The notes beneath the pieces are model-generated. The model was not told where the DNA came from. It was given only the letters and a program-made list of their open reading frames with translations, and ran no database searches. A stretch of 37,017 nucleotides of DNA from NCBI GenBank assembly GCA_017623455.1, contig JAGAPA010000090.1:1-37017 (forward strand), in the 5' to 3' direction. The DNA comes from Clostridia bacterium. Lineage in GTDB: Bacteria > Bacillota > Clostridia > Christensenellales > Pumilibacteraceae. Shown piece by piece: positions 1 through 37,017 of this stretch. Both the position numbers and the translations under genes were made by a program. Position 1 is the first letter of the stretch. Every line of letters begins with the position of its first letter.

Positions 1-85
1 GATGGGCGCGGTGCGGTGGCGCACTCCCAATTTTAACAACCCCGTGCGGTGAAAGGCTTGACTACCTCTACACTCAATTCCCAGT

Positions 86-207
86 AAAAAGGCTTTATTG
101 CGAGCAGGTCAAGCAAACTGTGGATTTTGCGACGGGAGCGTACTAAAGCGTACGTGACCTAGAAAAATTTACAGTTTGCGATGAGATGCGACGCAAGAAA
201 GACTTTT
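86..207. repeat. Long imperfect inverted repeat with a GGGAG hairpin in its loop
   Basis: The inner arms 113-128 and 164-179 (GCAAACTGTGGATTTT against AAAATTTACAGTTTGC) pair over 16 positions, with two positions as G-T wobbles. Pairing continues less perfectly outward to 86 and 207. The 35-nt loop carries GGGAG (134-138) followed by a small CGTAC/GTACG dyad. The size and form suggest a MITE-like or structured intergenic repeat; a large terminator is the alternative. I see no coding potential. Confidence 0.55.
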
Positions 208-227
208 TAGACGCAAGAAAGACTTTT
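190..227. repeat. Tandem 18-nt repeat, period 20
   Basis: The word GACGCAAGAAAGACTTTT occurs at 190-207 and again, exactly, at 210-227. A third, imperfect copy lies inverted at about 84-101 and forms the outer arm of the long inverted repeat. Its function is unknown. Confidence 0.7.
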
Positions 228-331
228 GATATTATACTATAAAAAAACTTTTATATCAAGCAAAAACCCTCAAAAAAACAGCCTATTACGCTAAGAACAG
301 ACTGTTTTTAATAGAATTAGGGGTATTTCGC

Positions 332-1141
332 CTATTTTATATCTTTTTTTCTAAATACCACAACACCAAGCACGTAGAACAATACGCCGTAAACTATATG
401 CGACAACACCACGCAAAGCACGTCGCTTAAAGAATACGTTATACCGCTTCCCGTAACCGTAGAAAGGAAAACGTTAGTCTTTACGAAGAATTCTAAAACG
501 CCTTTTATTATTTCGTCCTCAACTCCAATTATAACGGCAGATAACACCGAACCGACAATGGTTGCAAGCATTGTAATAGCAAGAAGCATAACCATACACA
601 GCCCTGCGTTTTTCATAAGCACACTCAAAAAGGTTACAAGCGCAGAAATGACAACGAACGTCATTAGCTTGAACACGAGCGTTACTACCAAATACCCAAA
701 ATCGTTTGCAGTAAACGGTGTAGATTGATAATCAAAAAAGATAAGCGACACGCCGAGAGTTAAAATCGCATGGAGCATCATCAGTGAGCAAAGCACAATG
801 CTTGAGGCTATAAACGACGAGGTAAATACCGAAAAACGGGATTTTCCGCATATTATCTTATTTCTTACCGTACCTTGCGAAAAATCTTTACACAATATAA
901 CACACAGCAGAATGAGCGCCACAAGCCCGAAATTGTTTGTAGGGTCGAAAGCTTGAAAGAACAGCGTTTTAGCATTTACGCTCATTCCCAGCATTGCGGC
1001 GGACTGCTCGTCGAGCATTGAGTTGACGCCAAGCATCAAAAGAGGAGTAATAACGGCAAACACAACACCTATTATTCCTATTACCATAAACAGCTTATCT
1101 TTTACTATTCGTTTAAGATCGGTTTTAATAAGATTAAACAC
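332..1141 (-). CDS. ABC transporter permease, ABC-2 type
   Basis: This 269-residue membrane protein is the permease half of an ABC exporter. It has about six hydrophobic segments (roughly residues 18-40, 70-86, 105-135, 150-175, 180-207 and 240-262). A cytosolic DFSQGTVRNK motif at about 87-96 is typical of ABC-2/BcrB-like permeases. Its start lies 8 nt inside the end of the upstream ATPase gene, so the two are translationally coupled and form one transporter. Family members export peptides or antibiotics such as bacitracin, or serve unknown maintenance roles; the substrate cannot be read from sequence. The protein ends in a basic tail (FRKKDIK). Confidence 0.85.
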   Translation of the reverse strand: MFNLIKTDLKRIVKDKLFMVIGIIGVVFAVITPLLMLGVNSMLDEQSAAMLGMSVNAKTLFFQAFDPTNNFGLVALILLCVILCKDFSQGTVRNKIICGKSRFSVFTSSFIASSIVLCSLMMLHAILTLGVSLIFFDYQSTPFTANDFGYLVVTLVFKLMTFVVISALVTFLSVLMKNAGLCMVMLLAITMLATIVGSVLSAVIIGVEDEIIKGVLEFFVKTNVFLSTVTGSGITYSLSDVLCVVLSHIVYGVLFYVLGVVVFRKKDIK

Positions 1142-2048
1142 GTCCGCCTCCCATTATAGAAAGATAATACTCTTCTATTCCAAATCTCGAATTGTCTACG
1201 GTAATAAGCTTGCACTCCTGCATTGCGCAGGCAAGTACACCGTTAAGGTCAATGTTTCCATACACTCTTACACCTGCTCCGTCCACCTTTACGTTCTCTC
1301 CAAACCGCGCTTTAAGCACCTCGTAAAGCTTAGCGTTGTCGTCTGCTTGCAAGTACACCGAACGCTCACACGCACGCTGAAGTTCCTGTGCGGATATTTC
1401 CGTTATCAGTTTTCCCTTGGATATTATACCGTAAGTTGTTGCAACCAATGAAAGCTCGGTAAGAATGTGCGACGAAATGAGAAACGTCACGTTTTTCTCT
1501 CGGTTAAGCTTTAGTATAAGCTCTCGCATTTCCACAATTCCCGTAGGATCAAGGCCGTTCATCGGTTCGTCTAAAATCAATAACTCAGGCTCGCAGAGCA
1601 GTGCCATTGCAATGCCAAGACGTTGACGCATTCCAAGCGAAAAATTACCGGCATGCTTTTTATCGTTTATCAGATACGAAAGTCCAACCTCTTCCAAAAC
1701 TTCAGCTATTTTGTCAGGATTTTTAAGCCCTAAAATATCATACTGCATTTTAAGATTATCAACAGCAGACATATTAAGGTATATGGACGGCGTTTCCACA
1801 ACCGCGCCAATCTTTTTACGCTGAGCTGAAATTGCAGGATCGGTATCCTTTACCCCAAACAGCTCCACGCCACCTCCGCTTGAATTAATAAGCCCACACA
1901 CAAGTCGAATAACCGTAGTCTTGCCCGAGCCGTTCTCTCCCACAAATCCATAGACGTCACCACGTTTTACGGATATATTAACCTTGTCCAAAACAAGCTT
2001 ATTCTTATATTTTTTGGATAGGTTAACAGTTTTTAAAATATATTCCAT
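1134..2048 (-). CDS. ABC transporter ATP-binding protein
   Basis: This 304-residue ATPase has a Walker A motif GENGSGKTT (residues 37-45), a Q-loop region near 85-90, a signature FSLGMRQR (136-143, a variant of LSGGQ), Walker B LLILDEP (156-162) and an H-loop SSHIL near 193. After the nucleotide-binding domain a C-terminal extension of about 80 residues resembles BcrA/YxlF-type exporters. It energises the membrane partner encoded directly downstream with an 8-nt overlap. A GCAATACGTATACG intergenic motif sits 34 nt upstream of its start. Substrate unknown. Confidence 0.9.
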   Translation of the reverse strand: MEYILKTVNLSKKYKNKLVLDKVNISVKRGDVYGFVGENGSGKTTVIRLVCGLINSSGGGVELFGVKDTDPAISAQRKKIGAVVETPSIYLNMSAVDNLKMQYDILGLKNPDKIAEVLEEVGLSYLINDKKHAGNFSLGMRQRLGIAMALLCEPELLILDEPMNGLDPTGIVEMRELILKLNREKNVTFLISSHILTELSLVATTYGIISKGKLITEISAQELQRACERSVYLQADDNAKLYEVLKARFGENVKVDGAGVRVYGNIDLNGVLACAMQECKLITVDNSRFGIEEYYLSIMGGGRV

Positions 2049-2081
2049 ACTACTTTATTTAATCCTTTTTTCTTATTTTAT

Positions 2082-2095
2082 GCAATACGTATACG
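2082..2095 (+). repeat. Intergenic motif GCAATACGTATACG, site 1
   Basis: This is one of seven related intergenic sites (consensus GCAATACGTATRCG, T-rich on both sides). It lies between the stop of the GH35 gene (6 nt away) and the start of the ABC ATPase gene (34 nt away). Confidence 0.6.
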
Positions 2096-2100
2096 ATTTT

Positions 2101-3837
2101 TTACAACACGGGCGTATCTACAAACTCAACTTCCGCATCTCCCTTTATGCCGTCGCTTTCAAAAATTACAAGCTCGTTTTCGCCCTTTTTAAGAAGCGAT
2201 GCGGGAACGTATAACGTTTTTTGAGGGCCAACCTCCCAGTATCTGCCGAGATTAAAGCCGTTTAAGGTAACAAAGCCTTTTTTGAAGTTGTCGGTTAATA
2301 GGAAGGTATCGCAAGGCTCGCCTAGAACAAACTTACCCTTATAAAACTTACTGGGTTCTTTAGCCTCTTTTCCGTAAACAACCTTATTAAGGTTATCCAT
2401 AGGAAGCGTGTAAACCTGCCAATTAAAGTGAATTTTGTTCTCGCCCAAAAGACATCTTCCGGCAATACCTTTCTTGCGCATCATCTTTGGTCCAAAGTTT
2501 GCTCTACCCATATTCTCCACAAGAATTGTAAGGGTATCGCCCTTGCCAGCCGTAATGGGAAGCTCGAGCTTATCGTCGTTTACGTACAATATCCCCACCA
2601 AGTTTTTATTAACGTAGATTTGCGCTCTGTCGCCAAGGCTTTCAAAAAACAGTATCTCTCCGTTATAATTCCTCGTAAGCGTTGTGGTATACGCGATATA
2701 TCCATAGCCCTGTCCGTACTCTTCCATACACTTAGGCACGTTGGAAAACACGGGCGAAGAAAGATTGTCAAGGTTGTCGAAAAATCCTGCACTTTCGGTA
2801 AGAGAAACCTTGCCGAACGCCTTCTTTTTGCGGTTTTCGGGAATGGGCGGAAGATCCCCGTCCACGTACTTGGAAATAACTTCACGTAGCGCCATATATT
2901 TGGGCGTAATATCTCCGCACTCGCTAAGCACTGCGTCGTAGTCGTAACTCGTTACGTCGGGCGCAAACTTTTCGTAGTGATTAGCACCGCTCGTAAAGCC
3001 GAAGTTTGTTCCACCAATAAACATATACATATTCAAGCTACCGCGCTTGAGCATATCGTCAACGACTTTTGCATAGTCCTCAGCGCTCGTCGTGTGGTGT
3101 TTTTCATCGCCCCAAGCGTCAAACCAACCGCACCACATTTCCATACACATCTTGGGCATATCGGGGAAAAGCTTGTCGTGCTCAATAAAGTTTTCCTCTA
3201 CTCTGCTACCAAAGTTGAGAGTGGAAAGCACTCCGTCCACCGTTCCATCCAAAAGGTTATGCTCAGCCGTTCCGTCAGAAGTGAAGAGCGGAACGTCGAT
3301 ATCAAGCTCTCTGTATTTTTTATAAAGCGCATTGAGATAGTCCTTATCGTCGCCGTAATATCCGTACTCGTTTTCGAGCTGAAGCATAATAACAGGACCG
3401 CCGTTTGTAAAAAGCAAGGGTCTTATCTCGTCGAAAATATGCACAAGGTAATTTGTAAACCTTTCCATATACACGGGATTATTACAGCGGATCTCCATTC
3501 CCTGCATCGTCTGAAGCCACCAAGGAAGTCCGCCAAACTCCCACTCAGCGCAAATATACGGACCGGGTCTTACAATCACCATAAGACCTTCTTCACTTGC
3601 CGTTCTGATAAAGGAAGCAATGTCTAAATTACGCGAAAAGTCGAATACGTCAGGCTGTTTTTCGTGCATATTCCAAGCGCAATACGTTTCCACGCAGTTG
3701 CAACCGAGCGCTTTAAGCTTTTTGAAAATATCGCGCCAAGTGTCGGGCATATTCCTGAAATAATGCACCGCGCCCGATATTATTTTTATTTCCTTTCCGT
3801 CTTTTATAAACTTATTCTTTTCAATCTTAAACTCCAT
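2101..3837 (-). CDS. GH35 beta-galactosidase
   Basis: This 578-residue enzyme would release terminal beta-galactose from oligosaccharides in the cytoplasm. The N-terminal TIM barrel opens with a GAVHYFR motif (22-28). The acid/base is Glu157 in QLENEYG and the nucleophile is Glu233 in CMEMWCGWFDAWG, both matching GH35 consensus positions. The C-terminal 200 residues look like the jelly-roll domains of the family. The length fits short bacterial GH35 enzymes (about 580-600). I see no signal peptide. It lies 2 nt after the AraC regulator gene, whose end supplies its AGGAGA ribosome binding site, so the two are co-transcribed and probably respond to galactosides. Confidence 0.93.
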   Translation of the reverse strand: MEFKIEKNKFIKDGKEIKIISGAVHYFRNMPDTWRDIFKKLKALGCNCVETYCAWNMHEKQPDVFDFSRNLDIASFIRTASEEGLMVIVRPGPYICAEWEFGGLPWWLQTMQGMEIRCNNPVYMERFTNYLVHIFDEIRPLLFTNGGPVIMLQLENEYGYYGDDKDYLNALYKKYRELDIDVPLFTSDGTAEHNLLDGTVDGVLSTLNFGSRVEENFIEHDKLFPDMPKMCMEMWCGWFDAWGDEKHHTTSAEDYAKVVDDMLKRGSLNMYMFIGGTNFGFTSGANHYEKFAPDVTSYDYDAVLSECGDITPKYMALREVISKYVDGDLPPIPENRKKKAFGKVSLTESAGFFDNLDNLSSPVFSNVPKCMEEYGQGYGYIAYTTTLTRNYNGEILFFESLGDRAQIYVNKNLVGILYVNDDKLELPITAGKGDTLTILVENMGRANFGPKMMRKKGIAGRCLLGENKIHFNWQVYTLPMDNLNKVVYGKEAKEPSKFYKGKFVLGEPCDTFLLTDNFKKGFVTLNGFNLGRYWEVGPQKTLYVPASLLKKGENELVIFESDGIKGDAEVEFVDTPVL

Positions 3838-3839
3838 AG

Positions 3840-4673
3840 TTATTCTCCTTTCTCCTCGATAGTTTTATCTTTTCTCACACTCGACGGCGAACATCCATAC
3901 ACGCGCCTAAACATCTTTGAGAACGCGTCGATATTTGGATAGCCTACCGAGTTTGCAATAGTTCCCACGCTATAAGACGTGGTTTGCAAAAAGGTTTTTG
4001 CTTTCTCCATTCGCAGTTTCAATAAATACTCTTGCGGACTTATTCCTAAAATATTATCGAATAGCCTCGTAAGGTAACTCCTATCAATTCCAATCTCCGA
4101 AGCAAGCGAGCCAATACGAAGACTGGGCGAGTGGTAGTGATATAAAATATACTGCTCCGCCTTTTGTAAATAATCCTCTTTACAAGTAGTCGTTTGAGGC
4201 GAGGAAACTGATGAAGTGTAAAACTCCGATATGAGCGCGTAAAAATCGGACACAACGGAAAACTCGTTACCGCTCTCATATCCTCGCATAAACTCTTTAA
4301 ACTTGCCGTAAATTCCGTTCTCTGCCTTTGCCGTATATATAGGATTTTGTGGGCTTAAACCGAGTTTTTCTACGATAGCATCGGCTTGCTTACCCGAAAA
4401 AATTATCCAACAATAATGCCAAGGCTCTTGCTCGTCCGCCTTGTAAAAAACCGGGGTAGAGTCGCCGATAAGAAAGCCTTGATTCGCTTTTAAGTTATAC
4501 GTCTTGCCATGCGTTTTAAACACGCCCTTTCCCGATATAACAAAATGAAAAATATAGTTTTCTCGAATTTTCGGGCCGTGACTATGCCCGCTTTTACAGA
4601 ACTGTTCCCCAGCAAATAATACGCAAAATTTTTCAAAGGTTACGCCCCTGCTGTAATGCTCCATCTCCATCAT
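3840..4673 (-). CDS. AraC-family sugar-responsive transcriptional regulator
   Basis: This 277-residue regulator has an N-terminal cupin-like AraC ligand-binding domain (about 15-130) and a C-terminal double helix-turn-helix (about 170-270, including IGSLASEIGIDRSYLTRLF and the second-helix signature VGYPNIDAFSKMFRRVYGCSP). It precedes a beta-galactosidase gene and diverges from an alpha-galactosidase gene, an arrangement typical of MsmR/RafR-like activators of galactoside use. The start is preceded by GAGGAA. Its promoter has a close -35 TTGACA, and the intergenic region contains two dyads that could be its operators. The inducer is inferred to be an alpha- or beta-galactoside. Confidence 0.88.
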   Translation of the reverse strand: MMEMEHYSRGVTFEKFCVLFAGEQFCKSGHSHGPKIRENYIFHFVISGKGVFKTHGKTYNLKANQGFLIGDSTPVFYKADEQEPWHYCWIIFSGKQADAIVEKLGLSPQNPIYTAKAENGIYGKFKEFMRGYESGNEFSVVSDFYALISEFYTSSVSSPQTTTCKEDYLQKAEQYILYHYHSPSLRIGSLASEIGIDRSYLTRLFDNILGISPQEYLLKLRMEKAKTFLQTTSYSVGTIANSVGYPNIDAFSKMFRRVYGCSPSSVRKDKTIEEKGE

Positions 4674-4693
4674 TTCTGTTTTTCCTCACTTAA

Positions 4694-4705
4694 AATGTTC
4701 ACATT
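4694..4705. promoter_or_regulatory. Dyad AATGTTCACATT in the araC leader
   Basis: A perfect AATGT-TC-ACATT inverted repeat lies between the araC -10 box and its start codon. It is a candidate autoregulatory operator, supported only by symmetry and position. Confidence 0.3.
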
Positions 4706-4711
4706 TACAAT

Positions 4712-4741
4712 ATTATGTCACAAAAATACAAGCCTTGTCAA
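4712..4741 (-). promoter_or_regulatory. Promoter of the araC-GH35 operon
   Basis: On the minus strand a -35 TTGACA (4736-4741) is followed after 18 nt by -10 CATAAT (4712-4717). It faces away from the alpha-galactosidase promoter. Confidence 0.6.
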
Positions 4742-4751
4742 CATTTTTCAC

Positions 4752-4780
4752 TTGATATTCTCTTATAAATAAGGTATAAT
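4752..4780 (+). promoter_or_regulatory. Promoter of the alpha-galactosidase gene
   Basis: A -35 TTGATA (4752-4757), a 17-nt spacer and a perfect -10 TATAAT (4775-4780). Transcription would start near 4787, leaving a leader of about 25 nt with AAGGAG before the ATG. Confidence 0.75.
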
Positions 4781-4790
4781 AGAGTATACC
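4773..4790. promoter_or_regulatory. Operator-like dyad over the GH27 -10 box
   Basis: GGTATAATAGAGTATACC is an inverted repeat (GGTATA/TATACC, 6-nt spacer) that contains the -10 hexamer and the start-site region. A protein bound here would block transcription, so it looks like a repressor site. An AraC-type activator would normally bind upstream of -35, so a second regulator may be involved. Confidence 0.4.
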
Positions 4791-4811
4791 CTATAATAAG
4801 GAGATTTTATT

Positions 4812-5942
4812 ATGCTTATCAAAAAACCGGCTATGGGCTGGAACACTTGGAACACGTTTGGTAGAGATATCAACGAACAACTCATCAAAGAAACTGCTGA
4901 CTTTATGGTAAACGAAGGCTATCTTGAGGCAGGTTACGACACTCTCGTTATAGACGATAACTGGCAAGAAAGCGAGAGAGTTGACGGTAGACTCGTTGCG
5001 GATAAAACCCGTTTCCCTAACGGTATTAAGCCCGTTGCCGACTACGTTCACTCTAAAGGCTTAAGGTTTGGTCTGTATTCTGCCGTTGGCGTAAGAACGT
5101 GCTGCAACAAGCCCGGAAGCTTTGGCTACGAATACGTTGACGCTCAGGATTTTGCAGACTGGGGCGTAGACTATCTTAAGTACGATCTTTGCCACTTCCC
5201 CGGAAGCGGTGACAGAAAGAGCGCGTACCTTACTATGGCTATGGCTCTTAAGGCAACCGGACGTGATATAGAATATTCGTGCGCTATATGCGGAGAAAGC
5301 AATCCCGAACAGTGGATGCGTTCTATAGGCGCTCACAACTACAGAATGTCGGGCGATATTACCGACTCGTTCGGATCTATCAAGTATATTGCCGAAAGAA
5401 GAATGGATATTCCTGATTTTACAGCACCCGGATGCTATTCGGATATGGATATGCTTGTAGTTGGTATGAACGGCGTGGGATATGCGGCTAAGGGCGGTTG
5501 CACCTTGGACGAATACTTCGTTCACTTTGCCCTTTGGAGCTTTTTCGCTTCCCCCCTTATGATTGGCTGTGATATCAGAAAAATTACGCCCGAGTGCAAG
5601 AAAATACTCTTCAACAAAGACCTTATTGCAATAAATCAGGACGAAGAATGTAGAGCCCCCTACCGTGAAAGACAGTCGCGCTACGCTACGATAGTAAAGG
5701 ACAAGTTCACACTTGCTAAACACTTATCTGACAACAAGATAGCATTCGGCTTCTTTAACTTTGCCGACAAAGAAGTTTTGCAAGCATCGTATATGACCGA
5801 CTTTGGTCTTCCCTCAAACACGAGCAAAAAATTACGCTTTAGAGATATCAAGACGGGCGAAACCTTTATCGTAAAGGACGCTCACTCGGTTACTCTTGCA
5901 CCCCACTCCTGCGCTATTTATATTGCGGAGTTTGTAGACTAA
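4812..5942 (+). CDS. GH27 alpha-galactosidase
   Basis: This 376-residue cytoplasmic enzyme hydrolyses terminal alpha-galactose (melibiose/raffinose-type sugars or galactomannan side chains). It begins with the family signature MGWNTWNTFG, followed by VIDDNWQ (46-52). The nucleophile is Asp125 in YLKYDLCH. The acid/base is Asp211 in CYSDMDML, where most relatives have WNDPDML. A short C-terminal beta domain follows from about residue 290. No signal peptide. It is expressed from its own promoter, divergent from the araC-GH35 operon, and is followed after 1 nt by a 64-residue Cys-rich gene. The assignment to GH27 is firm; exact substrate preference is not. Confidence 0.94.
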   Translation: MLIKKPAMGWNTWNTFGRDINEQLIKETADFMVNEGYLEAGYDTLVIDDNWQESERVDGRLVADKTRFPNGIKPVADYVHSKGLRFGLYSAVGVRTCCNKPGSFGYEYVDAQDFADWGVDYLKYDLCHFPGSGDRKSAYLTMAMALKATGRDIEYSCAICGESNPEQWMRSIGAHNYRMSGDITDSFGSIKYIAERRMDIPDFTAPGCYSDMDMLVVGMNGVGYAAKGGCTLDEYFVHFALWSFFASPLMIGCDIRKITPECKKILFNKDLIAINQDEECRAPYRERQSRYATIVKDKFTLAKHLSDNKIAFGFFNFADKEVLQASYMTDFGLPSNTSKKLRFRDIKTGETFIVKDAHSVTLAPHSCAIYIAEFVD

Positions 5943-5943
5943 T

Positions 5944-6138
5944 ATGAGTGAAATTTGCTCGGTTTGCAACAAAGAAGTTACGCTTGACGAGGTTGGACTT
6001 ACGCTAAAATATTTTGGCACGGATTACAAAGAGCGCTACTGCAAAAAGTGCTGTGCAAAAAAGCTGGAATGTTCGGTAGAAAAGCTTGATGAAATGATAG
6101 AATTTTTCCGCTCTACCGGTTGTCCGCTCTTTAACTAA
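5944..6138 (+). CDS. Small Cys-rich putative zinc-binding protein
   Basis: This 64-residue protein has an N-terminal CSVC pair (5, 8) and a central CKKCC cluster (33-37), enough for one zinc site, then a helical tail ending in GCPLFN. The CxxC, CxxC and final GC-LF pattern recurs in small Bacillota proteins that I recognise as a type but cannot name. The start follows the alpha-galactosidase stop by 1 nt, and a terminator follows, so it is the second gene of a two-gene operon. No membrane segment. Function unknown; a regulatory or metal-related role is only a guess. Confidence 0.75.
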   Translation: MSEICSVCNKEVTLDEVGLTLKYFGTDYKERYCKKCCAKKLECSVEKLDEMIEFFRSTGCPLFN

Positions 6139-6146
6139 ATAACCAA

Positions 6147-6185
6147 AACGCGTTCTCTTGAATTTTTAAGAGCGCGCGTTTTTTA
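6147..6185 (+). terminator. Terminator after the GH27 operon
   Basis: Arms AACGCGTTCTCTT (6147-6159) and AAGAGCGCGCGTT (6168-6180) pair over 13 positions, with one wobble and one mismatch, around an 8-nt loop. A run of T follows. Confidence 0.8.
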
Positions 6186-6228
6186 TTTTCCGTATAAAAA
6201 TCCGAAGAAAATACAAACTATAAGTATT

Positions 6229-7728
6229 ATGGCAAGAATATTAATAATAGGCGGTGGAGTTGCAGGGCTTAGCGCAGGCATCTACGCCCAACTGCACGGA
6301 CATAAAACTATAATTTGCGAACAACACTACAAAACAGGTGGAAACCTTACGGGTTGGCAACGCGGAGAATATCACGTAGACAACTGTATTCATTGGCTAA
6401 CGGGAACAAACCCCAACAGTGATTTATATAAGTTATGGCAAGAGGTTGGGGCTTTAGATAATACCGACGTTTATCAGGGCGAGAGCTTGTACACGTGTGA
6501 GAAAAACGGTGATACGTTATCGCTTTTTCGCGACATAGACAAACTTGAAAAGCGTATGCTTGAAATTTCACCCGAGGACAAAAGTGAAATAAAAAGGTTT
6601 ATTGGCGCGGTAAAAGATTTCGAACTAATAATGGGCGTGGGCGGAAAAAATCACAATAAAAAGGCTAACTTTGCAACCTACGTCAAGCTCTTTCCTACGC
6701 TATATTCGTATTTTAATATGACGACAAAAGATCTTGCAAACCGCTTTTCGCATCCGCTCTTGCGCGAGTTTTTCGTGTCACTCTTAGGTTATGATTTCGG
6801 CGCACTTGCATTTTTGTGCGTAGCATCCACTTTTTGTTCGGATAACGGCGGACTGCCTAAGGGCGGATCTCATGCAATGGCTCAAAGAATGACAAATAAG
6901 TTCTTATCACTAGGTGGTGAAATACTGCTAAAAAAGCAAGCTGTAAAAATTGACGTAAAAAACGGCAATGCCACTCAAACTCTATTTAGCGACGGTAGCA
7001 AAATCAGAGCGGATTATATAATTTTAACCACCGAACCCAGCGTTACGTTTGAAAAAATTCTACCTGTAAAAATGCCAAAAGAACTAAAAGCAGATTATGA
7101 AAACAAAAGACTAACTCGTTTTTCTGCTATTCAAACGGCGTTTGCATGCGATCTTCCCACTCTTCCGTTCTCGGCGGACTATATCTTTGAGTTGCCTGTT
7201 AAATACAGAAAATTTCTTAAAACGGAACGGCTTATTATAAGAGAGTTTTCGCACGAAACATCGTTTGCGCCCGACGGGCAAACGGTTATTCAATCGCTCA
7301 CCTTTTGCTTAGAAAATACGGCTAAAGATTTTATTGAACTAAGAAATTATGATAAAAATGCGTACGACAATAAAAAACGACAAATAGCCTCTGCCGTTTA
7401 TTTAGCTATTACCGAAAAGTTCCCCTCGCTTTGCGGTCATCTCAAGCTTCTGGACGTATGGACGCCTGCTACTTATAATAGGTTTGTAGGTTCCGAAATA
7501 GGCGCGTTTATGAGCTTTGCTTTCCCGTCCAAGGTTTTGCCAATCCGTAAAAACAACAGGATAAAGGGGATTCATAACGTCATAATGGCGTCACAGTGGC
7601 TTCAATCCCCGGGCGGTCTTCCTATCGCCCTACAAAACGGCAAATACGCAACAGAAACTATAAACAAGCTCGAAGAACGCAAAGTCAGCACGGCAAAATC
7701 TATCGTAACAAAACCCATAAAAGCATAG
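6229..7728 (+). CDS. CrtI/phytoene desaturase-like FAD-dependent oxidoreductase
   Basis: This 499-residue protein has an N-terminal Rossmann dinucleotide fold, IIGGGVAGLSAG (5-16), with the ribose-binding acidic residue in ICEQ. A TGG motif and the GWQRGEYHVDNCIHWLTG segment are typical of the amine oxidase/CrtI superfamily. A C-terminal FAD-contact stretch, ASQWLQSPGGLPIALQNGKYA (about 451-471), is also present. Relatives desaturate or isomerise carotenoids or act as retinol saturase-like enzymes; in non-carotenogenic Clostridia the substrate is unknown. No carotenoid genes are nearby. The ATG has no clear Shine-Dalgarno sequence. It is probably monocistronic, between terminators at 6147 and 7778. 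Confidence 0.85.
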   Translation: MARILIIGGGVAGLSAGIYAQLHGHKTIICEQHYKTGGNLTGWQRGEYHVDNCIHWLTGTNPNSDLYKLWQEVGALDNTDVYQGESLYTCEKNGDTLSLFRDIDKLEKRMLEISPEDKSEIKRFIGAVKDFELIMGVGGKNHNKKANFATYVKLFPTLYSYFNMTTKDLANRFSHPLLREFFVSLLGYDFGALAFLCVASTFCSDNGGLPKGGSHAMAQRMTNKFLSLGGEILLKKQAVKIDVKNGNATQTLFSDGSKIRADYIILTTEPSVTFEKILPVKMPKELKADYENKRLTRFSAIQTAFACDLPTLPFSADYIFELPVKYRKFLKTERLIIREFSHETSFAPDGQTVIQSLTFCLENTAKDFIELRNYDKNAYDNKKRQIASAVYLAITEKFPSLCGHLKLLDVWTPATYNRFVGSEIGAFMSFAFPSKVLPIRKNNRIKGIHNVIMASQWLQSPGGLPIALQNGKYATETINKLEERKVSTAKSIVTKPIKA

Positions 7729-7777
7729 TTTTATACCGTTTTAGAAAATACGTTATAAAGATTTTGATACAACACGT

Positions 7778-7810
7778 AAAAAGCAGAACCTTATCGGCTC
7801 TGCTTTTTGT
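7778..7810. terminator. Bidirectional terminator
   Basis: Perfect 10-bp arms AAAAAGCAGA (7777/7778-7786) and TCTGCTTTTT (7799-7808) with A and T tracts on both sides. It lies between the convergent oxidoreductase and GH5 genes and serves both. Confidence 0.85.
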
Positions 7811-7817
7811 TTTACTT

Positions 7818-8912
7818 TTATTCAACTTCACCCTTTATTATTCTTACCATTTCTTCGCTAAGGATTTTGCGGTTATCGTCGTCTACGAGCGAGAAGCGGT
7901 TGCCGTCGTTTGGAGTGCTAAGATAGTTCCATACGCAGTACGGGATATCCCATTCTTTTAAGATTTTAATCACATCACGCATCCAGTTTTCGCGATAAGT
8001 TATATTACAATGGCGAATCGTGCCAAACTCTCCGCACCACAAAACCTTGTCGGGATTACGCTCAATAAACCGTTTTGCAGGCATCATATATTCACGCAAA
8101 AACTCTATATCCATTCTCTCAATATCCGCATACGCATTGTTATTGTTGTACACTAACCTATGAAAATCACGATATCTTTCTATATCATCCGTGGGATACG
8201 GCATTTTGCGGTTGTAAAAGAGCGGATCACGTTGCAACACACCTTGCTGATGCGTAAACTCGTGGGGAGCATAGCAATGAAAAGTATAAATAACGTTATC
8301 ATCGTCCAATACTTCAAGATTATCAAGCCCGGGCGGATTGTTCCAATCTATTCCACCCACCACGATAAGACGATCTTTATTGAGTTTTCTTAAGGCACTC
8401 ACAGTCTTTATCGCAAGGTCGTTCCACTCTTTTGCAGTAGCGTTCACCACCTCGTTGAGAAGTTCGAAAACAACGTCGTTATCGCGCGAAAAAACTTCTT
8501 CGAGCTTTAGCCACACGGCAATAAACCTGTCCTGAAGTTCGCTATCTTGCATTAACCCACACTCTTCTAATATATCACAGTAATTACCAATCGCTTTGTG
8601 CATATTCAGCACCAATCGCAAACCGTATTTTTTGCACCAAGCGTAAAAATCTTTGAGTATATCAATAATCTTTTCGCGATAGTTATACGGCGTTTCCTCG
8701 ATTACTATCTGGTCAAAGCCCAAGCGGATATGGTCAAGCCCCAAGCTTGCAATATACCTAACATCGCGCTCGGTAATATAACTCTCAAAATGCTCCATAT
8801 CCCCAACGGTAATGATTAGCCTCTTGTCGTTTGGAAGCACGTTAAACCGCTTGTAATTAGTAAGCCATCCGCCTATTCCCATACCCCTATTAAGCCCGTC
8901 AATTTTTTTCAT
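7818..8912 (-). CDS. GH5 glycoside hydrolase (cellulase-superfamily barrel)
   Basis: This 364-residue TIM-barrel enzyme begins MKKIDGLNRGMGIGGWLTN, the usual GH5 opening, and has LGLDHIRLGFD (57-67). The acid/base is Glu154 in LLNEVVN and the nucleophile is Glu295 in LWCGEFGT. It has no signal peptide or carbohydrate-binding module, so it probably trims imported beta-glucan, mannan or xyloglucan oligosaccharides. Its subfamily and exact linkage cannot be set from sequence alone. GGAGCGGAG precedes the start, and a TATAAT lies about 30 nt upstream of the start codon. It is separated from the GH10 gene by a terminator, so it is probably transcribed alone. Confidence 0.9.
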   Translation of the reverse strand: MKKIDGLNRGMGIGGWLTNYKRFNVLPNDKRLIITVGDMEHFESYITERDVRYIASLGLDHIRLGFDQIVIEETPYNYREKIIDILKDFYAWCKKYGLRLVLNMHKAIGNYCDILEECGLMQDSELQDRFIAVWLKLEEVFSRDNDVVFELLNEVVNATAKEWNDLAIKTVSALRKLNKDRLIVVGGIDWNNPPGLDNLEVLDDDNVIYTFHCYAPHEFTHQQGVLQRDPLFYNRKMPYPTDDIERYRDFHRLVYNNNNAYADIERMDIEFLREYMMPAKRFIERNPDKVLWCGEFGTIRHCNITYRENWMRDVIKILKEWDIPYCVWNYLSTPNDGNRFSLVDDDNRKILSEEMVRIIKGEVE

Positions 8913-8941
8913 AACTCCGCTCCTTTGCTTTTCTATATAAT

Positions 8942-8947
8942 ATTATA
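8942..8947 (-). promoter_or_regulatory. -10 box of the GH5 gene
   Basis: A perfect TATAAT on the minus strand, 30 nt before the start codon. The -35 region is weak, so only the -10 element is called. Confidence 0.45.
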
Positions 8948-9009
8948 CCATTTACGTTTGTTCTAAGTCTATAAATATTAAGCAAAAAAGTATAACAAAT
9001 CTATAATTG

Positions 9010-9041
9010 AAAAAGGCTAACTTATTACGTTAGCCCTTTTT
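9010..9041 (-). terminator. Terminator after the GH10 gene
   Basis: GGCTAAC (9015-9021) and GTTAGCC (9029-9035) form a perfect stem with a 7-nt loop. A and T tracts flank it, and on the minus strand a T run follows. Confidence 0.8.
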
Positions 9042-9056
9042 GCTATTATTTTTACT

Positions 9057-10334
9057 TTATCTACAAACGATATTGCTTTGGCTATGGTTTCTGTTTAATG
9101 TTATTCTCTTTTTAATAACTTTACCATTATATCTAAAACAAATTTCATAATCACCATAAAAGCCATTAAACGTCATTCTGCCCTTATCATCCGTCTTGCC
9201 TTCAAAATGTGTTTTCCATTCTTGGTTAATTAATTTACCTAAAACCTTATACGCAATCTTTTCTTCTCCGTCAAAATTGAGCAATCCTCCTCTATAAACG
9301 TTTTCTCCAACGCTCATATCTCCGGGCTGTGCTCCATAAGCGTAGCCGTCGATTAGATTCCAATAGATAATTGCCTCCATTCCCTTAATCCCAAACCAAA
9401 GCGAGTATACGTTCTTTAGTATTTCTGCCTGCATCTCGCCATCCGTTTTGTCATTAAACACGGACGGAATCGTAACTTCCGTAATAGATAACGGCAAGCC
9501 GAGGTTTTCATATTTTTCAAAGAACGACCATAAGTTATAAGGATTTATAGATTCCGCAGTTCCCCACATCAAATGCCCCTGTATTCCAACTCCATCGATC
9601 GGCACGTTATGATTGAGGTTTTCTTTAATTAAATCATAATACTGATCATTACCTTTCAAATGATCGTCCCAAACGTTATTACCCTCGTTAATAATAAGTT
9701 TGTTGTTCTTAAAATATTTACGGGCTGTGGCAAAAGACCATTTAACGTCTTTCCTTGCCTCTGTTTCCCAATTCTTTTTTTGGAGAATTTCATTCATAAC
9801 CTCAAAGTCACAAATCTCATCGGCATAACGCTCCGCAATAATCTTCATTCTATTTTCGAGCGCTTTCTTATATTCGACAAAATCCAATTCCTTTGCCCAA
9901 TCAGGAATAAAAGGCTCGTAGTTAAGACAATGACCTTTAGGCTCGATATTGTGTTTTTTGCAAAATTCTATCAACTTATCTATGGCAGGTCTTCTGTATA
10001 CTCTTGGGCTATCTTTGTCAAAACGAGGCTTGCCCCTTTGTGGCTCTAACGAATTCCAATAAAAGGGCAGGGTTGCAATGTTAAAAACTTTAGCAAAACT
10101 CTCTTCGTACTTTGCGTTTTTTTCTTCCGTTTCCAATTCGTCCACCATAAAACAGTTAGCGCCAAACTTAAAATCATGAGAAATCTGTTTTACTGCTACC
10201 TCGTCGCAACTTATCGGACACCCCTTTTCATCCACAAAAGCAATCTCAAAATCACAACAACGATTTTCCCTGATATTATCCTGAATTCTTTTTGAAACCT
10301 CAGCCGTACGGTAAATTTTTAGAATCTCTTCCAT
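9057..10334 (-). CDS. GH10 endo-1,4-beta-xylanase family enzyme
   Basis: With the start chosen here the protein has 425 residues. An upstream in-frame ATG exists at 10364, but the ATG at 10334 has an AGGAGG six bases before it, so 10334 is preferred. The catalytic pair is Glu182 (acid/base, in FEVMNEIL) and Glu286 (nucleophile, in LSITEVTIP), as in GH10. The C-terminal 60 residues form an extra beta-rich segment. An N-terminal segment (residues 1-50) precedes the barrel. No signal peptide, so it is an intracellular xylanase acting on imported xylo-oligosaccharides. It is transcribed alone, with a terminator at 9010. Confidence 0.9.
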   Translation of the reverse strand: MEEILKIYRTAEVSKRIQDNIRENRCCDFEIAFVDEKGCPISCDEVAVKQISHDFKFGANCFMVDELETEEKNAKYEESFAKVFNIATLPFYWNSLEPQRGKPRFDKDSPRVYRRPAIDKLIEFCKKHNIEPKGHCLNYEPFIPDWAKELDFVEYKKALENRMKIIAERYADEICDFEVMNEILQKKNWETEARKDVKWSFATARKYFKNNKLIINEGNNVWDDHLKGNDQYYDLIKENLNHNVPIDGVGIQGHLMWGTAESINPYNLWSFFEKYENLGLPLSITEVTIPSVFNDKTDGEMQAEILKNVYSLWFGIKGMEAIIYWNLIDGYAYGAQPGDMSVGENVYRGGLLNFDGEEKIAYKVLGKLINQEWKTHFEGKTDDKGRMTFNGFYGDYEICFRYNGKVIKKRITLNRNHSQSNIVCR

Positions 10335-10524
10335 TAAAGCCTCCTGAATAATTCCAACTTTCATTTTATATTTATATTATACCACAAAAAAACCACGTAG
10401 CGATAAAACAATATTTTGCTGTTTTATAACTATATTTCGTTTTTTAGTTTATTCTAAATTCTAAATCTTCAGTTTGAATAAATGAAAGGCTTCTCACCGC
10501 ACTCTTACACCAATCCTAAAAATC

Positions 10525-10607
10525 GCTATCTAAACGGGATAGCGGAAACTACGTTTCCTTTTGTGCTTCGCACAGCGAACGATTTTTGCTTTTCGCAAAA
10601 TATCGTT
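10525..10607 (-). ncRNA. Structured hairpin block A
   Basis: Perfect or near-perfect stems in order on the plus strand are: CGCTATC/GATAGCG (10524-10530 with 10538-10544); GGAAAC/GTTTCC (10544-10549, 10553-10558, loop TAC); GTGC/GCAC (10563-10566, 10570-10573, loop TTC); and AACGATTTTTGC/GCAAAATATCGTT (10578-10589, 10595-10607, one bulged base). Block B shares the linkers and the three last stems with different stem sequences. On the minus strand the last three loops read GTA, GAA and GAAAA. Whether it acts as RNA or single-stranded DNA is unknown. Confidence 0.5.
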
Positions 10608-10625
10608 CTAATTCGAAATAGGATA

Positions 10626-10659
10626 ACAAAAAATAAAAAGAGTATCGAAATGATACTCT
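10626..10659 (-). terminator. Terminator between hairpin blocks A and B
   Basis: The perfect 8-bp stem AGAGTATC/GATACTCT (10639-10646, 10652-10659) with a 5-nt loop is followed on the minus strand by TTTTTATTTTTTG. It would end a transcript coming from block B. Confidence 0.7.
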
Positions 10660-10684
10660 GCCATCTTAATATCTGTTGTTTTTC

Positions 10685-10758
10685 AACGGGAGTAGCGGTG
10701 CTTACGCACCTTTTGTGCTAACGCACAGCGAACGAAAATTGCTACGCAATTATTCGTT
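10685..10758 (-). ncRNA. Structured hairpin block B
   Basis: This is a homologue of block A. The stems are GGTGC/GCACC (10697-10701, 10706-10710, loop TTAC), GTGC/GCAC (10715-10718, 10723-10726, loop TAAC) and AACGAAAATTGC/GCAATTATTCGTT (10731-10742, 10746-10758, one bulged base in the same place as in A). Shared unpaired words are AACGGGA, TAGCGG, CCTTTTGTGCT and CACAGCGAACGA. On the minus strand the loops read GTAA, GTTA and GTA. It lies between two minus-strand terminators, so it could accumulate as a small RNA. Confidence 0.5.
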
Positions 10759-10776
10759 GCGAATCACGGGAGGTCG

Positions 10777-10802
10777 TAAAAAAACAGGGTGATTAGCCCT
10801 AT
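10777..10802 (-). terminator. Terminator overlapping the four-helix-bundle stop codon
   Basis: On the minus strand ATAGGG-CTAATCA-CCCTGT forms a 6-bp stem (one wobble) whose left arm includes the stop codon, followed by seven T. Confidence 0.7.
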
Positions 10803-11146
10803 TTTATTTTGTTTTCTATTGTTATGCAAGAACTTGTAAGTATTCGCATTATTCTGCCACAAAGGTTACGATATTGCTTAAAAGTAGCCTCATCTATTGT
10901 TTTCGTGCCAATTAAAAGTTTTAGCCAACTTTCAGTTTCGGCACATTCTTTTCTGGCTATCTTAAACTTAGATAGCATATCGGCAAGACTTTGTGGATAT
11001 TGCGCTTCAGTAATATTTGCAAAAACACTTGATGAAGATTTTTTTATTTGAAAAGAAGTGTTAGAATCCATCTTAAAATCTTTACACAATTTTACAATTC
11101 CAACGGCTAATTGTTCGCTATACTCTAAAAGCAAATTTTTCTTCAT
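10799..11146 (-). CDS. Four-helix-bundle protein of the S23/IVP (Avd-like) family
   Basis: This 115-residue, mostly helical protein contains YSEQLAVGIVKLCK near the N-terminus, QIKKSSSSVFANITEAQY (33-50) and KFKIARKECAETESWLKLL (65-83). These are the hallmarks of the TIGR02436/S23 four-helix-bundle family, also related to Avd of diversity-generating retroelements. Family members form basic pentameric bundles that bind nucleic acid; S23 proteins are encoded inside 23S rRNA intervening sequences. Here the gene stands alone between hairpin arrays, with no rRNA and no reverse transcriptase nearby. A GGGAAAGG lies just before the ATG. Binding to the flanking hairpins is the obvious hypothesis but is not shown. 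Confidence 0.85.
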   Translation of the reverse strand: MKKNLLLEYSEQLAVGIVKLCKDFKMDSNTSFQIKKSSSSVFANITEAQYPQSLADMLSKFKIARKECAETESWLKLLIGTKTIDEATFKQYRNLCGRIMRILTSSCITIENKIK

Positions 11147-11207
11147 CCTTTCCCTACACCCCTAAACTTATTAATAAATACACCTATTATTCTTTTATTT
11201 TTATCCT

Positions 11208-11425
11208 TTATTTTTATCCTTAATCACGGCAAAGCCGTGGATGTAATCACTCGGTACCCGAGTGCATGTTATCCGATTCTCGGAATGGTTTTCAACACTT
11301 AGTGTTGTATGTAATCAAACTGAAAGTGATTAACATCCTCTACTTATAATTACATTCGCAACACGTTGCAATTTCATACACCTATCGGTGATTACATACC
11401 AAACTTTCAGTTTGGATAAAAATAA
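11208..11425 (-). ncRNA. Hairpin array C closed by a 12-bp inverted repeat
   Basis: The perfect inverted repeat TTATTTTTATCC (11208-11219) / GGATAAAAATAA (11414-11425) encloses eight small dyads: 11225-11239 (CACGGC/GCCGTG), 11248-11264 (CACTCGG/CCGAGTG), 11272-11284 (TCCGA/TCGGA), 11293-11307 (CAACACT/AGTGTTG), 11309-11336 (ATGTAATCA with TGATTAACAT), 11358-11369 (GCAAC/GTTGC), 11379-11390 (CACC/GGTG) and 11399-11415 (CCAAACT/AGTTTGG). Linkers repeatedly read ATGTAAT, ATTACAT or a variant. The last hairpin shares two bases with the closing stem. It lies upstream of, and on the same strand as, the four-helix-bundle gene. A long structured leader RNA or a single-stranded DNA substrate are both possible. 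Confidence 0.5.
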
Positions 11426-11452
11426 CGGCTTCAAAATGAAGCCGTTATTTTT
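11421..11452. terminator. Terminator of the tRNA-Met/tRNA-Glu operon
   Basis: A perfect 12-bp stem AATAACGGCTTC (11421-11432) / GAAGCCGTTATT (11438-11449) with a 5-nt loop and T tracts on both sides. It starts right after the 3' end of tRNA-Glu on the minus strand and works in either direction. Confidence 0.88.
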
Positions 11453-11453
11453 T

Positions 11454-11528
11454 TGGTGACCCCAACGGGATTCGAACCCATATTACCACCGTGAAAGGGT
11501 GATGTCCTAACCTTTAGACCATGGGGCC
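11454..11528 (-). tRNA. tRNA-Glu (anticodon TTC)
   Basis: On the minus strand the gene starts GGCCCCATGGTCTAAAGG and ends with an encoded CCA. The acceptor stem GGCCCCA/TGGGGTC has one G-T pair. The anticodon arm CACCC-TTTCACG region displays TTC, and the T loop reads GGTTCGAATCC. It is 75 nt including CCA. It lies 4 nt after tRNA-Met and just before a strong terminator. Confidence 0.96.
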
Positions 11529-11532
11529 ACAT

Positions 11533-11609
11533 TGGTGGCTGCAAACGGATTTGAACCATTGACCTGTCGGGTATGAACCGAATGCTCTAGCCAGCTGAGC
11601 TATGCAGCC
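11533..11609 (-). tRNA. tRNA-Met (anticodon CAT, elongator type)
   Basis: On the minus strand it starts GGCTGCATAGCTCAGCTGG and ends with an encoded CCA. The acceptor stem GGCTGCA/TGCAGCC is fully paired, including position 1-72, which excludes an initiator tRNA. The anticodon loop is TTCATAC. It is 77 nt long. A CAT anticodon could also be a lysidine-modified tRNA-Ile, but the body matches clostridial elongator tRNA-Met. Confidence 0.93.
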
Positions 11610-11635
11610 ATATTAGCGTTGCTCACGCGAATATA

Positions 11636-11664
11636 ATAATAACATATTAAAAAAAAATATGCAA
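11636..11664 (-). promoter_or_regulatory. Probable promoter of the tRNA pair
   Basis: On the minus strand a -35 TTGCAT (11659-11664), a 17-nt spacer and -10 TATTAT (11636-11641), 26 nt before the tRNA-Met 5' end. The surroundings are very AT-rich. Confidence 0.45.
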
Positions 11665-11731
11665 CAAATTTGTATACGATTTTTAAAATATTTTAAATTT
11701 TTTTAAAAATTTTTCGTCTTGCGGTATAAAT

Positions 11732-11775
11732 AAATCCTCAAAAATTACAGTATGCCTGCTTTTTTTGAGGATTTT
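11732..11775. terminator. Terminator after the zinc-ribbon membrane-protein genes
   Basis: A 13-bp stem AAATCCTCAAAAA (11732-11744) / TTTTTGAGGATTT (11762-11774), with T-rich flanks. It ends the run of membrane-protein genes that finishes at 11790. Confidence 0.75.
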
Positions 11776-11789
11776 TACTTTATACGTTT

Positions 11790-12152
11790 TTAGCCTAAAA
11801 AACCAATACTTCCAAGCATTGACGAAAACGCTATGGTCAGAACCGAGAGGATTATCAGCGCGGAAACGACAAAAAGCACTATGGAAAGTACTGACTTTTC
11901 GCCGTTTTTACGTTCGGTATCGCACAGCAAAATCGCTTTTACAAACATTATAACGCCCACTATTTCGCAAGCAATGGCAACACCTCCGCACGTTATACCT
12001 CCCACGCAATGAGGAATAACCCTATCGTTATACCCAAGCGCCGACGTTATACCAAGCGCCTCCATCATGCAAGCGTAAGAAATAACGGAAAGAGCGAGCG
12101 CAACCACCGACACGGCGATACATATACACAAAAATACTATGCTTTTTTTCAT
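11790..12152 (-). CDS. Small membrane protein, ribbon-less member of the paralogue run
   Basis: This 120-residue protein is almost entirely hydrophobic, with three or four membrane segments (about 4-28, 45-75 and 90-117). Its central segment (VGVIMFVKAILL) lines up with the GI-S-IK-F word of the upstream paralogues, but it lacks their N-terminal CxxC-x10-CxxC ribbon. Its ATG overlaps the stop codon of the preceding gene (ATGA), so translation is coupled. It may form a complex with the upstream protein. Function unknown. Confidence 0.75.
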   Translation of the reverse strand: MKKSIVFLCICIAVSVVALALSVISYACMMEALGITSALGYNDRVIPHCVGGITCGGVAIACEIVGVIMFVKAILLCDTERKNGEKSVLSIVLFVVSALIILSVLTIAFSSMLGSIGFLG

Positions 12153-12745
12153 ATTCGTATCTCGTACAGGGGCGTAACGAAGTCCACTACGCTAACACAG
12201 TAAGTTAAGATTGAAGACACGGCGTTCAATGCCAAAGCTATGCCAACAATTCCCAGAACGAGAACCGCAACATTGCTTGAACCGCTTTTTTTGCCCCTTG
12301 CAAACGCAATTATAGACTTTATTCCCATAACGATAGCAGGAATTGCTCCGCCTAACGCAAGAACCAGTATTATTCCGCCTACAACCGCCATTGAGTAGAA
12401 CGTTTCCTCAGCTGAGGGGGTTATTGCATTTATATCCGCGATATATTCGGCGCCTGCCAGCAAAACAGCCTCGGCTATCGAACTCATACTCCTTGCCACA
12501 GCTCCTACAATGATTGAGGCAAGAGCCATTCCAAATCCCGAATTACTGCTTTGTAACTGTGGCTGTACACTTACGGACTCTTGCTTTGCAATAACCTGAA
12601 TGTTCTCTTCCGCCTGCGCGGTAATCGGCTGTTCCACCTGCATTGCAAGCTGACCTTGAACTTTAGGTTGAGTATCATTTCCAAGACATTCCTTGCAGAT
12701 CTCGCCCTCGTATTCAATAAATTTTCCGCATTTTCTGCAATACAT
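12149..12745 (-). CDS. Zinc-ribbon membrane protein, paralogue 6
   Basis: This 198-residue protein begins with a zinc ribbon, MYCRKCGKFIEYEGEICKEC (Cys 3, 6, 17, 20). A polar Gln/Glu-rich linker follows to about 65, then three or four hydrophobic segments (about 68-100, 115-140 and 152-185) with the family word GIKSI in the middle and VAVLVLGIVGIAL near the end. AGGAG precedes the ATG. The architecture resembles DUF4190-like membrane proteins with a cytosolic ribbon. Coupled by 4 nt to the following ribbon-less gene. Function unknown. Confidence 0.8.
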   Translation of the reverse strand: MYCRKCGKFIEYEGEICKECLGNDTQPKVQGQLAMQVEQPITAQAEENIQVIAKQESVSVQPQLQSSNSGFGMALASIIVGAVARSMSSIAEAVLLAGAEYIADINAITPSAEETFYSMAVVGGIILVLALGGAIPAIVMGIKSIIAFARGKKSGSSNVAVLVLGIVGIALALNAVSSILTYCVSVVDFVTPLYEIRI

Positions 12746-12772
12746 AATCCGCTCCTATTGTACGGTTTTGTT

Positions 12773-12784
12773 CAATACGTACCT
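12773..12784 (+). repeat. Degenerate intergenic motif (CAATACGTACCT), site 2
   Basis: This is a weaker match to the GCAATACGTATRCG family, in the short gap between two ribbon-protein genes. It keeps CAATACGTA and a T-rich flank. Confidence 0.35.
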
Positions 12785-12800
12785 GAGTTTTTGCTCAAAA

Positions 12801-13379
12801 TTAAACAAGCATTGAAATAGCCGACATGATATCCATAGCATAAGAAAGCGCGGTCAATACAACGCCGAGGGCTTCTGCTAAAGATATAATTCCAAGCACG
12901 AGTGTGGGGATTGCCTTAACTCCGGTAGCTTTATTGTGCGATACGAAGGTTTTGATAGCGATGGGTCCTAACACGAAAGAGGGGATTGCCACAGCCATTC
13001 CTACGTAGCAAATGACCATACCGATCTCGAGCATTGATTTAACAAGTGCAACGTCGTCGGGCCCCTCTATCATTTCTGCGCCTGCAAGTGCAATACCGTA
13101 ACCAACGCCCACAACGATTGCCGCAACGATAGCGATTGCTACTCCCACGATTCCTATAGCAATACCTTTTGTTTTGCTTCCGCTGTAAACGGGAATATTT
13201 CCTGTCGCGCTTGCGTTTGCCGTTTCGTTTACGATAACGGTTTCGGGAGCGTCGGTTCCCACCTCGTTCACAATAACGGTTTCAGGTTCGGTTGCATACG
13301 CGTTATTTTCCACGTTTGCGCACTCGTCGCAAATATCCTTACTTCCAACAACATACTTTCCACATTTTCTGCAATACAT
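12801..13379 (-). CDS. Zinc-ribbon membrane protein, paralogue 5
   Basis: The frame is open further upstream, but the ATG at 13379 has AAAGGAGAG before it and aligns with the MYCRKCGK start of its neighbours, giving 192 residues. Ribbon Cys are at 3, 6, 17 and 20. The linker contains two near-identical repeats of PETVIVNE. Hydrophobic segments lie at about 68-105, 120-148 and 160-190, the last with TLVLGIISLAEAL. It is separated from the preceding paralogue by a 137-nt gap that holds an intergenic motif. Function unknown. Confidence 0.8.
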   Translation of the reverse strand: MYCRKCGKYVVGSKDICDECANVENNAYATEPETVIVNEVGTDAPETVIVNETANASATGNIPVYSGSKTKGIAIGIVGVAIAIVAAIVVGVGYGIALAGAEMIEGPDDVALVKSMLEIGMVICYVGMAVAIPSFVLGPIAIKTFVSHNKATGVKAIPTLVLGIISLAEALGVVLTALSYAMDIMSAISMLV

Positions 13380-13475
13380 TTTTTTACTCTCCTTTATTTG
13401 ATTTATAATGCAAGTTCTACCTCGCAACGTCTATTGCTACAGTAAAACAAATTGCCAATATTTGACTTGATTTTT

Positions 13476-13489
13476 ACAATACGTATACT
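13476..13489 (+). repeat. Intergenic motif ACAATACGTATACT, site 3
   Basis: A family member between ribbon paralogues 4 and 5, 27 nt past the stop of paralogue 4, with T-rich flanks. Confidence 0.5.
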
Positions 13490-13516
13490 ACTTTTACGTG
13501 CCTAATAATAAAAGTA

Positions 13517-14074
13517 TTACCACAACACTTCCGTTATTTCCTCCAATCCGTACTGCATTGCGTTTGCCAAGACTATTCCGCTAAAGAACACTGTTACACT
13601 GATAGCCAATGATATTATTCCAAGCACTAAAGTTGCAACGGATCTCACTCCCTTTCTATTTAATTCTACGAATTTTTTAATGGACGTGATTCCCGAAACG
13701 GCAGAGGGGATCACTATCACAACACCTGCCCAACAGGTGAAGATCAGCCCCGACGCCATATGCGTAAACCTTTTCGCTTGCGCTATGACCTCATACTCTG
13801 ACAAGCCCGGTTTTTCGATTGCAAACAGCTCGAACAGATATATGAAGCACGCAATACATATTACGATCCAGCCAATACTGCCGATAACTACACCGGCAAT
13901 GCCTATACGCTTGCCTTTTTCCACGCATCCGTCCTTTACTATAATTGCTTCCGTATCGGCATCCGACTTATTTTTCTTCGCGTATTCCTTTTCTGCAATA
14001 CGTTCTGCACGAGCACATTCTGCGCAAATCTCTGCGTTTCCGTCAAAGAACTTTCCACATTTTCTGCAATACAT
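13517..14074 (-). CDS. Zinc-ribbon membrane protein, paralogue 4
   Basis: This 185-residue protein has ribbon Cys at 3, 6, 17 and 20 (MYCRKCGKFFDGNAEICAEC). A short charged linker contains EAIIVKD, reminiscent of the TVIVNE word of paralogue 5. Membrane segments lie at about 55-85, 105-135 and 143-175, with the words SGITSIKKF and TLVLGIISLAISV. AAGGAAA precedes the ATG. The topology predicts a cytosolic ribbon and three or four spans. Function unknown. Confidence 0.8.
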   Translation of the reverse strand: MYCRKCGKFFDGNAEICAECARAERIAEKEYAKKNKSDADTEAIIVKDGCVEKGKRIGIAGVVIGSIGWIVICIACFIYLFELFAIEKPGLSEYEVIAQAKRFTHMASGLIFTCWAGVVIVIPSAVSGITSIKKFVELNRKGVRSVATLVLGIISLAISVTVFFSGIVLANAMQYGLEEITEVLW

Positions 14075-14101
14075 TTTCCTTAAATCCCTCTCCGGTTATT
14101 C

Positions 14102-14626
14102 TTATAAGAACAGCTCTACCGTATCGAGCAACAACATTCCTATCATTGCAATAAAGCAAATCGCCAATATTCTGCTAACCAATGCCAGAACGTGAGTGGG
14201 GTTGTGCCTTGGTACGCCTTCTTTCAAAGCCTCGTTTTGTTCGTTAAATGCCTTTGTGCAAAGCACTAAAGCAATGATGCAACCAACGATAGCGGCGATC
14301 GCGTTAACTCCGTTTAGCGCCATCTCGTAAATGCTCGCCGCGTCTGCGCCAAACCTTAGCATAGCATCTATTCCGTACTGAATTTCCGAAACAAAGATCA
14401 AACCCATAATCCAAGCAATGGGCGCGACTATTATTGCGGCAAGCGCATATCCAAAGCCTCTTTTGTCCGCAACTGCAGTTTCTGCCCGACAAACGGTAAC
14501 TTCCGTTGGCTTTTCCTGTTCGATTTCCGTAACGGGCTGTACCTTTTGCGCGTTTTCTGCCTGTTGACATTCGTTGCACAGTCTTTCGTCGTGCTCGACT
14601 TGTTTTCCGCATTTTACACAAAACAT
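14102..14626 (-). CDS. Zinc-ribbon membrane protein, paralogue 3
   Basis: This 174-residue protein has ribbon MFCVKCGKQVEHDERLCNEC (Cys 3, 6, 17, 20) and a polar linker to about 55. Membrane segments lie at about 57-80, 98-122 and 145-172. The middle word is diverged (LVLCTKAFNEQN). AGGAGG precedes the ATG. It is 27 nt from the next paralogue and 15 nt from the previous one, so they are co-transcribed. Function unknown. Confidence 0.8.
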   Translation of the reverse strand: MFCVKCGKQVEHDERLCNECQQAENAQKVQPVTEIEQEKPTEVTVCRAETAVADKRGFGYALAAIIVAPIAWIMGLIFVSEIQYGIDAMLRFGADAASIYEMALNGVNAIAAIVGCIIALVLCTKAFNEQNEALKEGVPRHNPTHVLALVSRILAICFIAMIGMLLLDTVELFL

Positions 14627-14641
14627 ATCCGTTTCCTCCTT

Positions 14642-15190
14642 TTAGATTGCATACGGTACTGCCATAGCAATTACCGCTATTTCCAAAACTAAGATTAACG
14701 ACACCAATAATGCCGAAGCTGACGTTACGGTGCCTATTATTCCGCACACCATGGTGGGAATGGGTCTGCGATTGCCCGCAGCTACCGTTTGTTTAACAAA
14801 GCTGATGGACTGAATTCCCATTACGAGCGAAACAATAGAACAAGCCGTTGCACCGAGCATAAACGTTGAGGCAAGGATCACAAACACGACCAACATTCCC
14901 CCGACAGGTCTGTATCCAACAACGGATACAAGAGCAAACGCGTATCCGAAAATCATAACGACCATTGCTATCTCGGGCATAATTGCCGACGCAAGCGCTT
15001 TCTTAAATCCTGCCATCATGGGGTTGGGTTGATTTGCCACGGTTTTATAAACCTGCACAGTACCGTTCGTTTGCGCGGTCAAGTCTTTCTTATTCAAAGT
15101 TGCCGATTCCGAGCTTTGCTCCTTTTGCCTACACTCGTTGCAAGTGTCGCCCTCGTATTCAATGAATTTTCCGCATTTATTACAATACAT
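14642..15190 (-). CDS. Zinc-ribbon membrane protein, paralogue 2
   Basis: This 182-residue protein has ribbon MYCNKCGKFIEYEGDTCNEC (Cys 3, 6, 17, 20), very close to the ribbon of paralogue 6, while the membrane part differs strongly. Membrane segments lie at about 64-90, 95-125 and 148-180, with the family word VMGIQSI. AAGGAG precedes the ATG. It lies 12 nt after the preceding paralogue. Function unknown. Confidence 0.8.
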   Translation of the reverse strand: MYCNKCGKFIEYEGDTCNECRQKEQSSESATLNKKDLTAQTNGTVQVYKTVANQPNPMMAGFKKALASAIMPEIAMVVMIFGYAFALVSVVGYRPVGGMLVVFVILASTFMLGATACSIVSLVMGIQSISFVKQTVAAGNRRPIPTMVCGIIGTVTSASALLVSLILVLEIAVIAMAVPYAI

Positions 15191-15202
15191 TTTTCACTCC
15201 TT

Positions 15203-15730
15203 TTACACGGACACACCGTTTATGGTAACGGTGGGTATTATACGTGTAATAAGCATAATCATTGGGAACATCATAAGCACGAACGCATAGATAAGTACGA
15301 ATCCGCTAAGCGCTATGGATATAATGCCAAAAACCAACATAACAACCTTTACCTCTTCCTTGTTTGCCTTAGCTCTTACAAACGACTTTACTGCTCTTAT
15401 TCCCAAAATAAGGGTAAAAATGCTTACCGCCATAAGAAGAACTGTTGCCACCCAATAAATGATAAGGTGCGCTATCGAATCGTTGGTATATCCGTACTGA
15501 GCAACCGACAACATAATGGGGAATAAAAATCCAAATGCAACAAGCACTACAACCAATGCTATAATGGACGTTACGAAACACACAATAGCCAATCGCATCT
15601 CTTTTTTGCTCACTTTTTTACTTGGCTTTTCTTCTTGCTTAATTTCCGTCAAGTCCGAGGTCTGCTTACTGCATTCTTCACAAATTGTTGCGTTTTCCTC
15701 AATACGTTTACCACATTTACTGCAAAACAT
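15203..15730 (-). CDS. Zinc-ribbon membrane protein, paralogue 1 (first of the run)
   Basis: This 175-residue protein has ribbon MFCSKCGKRIEENATICEEC (Cys 3, 6, 17, 20) and a Lys-rich linker to about 45. Membrane segments lie at about 47-78, 92-115 and 128-165, with words LGIRAVKSF and LVFGIISIAL that align with the other paralogues. AAGGAGG precedes the ATG. The 105-nt gap from the upstream hydrolase gene shows no clear terminator, so read-through from the acyl operon is possible. Function unknown. Confidence 0.8.
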   Translation of the reverse strand: MFCSKCGKRIEENATICEECSKQTSDLTEIKQEEKPSKKVSKKEMRLAIVCFVTSIIALVVVLVAFGFLFPIMLSVAQYGYTNDSIAHLIIYWVATVLLMAVSIFTLILGIRAVKSFVRAKANKEEVKVVMLVFGIISIALSGFVLIYAFVLMMFPMIMLITRIIPTVTINGVSV

Positions 15731-15835
15731 AAATTTTCAACCTCCTTTTCTGTCTTTATTAGCTTATGCTTTTGCTTTCCTGTTTTACACAAAAACAACA
15801 AGCCTTAATACCTATCAGATTTCCGCTGTCACGCT

Positions 15836-16897
15836 CTATAGCTGAGAATCGAACGTAGAAACGATAAGATCCATAAGCTCTTCGTTCACTTCGCTGTACA
15901 GCGCGTGGTCCACGGTTTTATAAAAATCTGCTTTTTCGTCATACGTAAGATCTTTACCCTTTTGTATGCGTAAGAGCCTGAGCTTGCTTGCAACTTCCTG
16001 CTGATACAACGCAGATCTGTCCGAATGCCAGATATTGTTGTGATCCCCGTGCACTCCAAAGCCGTCGTAATAAATAACATTGGGGTTCGTTATTTCTTTT
16101 TTGTGCGATATCACCGATTGCTCGGTATAAGAGATTATCTCGTCGTCCACTCCGTGCGCGATTATAACGGGGATATCTACCGAATTAATTCCCTTTACTC
16201 CGCTACTGTTTGCGTACTTTGAAAAGAGTATACGTTGATAAGCGTTGAATATGGGAACGGGAACGAGCGCAAGCGGTCCTGCGTATTGTTTGCCCTTTTC
16301 GAGCATAATGGTAAAGCCGTTGTTCATGGGCGCAATGCCTGCGCAGGCTTTTACCTGTTTGTGAAACTCAAGCACAGACGTTACCGCATAACCTCCCCAG
16401 CTGTGACCGATAAGAAACAAAGGCTGAGATGAGTACGGCTCGGTTTTTCCTATGTAAGATAGGGTGTAGTCAAGATCTACGAGCGACTGACACATTCCTA
16501 TAAGCGAATCGCCTTTGGAATCGTACGTGCCGTTCACGTCATAAGCAAATACGTTATATCCGCTTTTTATCATGTACGAGATGAGCGGAATATAATCGTC
16601 CGCGCCTGCATGGAAGCCGTGAGATACGACCACCAAGCCCTTGTTCTGCTCGCTCTCGTAATAGTAGCCTTTAAGCTCGCTATCCTTGCTCTTGTAGAAA
16701 AACTCTTCACGCTTCAGGGTATCGCTTACCCTCTCGTAACAATACTGCCCTGCCGTAACAGCGTAATCGGGACGCTCGTAACGTGGAAAAAACGAATCGT
16801 AGGCAATAACCCCTGCGGCAACAGAAGCTCCCGTAAAGCCTGTAAGCGAGGCAAGTACAGCCGCTATTATTTTTGTTTTTTTAGAAACCTTTGCCAC
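15836..16897 (-). CDS. Membrane-anchored alpha/beta hydrolase
   Basis: This 353-residue protein has a basic N-terminus and one hydrophobic segment (about 9-32) without an obvious cleavage site, so it is probably tethered with the enzyme outside. The fold is shown by VVVSHGFHAG (oxyanion hole, 89-98), the nucleophile elbow GHSWGG (Ser166), the acid in AHGVDDE (Asp251 or Asp252) and a histidine in GVHGDHNN (about 283-286). It resembles monoacylglycerol lipase/BAAT-like hydrolases. It is the last gene of the acyl operon, 13 nt after the phosphopantetheinyl transferase gene. A lysolipase or acyl esterase role would fit, but this is inferred from context. Confidence 0.83.
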   Translation of the reverse strand: MAKVSKKTKIIAAVLASLTGFTGASVAAGVIAYDSFFPRYERPDYAVTAGQYCYERVSDTLKREEFFYKSKDSELKGYYYESEQNKGLVVVSHGFHAGADDYIPLISYMIKSGYNVFAYDVNGTYDSKGDSLIGMCQSLVDLDYTLSYIGKTEPYSSQPLFLIGHSWGGYAVTSVLEFHKQVKACAGIAPMNNGFTIMLEKGKQYAGPLALVPVPIFNAYQRILFSKYANSSGVKGINSVDIPVIIAHGVDDEIISYTEQSVISHKKEITNPNVIYYDGFGVHGDHNNIWHSDRSALYQQEVASKLRLLRIQKGKDLTYDEKADFYKTVDHALYSEVNEELMDLIVSTFDSQL

Positions 16898-16910
16898 GCG
16901 TTTTCTCCTT

Positions 16911-17549
16911 TTACAACACTTCTCTTAAATCCACGTTTTCAAATAATTTCACGTTATTTATATGCTTTGCGCATACGGATAAATAATATTCTTTGTCATT
17001 AATTTTGACACAAAAAGAACGAACGTTATCGGTTTTTATGTTCGCAATGACATAAGATTTTATGTCTAACGTCTTAAACACGCTTTCCTTTTGCGTCCAC
17101 TTTTTCAGCAACCAATCGTTTTTTTCGCGCACGTCCAAAGCAAAATACTCGTCACGTTCTGCCTTTGACAGAATTTTGGAATAAATGCCCTCGCGTATCT
17201 CTCTTTTTGCCTCTAAGTCCACACCCACGTTTTGGCATGACACGGCTACAGCCACCGCTCCGCTACTGTGCGAAAGTGAAAAGGCATACTTATCACACAC
17301 CCATTTCCCACACTCGGTTTTGCGAACACCAAGCTTATCGAGGGGTTTTCCGAACGAATGTAAAAGCGCGTACTCGAGCAACTTCCAAACGTAATATTTT
17401 TCCCGTCTTACCGTATCGTTCACACAGTTTTTAACCTCGCAGTCCCTCTCTTTTGGAACAAGTTCGCCCATTTTGCTGTCTTTTGGAATGGACGCCACGT
17501 ATACGTTAAGTACGCTTTCACCCTCTCTTTGCAATGAAAAGTCGCTCAT
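16911..17549 (-). CDS. Sfp-type 4'-phosphopantetheinyl transferase
   Basis: This 212-residue enzyme transfers the phosphopantetheine arm from coenzyme A to carrier proteins. The magnesium-binding motif VGVDLE (108-113, Asp111 and Glu113) and the second motif KKWTQKESVFK (149-159, Glu155) are present; the preceding SLSHSSGAVAVAV is also typical. The length is close to Sfp (224). It follows the carrier-protein gene by 2 nt, so its substrates are most likely that protein and the carrier domain fused to the ligase. AcpS normally serves fatty acid synthesis, so this points to a dedicated carrier pathway. Confidence 0.9.
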   Translation of the reverse strand: MSDFSLQREGESVLNVYVASIPKDSKMGELVPKERDCEVKNCVNDTVRREKYYVWKLLEYALLHSFGKPLDKLGVRKTECGKWVCDKYAFSLSHSSGAVAVAVSCQNVGVDLEAKREIREGIYSKILSKAERDEYFALDVREKNDWLLKKWTQKESVFKTLDIKSYVIANIKTDNVRSFCVKINDKEYYLSVCAKHINNVKLFENVDLREVL

Positions 17550-17551
17550 AA

Positions 17552-17809
17552 TTATTCCGCGTGCTGTTCGATATAGTCTATAACGTCCTTAACCGTAACG
17601 AAATCACCAAAGCCCACGCCGTCAAACTGAACCTCAAAAACTTCCTCTATTGCAATAACCACGTACAAAACGCCAACGGAATTAAGTCCTAAATCCTCGT
17701 TGAGTCTGTCGCTTTCCGTACAGTTTTCGATTTTCTCCGCCGACGAGCCCGTTGCCATTTTGAGAACGTCTTTAAGCTGACTTTTAATCTCTTCTCTTGA
17801 TTTTGCCAT
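17552..17809 (-). CDS. Acyl carrier protein
   Basis: The start at 17809 is chosen because GAGGGA lies upstream of it; an earlier in-frame ATG at 17869 would overlap the previous gene. The product is 85 residues, acidic and helical. The phosphopantetheine site is Ser44 in DLGLNSVGVL, a variant of the usual DSL motif, which marks it as a specialised carrier rather than AcpP. It sits between a PlsC acyltransferase gene and the phosphopantetheinyl transferase gene. It probably holds an activated acyl group for the acyltransferases encoded in the operon. Confidence 0.9.
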   Translation of the reverse strand: MAKSREEIKSQLKDVLKMATGSSAEKIENCTESDRLNEDLGLNSVGVLYVVIAIEEVFEVQFDGVGFGDFVTVKDVIDYIEQHAE

Positions 17810-17822
17810 AAAATTTCCCTCT

Positions 17823-18506
17823 TTATGATTTTTTATTTCTTTTGTATTTTGTTTCGTATAACTCTTCAAGCTTAAGCTCAGCGTTTCTTATGTACTCGTT
17901 TGCTTCCTTAACTTTGTCCATGGTAGGTATTTTTCCGCATATTTCTCTGACGTTAATGGGATCGCCCACTACAGCCACTCTGCGATTGTACCACTTACCG
18001 TACTTTGGTATATACATGGGAACTATTGGCTTGTCCGCCCTGTGCGCCATAAGCACCGCACCTGCCTTAAACGACATCATATCCTCGGTTTGATTTACCT
18101 GACCCTCCGGAAATATCAGCACTGCTTTATCGTCCTTAAGGTTTTGTACAACCGCATGAAATGAGTCCATACTGAAGTTCTGTTTATCTACCTGAATACA
18201 GTGCATCTGATTGAAAAACCACGCCTTAAGCTTGGTATCGTAAAGGTCTTTTGTCGCCAAACAACGCAAACGTCTGTTCCAAAACACGCAAAGCGCCATT
18301 ACGGGATCGGAAAGTCCGCGATGATTGCAAGTAACAAGCATTCCGCCCTTATACTCTCCGCGCTTCTTTTTGCCCGCGTAAATTACCTTGGGGCGCAACC
18401 AAATCAAAATCGGCAAAGATCCCGTTACCTTTACAAAGTCGTACATAAAATACGATTCTCGCTTCTTTTTAGGTTTATTATTTTGCTGTTTGTCTTTCGA
18501 GTTCAT
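17823..18506 (-). CDS. PlsC-like 1-acyl-glycerol-3-phosphate acyltransferase, copy B
   Basis: This 227-residue membrane-associated acyltransferase has the catalytic block NHRGLSD (HX4D, His62 and Asp67), the substrate-binding block FPEGQ (132-136, for FPEGT) and the VPMY block. The first 20 residues are very basic, and a second possible start is Met21. The gene overlaps the upstream copy A by 29 nt. The family esterifies lysophosphatidate or other lysolipids using acyl-CoA or acyl-ACP. The carrier protein encoded next to it suggests acyl-ACP as donor. Confidence 0.9.
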   Translation of the reverse strand: MNSKDKQQNNKPKKKRESYFMYDFVKVTGSLPILIWLRPKVIYAGKKKRGEYKGGMLVTCNHRGLSDPVMALCVFWNRRLRCLATKDLYDTKLKAWFFNQMHCIQVDKQNFSMDSFHAVVQNLKDDKAVLIFPEGQVNQTEDMMSFKAGAVLMAHRADKPIVPMYIPKYGKWYNRRVAVVGDPINVREICGKIPTMDKVKEANEYIRNAELKLEELYETKYKRNKKS

Positions 18507-19122
18507 CTCTTAATTCAATAATCCTATCTCTCAGTTTGTTCGTTATAATTTCTATGTTCTCTCTTTCCGTCAAATTATCGTCGTAATAATCAAGTGCGTT
18601 AAAGGGCTTGCCTACAATTACGCGATTGCTTTCTTTTTTGTAATATTTACCCTCGTTGTACATGGGAATAATCGGAGCTCCGCTTTCGAGCGCCATATAC
18701 ACGGTACTGGGATTGAAAGGCAAGGGCGTTTCCTCTCCCTTTCTTGGCAATCGTGCTTCCGGGAATATTTTTACAAGCCCGCCTTTATCGAGAATTTTTT
18801 CGCATTTGCTCATAAACGACAGGTCGTGCACGTCCCTGTTTACCTTTATACATCCGATAATCTTAAGAAAAAACGTTAAAAACGGATTTTTAGTATACAG
18901 CACCTCGGCAACCGGAATTCTTGGGATTCGACGCCACAGCACGAACAGCATAACCGCCACGTCCATCAAAGAATTGTGATTGCTTGCTACAATTGCTTTG
19001 CCTTTGATTTTGAGCGACTGTTTTTTCTTGTCTTCGTAATATACTTTGGTCTTAAAGCAGAACAGGTAAGGAATAAATCCGGTGATCCGCACAAACCAGA
19101 TTACTAAACTATGCCAAAACAT
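18478..19122 (-). CDS. PlsC-like 1-acyl-glycerol-3-phosphate acyltransferase, copy A
   Basis: This 214-residue protein has NHNSLMD (His49 and Asp54 of HX4D) and FPEARLPR (120-127), where the usual EGTR is EAR. The first 25 residues are hydrophobic and would dip into the membrane. It starts 1 nt after the transporter stop and overlaps copy B. It is clearly a paralogue of copy B but diverged, so the two probably act on different positions or lysolipids. The altered EGTR block may change the specificity for the phosphate head group. Confidence 0.9.
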   Translation of the reverse strand: MFWHSLVIWFVRITGFIPYLFCFKTKVYYEDKKKQSLKIKGKAIVASNHNSLMDVAVMLFVLWRRIPRIPVAEVLYTKNPFLTFFLKIIGCIKVNRDVHDLSFMSKCEKILDKGGLVKIFPEARLPRKGEETPLPFNPSTVYMALESGAPIIPMYNEGKYYKKESNRVIVGKPFNALDYYDDNLTERENIEIITNKLRDRIIELRDELERQTAK

Positions 19123-19123
19123 A

Positions 19124-21100
19124 TTATGCTTCTACCGTTTGTCCAACGGTTGCTTCCTTTGTTTCTTCTGCTTGTTTTTGCTCTTTTTCAAATTCGTAAA
19201 TTTTGTTTACGTAGCTTTGAAGGAATGAAAGCGCGATAACGTTCACGGGAAGAATGGGAAGAATAATACTTGAAACAATATATACTGCCATTTGTATTGC
19301 ATACCAAGGCTGTCTAAGCATATCCATTCCTCTCTCCCTTGCCGCTCTTCTCAGTCCTGCGTTCGCTTTGACCACAAACGCTATATGCACAAAAGGTACA
19401 AAACACGAGATAAAGTATGCAAGTTTGGGCTTGAAGTCTTTTACGAGCTCTTTTAAGGACTTAAACAAATATCCCACCCAAATAAAGCCGAAAATGAATC
19501 CCGAAAGAATGGAAAGACCGATTTGAACAAAAATTATCTCGCTCTTATCCTCAACTACGCCAGCCTCATTCTCCACCGACGAGATATCAAGATCGGGGTA
19601 CTGCTTTTTAAGCTCTTTTCCAACGAGCGCAGGCGTGTAGTCCTTGGGCATTCTGAACGCAAGTATTGCGCCCAAGATACAGAACAACGCAACGATGAAC
19701 GGAACAAGCGTCGTACCTAAGTTGAACACCGTAGATACGTCCACTCCGAGTTTTGACGCGGCAACGTCTACCGCCTCAACGAACACTCCGCCCTCTACGT
19801 AGCCTTCCGCCCAGATAACTCCGCCCTGCGTGGAGAAGAAGAGATTTTTTATCAATTCGTACACAAGCGAGCCGGAAATTGCGCCGACTATGGAAGTAAG
19901 AAGCGCGTTTGCGGCAAAGTACATTGCAGAGTGGTTTTTCTTAAGGAGCTTTTCTTCCACGCTTGAAATTTGCGCGGTAATCATATACGGCATCATAAAG
20001 AACGCGCCTATCGCCCAGCTTCCTACTACTCCGCCCACACAACCGATGATTATCTTTGCCACCTTATTGTCACCCATAACAAGGTTTGAACCGATAAAGA
20101 ATGACATTATGGATATTGCAAAAGCTATAAGACATGTCTGATAAGTAAACCGTATTCCCTTTTTAGCTTTGAGCTTATTGAACATATACAGCATTATCGG
20201 AACGGGAGCAAACGCGCAAGTATTGAGTATTGCCATTTCTCCGCCGTTCATTCCCATACCGCCGAGAATCATTGCGTTCATTGCAACGAGGAACATCTGA
20301 AGACCAAAGTAGGTACAGCAGTTTACCGCAAGCCAATTAGCAAAGGTCTTATTCTTGAACGTGAGAGATAAGCTCTCCTTAAAGGTTACCTTTTCGGGAA
20401 GCAAGCCGTCGTTTTCGGGATAACCGTACTTTTCTCCCTCCTTGATCATAAAAATGGGAATAAGCATGGTTGCCATAAGAGGCAAGCCAATTTTGAGTAC
20501 GAACTCGTTTATGTGCATCTGAAGCCCGGACAAAAGAATGGGAACGAGCGCGTACACCAAACAATAAGATATCGTATCGAAGAATGATTTGTACGCAGAA
20601 ACTCTCAGTCTTTGAGCTTCGTCCTCGCACACCGACGAAAGCGAACCGTAAAATGCGATAAGACACATCGTATAGGTAGCGAAAAACACTACCGTCCAAC
20701 AAATAATCCATATGGTATTAAGAAGTGGATTTTCCACACCGCCAACGGGAACCCAGCACATTGCGTACGAGAGCACCATGGGAATAAAGCACACGGCAAT
20801 TGCAGGTCTGCGTCTGCCCCATTTTGTGGACAACGTATCGGTAATATGCGCAAACGGTACGTCAATAATGCCGTCAAACACCTTTCCCAAAGCATAGAGA
20901 AGAGGGAAGATCGCAGGCAGAATATAACAAGCTCCGCTCGCAAAAATTTGGTAATTAACGCCGTTTATCGTAGACATCGCCGAAGGGTTTATCGCGTCGG
21001 TAAAATACGCGCCCATGAGAACCATTAAAAGGTTGGGACCAAATCCCGAAAATGCGAATAAGAATTCCTTCCATTTGTTGTTGAGCGACCTTACTTTCAT
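19124..21100 (-). CDS. GPH-family (MelB/MFSD2A-type) transporter with C-terminal extension
   Basis: This 658-residue carrier belongs to the glycoside-pentoside-hexuronide branch of the major facilitator superfamily. The diagnostic segment is GKVFDGIIDVPFAHITDTLSTKWGRRRP (about 71-98). About twelve spans run to residue 500. About 150 extra residues follow, with two or three further hydrophobic segments (about 535-555, 562-585 and 603-630) that resemble small DUF4234-like domains. Typical members are 450-500 residues. It lies between an acyl ligase and two lysolipid acyltransferases, so lysophospholipid uptake, as in animal MFSD2A, is a serious alternative to sugar transport. AAGGAG precedes the ATG. 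Confidence 0.85.
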   Translation of the reverse strand: MKVRSLNNKWKEFLFAFSGFGPNLLMVLMGAYFTDAINPSAMSTINGVNYQIFASGACYILPAIFPLLYALGKVFDGIIDVPFAHITDTLSTKWGRRRPAIAVCFIPMVLSYAMCWVPVGGVENPLLNTIWIICWTVVFFATYTMCLIAFYGSLSSVCEDEAQRLRVSAYKSFFDTISYCLVYALVPILLSGLQMHINEFVLKIGLPLMATMLIPIFMIKEGEKYGYPENDGLLPEKVTFKESLSLTFKNKTFANWLAVNCCTYFGLQMFLVAMNAMILGGMGMNGGEMAILNTCAFAPVPIMLYMFNKLKAKKGIRFTYQTCLIAFAISIMSFFIGSNLVMGDNKVAKIIIGCVGGVVGSWAIGAFFMMPYMITAQISSVEEKLLKKNHSAMYFAANALLTSIVGAISGSLVYELIKNLFFSTQGGVIWAEGYVEGGVFVEAVDVAASKLGVDVSTVFNLGTTLVPFIVALFCILGAILAFRMPKDYTPALVGKELKKQYPDLDISSVENEAGVVEDKSEIIFVQIGLSILSGFIFGFIWVGYLFKSLKELVKDFKPKLAYFISCFVPFVHIAFVVKANAGLRRAARERGMDMLRQPWYAIQMAVYIVSSIILPILPVNVIALSFLQSYVNKIYEFEKEQKQAEETKEATVGQTVEA

Positions 21101-21124
21101 TTGTTTCTCCTTATAAGTGTAGTG

Positions 21125-23041
21125 TTATATATTTTCAGTCAGATAGTTACATACTTGCTTTGCCGTAGTAAGCGAAGCACCTCCGTCAGAGGGAAGCTCT
21201 ACGCCGTACTCCGTTTTAATAATATCAATAAGCTCAAAATAATCCAAACTTGTTCCGCCAAGATCCGTGAAAAAGTCTGCTTCAAGAGATATCTTCCCGT
21301 CTGTTTTGAGCGCCGAAGCAAAATGTCTGCAAACGGCTTGCTCCATAGCGGAAAGCGCTTCGTTGAGTTTTTCTTGACTGCCCAACAGATTAAGCTTACC
21401 CTCTCTGTACTTTTTAGCAACCTTCTTTCTGCTAATCTTAAAATCGTTTGCTTCCGTCAAGCTATCTGACGTAATCTCTATCTTTGAAATTTCGCCGTCC
21501 AGCTTTGCGTTTGCAAGCATTTCTCTCGCCTGCCTTTTAACGGCATCCACCCTTTCTTGCGTAAAGCAGTTTCTGCACGATACGACAAGTACCGGCTTGT
21601 TATCACTATCAGCAATCAGGCAAACCGCGTCCACTCCTTGCAAATTAACCGATTTTTCCACAAGCACAGGATTGAGATTTTCGCCGTTTTCGCACACCAC
21701 GAGATCGTCGCGTCTGCCTAAAATAAAATATCTTCCGTTCTCTTCCCTTGCAAGATCTTTCGTGTTAAACCAAGCCTCGTAGTCGTTAACCGTTTCCACT
21801 CCGCCCACGCGTATCTTTCTCGATATGCTCTTTCCTCTTACGCACAGCTCTCCGCTGTCGTTTATCATATACTCGATCCCCACCACGGGCTTACCTATAG
21901 TTTCGGAGGAAATCACGTTAATCTTATCGGAAATTTCTACAGACGTTATTCCTATTTCAGTCATTCCGTAGCCGTTGGTCAGTCTATATCCTATTGCGTT
22001 AAAAAATTTGAGAACTTTGCCGTCGATATGACTACCGCCGTTTATCATAAACCTTACACTTTCGCCGAAAGTTGCTTCACGTATCTCGGAAAATGCGGAA
22101 CGCATAATCTTTTTACCAAAGTCGGACGAGGCAATCTTAAGTCCTTTTTCAAATTTCTTATAAGTTTTCTCTCCCTTGGATTTTACTGTACGAACAACTT
22201 CTTTGTATATACTGTCCCACAAGAGCGGAACAGCGAATATATGCGTAACCTTATGTTTTTTTACCGTGCTTAAAATGGTTTTGGGATGCATATCCTTCAA
22301 AAACACGAACACTCTCGAGAAAAATCCAAACCACATATATACGGCGATAAAACCAAACACGTGATAGAGCGGAAGCATCATCAAATGTTTTATCTGTCCT
22401 TCGCAGTCTTTGACTATATCGGGACAGTTTTTTATAATGAATGCACTCTCCTTTATCTGATAAAAAAAGTTTTTACCGCGATAAGAGCATAGCTTTACGT
22501 TATCGGACGTGCCCGACGACATAAATATTACCTCGTTTGCAAACATCAAATCCTCCGGTTTTGCTTTCTGCTCTGCGTTTTGCGCAAACAGATCCGCCGA
22601 CTTTACCGTAAAAACATCAAACTCACGCCCGTCCGTTATTACCGCCTTTACGTCGTATTCCTCAATTATTTTATCAAGCACCGCTCCGCTTGAGCGAATA
22701 TTTAGCAGGAGTGGCTTGTATCCTATGGCAAGGATTGCCCAGAAAACTTGAATCCAAGCAAGCGAATTTTCCATATAAAGCCCTACTATGCTGCCCTCCT
22801 TAACGGAAGAAAGCATGCTTTTAAGCGATGGAATTATACGAAAAATCTCCTCTTTACATTCTCCGTACGTTACGGTCTTTATCCTATATCCTACCGCAGT
22901 TTCCGCCATCGGGTTTTCCGACTCGGAAAACATATACCGAAAAAGCGTTTCCATGTTCTTTTCTTCTTTTTCATAGCGTGCTAACTTTTCTTCGACAAAA
23001 GCCAAGAGAGATTTAGCTCCGTTAATGTAATCACAAGCCAT
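21125..23041 (-). CDS. Acyl-AMP ligase fused to a carrier-protein domain
   Basis: This 638-residue protein has an N-terminal adenylate-forming domain: phosphate loop FMSSGTSDNVK (about 193-203), NGGSH (about 335-339), NGYGMTEIG (about 355-363), a hinge region ILGRRDDLVV (about 446-455) and the catalytic lysine in DFKISRKK. It then has a C-terminal carrier domain (about 560-638) with the phosphopantetheine serine in DLGGTSLDYFEL. It would activate a carboxylic acid, probably a fatty acid, and load it on its own or a partner carrier. It is the first gene of the operon, with a good promoter and AAGGAA before the ATG. No ketosynthase or condensation domain exists nearby, so this is not a polyketide or peptide assembly line. 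Confidence 0.9.
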   Translation of the reverse strand: MACDYINGAKSLLAFVEEKLARYEKEEKNMETLFRYMFSESENPMAETAVGYRIKTVTYGECKEEIFRIIPSLKSMLSSVKEGSIVGLYMENSLAWIQVFWAILAIGYKPLLLNIRSSGAVLDKIIEEYDVKAVITDGREFDVFTVKSADLFAQNAEQKAKPEDLMFANEVIFMSSGTSDNVKLCSYRGKNFFYQIKESAFIIKNCPDIVKDCEGQIKHLMMLPLYHVFGFIAVYMWFGFFSRVFVFLKDMHPKTILSTVKKHKVTHIFAVPLLWDSIYKEVVRTVKSKGEKTYKKFEKGLKIASSDFGKKIMRSAFSEIREATFGESVRFMINGGSHIDGKVLKFFNAIGYRLTNGYGMTEIGITSVEISDKINVISSETIGKPVVGIEYMINDSGELCVRGKSISRKIRVGGVETVNDYEAWFNTKDLAREENGRYFILGRRDDLVVCENGENLNPVLVEKSVNLQGVDAVCLIADSDNKPVLVVSCRNCFTQERVDAVKRQAREMLANAKLDGEISKIEITSDSLTEANDFKISRKKVAKKYREGKLNLLGSQEKLNEALSAMEQAVCRHFASALKTDGKISLEADFFTDLGGTSLDYFELIDIIKTEYGVELPSDGGASLTTAKQVCNYLTENI

Positions 23042-23117
23042 TTTCTAATTCCTTAATTACGTTATTGTCCCGTGAAATTTTTTATATAGAATATAAAAAA
23101 AGACGTCATTCGACATT

Positions 23118-23146
23118 ATTATATCACATATTACTAACAAAATCAA
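23118..23146 (-). promoter_or_regulatory. Promoter of the acyl operon
   Basis: On the minus strand a -35 TTGATT (23141-23146), a 17-nt spacer and a perfect -10 TATAAT (23118-23123). The leader is about 70 nt and contains an AT-rich hairpin at about 23079-23101. Confidence 0.75.
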
Positions 23147-23232
23147 GACAATTACACAAATTTATATCACACTTAAAAAACGCACAATCCTGCTTTATTG
23201 TCTGTTAATAATGCTTATTTTACACGTTTTTC

Positions 23233-23246
23233 GCAATACGTATGCG
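23233..23246 (+). repeat. Intergenic motif GCAATACGTATGCG, site 4
   Basis: A strong family member between the htpG terminator and the acyl-operon promoter, flanked by T-rich stretches on both sides. Confidence 0.6.
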
Positions 23247-23259
23247 CGATTTTTCAACA

Positions 23260-23300
23260 AAAACAAGACCGCCGTACCCTAAAAGTACTGCGGTCAAAAA
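23260..23300 (-). terminator. Terminator after htpG
   Basis: GACCGC (23267-23272) pairs with GCGGTC (23290-23295), continued by GTAC/GTAC after one mismatch. On the minus strand TTGTTTTTG follows. Confidence 0.75.
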
Positions 23301-23316
23301 AATCTTTACTGTTTTT

Positions 23317-25179
23317 TTATTTGGTCATAAGTTCGCAAACGGAAGCGAAGTATCCCGACATATCATCAACCTCAAAACCCTCTGTGAGCATTGCCTGAAC
23401 GTAAAGCATATTTGCATATTTTTTCAGCGTTTCGTGGTCTGTATTAAACAAATCGCGCATCTTTGAAAGTATTGCGTGGTCTGCGTTTATCTGCAAAACC
23501 TTTTTTGCTTCTACCGGCATGGGGGATGCGGTCTTCATTGCCTTGAACACTTTTTCCATTTCAAGCGAAACCTCGCCCTCGTAAGAAAGACATACGGGAT
23601 GAGCGCCCAACTTTGCAAGAGCAACCGAAGAAACCTTATTGCCAAGAGCCTCCTTGATAAAGTCTGTAAGGTCTTTGTTAGATACCGCAGTATCCTCCAT
23701 TTCCTGCTTTTCTTCATCCGTTCCGATATCAAGATCCTTGTCGGATACGGACTTAAACGCCTTGTCGTCGTACTTGTCAAGCGTTTTTAGCACGAACTCG
23801 TCTACGTTATCCTTAAGGTACAATACGTCAAAGCCCTTGCTCTTAACTCTTTCTACCTGCGCCATTCCGTCAATCTTATCCACGTTTTCTCCGCACGCAT
23901 AGTAGATAACGGACTGTCCCTCTTGCATATTCTTAACGTACTCGGCAAGCGTTATCTGCTTCTTTTCTTTACCTGAGGTAAATACGAGCAAATCCTTAAG
24001 CTCATCCTTTTTAGCTCCGTAGTTGTTGTACGCGCCGAACTTTATCGTTGCACCAAACTCAGCAAAAAGTTTTTCATAGTTTTCCCTGTCATCCTCAAGC
24101 ATTTTCTTAAGCTCGGAAACAATCTTCTTTTCAAGCGAAACGGCAATTGCCTTAAGCTGACGGTCCTGCTGTAAAATCTCTCTTGAGATGTTAAGCGAAA
24201 GATCGCTACTGTCCACTACTCCTCTTACAAAACCGAAGTAATCGGGAAGCAAATCTTCGCACTTTTCCATAATAAGAACGCCGTTGCAATAAAGTGAAAG
24301 TCCTTTTTTGAACTCTCTGGAATAAAAATCCATGGGAGCTTTTGCGGGGAAGTAGAGAAGCGCGGTATAGCTTACGTTGCCCTCAATATTGGCGTGCACG
24401 TGACGGAGAGGCTTTTCAAAATCGTAAAAGGTAGTCGCGTAAAAGTTATTGTAATCCTCGTCGGAAATTTCACTCTTTTGCTTTTTCCAAACGGGAACCA
24501 TACTGTTGAGCGTTTCCTGCTCGGTATACTCTTCGTACTCGTCGCTTCCCTCTTTCTTTCTGCTCTTCGTCATATCCATAACTATGGGATAGCGAATGTA
24601 GTCGGAATACTTTTTTACAAGGTCGGACACGAAATACTGCTGAACGTACGCATCGTAATCAACTCCCTCTTCGTTGTCCTTAAGGTATACGGTAATATCC
24701 GTACCGTAGCTTTCCTTTTCGCTCTTTACGACGTCGTAGCCATCTTCGCCCTCGCTTACCCACAAGTACGCGTCCTCGCTACCGTATGCCTTTGAAAGAA
24801 CCTCTATCTTTTTTGCTACCATGAACGCAGAATAAAAACCTACGCCAAACTGTCCGATAAGCTCTTTTACGTCTTCGTTCTCCTTTTTGAAAGCAAGAGT
24901 TCCGCTGGATGCGATAGTGCCGAGGTTTTTCTCAAGGTCGTCTAAGTTCATACCGATACCGTTATCGGAAACGGTGAGCTTTCTTGCCTGCTTGTCAAGC
25001 GTGATCGTAATTTTGAAATCGCTGTCAATCTTACTGTCGGTAAGAGATGCAAAGTGAAGCTTATCTATTGCGTCGCTTGCGTTTGAAATAAGCTCTCTTA
25101 AAAAAATTTCCTTGTTCGTATAAATCGAATTTATCATTAAATCGAGTATACGTTTACTTTCTGTCTTAAACTCTTTCAT
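23317..25179 (-). CDS. htpG: Hsp90-family chaperone HtpG
   Basis: This 620-residue chaperone has the GHKL ATPase motifs in order: ELISNASDAIDKL (29-41), DNGIGM (about 82-87), LGTIASSGT (about 96-104) and GQFGVGFYSAFMV (about 118-130). The middle domain contains the arginine finger region LNISREILQ (about 333-341), and a C-terminal dimerisation domain follows. The length matches bacterial HtpG (about 620-630). AAGGAG lies 10 nt before the ATG. It is transcribed alone, since a terminator follows and repeats precede it. No unusual features. Confidence 0.97.
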   Translation of the reverse strand: MKEFKTESKRILDLMINSIYTNKEIFLRELISNASDAIDKLHFASLTDSKIDSDFKITITLDKQARKLTVSDNGIGMNLDDLEKNLGTIASSGTLAFKKENEDVKELIGQFGVGFYSAFMVAKKIEVLSKAYGSEDAYLWVSEGEDGYDVVKSEKESYGTDITVYLKDNEEGVDYDAYVQQYFVSDLVKKYSDYIRYPIVMDMTKSRKKEGSDEYEEYTEQETLNSMVPVWKKQKSEISDEDYNNFYATTFYDFEKPLRHVHANIEGNVSYTALLYFPAKAPMDFYSREFKKGLSLYCNGVLIMEKCEDLLPDYFGFVRGVVDSSDLSLNISREILQQDRQLKAIAVSLEKKIVSELKKMLEDDRENYEKLFAEFGATIKFGAYNNYGAKKDELKDLLVFTSGKEKKQITLAEYVKNMQEGQSVIYYACGENVDKIDGMAQVERVKSKGFDVLYLKDNVDEFVLKTLDKYDDKAFKSVSDKDLDIGTDEEKQEMEDTAVSNKDLTDFIKEALGNKVSSVALAKLGAHPVCLSYEGEVSLEMEKVFKAMKTASPMPVEAKKVLQINADHAILSKMRDLFNTDHETLKKYANMLYVQAMLTEGFEVDDMSGYFASVCELMTK

Positions 25180-25656
25180 TTTATATATGCTCCTTATTTT
25201 ATTACAAAGTAAATATCCACTATTCCGATTGCTTAATTTTTTACCTTAGCTAAAGTACAATAGTTTCACCCACTTCAATTAGTCGTTTCTCTTAGTTGAG
25301 TAACAATATCGGGAGTGCGCCTTCGCACTGTTTTTGTATTTCCACGTCTTGTGTACTGAAAAAGCCCAATTATTAACTTTGTCAAATAACAATATCGGGA
25401 GTGCGCCTTCGCACTGGGTCTGCTCACGAGCGGATCGCAATGACGTCGATATAAAATAACTGACGATTGCCTAATTTTTCACCTTAGCTAAAGTACAGTA
25501 GTGACGGTGGGTCTGCCCACTGCGCCTTTGCACTGGGTCTGCCCACTGCGCCTACGTACAAATAATTCAGGTAGTCGTTTTTAACCACCTGAATTATTGT
25601 ATCACTTTTTAACTTTTTGTCAAGTCGAAAATTGCATTTTTTACAAGACTTTCATT
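25180..25656. repeat. Repeat-rich intergenic region between htpG and lacZ
   Basis: There is no gene in these 477 bases. It holds two exact 30-nt copies at 25301-25330 and 25387-25416, each with GGGAGTGCG-CCTT-CGCACT. It also holds two 39-nt copies with three mismatches at 25226-25264 and 25464-25502, and two copies of TGGGTCTGCCCACTGCGCCT (25508-25527, 25534-25553). A TCGCAATGACGTC word lies near 25436, and a hairpin lies at 25561-25598. Confidence 0.75.
25561..25598. terminator. Hairpin downstream of the tandem lacZ genes
   Basis: A perfect 12-bp stem AATAATTCAGGT (25561-25572) / ACCTGAATTATT (25587-25598) with a 14-nt loop, 60 nt past the lacZ stop. The T run on the minus strand is short (ATTTG), so terminator function is likely but not certain. 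Confidence 0.5.
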
Positions 25657-28569
25657 TTATTTACTCTTTACGATTAAAGTGATGGTGCCGTGTCCCTTGT
25701 CGGGTGTACGATACTTTTGCAAAAGCTGAGGTCCGCAGGAGTTTGAACCTATTCCGCTCTTGAAGTAATCGAGGCTGAGATAGAGCGCGTCCTGCTTGGG
25801 AAGCTCGTAGTCGTGCTTAGTTTTTTCAAGCGTTTCGATACTGTAGGGGGAAGCGTTGAAAGAGAACTTATCCTCCACCCTTATCACCGTCTTACCGTCG
25901 CTTACCGTCATATAATCGCAGTCGAAGTGCGCGCCGTTTTCCTGAGGCTTGATATAGTGCACGAAGTTGTCGGCAACAGTCGTCTTGTACACGTCCTTTC
26001 TGCACGAAATTCTCTTGTCAACGTAGCTCTCGTGAGGACCGTAACCTAAAAACTCAAGCTTCTTGAAAGCCTTGTCTACCTTCATGTCAAATCCTATGCG
26101 GGGAAGATAGGTAAAGTCGCTGTTCTTGCTATAGTCTATAGAAATGCTTACACCCTCGTCAAAGAACTGATAGTAAAGCTTATAATCAACGATGGGAAGA
26201 TATACCTCGGTTGCAATCGAACCAACAACCATAACCGAAGAGCCTACTGCCTCTACGCTTCTTGCCTCGCTCTTAACCATATGCATACGCTGATCTCTCC
26301 ACCTATTCTTTTCGTTTCTGTCGTTATCGGTGGGAGCTCTGTAAATATTGAGGCTGAGAGGCGCTTTGAGAATTTCCGTTCCGTTTGCTATAATGGAAGC
26401 AATCTCTCCGCTTGCCTTGTCGATTTTATACTCTGTTGTAGCGGTTTTCACGCATACGTATCTGTCATTTTCGGTCATTTGAGGTGTGCACCAAGTACGC
26501 TTTTGTTGAACGTAAGCTTGCTTAGCAAAGCCGTTTTGAGCAATAACGTGATCCTTGTTTACGCCCGGCCACTCCTTGTTGGAGAATATCTCCACAATAA
26601 CGTTTTGAGCGTCTTCAATCTCAAACTCAACGTTATTTCTTGGCTCTATAATAAAGTTATATTCTTTTACGTCAAGAGTTTTTGCAAGTTCTTTTCTCGT
26701 AACTACTGCTCTAATATCAAGCGTTGCAAAGAAGTTTTTGGAAGTAAAGATAATCTTGTTGTGAAGCTTTTCGATAATGACGGGCTGATAAATCTGCTTC
26801 ATTTCAAGCGTTCCCGTCTTTATCGCTCTGTCGGGAGCTACTATTCCGTCGATACAGAAGTTGCCATCCGAAAGATCTGCAGGATAATCACCGCCGTAGT
26901 TATAGCCCTTGCTGTTGTAGGTAAGACCGTGGTCTGCCCACTCCCACACAAAGCCACCCATATATCTGTCGGAGGAGTTCATTATATCCCAATACTCCTT
27001 AAAATCTCCCGGGCCGTTACCCATTGCGTGGCAGTATTCGCACAACACGAACGGACGCTTTTCCTTGGGGTCTTTAACGTAGTTTTTCATGAAATCCCAA
27101 TGCGGATACATACGCGACTGCATATCTACTTCGGTATTGTACGCATAATCCTCGGGATACTCGTTAGCATTAAAATGGAAGGAACTCTCGTAATGTACGG
27201 GACGAGAATCTCTGCTCTTAATCCACTTGGACGCATCAATGAGGTTTTTACCCCAGCCCGATTCGTTACCGAGCGACCAGATAATAACGGATGGACGGTT
27301 TTTCTGAACCTCTACGTTACATTTCTGTCTGTCGGTGAATGCCTCGTTATAAAACTCAATGTTTGCAACGTCGCCAAACTTCGTGTTAAAATCGGTTTCC
27401 AACGGATGCTGTGTACCGCCCTTATTAAATCTGCCGTCGCCAGAATGACGGGGATGTTGTTCGAGAGCGCCGTGCGTTTCAATGTCGGATTCGCACAATA
27501 CGTATATACCAATTCTGTCACAAAGCTTATAAAACTCGGGCGCGTTGGGATAATGAGATGTACGTACCGCGTTAACGTTAAGCGATTTCATAAGCTCTAA
27601 ATCGCGCTTCATTTCCGCTTTCGTTACCGTTGCACCCTTATCAAACGAGAAATCATGACGGTTTACACCGTGAAGCTTGATTGCCTTGCCGTTGAACAGG
27701 AACGCTCCGTTTTCAATTTTGATATCACGAAGACCAACTTCTTCCTTTATTACTTCGCCCTCGGTCTTGATTAGCATTTCGTAAAGATAGGGGGTTTCTG
27801 CCGACCAGAGCTTGGGATTTTCCACCATGAACTCTACGGTTTCGCCTTCACTTGCCTGTTTTTCTTCACCGTTGAATACAACCGTACAAGCACAGCCTTT
27901 TTCGTACTTAAAGGTTACCTTTCCGCACGAGCAAACTTCGATTTTGTAGTCCACTACGTGAGAAGCAGGTCGAGAAAGGAGATATACGTCACGGTAAATT
28001 CCGGTAAATCTCCACTTATCCTGATCCTCAAGATAACTGCCTGCACACCACTTAAGCACAAGCACGTCCATCTTGTTTTCGCCGTCTACCACAAAGTCGG
28101 TAATATCGAACTCGCTCACTCTGTGACTGATTTGAGAAAAGCCCACGAACTTATCGTTTATATAAAGATAGAAACAGCTGTCTACGCCTTCAAAGTTAAG
28201 ATACTTCTTCTCTCCGTCCGCTTTAACGTTGAAGAACTTCTTGTAGTGATAGCAAGGATTGATTGCGGGAATGTAGGGAGGATCGTAGGGGAAGGGATAT
28301 TTTACGTTGGTGTACATAACCACGTCGTATCCGAACAACTGAACGCAAGAGGGCACGGGGATTTTATTGTCGCAAGCCTGCTTATAAAAATCCTCGGGCA
28401 CGTCCAAAAAGGATGCGTACTCCTTAATCTCCCACTCGCCGTTAAGCGAAGTAAAGCGCGAACTATTTTCTCTTTCGTCGGAAAGAGTGTCGTTTATAGC
28501 AAAAGGAATATAATATGATCTGGGGCTTAAAACGTTTATAAAGCCTGTTTTTTCAAAATATCTTTCCAT
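25657..28569 (-). CDS. GH2 beta-galactosidase (LacZ type), copy B
   Basis: This 970-residue enzyme has the full LacZ layout: N-terminal sugar-binding jelly roll (to about 200), immunoglobulin-like domain, TIM barrel (about 285-590), second immunoglobulin-like domain and a C-terminal supersandwich ending in the GIGSNSCGP motif. Acid/base Glu436 (WSLGNESG) and nucleophile Glu511 (LCEYCHAMGN) are intact. It releases beta-galactose from lactose or galacto-oligosaccharides in the cytoplasm. It follows copy A by 15 nt, with AAGGAG before the ATG. The two copies are close paralogues, near-identical in residues 120-200. Product identity is firm; the division of substrates between copies is unknown. 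Confidence 0.95.
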   Translation of the reverse strand: MERYFEKTGFINVLSPRSYYIPFAINDTLSDERENSSRFTSLNGEWEIKEYASFLDVPEDFYKQACDNKIPVPSCVQLFGYDVVMYTNVKYPFPYDPPYIPAINPCYHYKKFFNVKADGEKKYLNFEGVDSCFYLYINDKFVGFSQISHRVSEFDITDFVVDGENKMDVLVLKWCAGSYLEDQDKWRFTGIYRDVYLLSRPASHVVDYKIEVCSCGKVTFKYEKGCACTVVFNGEEKQASEGETVEFMVENPKLWSAETPYLYEMLIKTEGEVIKEEVGLRDIKIENGAFLFNGKAIKLHGVNRHDFSFDKGATVTKAEMKRDLELMKSLNVNAVRTSHYPNAPEFYKLCDRIGIYVLCESDIETHGALEQHPRHSGDGRFNKGGTQHPLETDFNTKFGDVANIEFYNEAFTDRQKCNVEVQKNRPSVIIWSLGNESGWGKNLIDASKWIKSRDSRPVHYESSFHFNANEYPEDYAYNTEVDMQSRMYPHWDFMKNYVKDPKEKRPFVLCEYCHAMGNGPGDFKEYWDIMNSSDRYMGGFVWEWADHGLTYNSKGYNYGGDYPADLSDGNFCIDGIVAPDRAIKTGTLEMKQIYQPVIIEKLHNKIIFTSKNFFATLDIRAVVTRKELAKTLDVKEYNFIIEPRNNVEFEIEDAQNVIVEIFSNKEWPGVNKDHVIAQNGFAKQAYVQQKRTWCTPQMTENDRYVCVKTATTEYKIDKASGEIASIIANGTEILKAPLSLNIYRAPTDNDRNEKNRWRDQRMHMVKSEARSVEAVGSSVMVVGSIATEVYLPIVDYKLYYQFFDEGVSISIDYSKNSDFTYLPRIGFDMKVDKAFKKLEFLGYGPHESYVDKRISCRKDVYKTTVADNFVHYIKPQENGAHFDCDYMTVSDGKTVIRVEDKFSFNASPYSIETLEKTKHDYELPKQDALYLSLDYFKSGIGSNSCGPQLLQKYRTPDKGHGTITLIVKSK

Positions 28570-28584
28570 AAAAATCCTTTCTCC

Positions 28585-31506
28585 TTATTTGATGATAACG
28601 GTAATACTCTTTTGAGCTTTCTTGGGAATATAATTTTCTACCGTAGGCATAGGTCCGCAAGAATTAGAGCCGATTCCTTCCATAAAGTAATCGATATTAA
28701 TATACGTTCCGTCGCTTACAAGCTCGTCGTCGTGCATCTTTGACGCAAGCTCGCTGTCAGAATACGGTTTTGCGTTAAACGAGAATCCGTCGCCTTCAAT
28801 TCTTATGGTACGGCTCTTGCTCTTAATTTCCGCAAACGCGCAATCGTAATGCGCTCCGCCCTCTTGTGGCTTAACGTAATGATAGTACGTATCCTTTACT
28901 TTTTCCTGCATTACGTCCTTTTCGCTGAAGTGGTGCAAATCCGAATAACTGCCTGCCGCATATCCGTAGAACTTAATATCCTTAAAGTCCTTGCTCTCCT
29001 TCATCTCAAAGCCGATTCTGGGAATTTCACAAACCTCTTCGTCCTTTTCCACAAGATACATGCTTGCTCCTCGTCTTGTGCAGTAATGTCCGCTAAACTC
29101 GTAGTCAACGTCAATCTTTACTGCATCGTCAAAGAATTCGTAAATGAGCTTGCAGTCTGCAAAGGGAACGTAAACAATAGACGAAATCTTGCCCTCAACT
29201 ATAATCTTATTACCTTCCACTTTTACGTTTCTCGGCTCAAAATGCGCCTTATTTAAGTACCAAGCATTCCACAAATTCTTAATGTTTCTATCGTTGTCGG
29301 TGGGGGCCCTGTAAAGCGTAAGCTTCATTCCGCCCAAGGACTCACCGTCCTTTACTATATCGGAAATTTCGCCCTTAGCCTTATCAAAGGTGAAGGTGGT
29401 TTGTCCTGCTTTTACGCATACGTATCTGCCATTTTCGGTAAGTTCTGCCTCCCCGGTAAGCTCGGAAGCAAACGAGGTGGGCTTATTGAACGACTCGAAA
29501 GCAAGCTCGTCCACGTCGTCTACGATGAACATTGTAATCAACGTCTGATACTCTTTTACGGGAAGAGTAATCTCGCTCTGAGGCTCTATTGCCACGTTTA
29601 CGCTCTCTCGTTTTACAAGCTTTCCGTTATTCTTATAAACAAGCTCTACCGTTCCTATTGCGGGCACGAAGAAATTGCGGTTCTTCACGGTAAGAACTCC
29701 TCCCTCTTCCTTAAAGGTTATGGGCTGATAAGCTTTCTTAACCTCCCACGAACCGGGCTTTAAGAGTCTATCTGCGCTCACAAGTCCGTCACAGCAGAAG
29801 TTGCTGTCATGATGTCTTTCGCCAAAATCACCGCCGTATCTGATGGATTTCTTGCCATCCACGTACAAACCGTGGTCAGCCCACTCCCAAATACATCCGC
29901 CCATAAACCAATCGTTATCGTAGAACCAATCTACGTAATAATAAACGTCACCGGGCGCGTTACCCATACAGTGCGCATATTCGCACAAGAAGTACGGTCT
30001 AAATTCCTTCTTATCGTTTACGTACTCGTTAACTATTCTGTCAGATGAAGGGTACATACGGTTTGCCATATCAACAGCGTCGGTATAATAAAGGTCGTTA
30101 ACCTCAAGATACGCCATATCCGTCTGCTCTCTGCCCCAGCCTATCATTCTTGCGTTGTTTATTCTTTCGTAGTGAATAAGTCTGGTACTGTCAAGCGAAC
30201 GCATAAACCTGAGCACTCTGTCATATACAGGACCAAAGCCCGTTTCATTGCCAAGCGACCACATAATTATTGATGGACGGTTAAAGTGAGCAAGAATGTT
30301 TACTTCCTGACGCTGAGCGGAGGTCTGATAGAATTCGCCCGAGAACGCAATGTCACTATACTCTCTCTCGCCGTCCCTACCGCTTCTTACGCTCTTGGTC
30401 TGAACGCCGTGACCTTCAAGGTCAGACTCGGACACAACGTAAAATCCGTACTCGTCGCAAAGCTGATAAAACTCGGGACAAGATTGGTAGTGCGAAGTTC
30501 TGATGCAGTTGACGTTGAGGAACTTCATAACCATTAAGTCCTCTATCATATCCTCAATAGTAACACTCTGACCGTTATAGGGGTTGTTATCGTGACGGTT
30601 TACGCCCAAAAGCTTGATTTTTTCGCCGTTGAAGTAAACCACGTTGCCCTCTCTCCACACTCTTCTAAAGCCCACGCGCTCAAGAATCTTTTCGCCCTTA
30701 GACTCAATAACGAGATCGTAAAGATTGGGATCTTCCGCCGACCAGAGTAATACGTTTTTAACCTTATACTTAACGGTTTTACCTTCCTTTACGGTAAGCT
30801 TCTTACCCTCGAAAATAAGAGTTGCTTCTTCGCCCTTCAGTAAAGTAAAGGTAAGAGTTCCGTCCATATCCGCAACGTAGTGATAGTCTACGATATGACC
30901 AACAGGACGGGACAGAAGATATACGTCACGGAAAATTCCCGTATAGCGGAGCTTGTCTTGATCCTCAAGGTAACTGCCTGCGCACCACTTAAGCACAAGT
31001 ACGTCCATACGGTTTACGCCCTCTTTTACAAAGTCGGTAATATCAAACTCACTTATTCTGTGGCTGATTTGCGAAAAACCCACGAATTTGCCGTTTATAT
31101 AAAGATAGAAACAGCTATCTACACCCTCAAAGTTAAGATACTTCTTCTCTCCATTGAGCACAATCTCAAACTCCCTGCTATAGTGAAAAGCAGGGTTAAT
31201 ATTGTTTGTAAAAGGCGGATTGTAGGGGAAGGGGTATTTTACGTTGGTGTATTGGTTGTAGTCGTAGCCTCTCGTTTGCACGCAAGAGGGCACGTCGATA
31301 ACGTCACAAAGATCCTGCGTATAAAAATCGTCGGGCACGTCGTGAACCGTTTCATACGCCTTTATCTTCCACTCTCCGTTAAGCGAGGTAAATCTCTCGC
31401 TTTCCTCGCGGTATTTTCCGCAAGGATCAGACGAAAAAGGCACGTAGTAGCTTCTCGTAGGTAATACACCGACGCAATCATACTGTTCGTAATACTTTTT
31501 TAGCAT
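28585..31506 (-). CDS. GH2 beta-galactosidase (LacZ type), copy A
   Basis: This 973-residue LacZ-type enzyme is the first gene of the pair, with acid/base Glu421 (WSLGNETG) and nucleophile Glu509 (LCEYAHCMGN). The domain order matches copy B and it ends with the same GIGSNSCGP segment. It differs from copy B in the barrel loops that shape the sugar site: residues 368-400 and about 450-480 are unrelated in detail. That suggests a duplication followed by change of specificity. A good promoter and AAGGAG precede the ATG. It diverges from a KDPG/KDPGal-type aldolase gene, which could place both in galactose use. Confidence 0.95.
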   Translation of the reverse strand: MLKKYYEQYDCVGVLPTRSYYVPFSSDPCGKYREESERFTSLNGEWKIKAYETVHDVPDDFYTQDLCDVIDVPSCVQTRGYDYNQYTNVKYPFPYNPPFTNNINPAFHYSREFEIVLNGEKKYLNFEGVDSCFYLYINGKFVGFSQISHRISEFDITDFVKEGVNRMDVLVLKWCAGSYLEDQDKLRYTGIFRDVYLLSRPVGHIVDYHYVADMDGTLTFTLLKGEEATLIFEGKKLTVKEGKTVKYKVKNVLLWSAEDPNLYDLVIESKGEKILERVGFRRVWREGNVVYFNGEKIKLLGVNRHDNNPYNGQSVTIEDMIEDLMVMKFLNVNCIRTSHYQSCPEFYQLCDEYGFYVVSESDLEGHGVQTKSVRSGRDGEREYSDIAFSGEFYQTSAQRQEVNILAHFNRPSIIMWSLGNETGFGPVYDRVLRFMRSLDSTRLIHYERINNARMIGWGREQTDMAYLEVNDLYYTDAVDMANRMYPSSDRIVNEYVNDKKEFRPYFLCEYAHCMGNAPGDVYYYVDWFYDNDWFMGGCIWEWADHGLYVDGKKSIRYGGDFGERHHDSNFCCDGLVSADRLLKPGSWEVKKAYQPITFKEEGGVLTVKNRNFFVPAIGTVELVYKNNGKLVKRESVNVAIEPQSEITLPVKEYQTLITMFIVDDVDELAFESFNKPTSFASELTGEAELTENGRYVCVKAGQTTFTFDKAKGEISDIVKDGESLGGMKLTLYRAPTDNDRNIKNLWNAWYLNKAHFEPRNVKVEGNKIIVEGKISSIVYVPFADCKLIYEFFDDAVKIDVDYEFSGHYCTRRGASMYLVEKDEEVCEIPRIGFEMKESKDFKDIKFYGYAAGSYSDLHHFSEKDVMQEKVKDTYYHYVKPQEGGAHYDCAFAEIKSKSRTIRIEGDGFSFNAKPYSDSELASKMHDDELVSDGTYINIDYFMEGIGSNSCGPMPTVENYIPKKAQKSITVIIK

Positions 31507-31574
31507 ATCATTCTCCTTATCTTTATTGGCTTCAACCGCTTTTCGGTCTATAGCCCAAATTTCTCATTATATAC

Positions 31575-31603
31575 AGTATAATATATATTCGAATTTATTT
31601 CAA
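31575..31603 (-). promoter_or_regulatory. Promoter of the tandem lacZ operon
   Basis: On the minus strand a -35 TTGAAA (31598-31603), a 17-nt spacer and -10 TATACT (31575-31580). The leader is about 60 nt. Confidence 0.7.
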
Positions 31604-31617
31604 GCGAAAAACAAAAA

Positions 31618-31657
31618 AAATATTGCTTTCTTTAGAAATAAAAAAACAGCAATATTT
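31618..31657. promoter_or_regulatory. Inverted repeat between the divergent lacZ and aldolase promoters
   Basis: AAATATTGCT (31618-31627) and AGCAATATTT (31648-31657) are perfect 10-nt inverted arms, 20 nt apart. They lie just upstream of the lacZ -35 on one side and the aldolase -35 on the other, so a shared regulator site is likely. Confidence 0.45.
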
Positions 31658-31678
31658 TCCCAAGCCTGCGTGTTATTG

Positions 31679-31707
31679 TTGACCTTAGCATAAAAAAGGT
31701 GTATACT
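31679..31707 (+). promoter_or_regulatory. Promoter of the aldolase gene
   Basis: A -35 TTGACC (31679-31684), a 17-nt spacer and -10 TATACT (31702-31707). GAGGAA follows, 7 nt before the ATG at 31742. Confidence 0.8.
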
Positions 31708-31741
31708 TATTTTATCTAAAGCATTTGCGAGGAATAAAATT

Positions 31742-32401
31742 ATGGATAAGAAAACCGTAATAAAAGCAATTGAAGAACACAAGATAGTCGTTATTTTGCG
31801 CGGTCTTGACAAAGATCAACTTTTTAACACAGTAACTGCCATAAGAAAGGGTGGTATCAAGTGCTGTGAAGTAACGTACGATGCGCGCGGAATAATCTCG
31901 GACGAAGAAACTGCAAGCAATATCCGCATGCTCGTAGACTCCTTCCCCGATATGCATATCGGCGCAGGAACCGTGCTTACCGAAAAACAGGTAGAGCTTA
32001 CCGCTTACGCAGGCGGAGAGTTTATCATCTCTCCCGACGTTAACCCTGCCGTTATCAAAAAGACTGTTGCAATGAACCTCGTTTCCATGCCCGGCGCGCT
32101 CACTCCCTCGGAATGTACGCTTGCGCACAGAAGTGGAGCTGACTTTATCAAGCTTTTTCCCAACAGCGAAATGAAGCCCTCTTATCTTAAGGCAATCTCC
32201 GCTCCCCTTTCCCATCTTAAGTTTATAGCGGTGGGCGGTGTTAACGAAAACAACCTTGCTTCCTATATAAAAGCAGGCGCCGTGGGAATAGGCGTTTCAA
32301 GTGCCATAATAGACAAAAAGATTATCGAAAGCGGAAAGTACGAAGAGCTTACCGCACTTGCCAAAAAGTATACCGACGCGCTCAAGGCGTGCGAAAAATA
32401 G
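31742..32401 (+). CDS. KDPG/KDPGal-type aldolase (Eda/DgoA family)
   Basis: This 219-residue class I aldolase cleaves 2-keto-3-deoxy-6-phosphogluconate (or -galactonate, or 4-hydroxy-2-oxoglutarate) to pyruvate and an aldehyde. The catalytic Glu43 lies in CCEVTYD, and the Schiff-base Lys137 lies in ADFIKLFPNSE. GAGTVL (74-79) and VGGVN (about 162-166) are the phosphate-binding loops. The length is typical (about 210). No sugar-acid dehydratase or KDG kinase gene is nearby. Its place next to beta-galactosidases makes the KDPGal reaction possible. A motif site begins on the last base of its stop codon, and a terminator follows. Confidence 0.92.
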   Translation: MDKKTVIKAIEEHKIVVILRGLDKDQLFNTVTAIRKGGIKCCEVTYDARGIISDEETASNIRMLVDSFPDMHIGAGTVLTEKQVELTAYAGGEFIISPDVNPAVIKKTVAMNLVSMPGALTPSECTLAHRSGADFIKLFPNSEMKPSYLKAISAPLSHLKFIAVGGVNENNLASYIKAGAVGIGVSSAIIDKKIIESGKYEELTALAKKYTDALKACEK

Positions 32402-32414
32402 CAATACGTATACG
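32401..32414 (+). repeat. Intergenic motif GCAATACGTATACG, site 5
   Basis: An exact copy of site 1, beginning on the last base of the aldolase stop codon and followed by a terminator hairpin. Confidence 0.6.
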
Positions 32415-32434
32415 TAAAAACTTTACAAACCAAT

Positions 32435-32491
32435 AAAAAAAGAGCAGAAGTAAGGCCCTAAAAAACCTATACTTTTGCTCTTGTTTTTTTT
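32435..32491. terminator. Bidirectional terminator between aldolase and CDF genes
   Basis: AAGAGCAGAAGTA (32440-32452) pairs with TACTTTTGCTCTT (32470-32482) over 13 positions, with one wobble. A-tracts precede it and GTTTTTTTT follows. Confidence 0.85.
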
Positions 32492-32559
32492 GTATCGTCA
32501 ACTGCATTTTATTGCAATTTTTCACTGACAAATTAACGAAAGCACCTACTAATGCGGTG

Positions 32560-33720
32560 TCAGATGCCCGGTTCTACGGTTATAACCAAGTAGTATTTTT
32601 CGTCGATTTCCTTCACCTTTTCGGTCACGTACTCAACGATCTCGCCTTTGGTCTTTTTGAAGCCGTACGGCACTAAAATATCAAACAGCACGTTTGTACG
32701 GTTTTCTCCAAATACCATTCTAAAATCGTGAATGGACAAGCTTTCGTCAATTTCTTTTACGATGCTTACCACCTTTCCCTTCATTTCGTTAACTCTCTCG
32801 TCGTCGGTTACGATGGGGTCTAAGTGTCCTGTAAACACAATTCCTTCGTCTTGTATAAATTCCTTTTCAATAAGGTCGACAAGCTCGTGCGAATGGAGAA
32901 CGTCCACGTTTGCATCCACCTCTATGTGCGCGGAAGCAAAGTACGTGCTTGGTCCAAAGTTATACACAAGCAGGTCGTGCACTCCAAGCACTCCGTCGTA
33001 AGAGCTTACCTTGTTTTTAATCTTTTCCACAAGCTTTTCGTCGGGCGCTTTACCAATAAGCATAGAGGTTACCTCTCTTAAGATCCCCACCGCCGAGTAC
33101 CCAATAAACAGCGCCACCAACACTCCTGCATAACCGTCGAGCTGAAAGCCGGTAAAGTAGGTTATCACGTAGCAGACAAGAACCGCGGAGGTGGAAACGC
33201 AATCGGTAAGACTGTCCATTGCCGAAGCTTTGAGTATGGTTGAGTCTATCTTTTTTGCTACCGCTCTATAATATATGAACAGTCCGATTTTTACCGCGAT
33301 AGAAACCGCAAGCATAACGGGCACCCAAAACGTTATCACCAATATTTCAGGCGAAATGATCTTGTCAATAGATTCTCTTACCGTTTCAAAAGCCACGAAA
33401 AAGATTATGCATGCCACTATCATAGAAAACACGTATTCTATTCTGCCGTGACCGAACGGATGTTCCTTATCCGCAGGCTTTTCGGACAACTTAAAAGACA
33501 GAGTGGAAATAACGCTACTACCACAGTCCGTAAGGTTATTAACACCGTCCGCGGTAACCGACAACACGCCAAAGATCGCGCCTACCGCTATTTTCCCTAC
33601 CGCCAAAAGCACGTTCACCACAATGCCCACGATGCCGGCAAGCTTTCCGTAAAATGCTCTGTTGTTCTTCTCTTTTTCCATTTTTTGCTCTCTTATAAAA
33701 TACTTAATAAAGTCCCGCAT
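32560..33720 (-). CDS. Cation diffusion facilitator (CDF) metal efflux transporter
   Basis: The start at 33720 (386 residues) is chosen because a strong promoter lies at 33748-33776, inside the longer open frame, and because MRDFIKYFIREQ matches the usual N-terminus of clostridial CDF proteins. Six membrane spans occupy about 25-225. The metal site is formed by ADGVNNLTD (span 2) and SAMDSLTD (span 5). A cytosolic dimerisation domain with histidines follows, plus about 80 further residues. The family exports zinc, manganese, iron or cobalt in exchange for protons; the metal cannot be read here. It is transcribed alone. Confidence 0.92.
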   Translation of the reverse strand: MRDFIKYFIREQKMEKEKNNRAFYGKLAGIVGIVVNVLLAVGKIAVGAIFGVLSVTADGVNNLTDCGSSVISTLSFKLSEKPADKEHPFGHGRIEYVFSMIVACIIFFVAFETVRESIDKIISPEILVITFWVPVMLAVSIAVKIGLFIYYRAVAKKIDSTILKASAMDSLTDCVSTSAVLVCYVITYFTGFQLDGYAGVLVALFIGYSAVGILREVTSMLIGKAPDEKLVEKIKNKVSSYDGVLGVHDLLVYNFGPSTYFASAHIEVDANVDVLHSHELVDLIEKEFIQDEGIVFTGHLDPIVTDDERVNEMKGKVVSIVKEIDESLSIHDFRMVFGENRTNVLFDILVPYGFKKTKGEIVEYVTEKVKEIDEKYYLVITVEPGI

Positions 33721-33747
33721 TGTTTTTCTTATGCAAGAACTGTTTGT

Positions 33748-33776
33748 ATTATACCAAATATATAAAGCCGTGTAAA
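33748..33776 (-). promoter_or_regulatory. Promoter of the CDF gene
   Basis: On the minus strand a -35 TTTACA (33771-33776), a 17-nt spacer and a perfect -10 TATAAT (33748-33753). Transcription would begin about 20 nt before the chosen start codon. Confidence 0.75.
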
Positions 33777-33844
33777 GCATATTATCGAAAAACTTTGCTA
33801 TAACGCAACACCCGTTTGATTTCGTAATGTCACGTAAAGCACAA

Positions 33845-33895
33845 GACAAAACACAAACAAAAGCCCGTTTTATTGGTTTTTGCTTGTGTTTTGTC
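33845..33895. repeat. Long orphan hairpin
   Basis: Arms 33845-33865 and 33875-33895 pair over 21 positions with one mismatch and one wobble (GACAAAACACAA... with ...TTGTGTTTTGTC), and the loop is 9 nt. It looks like a strong terminator, but no gene ends here. It is either a structured repeat or the remains of a lost neighbour. Confidence 0.6.
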
Positions 33896-33904
33896 GCGTT
33901 TTAC

Positions 33905-33918
33905 CGCATACGTATTGC
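33905..33918 (-). repeat. Intergenic motif GCAATACGTATGCG, site 6
   Basis: A strong family member in inverse orientation, 10 nt beyond the long orphan hairpin. Confidence 0.6.
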
Positions 33919-34015
33919 AGTTTTTTGCACTTTTCTACAATTAAAGCAAGTATTTACAATAATTTGATGATATAATATTCAAATAGTGTATTGCGTATTT
34001 TTGTTTATTTGCAAT

Positions 34016-34052
34016 AACAAAACGCCAACCTTACTATCCGGATTGGCATTTT
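34016..34052 (-). terminator. Terminator after dus
   Basis: GCCAACC (34024-34030) pairs with GGATTGGC (34040-34047) with one bulged base. On the minus strand GTTTTGTTATT follows. Confidence 0.65.
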
Positions 34053-34076
34053 ATCTTATATCATTTAACTGGAATA

Positions 34077-35003
34077 TTATTCAACTTTAAATATTTCGTC
34101 TAATACTACGAATAAATCTTTTAGAGTGGGGGCGAGGTTGACGCGGTTTTTGTCTTCGCCTTTTACGCCTGCGCGCTTAAGATAGTACGCAAAGTGCTTG
34201 CGCATATTGGCTACGATATAATGCTCGTTGTCAAAATACTGTTGCATATACCTTATATGTTTTTTTATTAGCGGATAAATCTCTTCCTCTTCACCGCCGT
34301 TTATTACGGAAAAAATATCGGCATGCCCGATTGCGCCCCTTCCTATCATAAGCCCATCCGCGCCTTTGTATCTATCCAAATTATGCTCGTTTATATCTCC
34401 GCTTACGGTAAGGGGGATATTTAGTAGGGGCTTTAGCGAAAGTACCGCCTCTACGTTACTCTCGCCACGGTAGAGCTGTTCGGTAGTTCTGCCGTGCACG
34501 GTAACCATATCTGCTCCGCTTTCTTGCATAACGTGAGCAAACTCTTTGCTCGTGTTTTCACTCCAGCCGAGTCTGAACTTTGCGGTAACGGGACGGGACG
34601 TTGCCTTTTTACACGCTTCCACAATCTTTCCGGCTCTGACGGGATCTTTCATAAGGGCGCTACCCTCGCCTTGCTTTGTTACCTTGGGCACGGGACAGCC
34701 CATATTTATATCTATAATATCAAACGAGTCAAGATCGCGACACTGCGATATAACCTTGTAAAACTCGTCGGGCTCTGAGCCGAAAAGCTGAACACAAGAA
34801 GGGGTTTCGCTATCTGCCGTTCTCAGCATTTCCACAGTCTTTTTTCCTTGGTACAAAAGCCCCTTAACGCTTATCATTTCAGTAACGGTAAGACCTACAC
34901 CGTAGTCCTTACAAAGCTTTCTGAAAGCTACGTCACCATAGCCTGCCATAGGTGCTAAGATCAGATTATTATTTAGTTGTACGTTTGCTATTTTAAGCGA
35001 CAT
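34077..35003 (-). CDS. dus: tRNA-dihydrouridine synthase
   Basis: This 308-residue flavoenzyme reduces uridines in the D loop of tRNA. Visible motifs are the FMN-binding LAPMAGYGDVAFRKL (16-30), the TEMIS segment (41-45) and DINMGCPVPKVTKQGEGSALM (about 97-117) with the catalytic cysteine. VTAKFRLGW, VHGRTTEQLY and GLMIGRGAIG (phosphate binding) follow. The C-terminal helical domain recognises tRNA. The type is closest to DusB-like enzymes of Bacillota. It follows mazG after 42 nt with a motif site in the gap and no terminator, so both are probably on one transcript. Confidence 0.93.
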   Translation of the reverse strand: MSLKIANVQLNNNLILAPMAGYGDVAFRKLCKDYGVGLTVTEMISVKGLLYQGKKTVEMLRTADSETPSCVQLFGSEPDEFYKVISQCRDLDSFDIIDINMGCPVPKVTKQGEGSALMKDPVRAGKIVEACKKATSRPVTAKFRLGWSENTSKEFAHVMQESGADMVTVHGRTTEQLYRGESNVEAVLSLKPLLNIPLTVSGDINEHNLDRYKGADGLMIGRGAIGHADIFSVINGGEEEEIYPLIKKHIRYMQQYFDNEHYIVANMRKHFAYYLKRAGVKGEDKNRVNLAPTLKDLFVVLDEIFKVE

Positions 35004-35027
35004 TTTCTTTCCTTTTTACTGTTTTAC

Positions 35028-35041
35028 GCAATACGTATGCA
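35028..35041 (+). repeat. Intergenic motif GCAATACGTATGCA, site 7
   Basis: Lies in the 42-nt gap between mazG (5 nt past its stop) and dus (25 nt before its start), with TTTTAC on the left. Confidence 0.6.
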
Positions 35042-35045
35042 TGTT

Positions 35046-36323
35046 TTATATGTTATCCGAAAGCTTATTAAGCTCGTTTCCTTCTTCTAACTTTACTGCC
35101 TTTCTTTCTATCTCTTTAAGCGTTTTATTAAGCTCGATCTCCGGGCTTTTTCCGCTTATTGCCACAAGAAAAACAACAGCGGTAAGAGCGGAAACAAGCT
35201 CGTTATTTTCAAGCGCTTTTGCTACCTTTTCTTTTAATACTTCCGCCGTCACGTTTGCTCCGTACTTGTTTGCTTTTTTGATAAACTTTTCACTTGCAAG
35301 AAGAGCGGGGAAGGTGTCGGGGATACGGTCTATCTGCTCTTTTAAGAGCGCATAATGCTTTTCCTTAGCTTTAGCTTTCTCCCAAAATCCAAGAGCTTCC
35401 GCCTCGTCGTTCGCCTTGTTTTCGCCAAAAATATGTGTGTGGCGTGAAACTAATTTTTCGCACACTCCGCTGATTACGTCGTTGAAATTATACTCACCCT
35501 CACGCTGAGCCATATCGCAATGGAACACCACTTGAAGCAATACGTCGCCCATTTCTTCTATCATATTATCTATATCTTTTTTATCTATTGCATCCACAGC
35601 CTCATACGCTTCCTCGAGCATATTTTCTCTGATGCTTTCGTGCGTTTGAACCTTATCCCAAGGACATCCGTCAGGCGCGGTAAGACGGCGCATAACGCGC
35701 ATAAGATCGTTAATTTCAAAGCGTTTCTTTTTTGTAAAGTCGGCTTGAGCAGGAATAAAGAGCGAAGCGAGCTTGTACTTCTTTTCCCTGTCTATCTCAT
35801 ATAAAGGAAGAGTTTTGCTCTCCTTTCCGTCACTAAGCGTTACCTGCGTTTCGCCATCGTAATAGTCGAGCAGACAAAGCTTGAGATCGCACGCAACAGC
35901 CTTGCCGTCTATATCGTAAAAAACGTGAGGAACAGCCGTATCAAAATACGTATGCTCGTTTACGTCGTACGCAGACATGGAAATAAGAGAAGAGCCCTGC
36001 GCTCTGCCACGGTTTTCCGCAACTCCGGCAACTACGGTAACTTGAGTCTTTTGTTCCAAAATCCTGCCTACGTTATCGCCAAAACCATCACCGACAACCG
36101 CAAACACTACTTTTTCTCCGCTCTGCTCTTTTTTTAGAAGGTGATCTGCAATAAGACTGTCCATTTCTTCATACGAAGAGGCGGAAGCAAAAAGTTCACT
36201 CGCACACTCGGTTGCAGTACGCATTTTAGCGCGAGAAAAAACGTAAGATGCTTCTTTTATTGCCTTTTTTCCTCTTGCGGTAACGTCGCCTTGCTGTATG
36301 CCCATTCCAACTATTGTAATCAT
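35046..36323 (-). CDS. YabN-like protein: tetrapyrrole-methylase domain fused to MazG
   Basis: A TTG codon exists at 36338, but ATG at 36323 follows GGAGAAAAGG and starts the conserved MITIVGMG, so it is preferred (425 residues). Residues 1-195 form a tetrapyrrole (corrin/porphyrin) methylase-like domain, with VVGDGFGDNV around 73-82. Residues about 210-425 form a MazG nucleotide pyrophosphohydrolase with CPWDKVQTHESI, ENMLEEAYEAVDAI and the metal-binding EEMGDVLLQVVFH. MazG enzymes hydrolyse nucleoside triphosphates and clear damaged nucleotides. The fusion is characteristic of Bacillota YabN. The role of the methylase domain is unknown. Confidence 0.92.
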   Translation of the reverse strand: MITIVGMGIQQGDVTARGKKAIKEASYVFSRAKMRTATECASELFASASSYEEMDSLIADHLLKKEQSGEKVVFAVVGDGFGDNVGRILEQKTQVTVVAGVAENRGRAQGSSLISMSAYDVNEHTYFDTAVPHVFYDIDGKAVACDLKLCLLDYYDGETQVTLSDGKESKTLPLYEIDREKKYKLASLFIPAQADFTKKKRFEINDLMRVMRRLTAPDGCPWDKVQTHESIRENMLEEAYEAVDAIDKKDIDNMIEEMGDVLLQVVFHCDMAQREGEYNFNDVISGVCEKLVSRHTHIFGENKANDEAEALGFWEKAKAKEKHYALLKEQIDRIPDTFPALLASEKFIKKANKYGANVTAEVLKEKVAKALENNELVSALTAVVFLVAISGKSPEIELNKTLKEIERKAVKLEEGNELNKLSDNI

Positions 36324-36355
36324 ATGCCTTTTCTCCAATAACTTATTTCGCTACA

Positions 36356-36384
36356 AGTATAACACACTTAGAAAATATTTACAA
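36356..36384 (-). promoter_or_regulatory. Promoter of mazG-dus
   Basis: On the minus strand a -35 TTGTAA (36379-36384), a 17-nt spacer and -10 TATACT (36356-36361). Confidence 0.7.
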
Positions 36385-36454
36385 GAATTTTAAGCAATGT
36401 TTGTGCATAAAGCAAAAACTTTAGCACATACTAAAGTCACAAGGAGGAAAGAAT

Positions 36455-36610
36455 ATGACTAAACTTAACAGCGGTGAAATCGCTCCTAAGACCGCAACTT
36501 ATAACGTAGTTGCTTCTAACGGTAAGGTTGTAAATACCGTAAAGGTCAATAAGGGCGACAGAATGCCACCCACACAGAAAGCGGACTATCATTTCGAACT
36601 TTCTAAGTAA
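36455..36610 (+). CDS. Small YjzC-like protein
   Basis: This 51-residue protein starts MTKLNSGEIAPKTATYNVV, continues with SNGKVVNTVKVNKGDRMPPT and ends with DYHFELSK. The pattern G-x-x-APxTxxY, then VxVxKGDxxPPT resembles the small YjzC-type family of Bacillota (about 50-60 residues, function unknown). AAGGAGG lies 7 nt before the ATG, and a strong terminator follows 25 nt after the stop, so it is a real, probably well-translated monocistronic gene. It has no membrane segment or cysteines. Confidence 0.8.
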   Translation: MTKLNSGEIAPKTATYNVVASNGKVVNTVKVNKGDRMPPTQKADYHFELSK

Positions 36611-36634
36611 GTTAAAACAACTTACTCTTTGACA

Positions 36635-36670
36635 AAAGAGAGAGTGCTGTATTAAGCGCTCTCTCTTTTT
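36635..36670 (+). terminator. Terminator after the YjzC-like gene
   Basis: AAAAGAGAGAGTGC (from 36635) pairs with GCGCTCTCTCTTTTT (to 36670) around an 8-nt loop, with one internal mismatch and a T run at the end. Confidence 0.88.
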
Positions 36671-37017
36671 GTGGTGGGCAGGCCCAGTACGCAGGCGTAC
36701 AGCCACTATAGTGCTTTAACTTAGTAAAACAAAATCCTCTATCATTAGTTCTCCCACTCCGACGTCATTGCGAGCCGTTAAAAGCGGCGTGGCAATCTCA
36801 TAAGCGTGACGGTACGCAGGCGTACAGCCACTATAGTGCTTTGACTAAAGATAAATAATTAGCTATTGTTAGTTATTCTGAACGTCTACGTTGGCGCGAA
36901 GGCGCGCTCCCTTTACTGTACTTTAACTTAGTAAAACAATCTAACGTCACGTTTATCGCAATGACGTAAGTATTAAAAATTTTAGAAATAAATTTTTTCT
37001 AAGATTTCGGGAATAGC
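36671..37017. repeat. Repeat-rich right edge
   Basis: There is no gene. An exact 31-nt word, GTACGCAGGCGTAC followed by AGCCACTATAGTGCTTT, occurs at 36687-36717 and 36812-36842. Between them lies a GTCATTGCGAG...GGCAATCTCA element (36763-36800). Near 36890-36912 a GGGAGCGCG hairpin reads on the minus strand, and TCGCAATGACGT follows at about 36956. Confidence 0.7.

Follow-up and report, generated by a model that had tools for sequence, protein, structure and literature searches.

On the minus strand of the window, by which we mean the whole analysed stretch of 37,017 nucleotides, a tRNA-Met and a tRNA-Glu gene are followed, in this order, by a terminator, an array of short hairpins and a gene of the S23/PF05635 family (Table 1). 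The initial annotation had placed a four-helix-bundle gene next to the array, and this identification was confirmed: the encoded protein matches PF05635 (E 1.7e-19), TIGR02436 (E 3.5e-20) and PDB 2rld (E 8.8e-14). By comparison with G001, a genome of the same genus, the element seems to start at the 3' end of tRNA-Glu. The orientation of the units in the window flips at the apex. Beyond the S23 gene (10481-10790) lies a second family of hairpin repeats, with stems such as GTGCgaaGCAC and GTAGC..GCTAC, which in G001 is closed by CGGGA/TCCCG and stands directly behind the tRNA-Glu terminator; among six genomes searched it matched 11 times in that of the window, 10 times in G001 and in none of the four others.

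Table 1. Features of the tRNA-array-S23 locus, listed in the minus-strand order
Feature	Position	Strand	Remarks
tRNA-Met (CAT)	11533..11609	-	ARAGORN; Rfam tRNA 63.8 bits
tRNA-Glu (TTC)	11454..11528	-	ARAGORN; comparison with G001
Terminator hairpin of tRNA-Glu	11418..11452	-	unlike the terminators behind the same tRNA in G001 and G002
hp1 CCAAACTgaaAGTTTGG	11399..11415	-	left arm and loop (11403-11414) complementary to apex
Linker L1 TATGTAATC	11390..11398	-	
hp2 CACCgataGGTG	11379..11390	-	
hp3 TTGCAACGTGTTGCGA	11356..11371	-	
Apex CACTTTCAGTTTG	11316..11328	-	complementary to left arm and loop of hp1; 12-base match in the window
Linker R1 GATTACATA	11308..11316	-	reverse complement of L1
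hp5 CAACACtaaGTGTTG	11293..11307	-	
hp6 TCCGAgaaTCGGA	11272..11284	-	
hp7 CACTCGGgtaCCGAGTG	11248..11264	-	
hp8 CACGGCtttGCCGTG	11225..11239	-	
GGATAAAAATAA, one arm of the 12-bp inverted repeat	11208..11219	-	second copy at 11195-11206; none seen in relatives
S23 / 23S rRNA IVP four-helix-bundle gene, 115 aa	10799..11146	-	PF05635, TIGR02436, PDB 2rld

The array had originally been described as eight hairpins enclosed by a perfect 12-bp inverted repeat. This repeat is indeed exact (TTATTTTTATCC at 11208-11219 and GGATAAAAATAA at 11414-11425), and an inverted repeat of 12 bp occurred in none of 300 dinucleotide shuffles of 11191-11440. As the boundary of the element it was nevertheless rejected: the arm at 11414-11425 overlaps the tRNA-Glu terminator (11418-11452), the other arm recurs at 11195-11206, and the repeat was not seen in the related arrays that were read and is thus not conserved among relatives. 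Eight stems of at least 4 bp are present, but the relatives support only seven units (hp1, hp2, hp3 and hp5-hp8), the position of hp4 being degenerate. The number of hairpins alone exceeds chance moderately, with 8 stems of at least 4 bp against a mean of 4.6 and a maximum of 8 in shuffles, and 5 stems of at least 5 bp against a mean of 1.6 and a maximum of 5. Folding of both strands, which the initial annotation had proposed as a check, yielded z-scores of -5.8 on the plus and -6.5 on the minus strand, each reached by 0 of 200 shuffles. The recurring linkers are present as well, but GATTACATA occurs exactly only twice, a number also reached by 5 of 100 window shuffles; the window copy is eroded and its linkers are degraded.

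The statement that neither a known riboswitch nor a CRISPR fits found support. No Rfam family scored above its own threshold on the array, the best match below it being BASRCI337 (20.6 bits, cut-off 229), and in the Rfam scans tRNA and rRNA alone reached the gathering score. Judged by its layout the array is no CRISPR: the linkers are short and invert at the apex, and the stretches between them are palindromes. On layout, too, an integron attC site seems unlikely. The attachment to tRNA gene and terminator, the inverted halves, the apex rule, the generalisation to heptamers and the mobility go beyond that earlier reading.

Related arrays and their position behind tRNA genes

A scan of named genomes for relatives of the window protein produced 65 loci, from Clostridia and mostly from herbivore guts; the upstream DNA was read for 61 of them, the other four being dropped for short or partial upstream DNA. 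Most of the 61 loci follow a common plan, consisting of a tRNA, a terminator, hp1, linker-hairpin units, the apex, units in reverse orientation and the S23 gene, from which a few depart (e.g. L098). The linkers are TATGTAATC, TATGGAATC and TATGGCATC before the apex and GATTACATA or GATTCCATA after it. Many homologous arrays lie beside other four-helix-bundle genes, and their stems carry heavy compensatory changes, the two observations on which the initial reading had been made to depend. Between array and S23 gene some of the loci have a promoter-like box and others little space for one. In loci such as L041 and L049 hp8 lies so close to the start codon that little promoter space is left; the array is therefore probably transcribed, which would fit an RNA role.

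PF05635 matches five times in the window genome. One match, situated at the end of C2, overlaps with the beginning of contig C64 and represents the same gene, leaving four S23 genes. All four have an upstream array and each has a different linker, demonstrating that the linker is tied to the gene and not to the genome. Purifying selection on the S23 relatives is strong, dN/dS amounting to 0.01-0.10 in the 12 usable pairs (2 of 14 pairs were out of frame, and dS was saturated in some others). Genomes G056 and G108 have the same coordinates and are apparently one genome. In L085 the right half has grown to about 13 units upstream of S23, several hairpins being identical, which is apparently a recent tandem expansion. 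In L017 (G000 C57) the array occurs twice in nearly the same form (3838-4005 and 4757-4900) but S23 only once, and the additional copy follows a tRNA-like 3' end and a nearly identical terminator.

A position behind a tRNA gene is common among these loci. In 51 of 62 arrays a tRNA ends less than 400 nt from the S23 start, counting same-strand tRNAs only, and in the 48 arrays with a marked array start the gap between tRNA and array is 26-45 nt and contains the terminator. Among more diverse S23 loci for which enough sequence was available a same-strand tRNA or tmRNA lies less than 600 nt upstream in 17 of 72 (one further locus has one on the opposite strand only), against 0 of 77 downstream (p 1.4e-6). 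Arrays also occur apart from S23 genes. Of 24 genomes searched with the array-linker pattern 17 contained it, with 60 matches in total, and the reversed control gave 0; a match in G279 was rejected, being GC-rich, coding-looking sequence without hairpin units. Eleven S23-free arrays, each separated from every S23 match of its genome by more than 20 kb or located on a different contig, were inspected by eye and keep most of the common plan. Eight of them stand directly behind a tRNA or tmRNA recognised by ARAGORN (L141, L146, L148, L149, L150, L152, L159 and L164) and one (L144) behind a fragment resembling tRNA-Gly, beyond which lies an intact tRNA-Gly; directly before the remaining two (L147 and L160) ARAGORN recognised no tRNA. 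At L152 (about 1220-1830) two tandem arrays, each with another linker family, lie behind a tRNA-Leu.

Pairing and inversion within the arrays

An alignment was made of 57 of the 62 arrays, in which MAFFT split the variable right half. The apex is present in 56 of the 57, and positions 3-9 of apex and hp1 form Watson-Crick pairs in 50-53 of these 56 arrays and covary, the counts at position 3 being GC 31, TA 15 and AT 6. Since the loop of hp1 pairs with the apex too, the match is no by-product of the hp1 palindrome. Over 28 distinct fifteen-base units of the right half 92.9% of the cells pair, compared to 60.9% in shuffles, and the pairing score was reached by 0 of 500 shuffles; 52 cells were changed on both sides and 0 on one side only, while 10 of the 12 unpaired cells (out of 168) concern the outermost pair.

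The loops reveal a polarity that is opposite in the two halves. Distinct left-half units have 24 G..A loops and 1 T..C loop (neither in 41 of 66), and distinct right-half units 1 G..A and 25 T..C (neither in 23 of 49). It follows that the whole unit, and not the linker alone, tends to invert at the apex. In the window hp6 and hp7 depart from this rule, as their sense-strand loops are G..A, hp7 being the sole right-half exception in the count of distinct units. Loops of the GNNA and GNA type are hyperstable in DNA.

When the inner pairs of the hairpins, of hp1/apex and of the arrays without S23 are pooled, 17 G.T stand against 15 A.C; the outermost pairs are left out of this count as they are polar and resemble linker variation. 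The terminators of the same loci have 12 G.T and 2 A.C, a difference from the arrays with p 0.049. The rare inner wobbles, balanced by A.C mismatches, thus point weakly towards DNA. A strand reading based on the outermost pairs (12 G.T in the left half, 21 A.C in the right half) was rejected: their bias is taken for linker variation because the inner pairs lack it.

These data bear directly on an explanation in terms of structured RNA. Read-through of the tRNA terminator might yield a transcript of the array that serves as leader or small RNA and is bound by S23, for instance in autoregulation, with hp1/apex and the left and right linkers forming a pseudoknot. The orientation along with the tRNA in 51 of 62 arrays (same-strand tRNAs only), the folding z-score of -6.5 on the tRNA strand and the scant promoter space before S23 in some loci are in line with such a role, and the poverty in wobble pairs is shared by the terminators (12 of 915), which are RNA hairpins of the same loci. 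However, an excess of G.U is missing from the arrays, although the contrast with the terminators is weak, none of the 28 units shows a one-sided change, the tetraloops are divided almost evenly between GNRA (11) and GNYA (10), and one RNA strand does not explain why the loops of the two halves are mutually complementary. We therefore consider the RNA explanation possible but rather unlikely.

Site changes and occurrence beyond the Clostridia

On the S23 tree the identity of the adjacent tRNA changes 26 times, where 16 is the minimum possible and shuffles give a mean of 34.4 and a minimum of 30 (50 labelled rows, 17 states; the tree is weakly resolved, with 32 of 57 inner branches open). As 26 lies between 16 and 34.4, the tRNA site is inherited in part and altered in part. 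In two clades tRNA-Glu and tRNA-Cys, respectively, are largely retained, and a third has its ten labelled members at nine different tRNAs, as far as the weakly resolved tree defines it. In addition, the same terminator was found behind different tRNAs, both in L054 (Cys) and L057 (Val) and in L082 (Asn) and L090 (Thr), and the similarity among such loci begins at the tRNA 3' end.

A comparison at the window site itself is provided by G001, which has no PF05635 match. Its tRNA pair is 100% identical to that of the window and the left flank matches piecewise, in order, over about 8 kb. At this site, which lacks array and S23, another terminator leads directly into the repeat situated beyond S23 in the window; G002 and G011 have a third terminator, common to both, at the tRNA-Glu site. 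Insertion of the element at the window site appears to be the simplest reading; replacement or loss could account for the difference too, and as the right flank of G001 is non-syntenic past the repeat, insertion and replacement would look alike here. That flank is filled by a reading frame that by eye resembles a DNA methyltransferase (L250, 1-1870), which suggests that the tRNA-Glu site may be an insertion hot spot. The presence of the array is patchy between related genomes.

To what extent the association holds outside the relatives of the window protein can be seen from 78 further, diverse S23 loci, including one duplicate pair (L188 = L110). The upstream hairpin count was reached by at most 1 of 40 shuffles in 42 of the 78 loci, and 29 have repeats of period 7 or 14 on a flank. 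Together, hairpins or heptamer repeats were detected in 65 loci; 13 failed both automatic tests, most of which also have such repeats by eye. In control tiles, period-7 repeats occurred in 1 of 519 and repeats of period 7 or 14 in 3 of 151. In the diverse loci the mean number of hairpins per 320 nt is 3.6 upstream of S23 and 2.3 downstream, compared with 1.7 in a more distant downstream stretch. With at most 30 counted per locus at each lag, exact six-mer matches at lag 7 numbered 275 upstream and 253 downstream of S23, versus 15 in the control stretch (77 loci); inclusion of eight plasmid or phage loci that have no control stretch raised the first two numbers to 409 and 336, versus the same 15.

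The repeats are often arranged in inverted halves in these loci as well. Exactly one orientation switch upstream of S23 was found in 34 of the 46 loci with at least 5 copies of one six-mer. Six loci have a single orientation upstream, and all of them carry at least 2 inverse copies downstream, which places S23 in the loop, as in the 23S IVS. Eight remote S23 loci (from 6 of 18 plasmid records and 2 of 2 unverified phage scaffolds) all have repeats by eye. From 19 records 12 more plasmid loci were obtained, of which 10 exceed all 20 shuffles (L272 only just) and two, L267 and L273, have repeats that are not above the shuffles, which preserve base composition only. Treponema, Bernardetia, Chlorohelix and Monoglobus contribute a single locus each. 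On the plasmids of other phyla the repeats are mostly plain heptamers in inverted halves, and from these sequences the hairpin array looks like an elaboration of the plain heptamer arrangement. The plasmid elements L271, L277, L267 and L272 sit within defence loci, the genes on either side being cas2 and cas1, those for a restriction subunit S and HsdR, or those for a helicase and a DNA methylase.

Heptameric repeats have been reported before. A 2015 account describes them as over-represented in bacteria and, in the passages concerned, as being without detailed literature (PMC4692102). The intergenic repeats of Xanthomonas and Nostoc treated there are seven-base tandems, in Xanthomonas often as inverted pairs, but unlike the arrays described here they are presented in those passages without hairpins and without a stated link to S23 (PMC4692102). 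Polymerase slippage has been proposed for heptamers (parts of PMC4692102), and the expansion of units in L085 would agree with a neutral expansion of this kind. Nevertheless, slippage gives neither inverted halves with a single switch nor stems that vary yet remain paired, and it gives no link to S23, which the near absence of such repeats from the control tiles calls for; as the origin of the arrays we consider it hardly credible.

The class of the linker was assigned by hand for 43 of the 78 diverse loci and for 10 of the 65 clostridial ones, and on this set it changes 14 times on the S23 tree, against a mean of 35.5 and a minimum of 31 in shuffles. Linker class thus tracks the S23 clade, for which common descent alone could suffice as array and gene are linked.

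The S23 element among known systems

A known setting of S23 is the intervening sequence (IVS) of 23S rRNA, e.g. of Coxiella burnetii, for which the consulted sections of PMC4990558 mention an S23-family ORF, self-complementary ends and the designation selfish element. In the same sections tandem heptamers GACAGAT are placed before the ORF, three in some strains and two in others, the authors suspect that S23 is not made in vivo, and the S23/IVP proteins, whose fold is solved, are said in 2016 to be without known function (PMC4990558). The window element shares the S23-family ORF (PF05635, TIGR02436). It differs from the IVS in that it lies behind a tRNA-Glu terminator, with no rRNA match in the window (Rfam, ARAGORN), in that both half-arrays are upstream of the gene with hairpins alternating with linkers, and in the strong purifying selection on the S23 relatives, whereas the Coxiella protein is suspected not to be made. 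We file the S23 element as a variant of the S23/IVS kind. Among the top-ranked matches in the open-access literature nothing was found on the array or on a general link between heptamers and S23, the Coxiella paper apart.

A second likeness is that to the REP/BIME sequences and to REPtrons with TnpA-REP (RAYT). According to the parts of PMC3733652 and PMC8266576 that deal with them, these are also short palindromes, often opposed and mostly 3' of genes, and copies likewise exist at a distance from the associated gene. This gene, however, is a Y1 (RAYT) transposase in REPtrons and S23 here, and the array is more regular and has the apex rule. GTAG or CGTC was found in the 8-nt flanking linkers of 0 of 223 units, a count obtained with a linker-picking pattern that partly forbids both strings. 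The arrays might likewise be modules that the host keeps at 3' ends, as DNA-level insulators or supercoil sinks behind strongly transcribed genes. REPs are, in the text of PMC3733652 at hand, inverted palindromic units at the 3' ends of transcription units, and the S23-free arrays retain their stems, with 205 of 213 inner pairs being Watson-Crick. The patchy presence between related genomes argues against such host upkeep, as does the search for the Y1 transposase PF01797, which matched in 9 of 26 genomes including that of the window and gave no match in the other 17. All in all we regard a host-kept module as improbable. Reliance of the element on a Y1 transposase encoded in the same genome was rejected on the same 17 of 26 genomes, which are drafts.

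PF05635 resembles in sequence and structure Avd, the accessory protein of diversity-generating retroelements (DGRs), as stated in part of PMC10053308, which raises the possibility that the element is a retroelement relative of the DGR or group II type, S23 being the Avd-like partner of a reverse transcriptase (RT) in trans. In support of this, a higher share of S23 genomes has an RT gene (28 of 76) than of other genomes (44 of 220; p 0.005). Unlike in a DGR, no RT was found among the 18 window proteins scanned, and the window genome has one partial RT match, on another contig. Moreover, 48 of the 76 S23 genomes have no RT match, although drafts may miss genes; one of them, G103, is 98% complete and has two S23 matches and seven matches to the array pattern. 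Reliance on an RT of the same genome was rejected for its absence from most of these draft genomes, and a kinship with retroelements seems very improbable to us. The searches for RT and Y1 transposase thus yielded no inserting enzyme, and PADLOC gave no match for the window S23 protein.

On balance we think it somewhat more likely than not that array and S23 gene form one mobile, or horizontally spreading, S23 element, the array being the part that acts in cis and S23 probably the protein that binds it. The element would move or spread horizontally and bring its own terminator, by which, we propose, it would do little harm behind a tRNA gene. In a single strand the half-arrays would fold back on each other to a stem with side hairpins, and S23 would bind to both linkers and hairpins in the array that belongs to it. 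The palindromes would be maintained largely at the level of DNA, one arm being copied or repaired from the other, since one-sided changes are nearly absent.

More tentatively, and with considerable doubt, this proposal may be extended to S23/IVP as a whole. The family could represent a large and so far overlooked class of mobile foldback elements across phyla, in which each clade recognises its own array of heptamers or heptamers with hairpins, the palindromes diversify through DNA-templated copying of arms, and the footprints explain a large part of the so far unaccounted-for surplus of seven-base repeats in the intergenic DNA of bacteria. A link between S23 and heptamers could help to explain both an orphan protein family and many of the seven-letter repeats of bacterial genomes, and it offers a direct test for the function of S23 as well as for that of the heptamers. 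It also suggests how small elements can reside behind essential RNA genes and leave these intact, while the arrays constitute a natural set of palindromes in which the sequence changes and the pairing stays.
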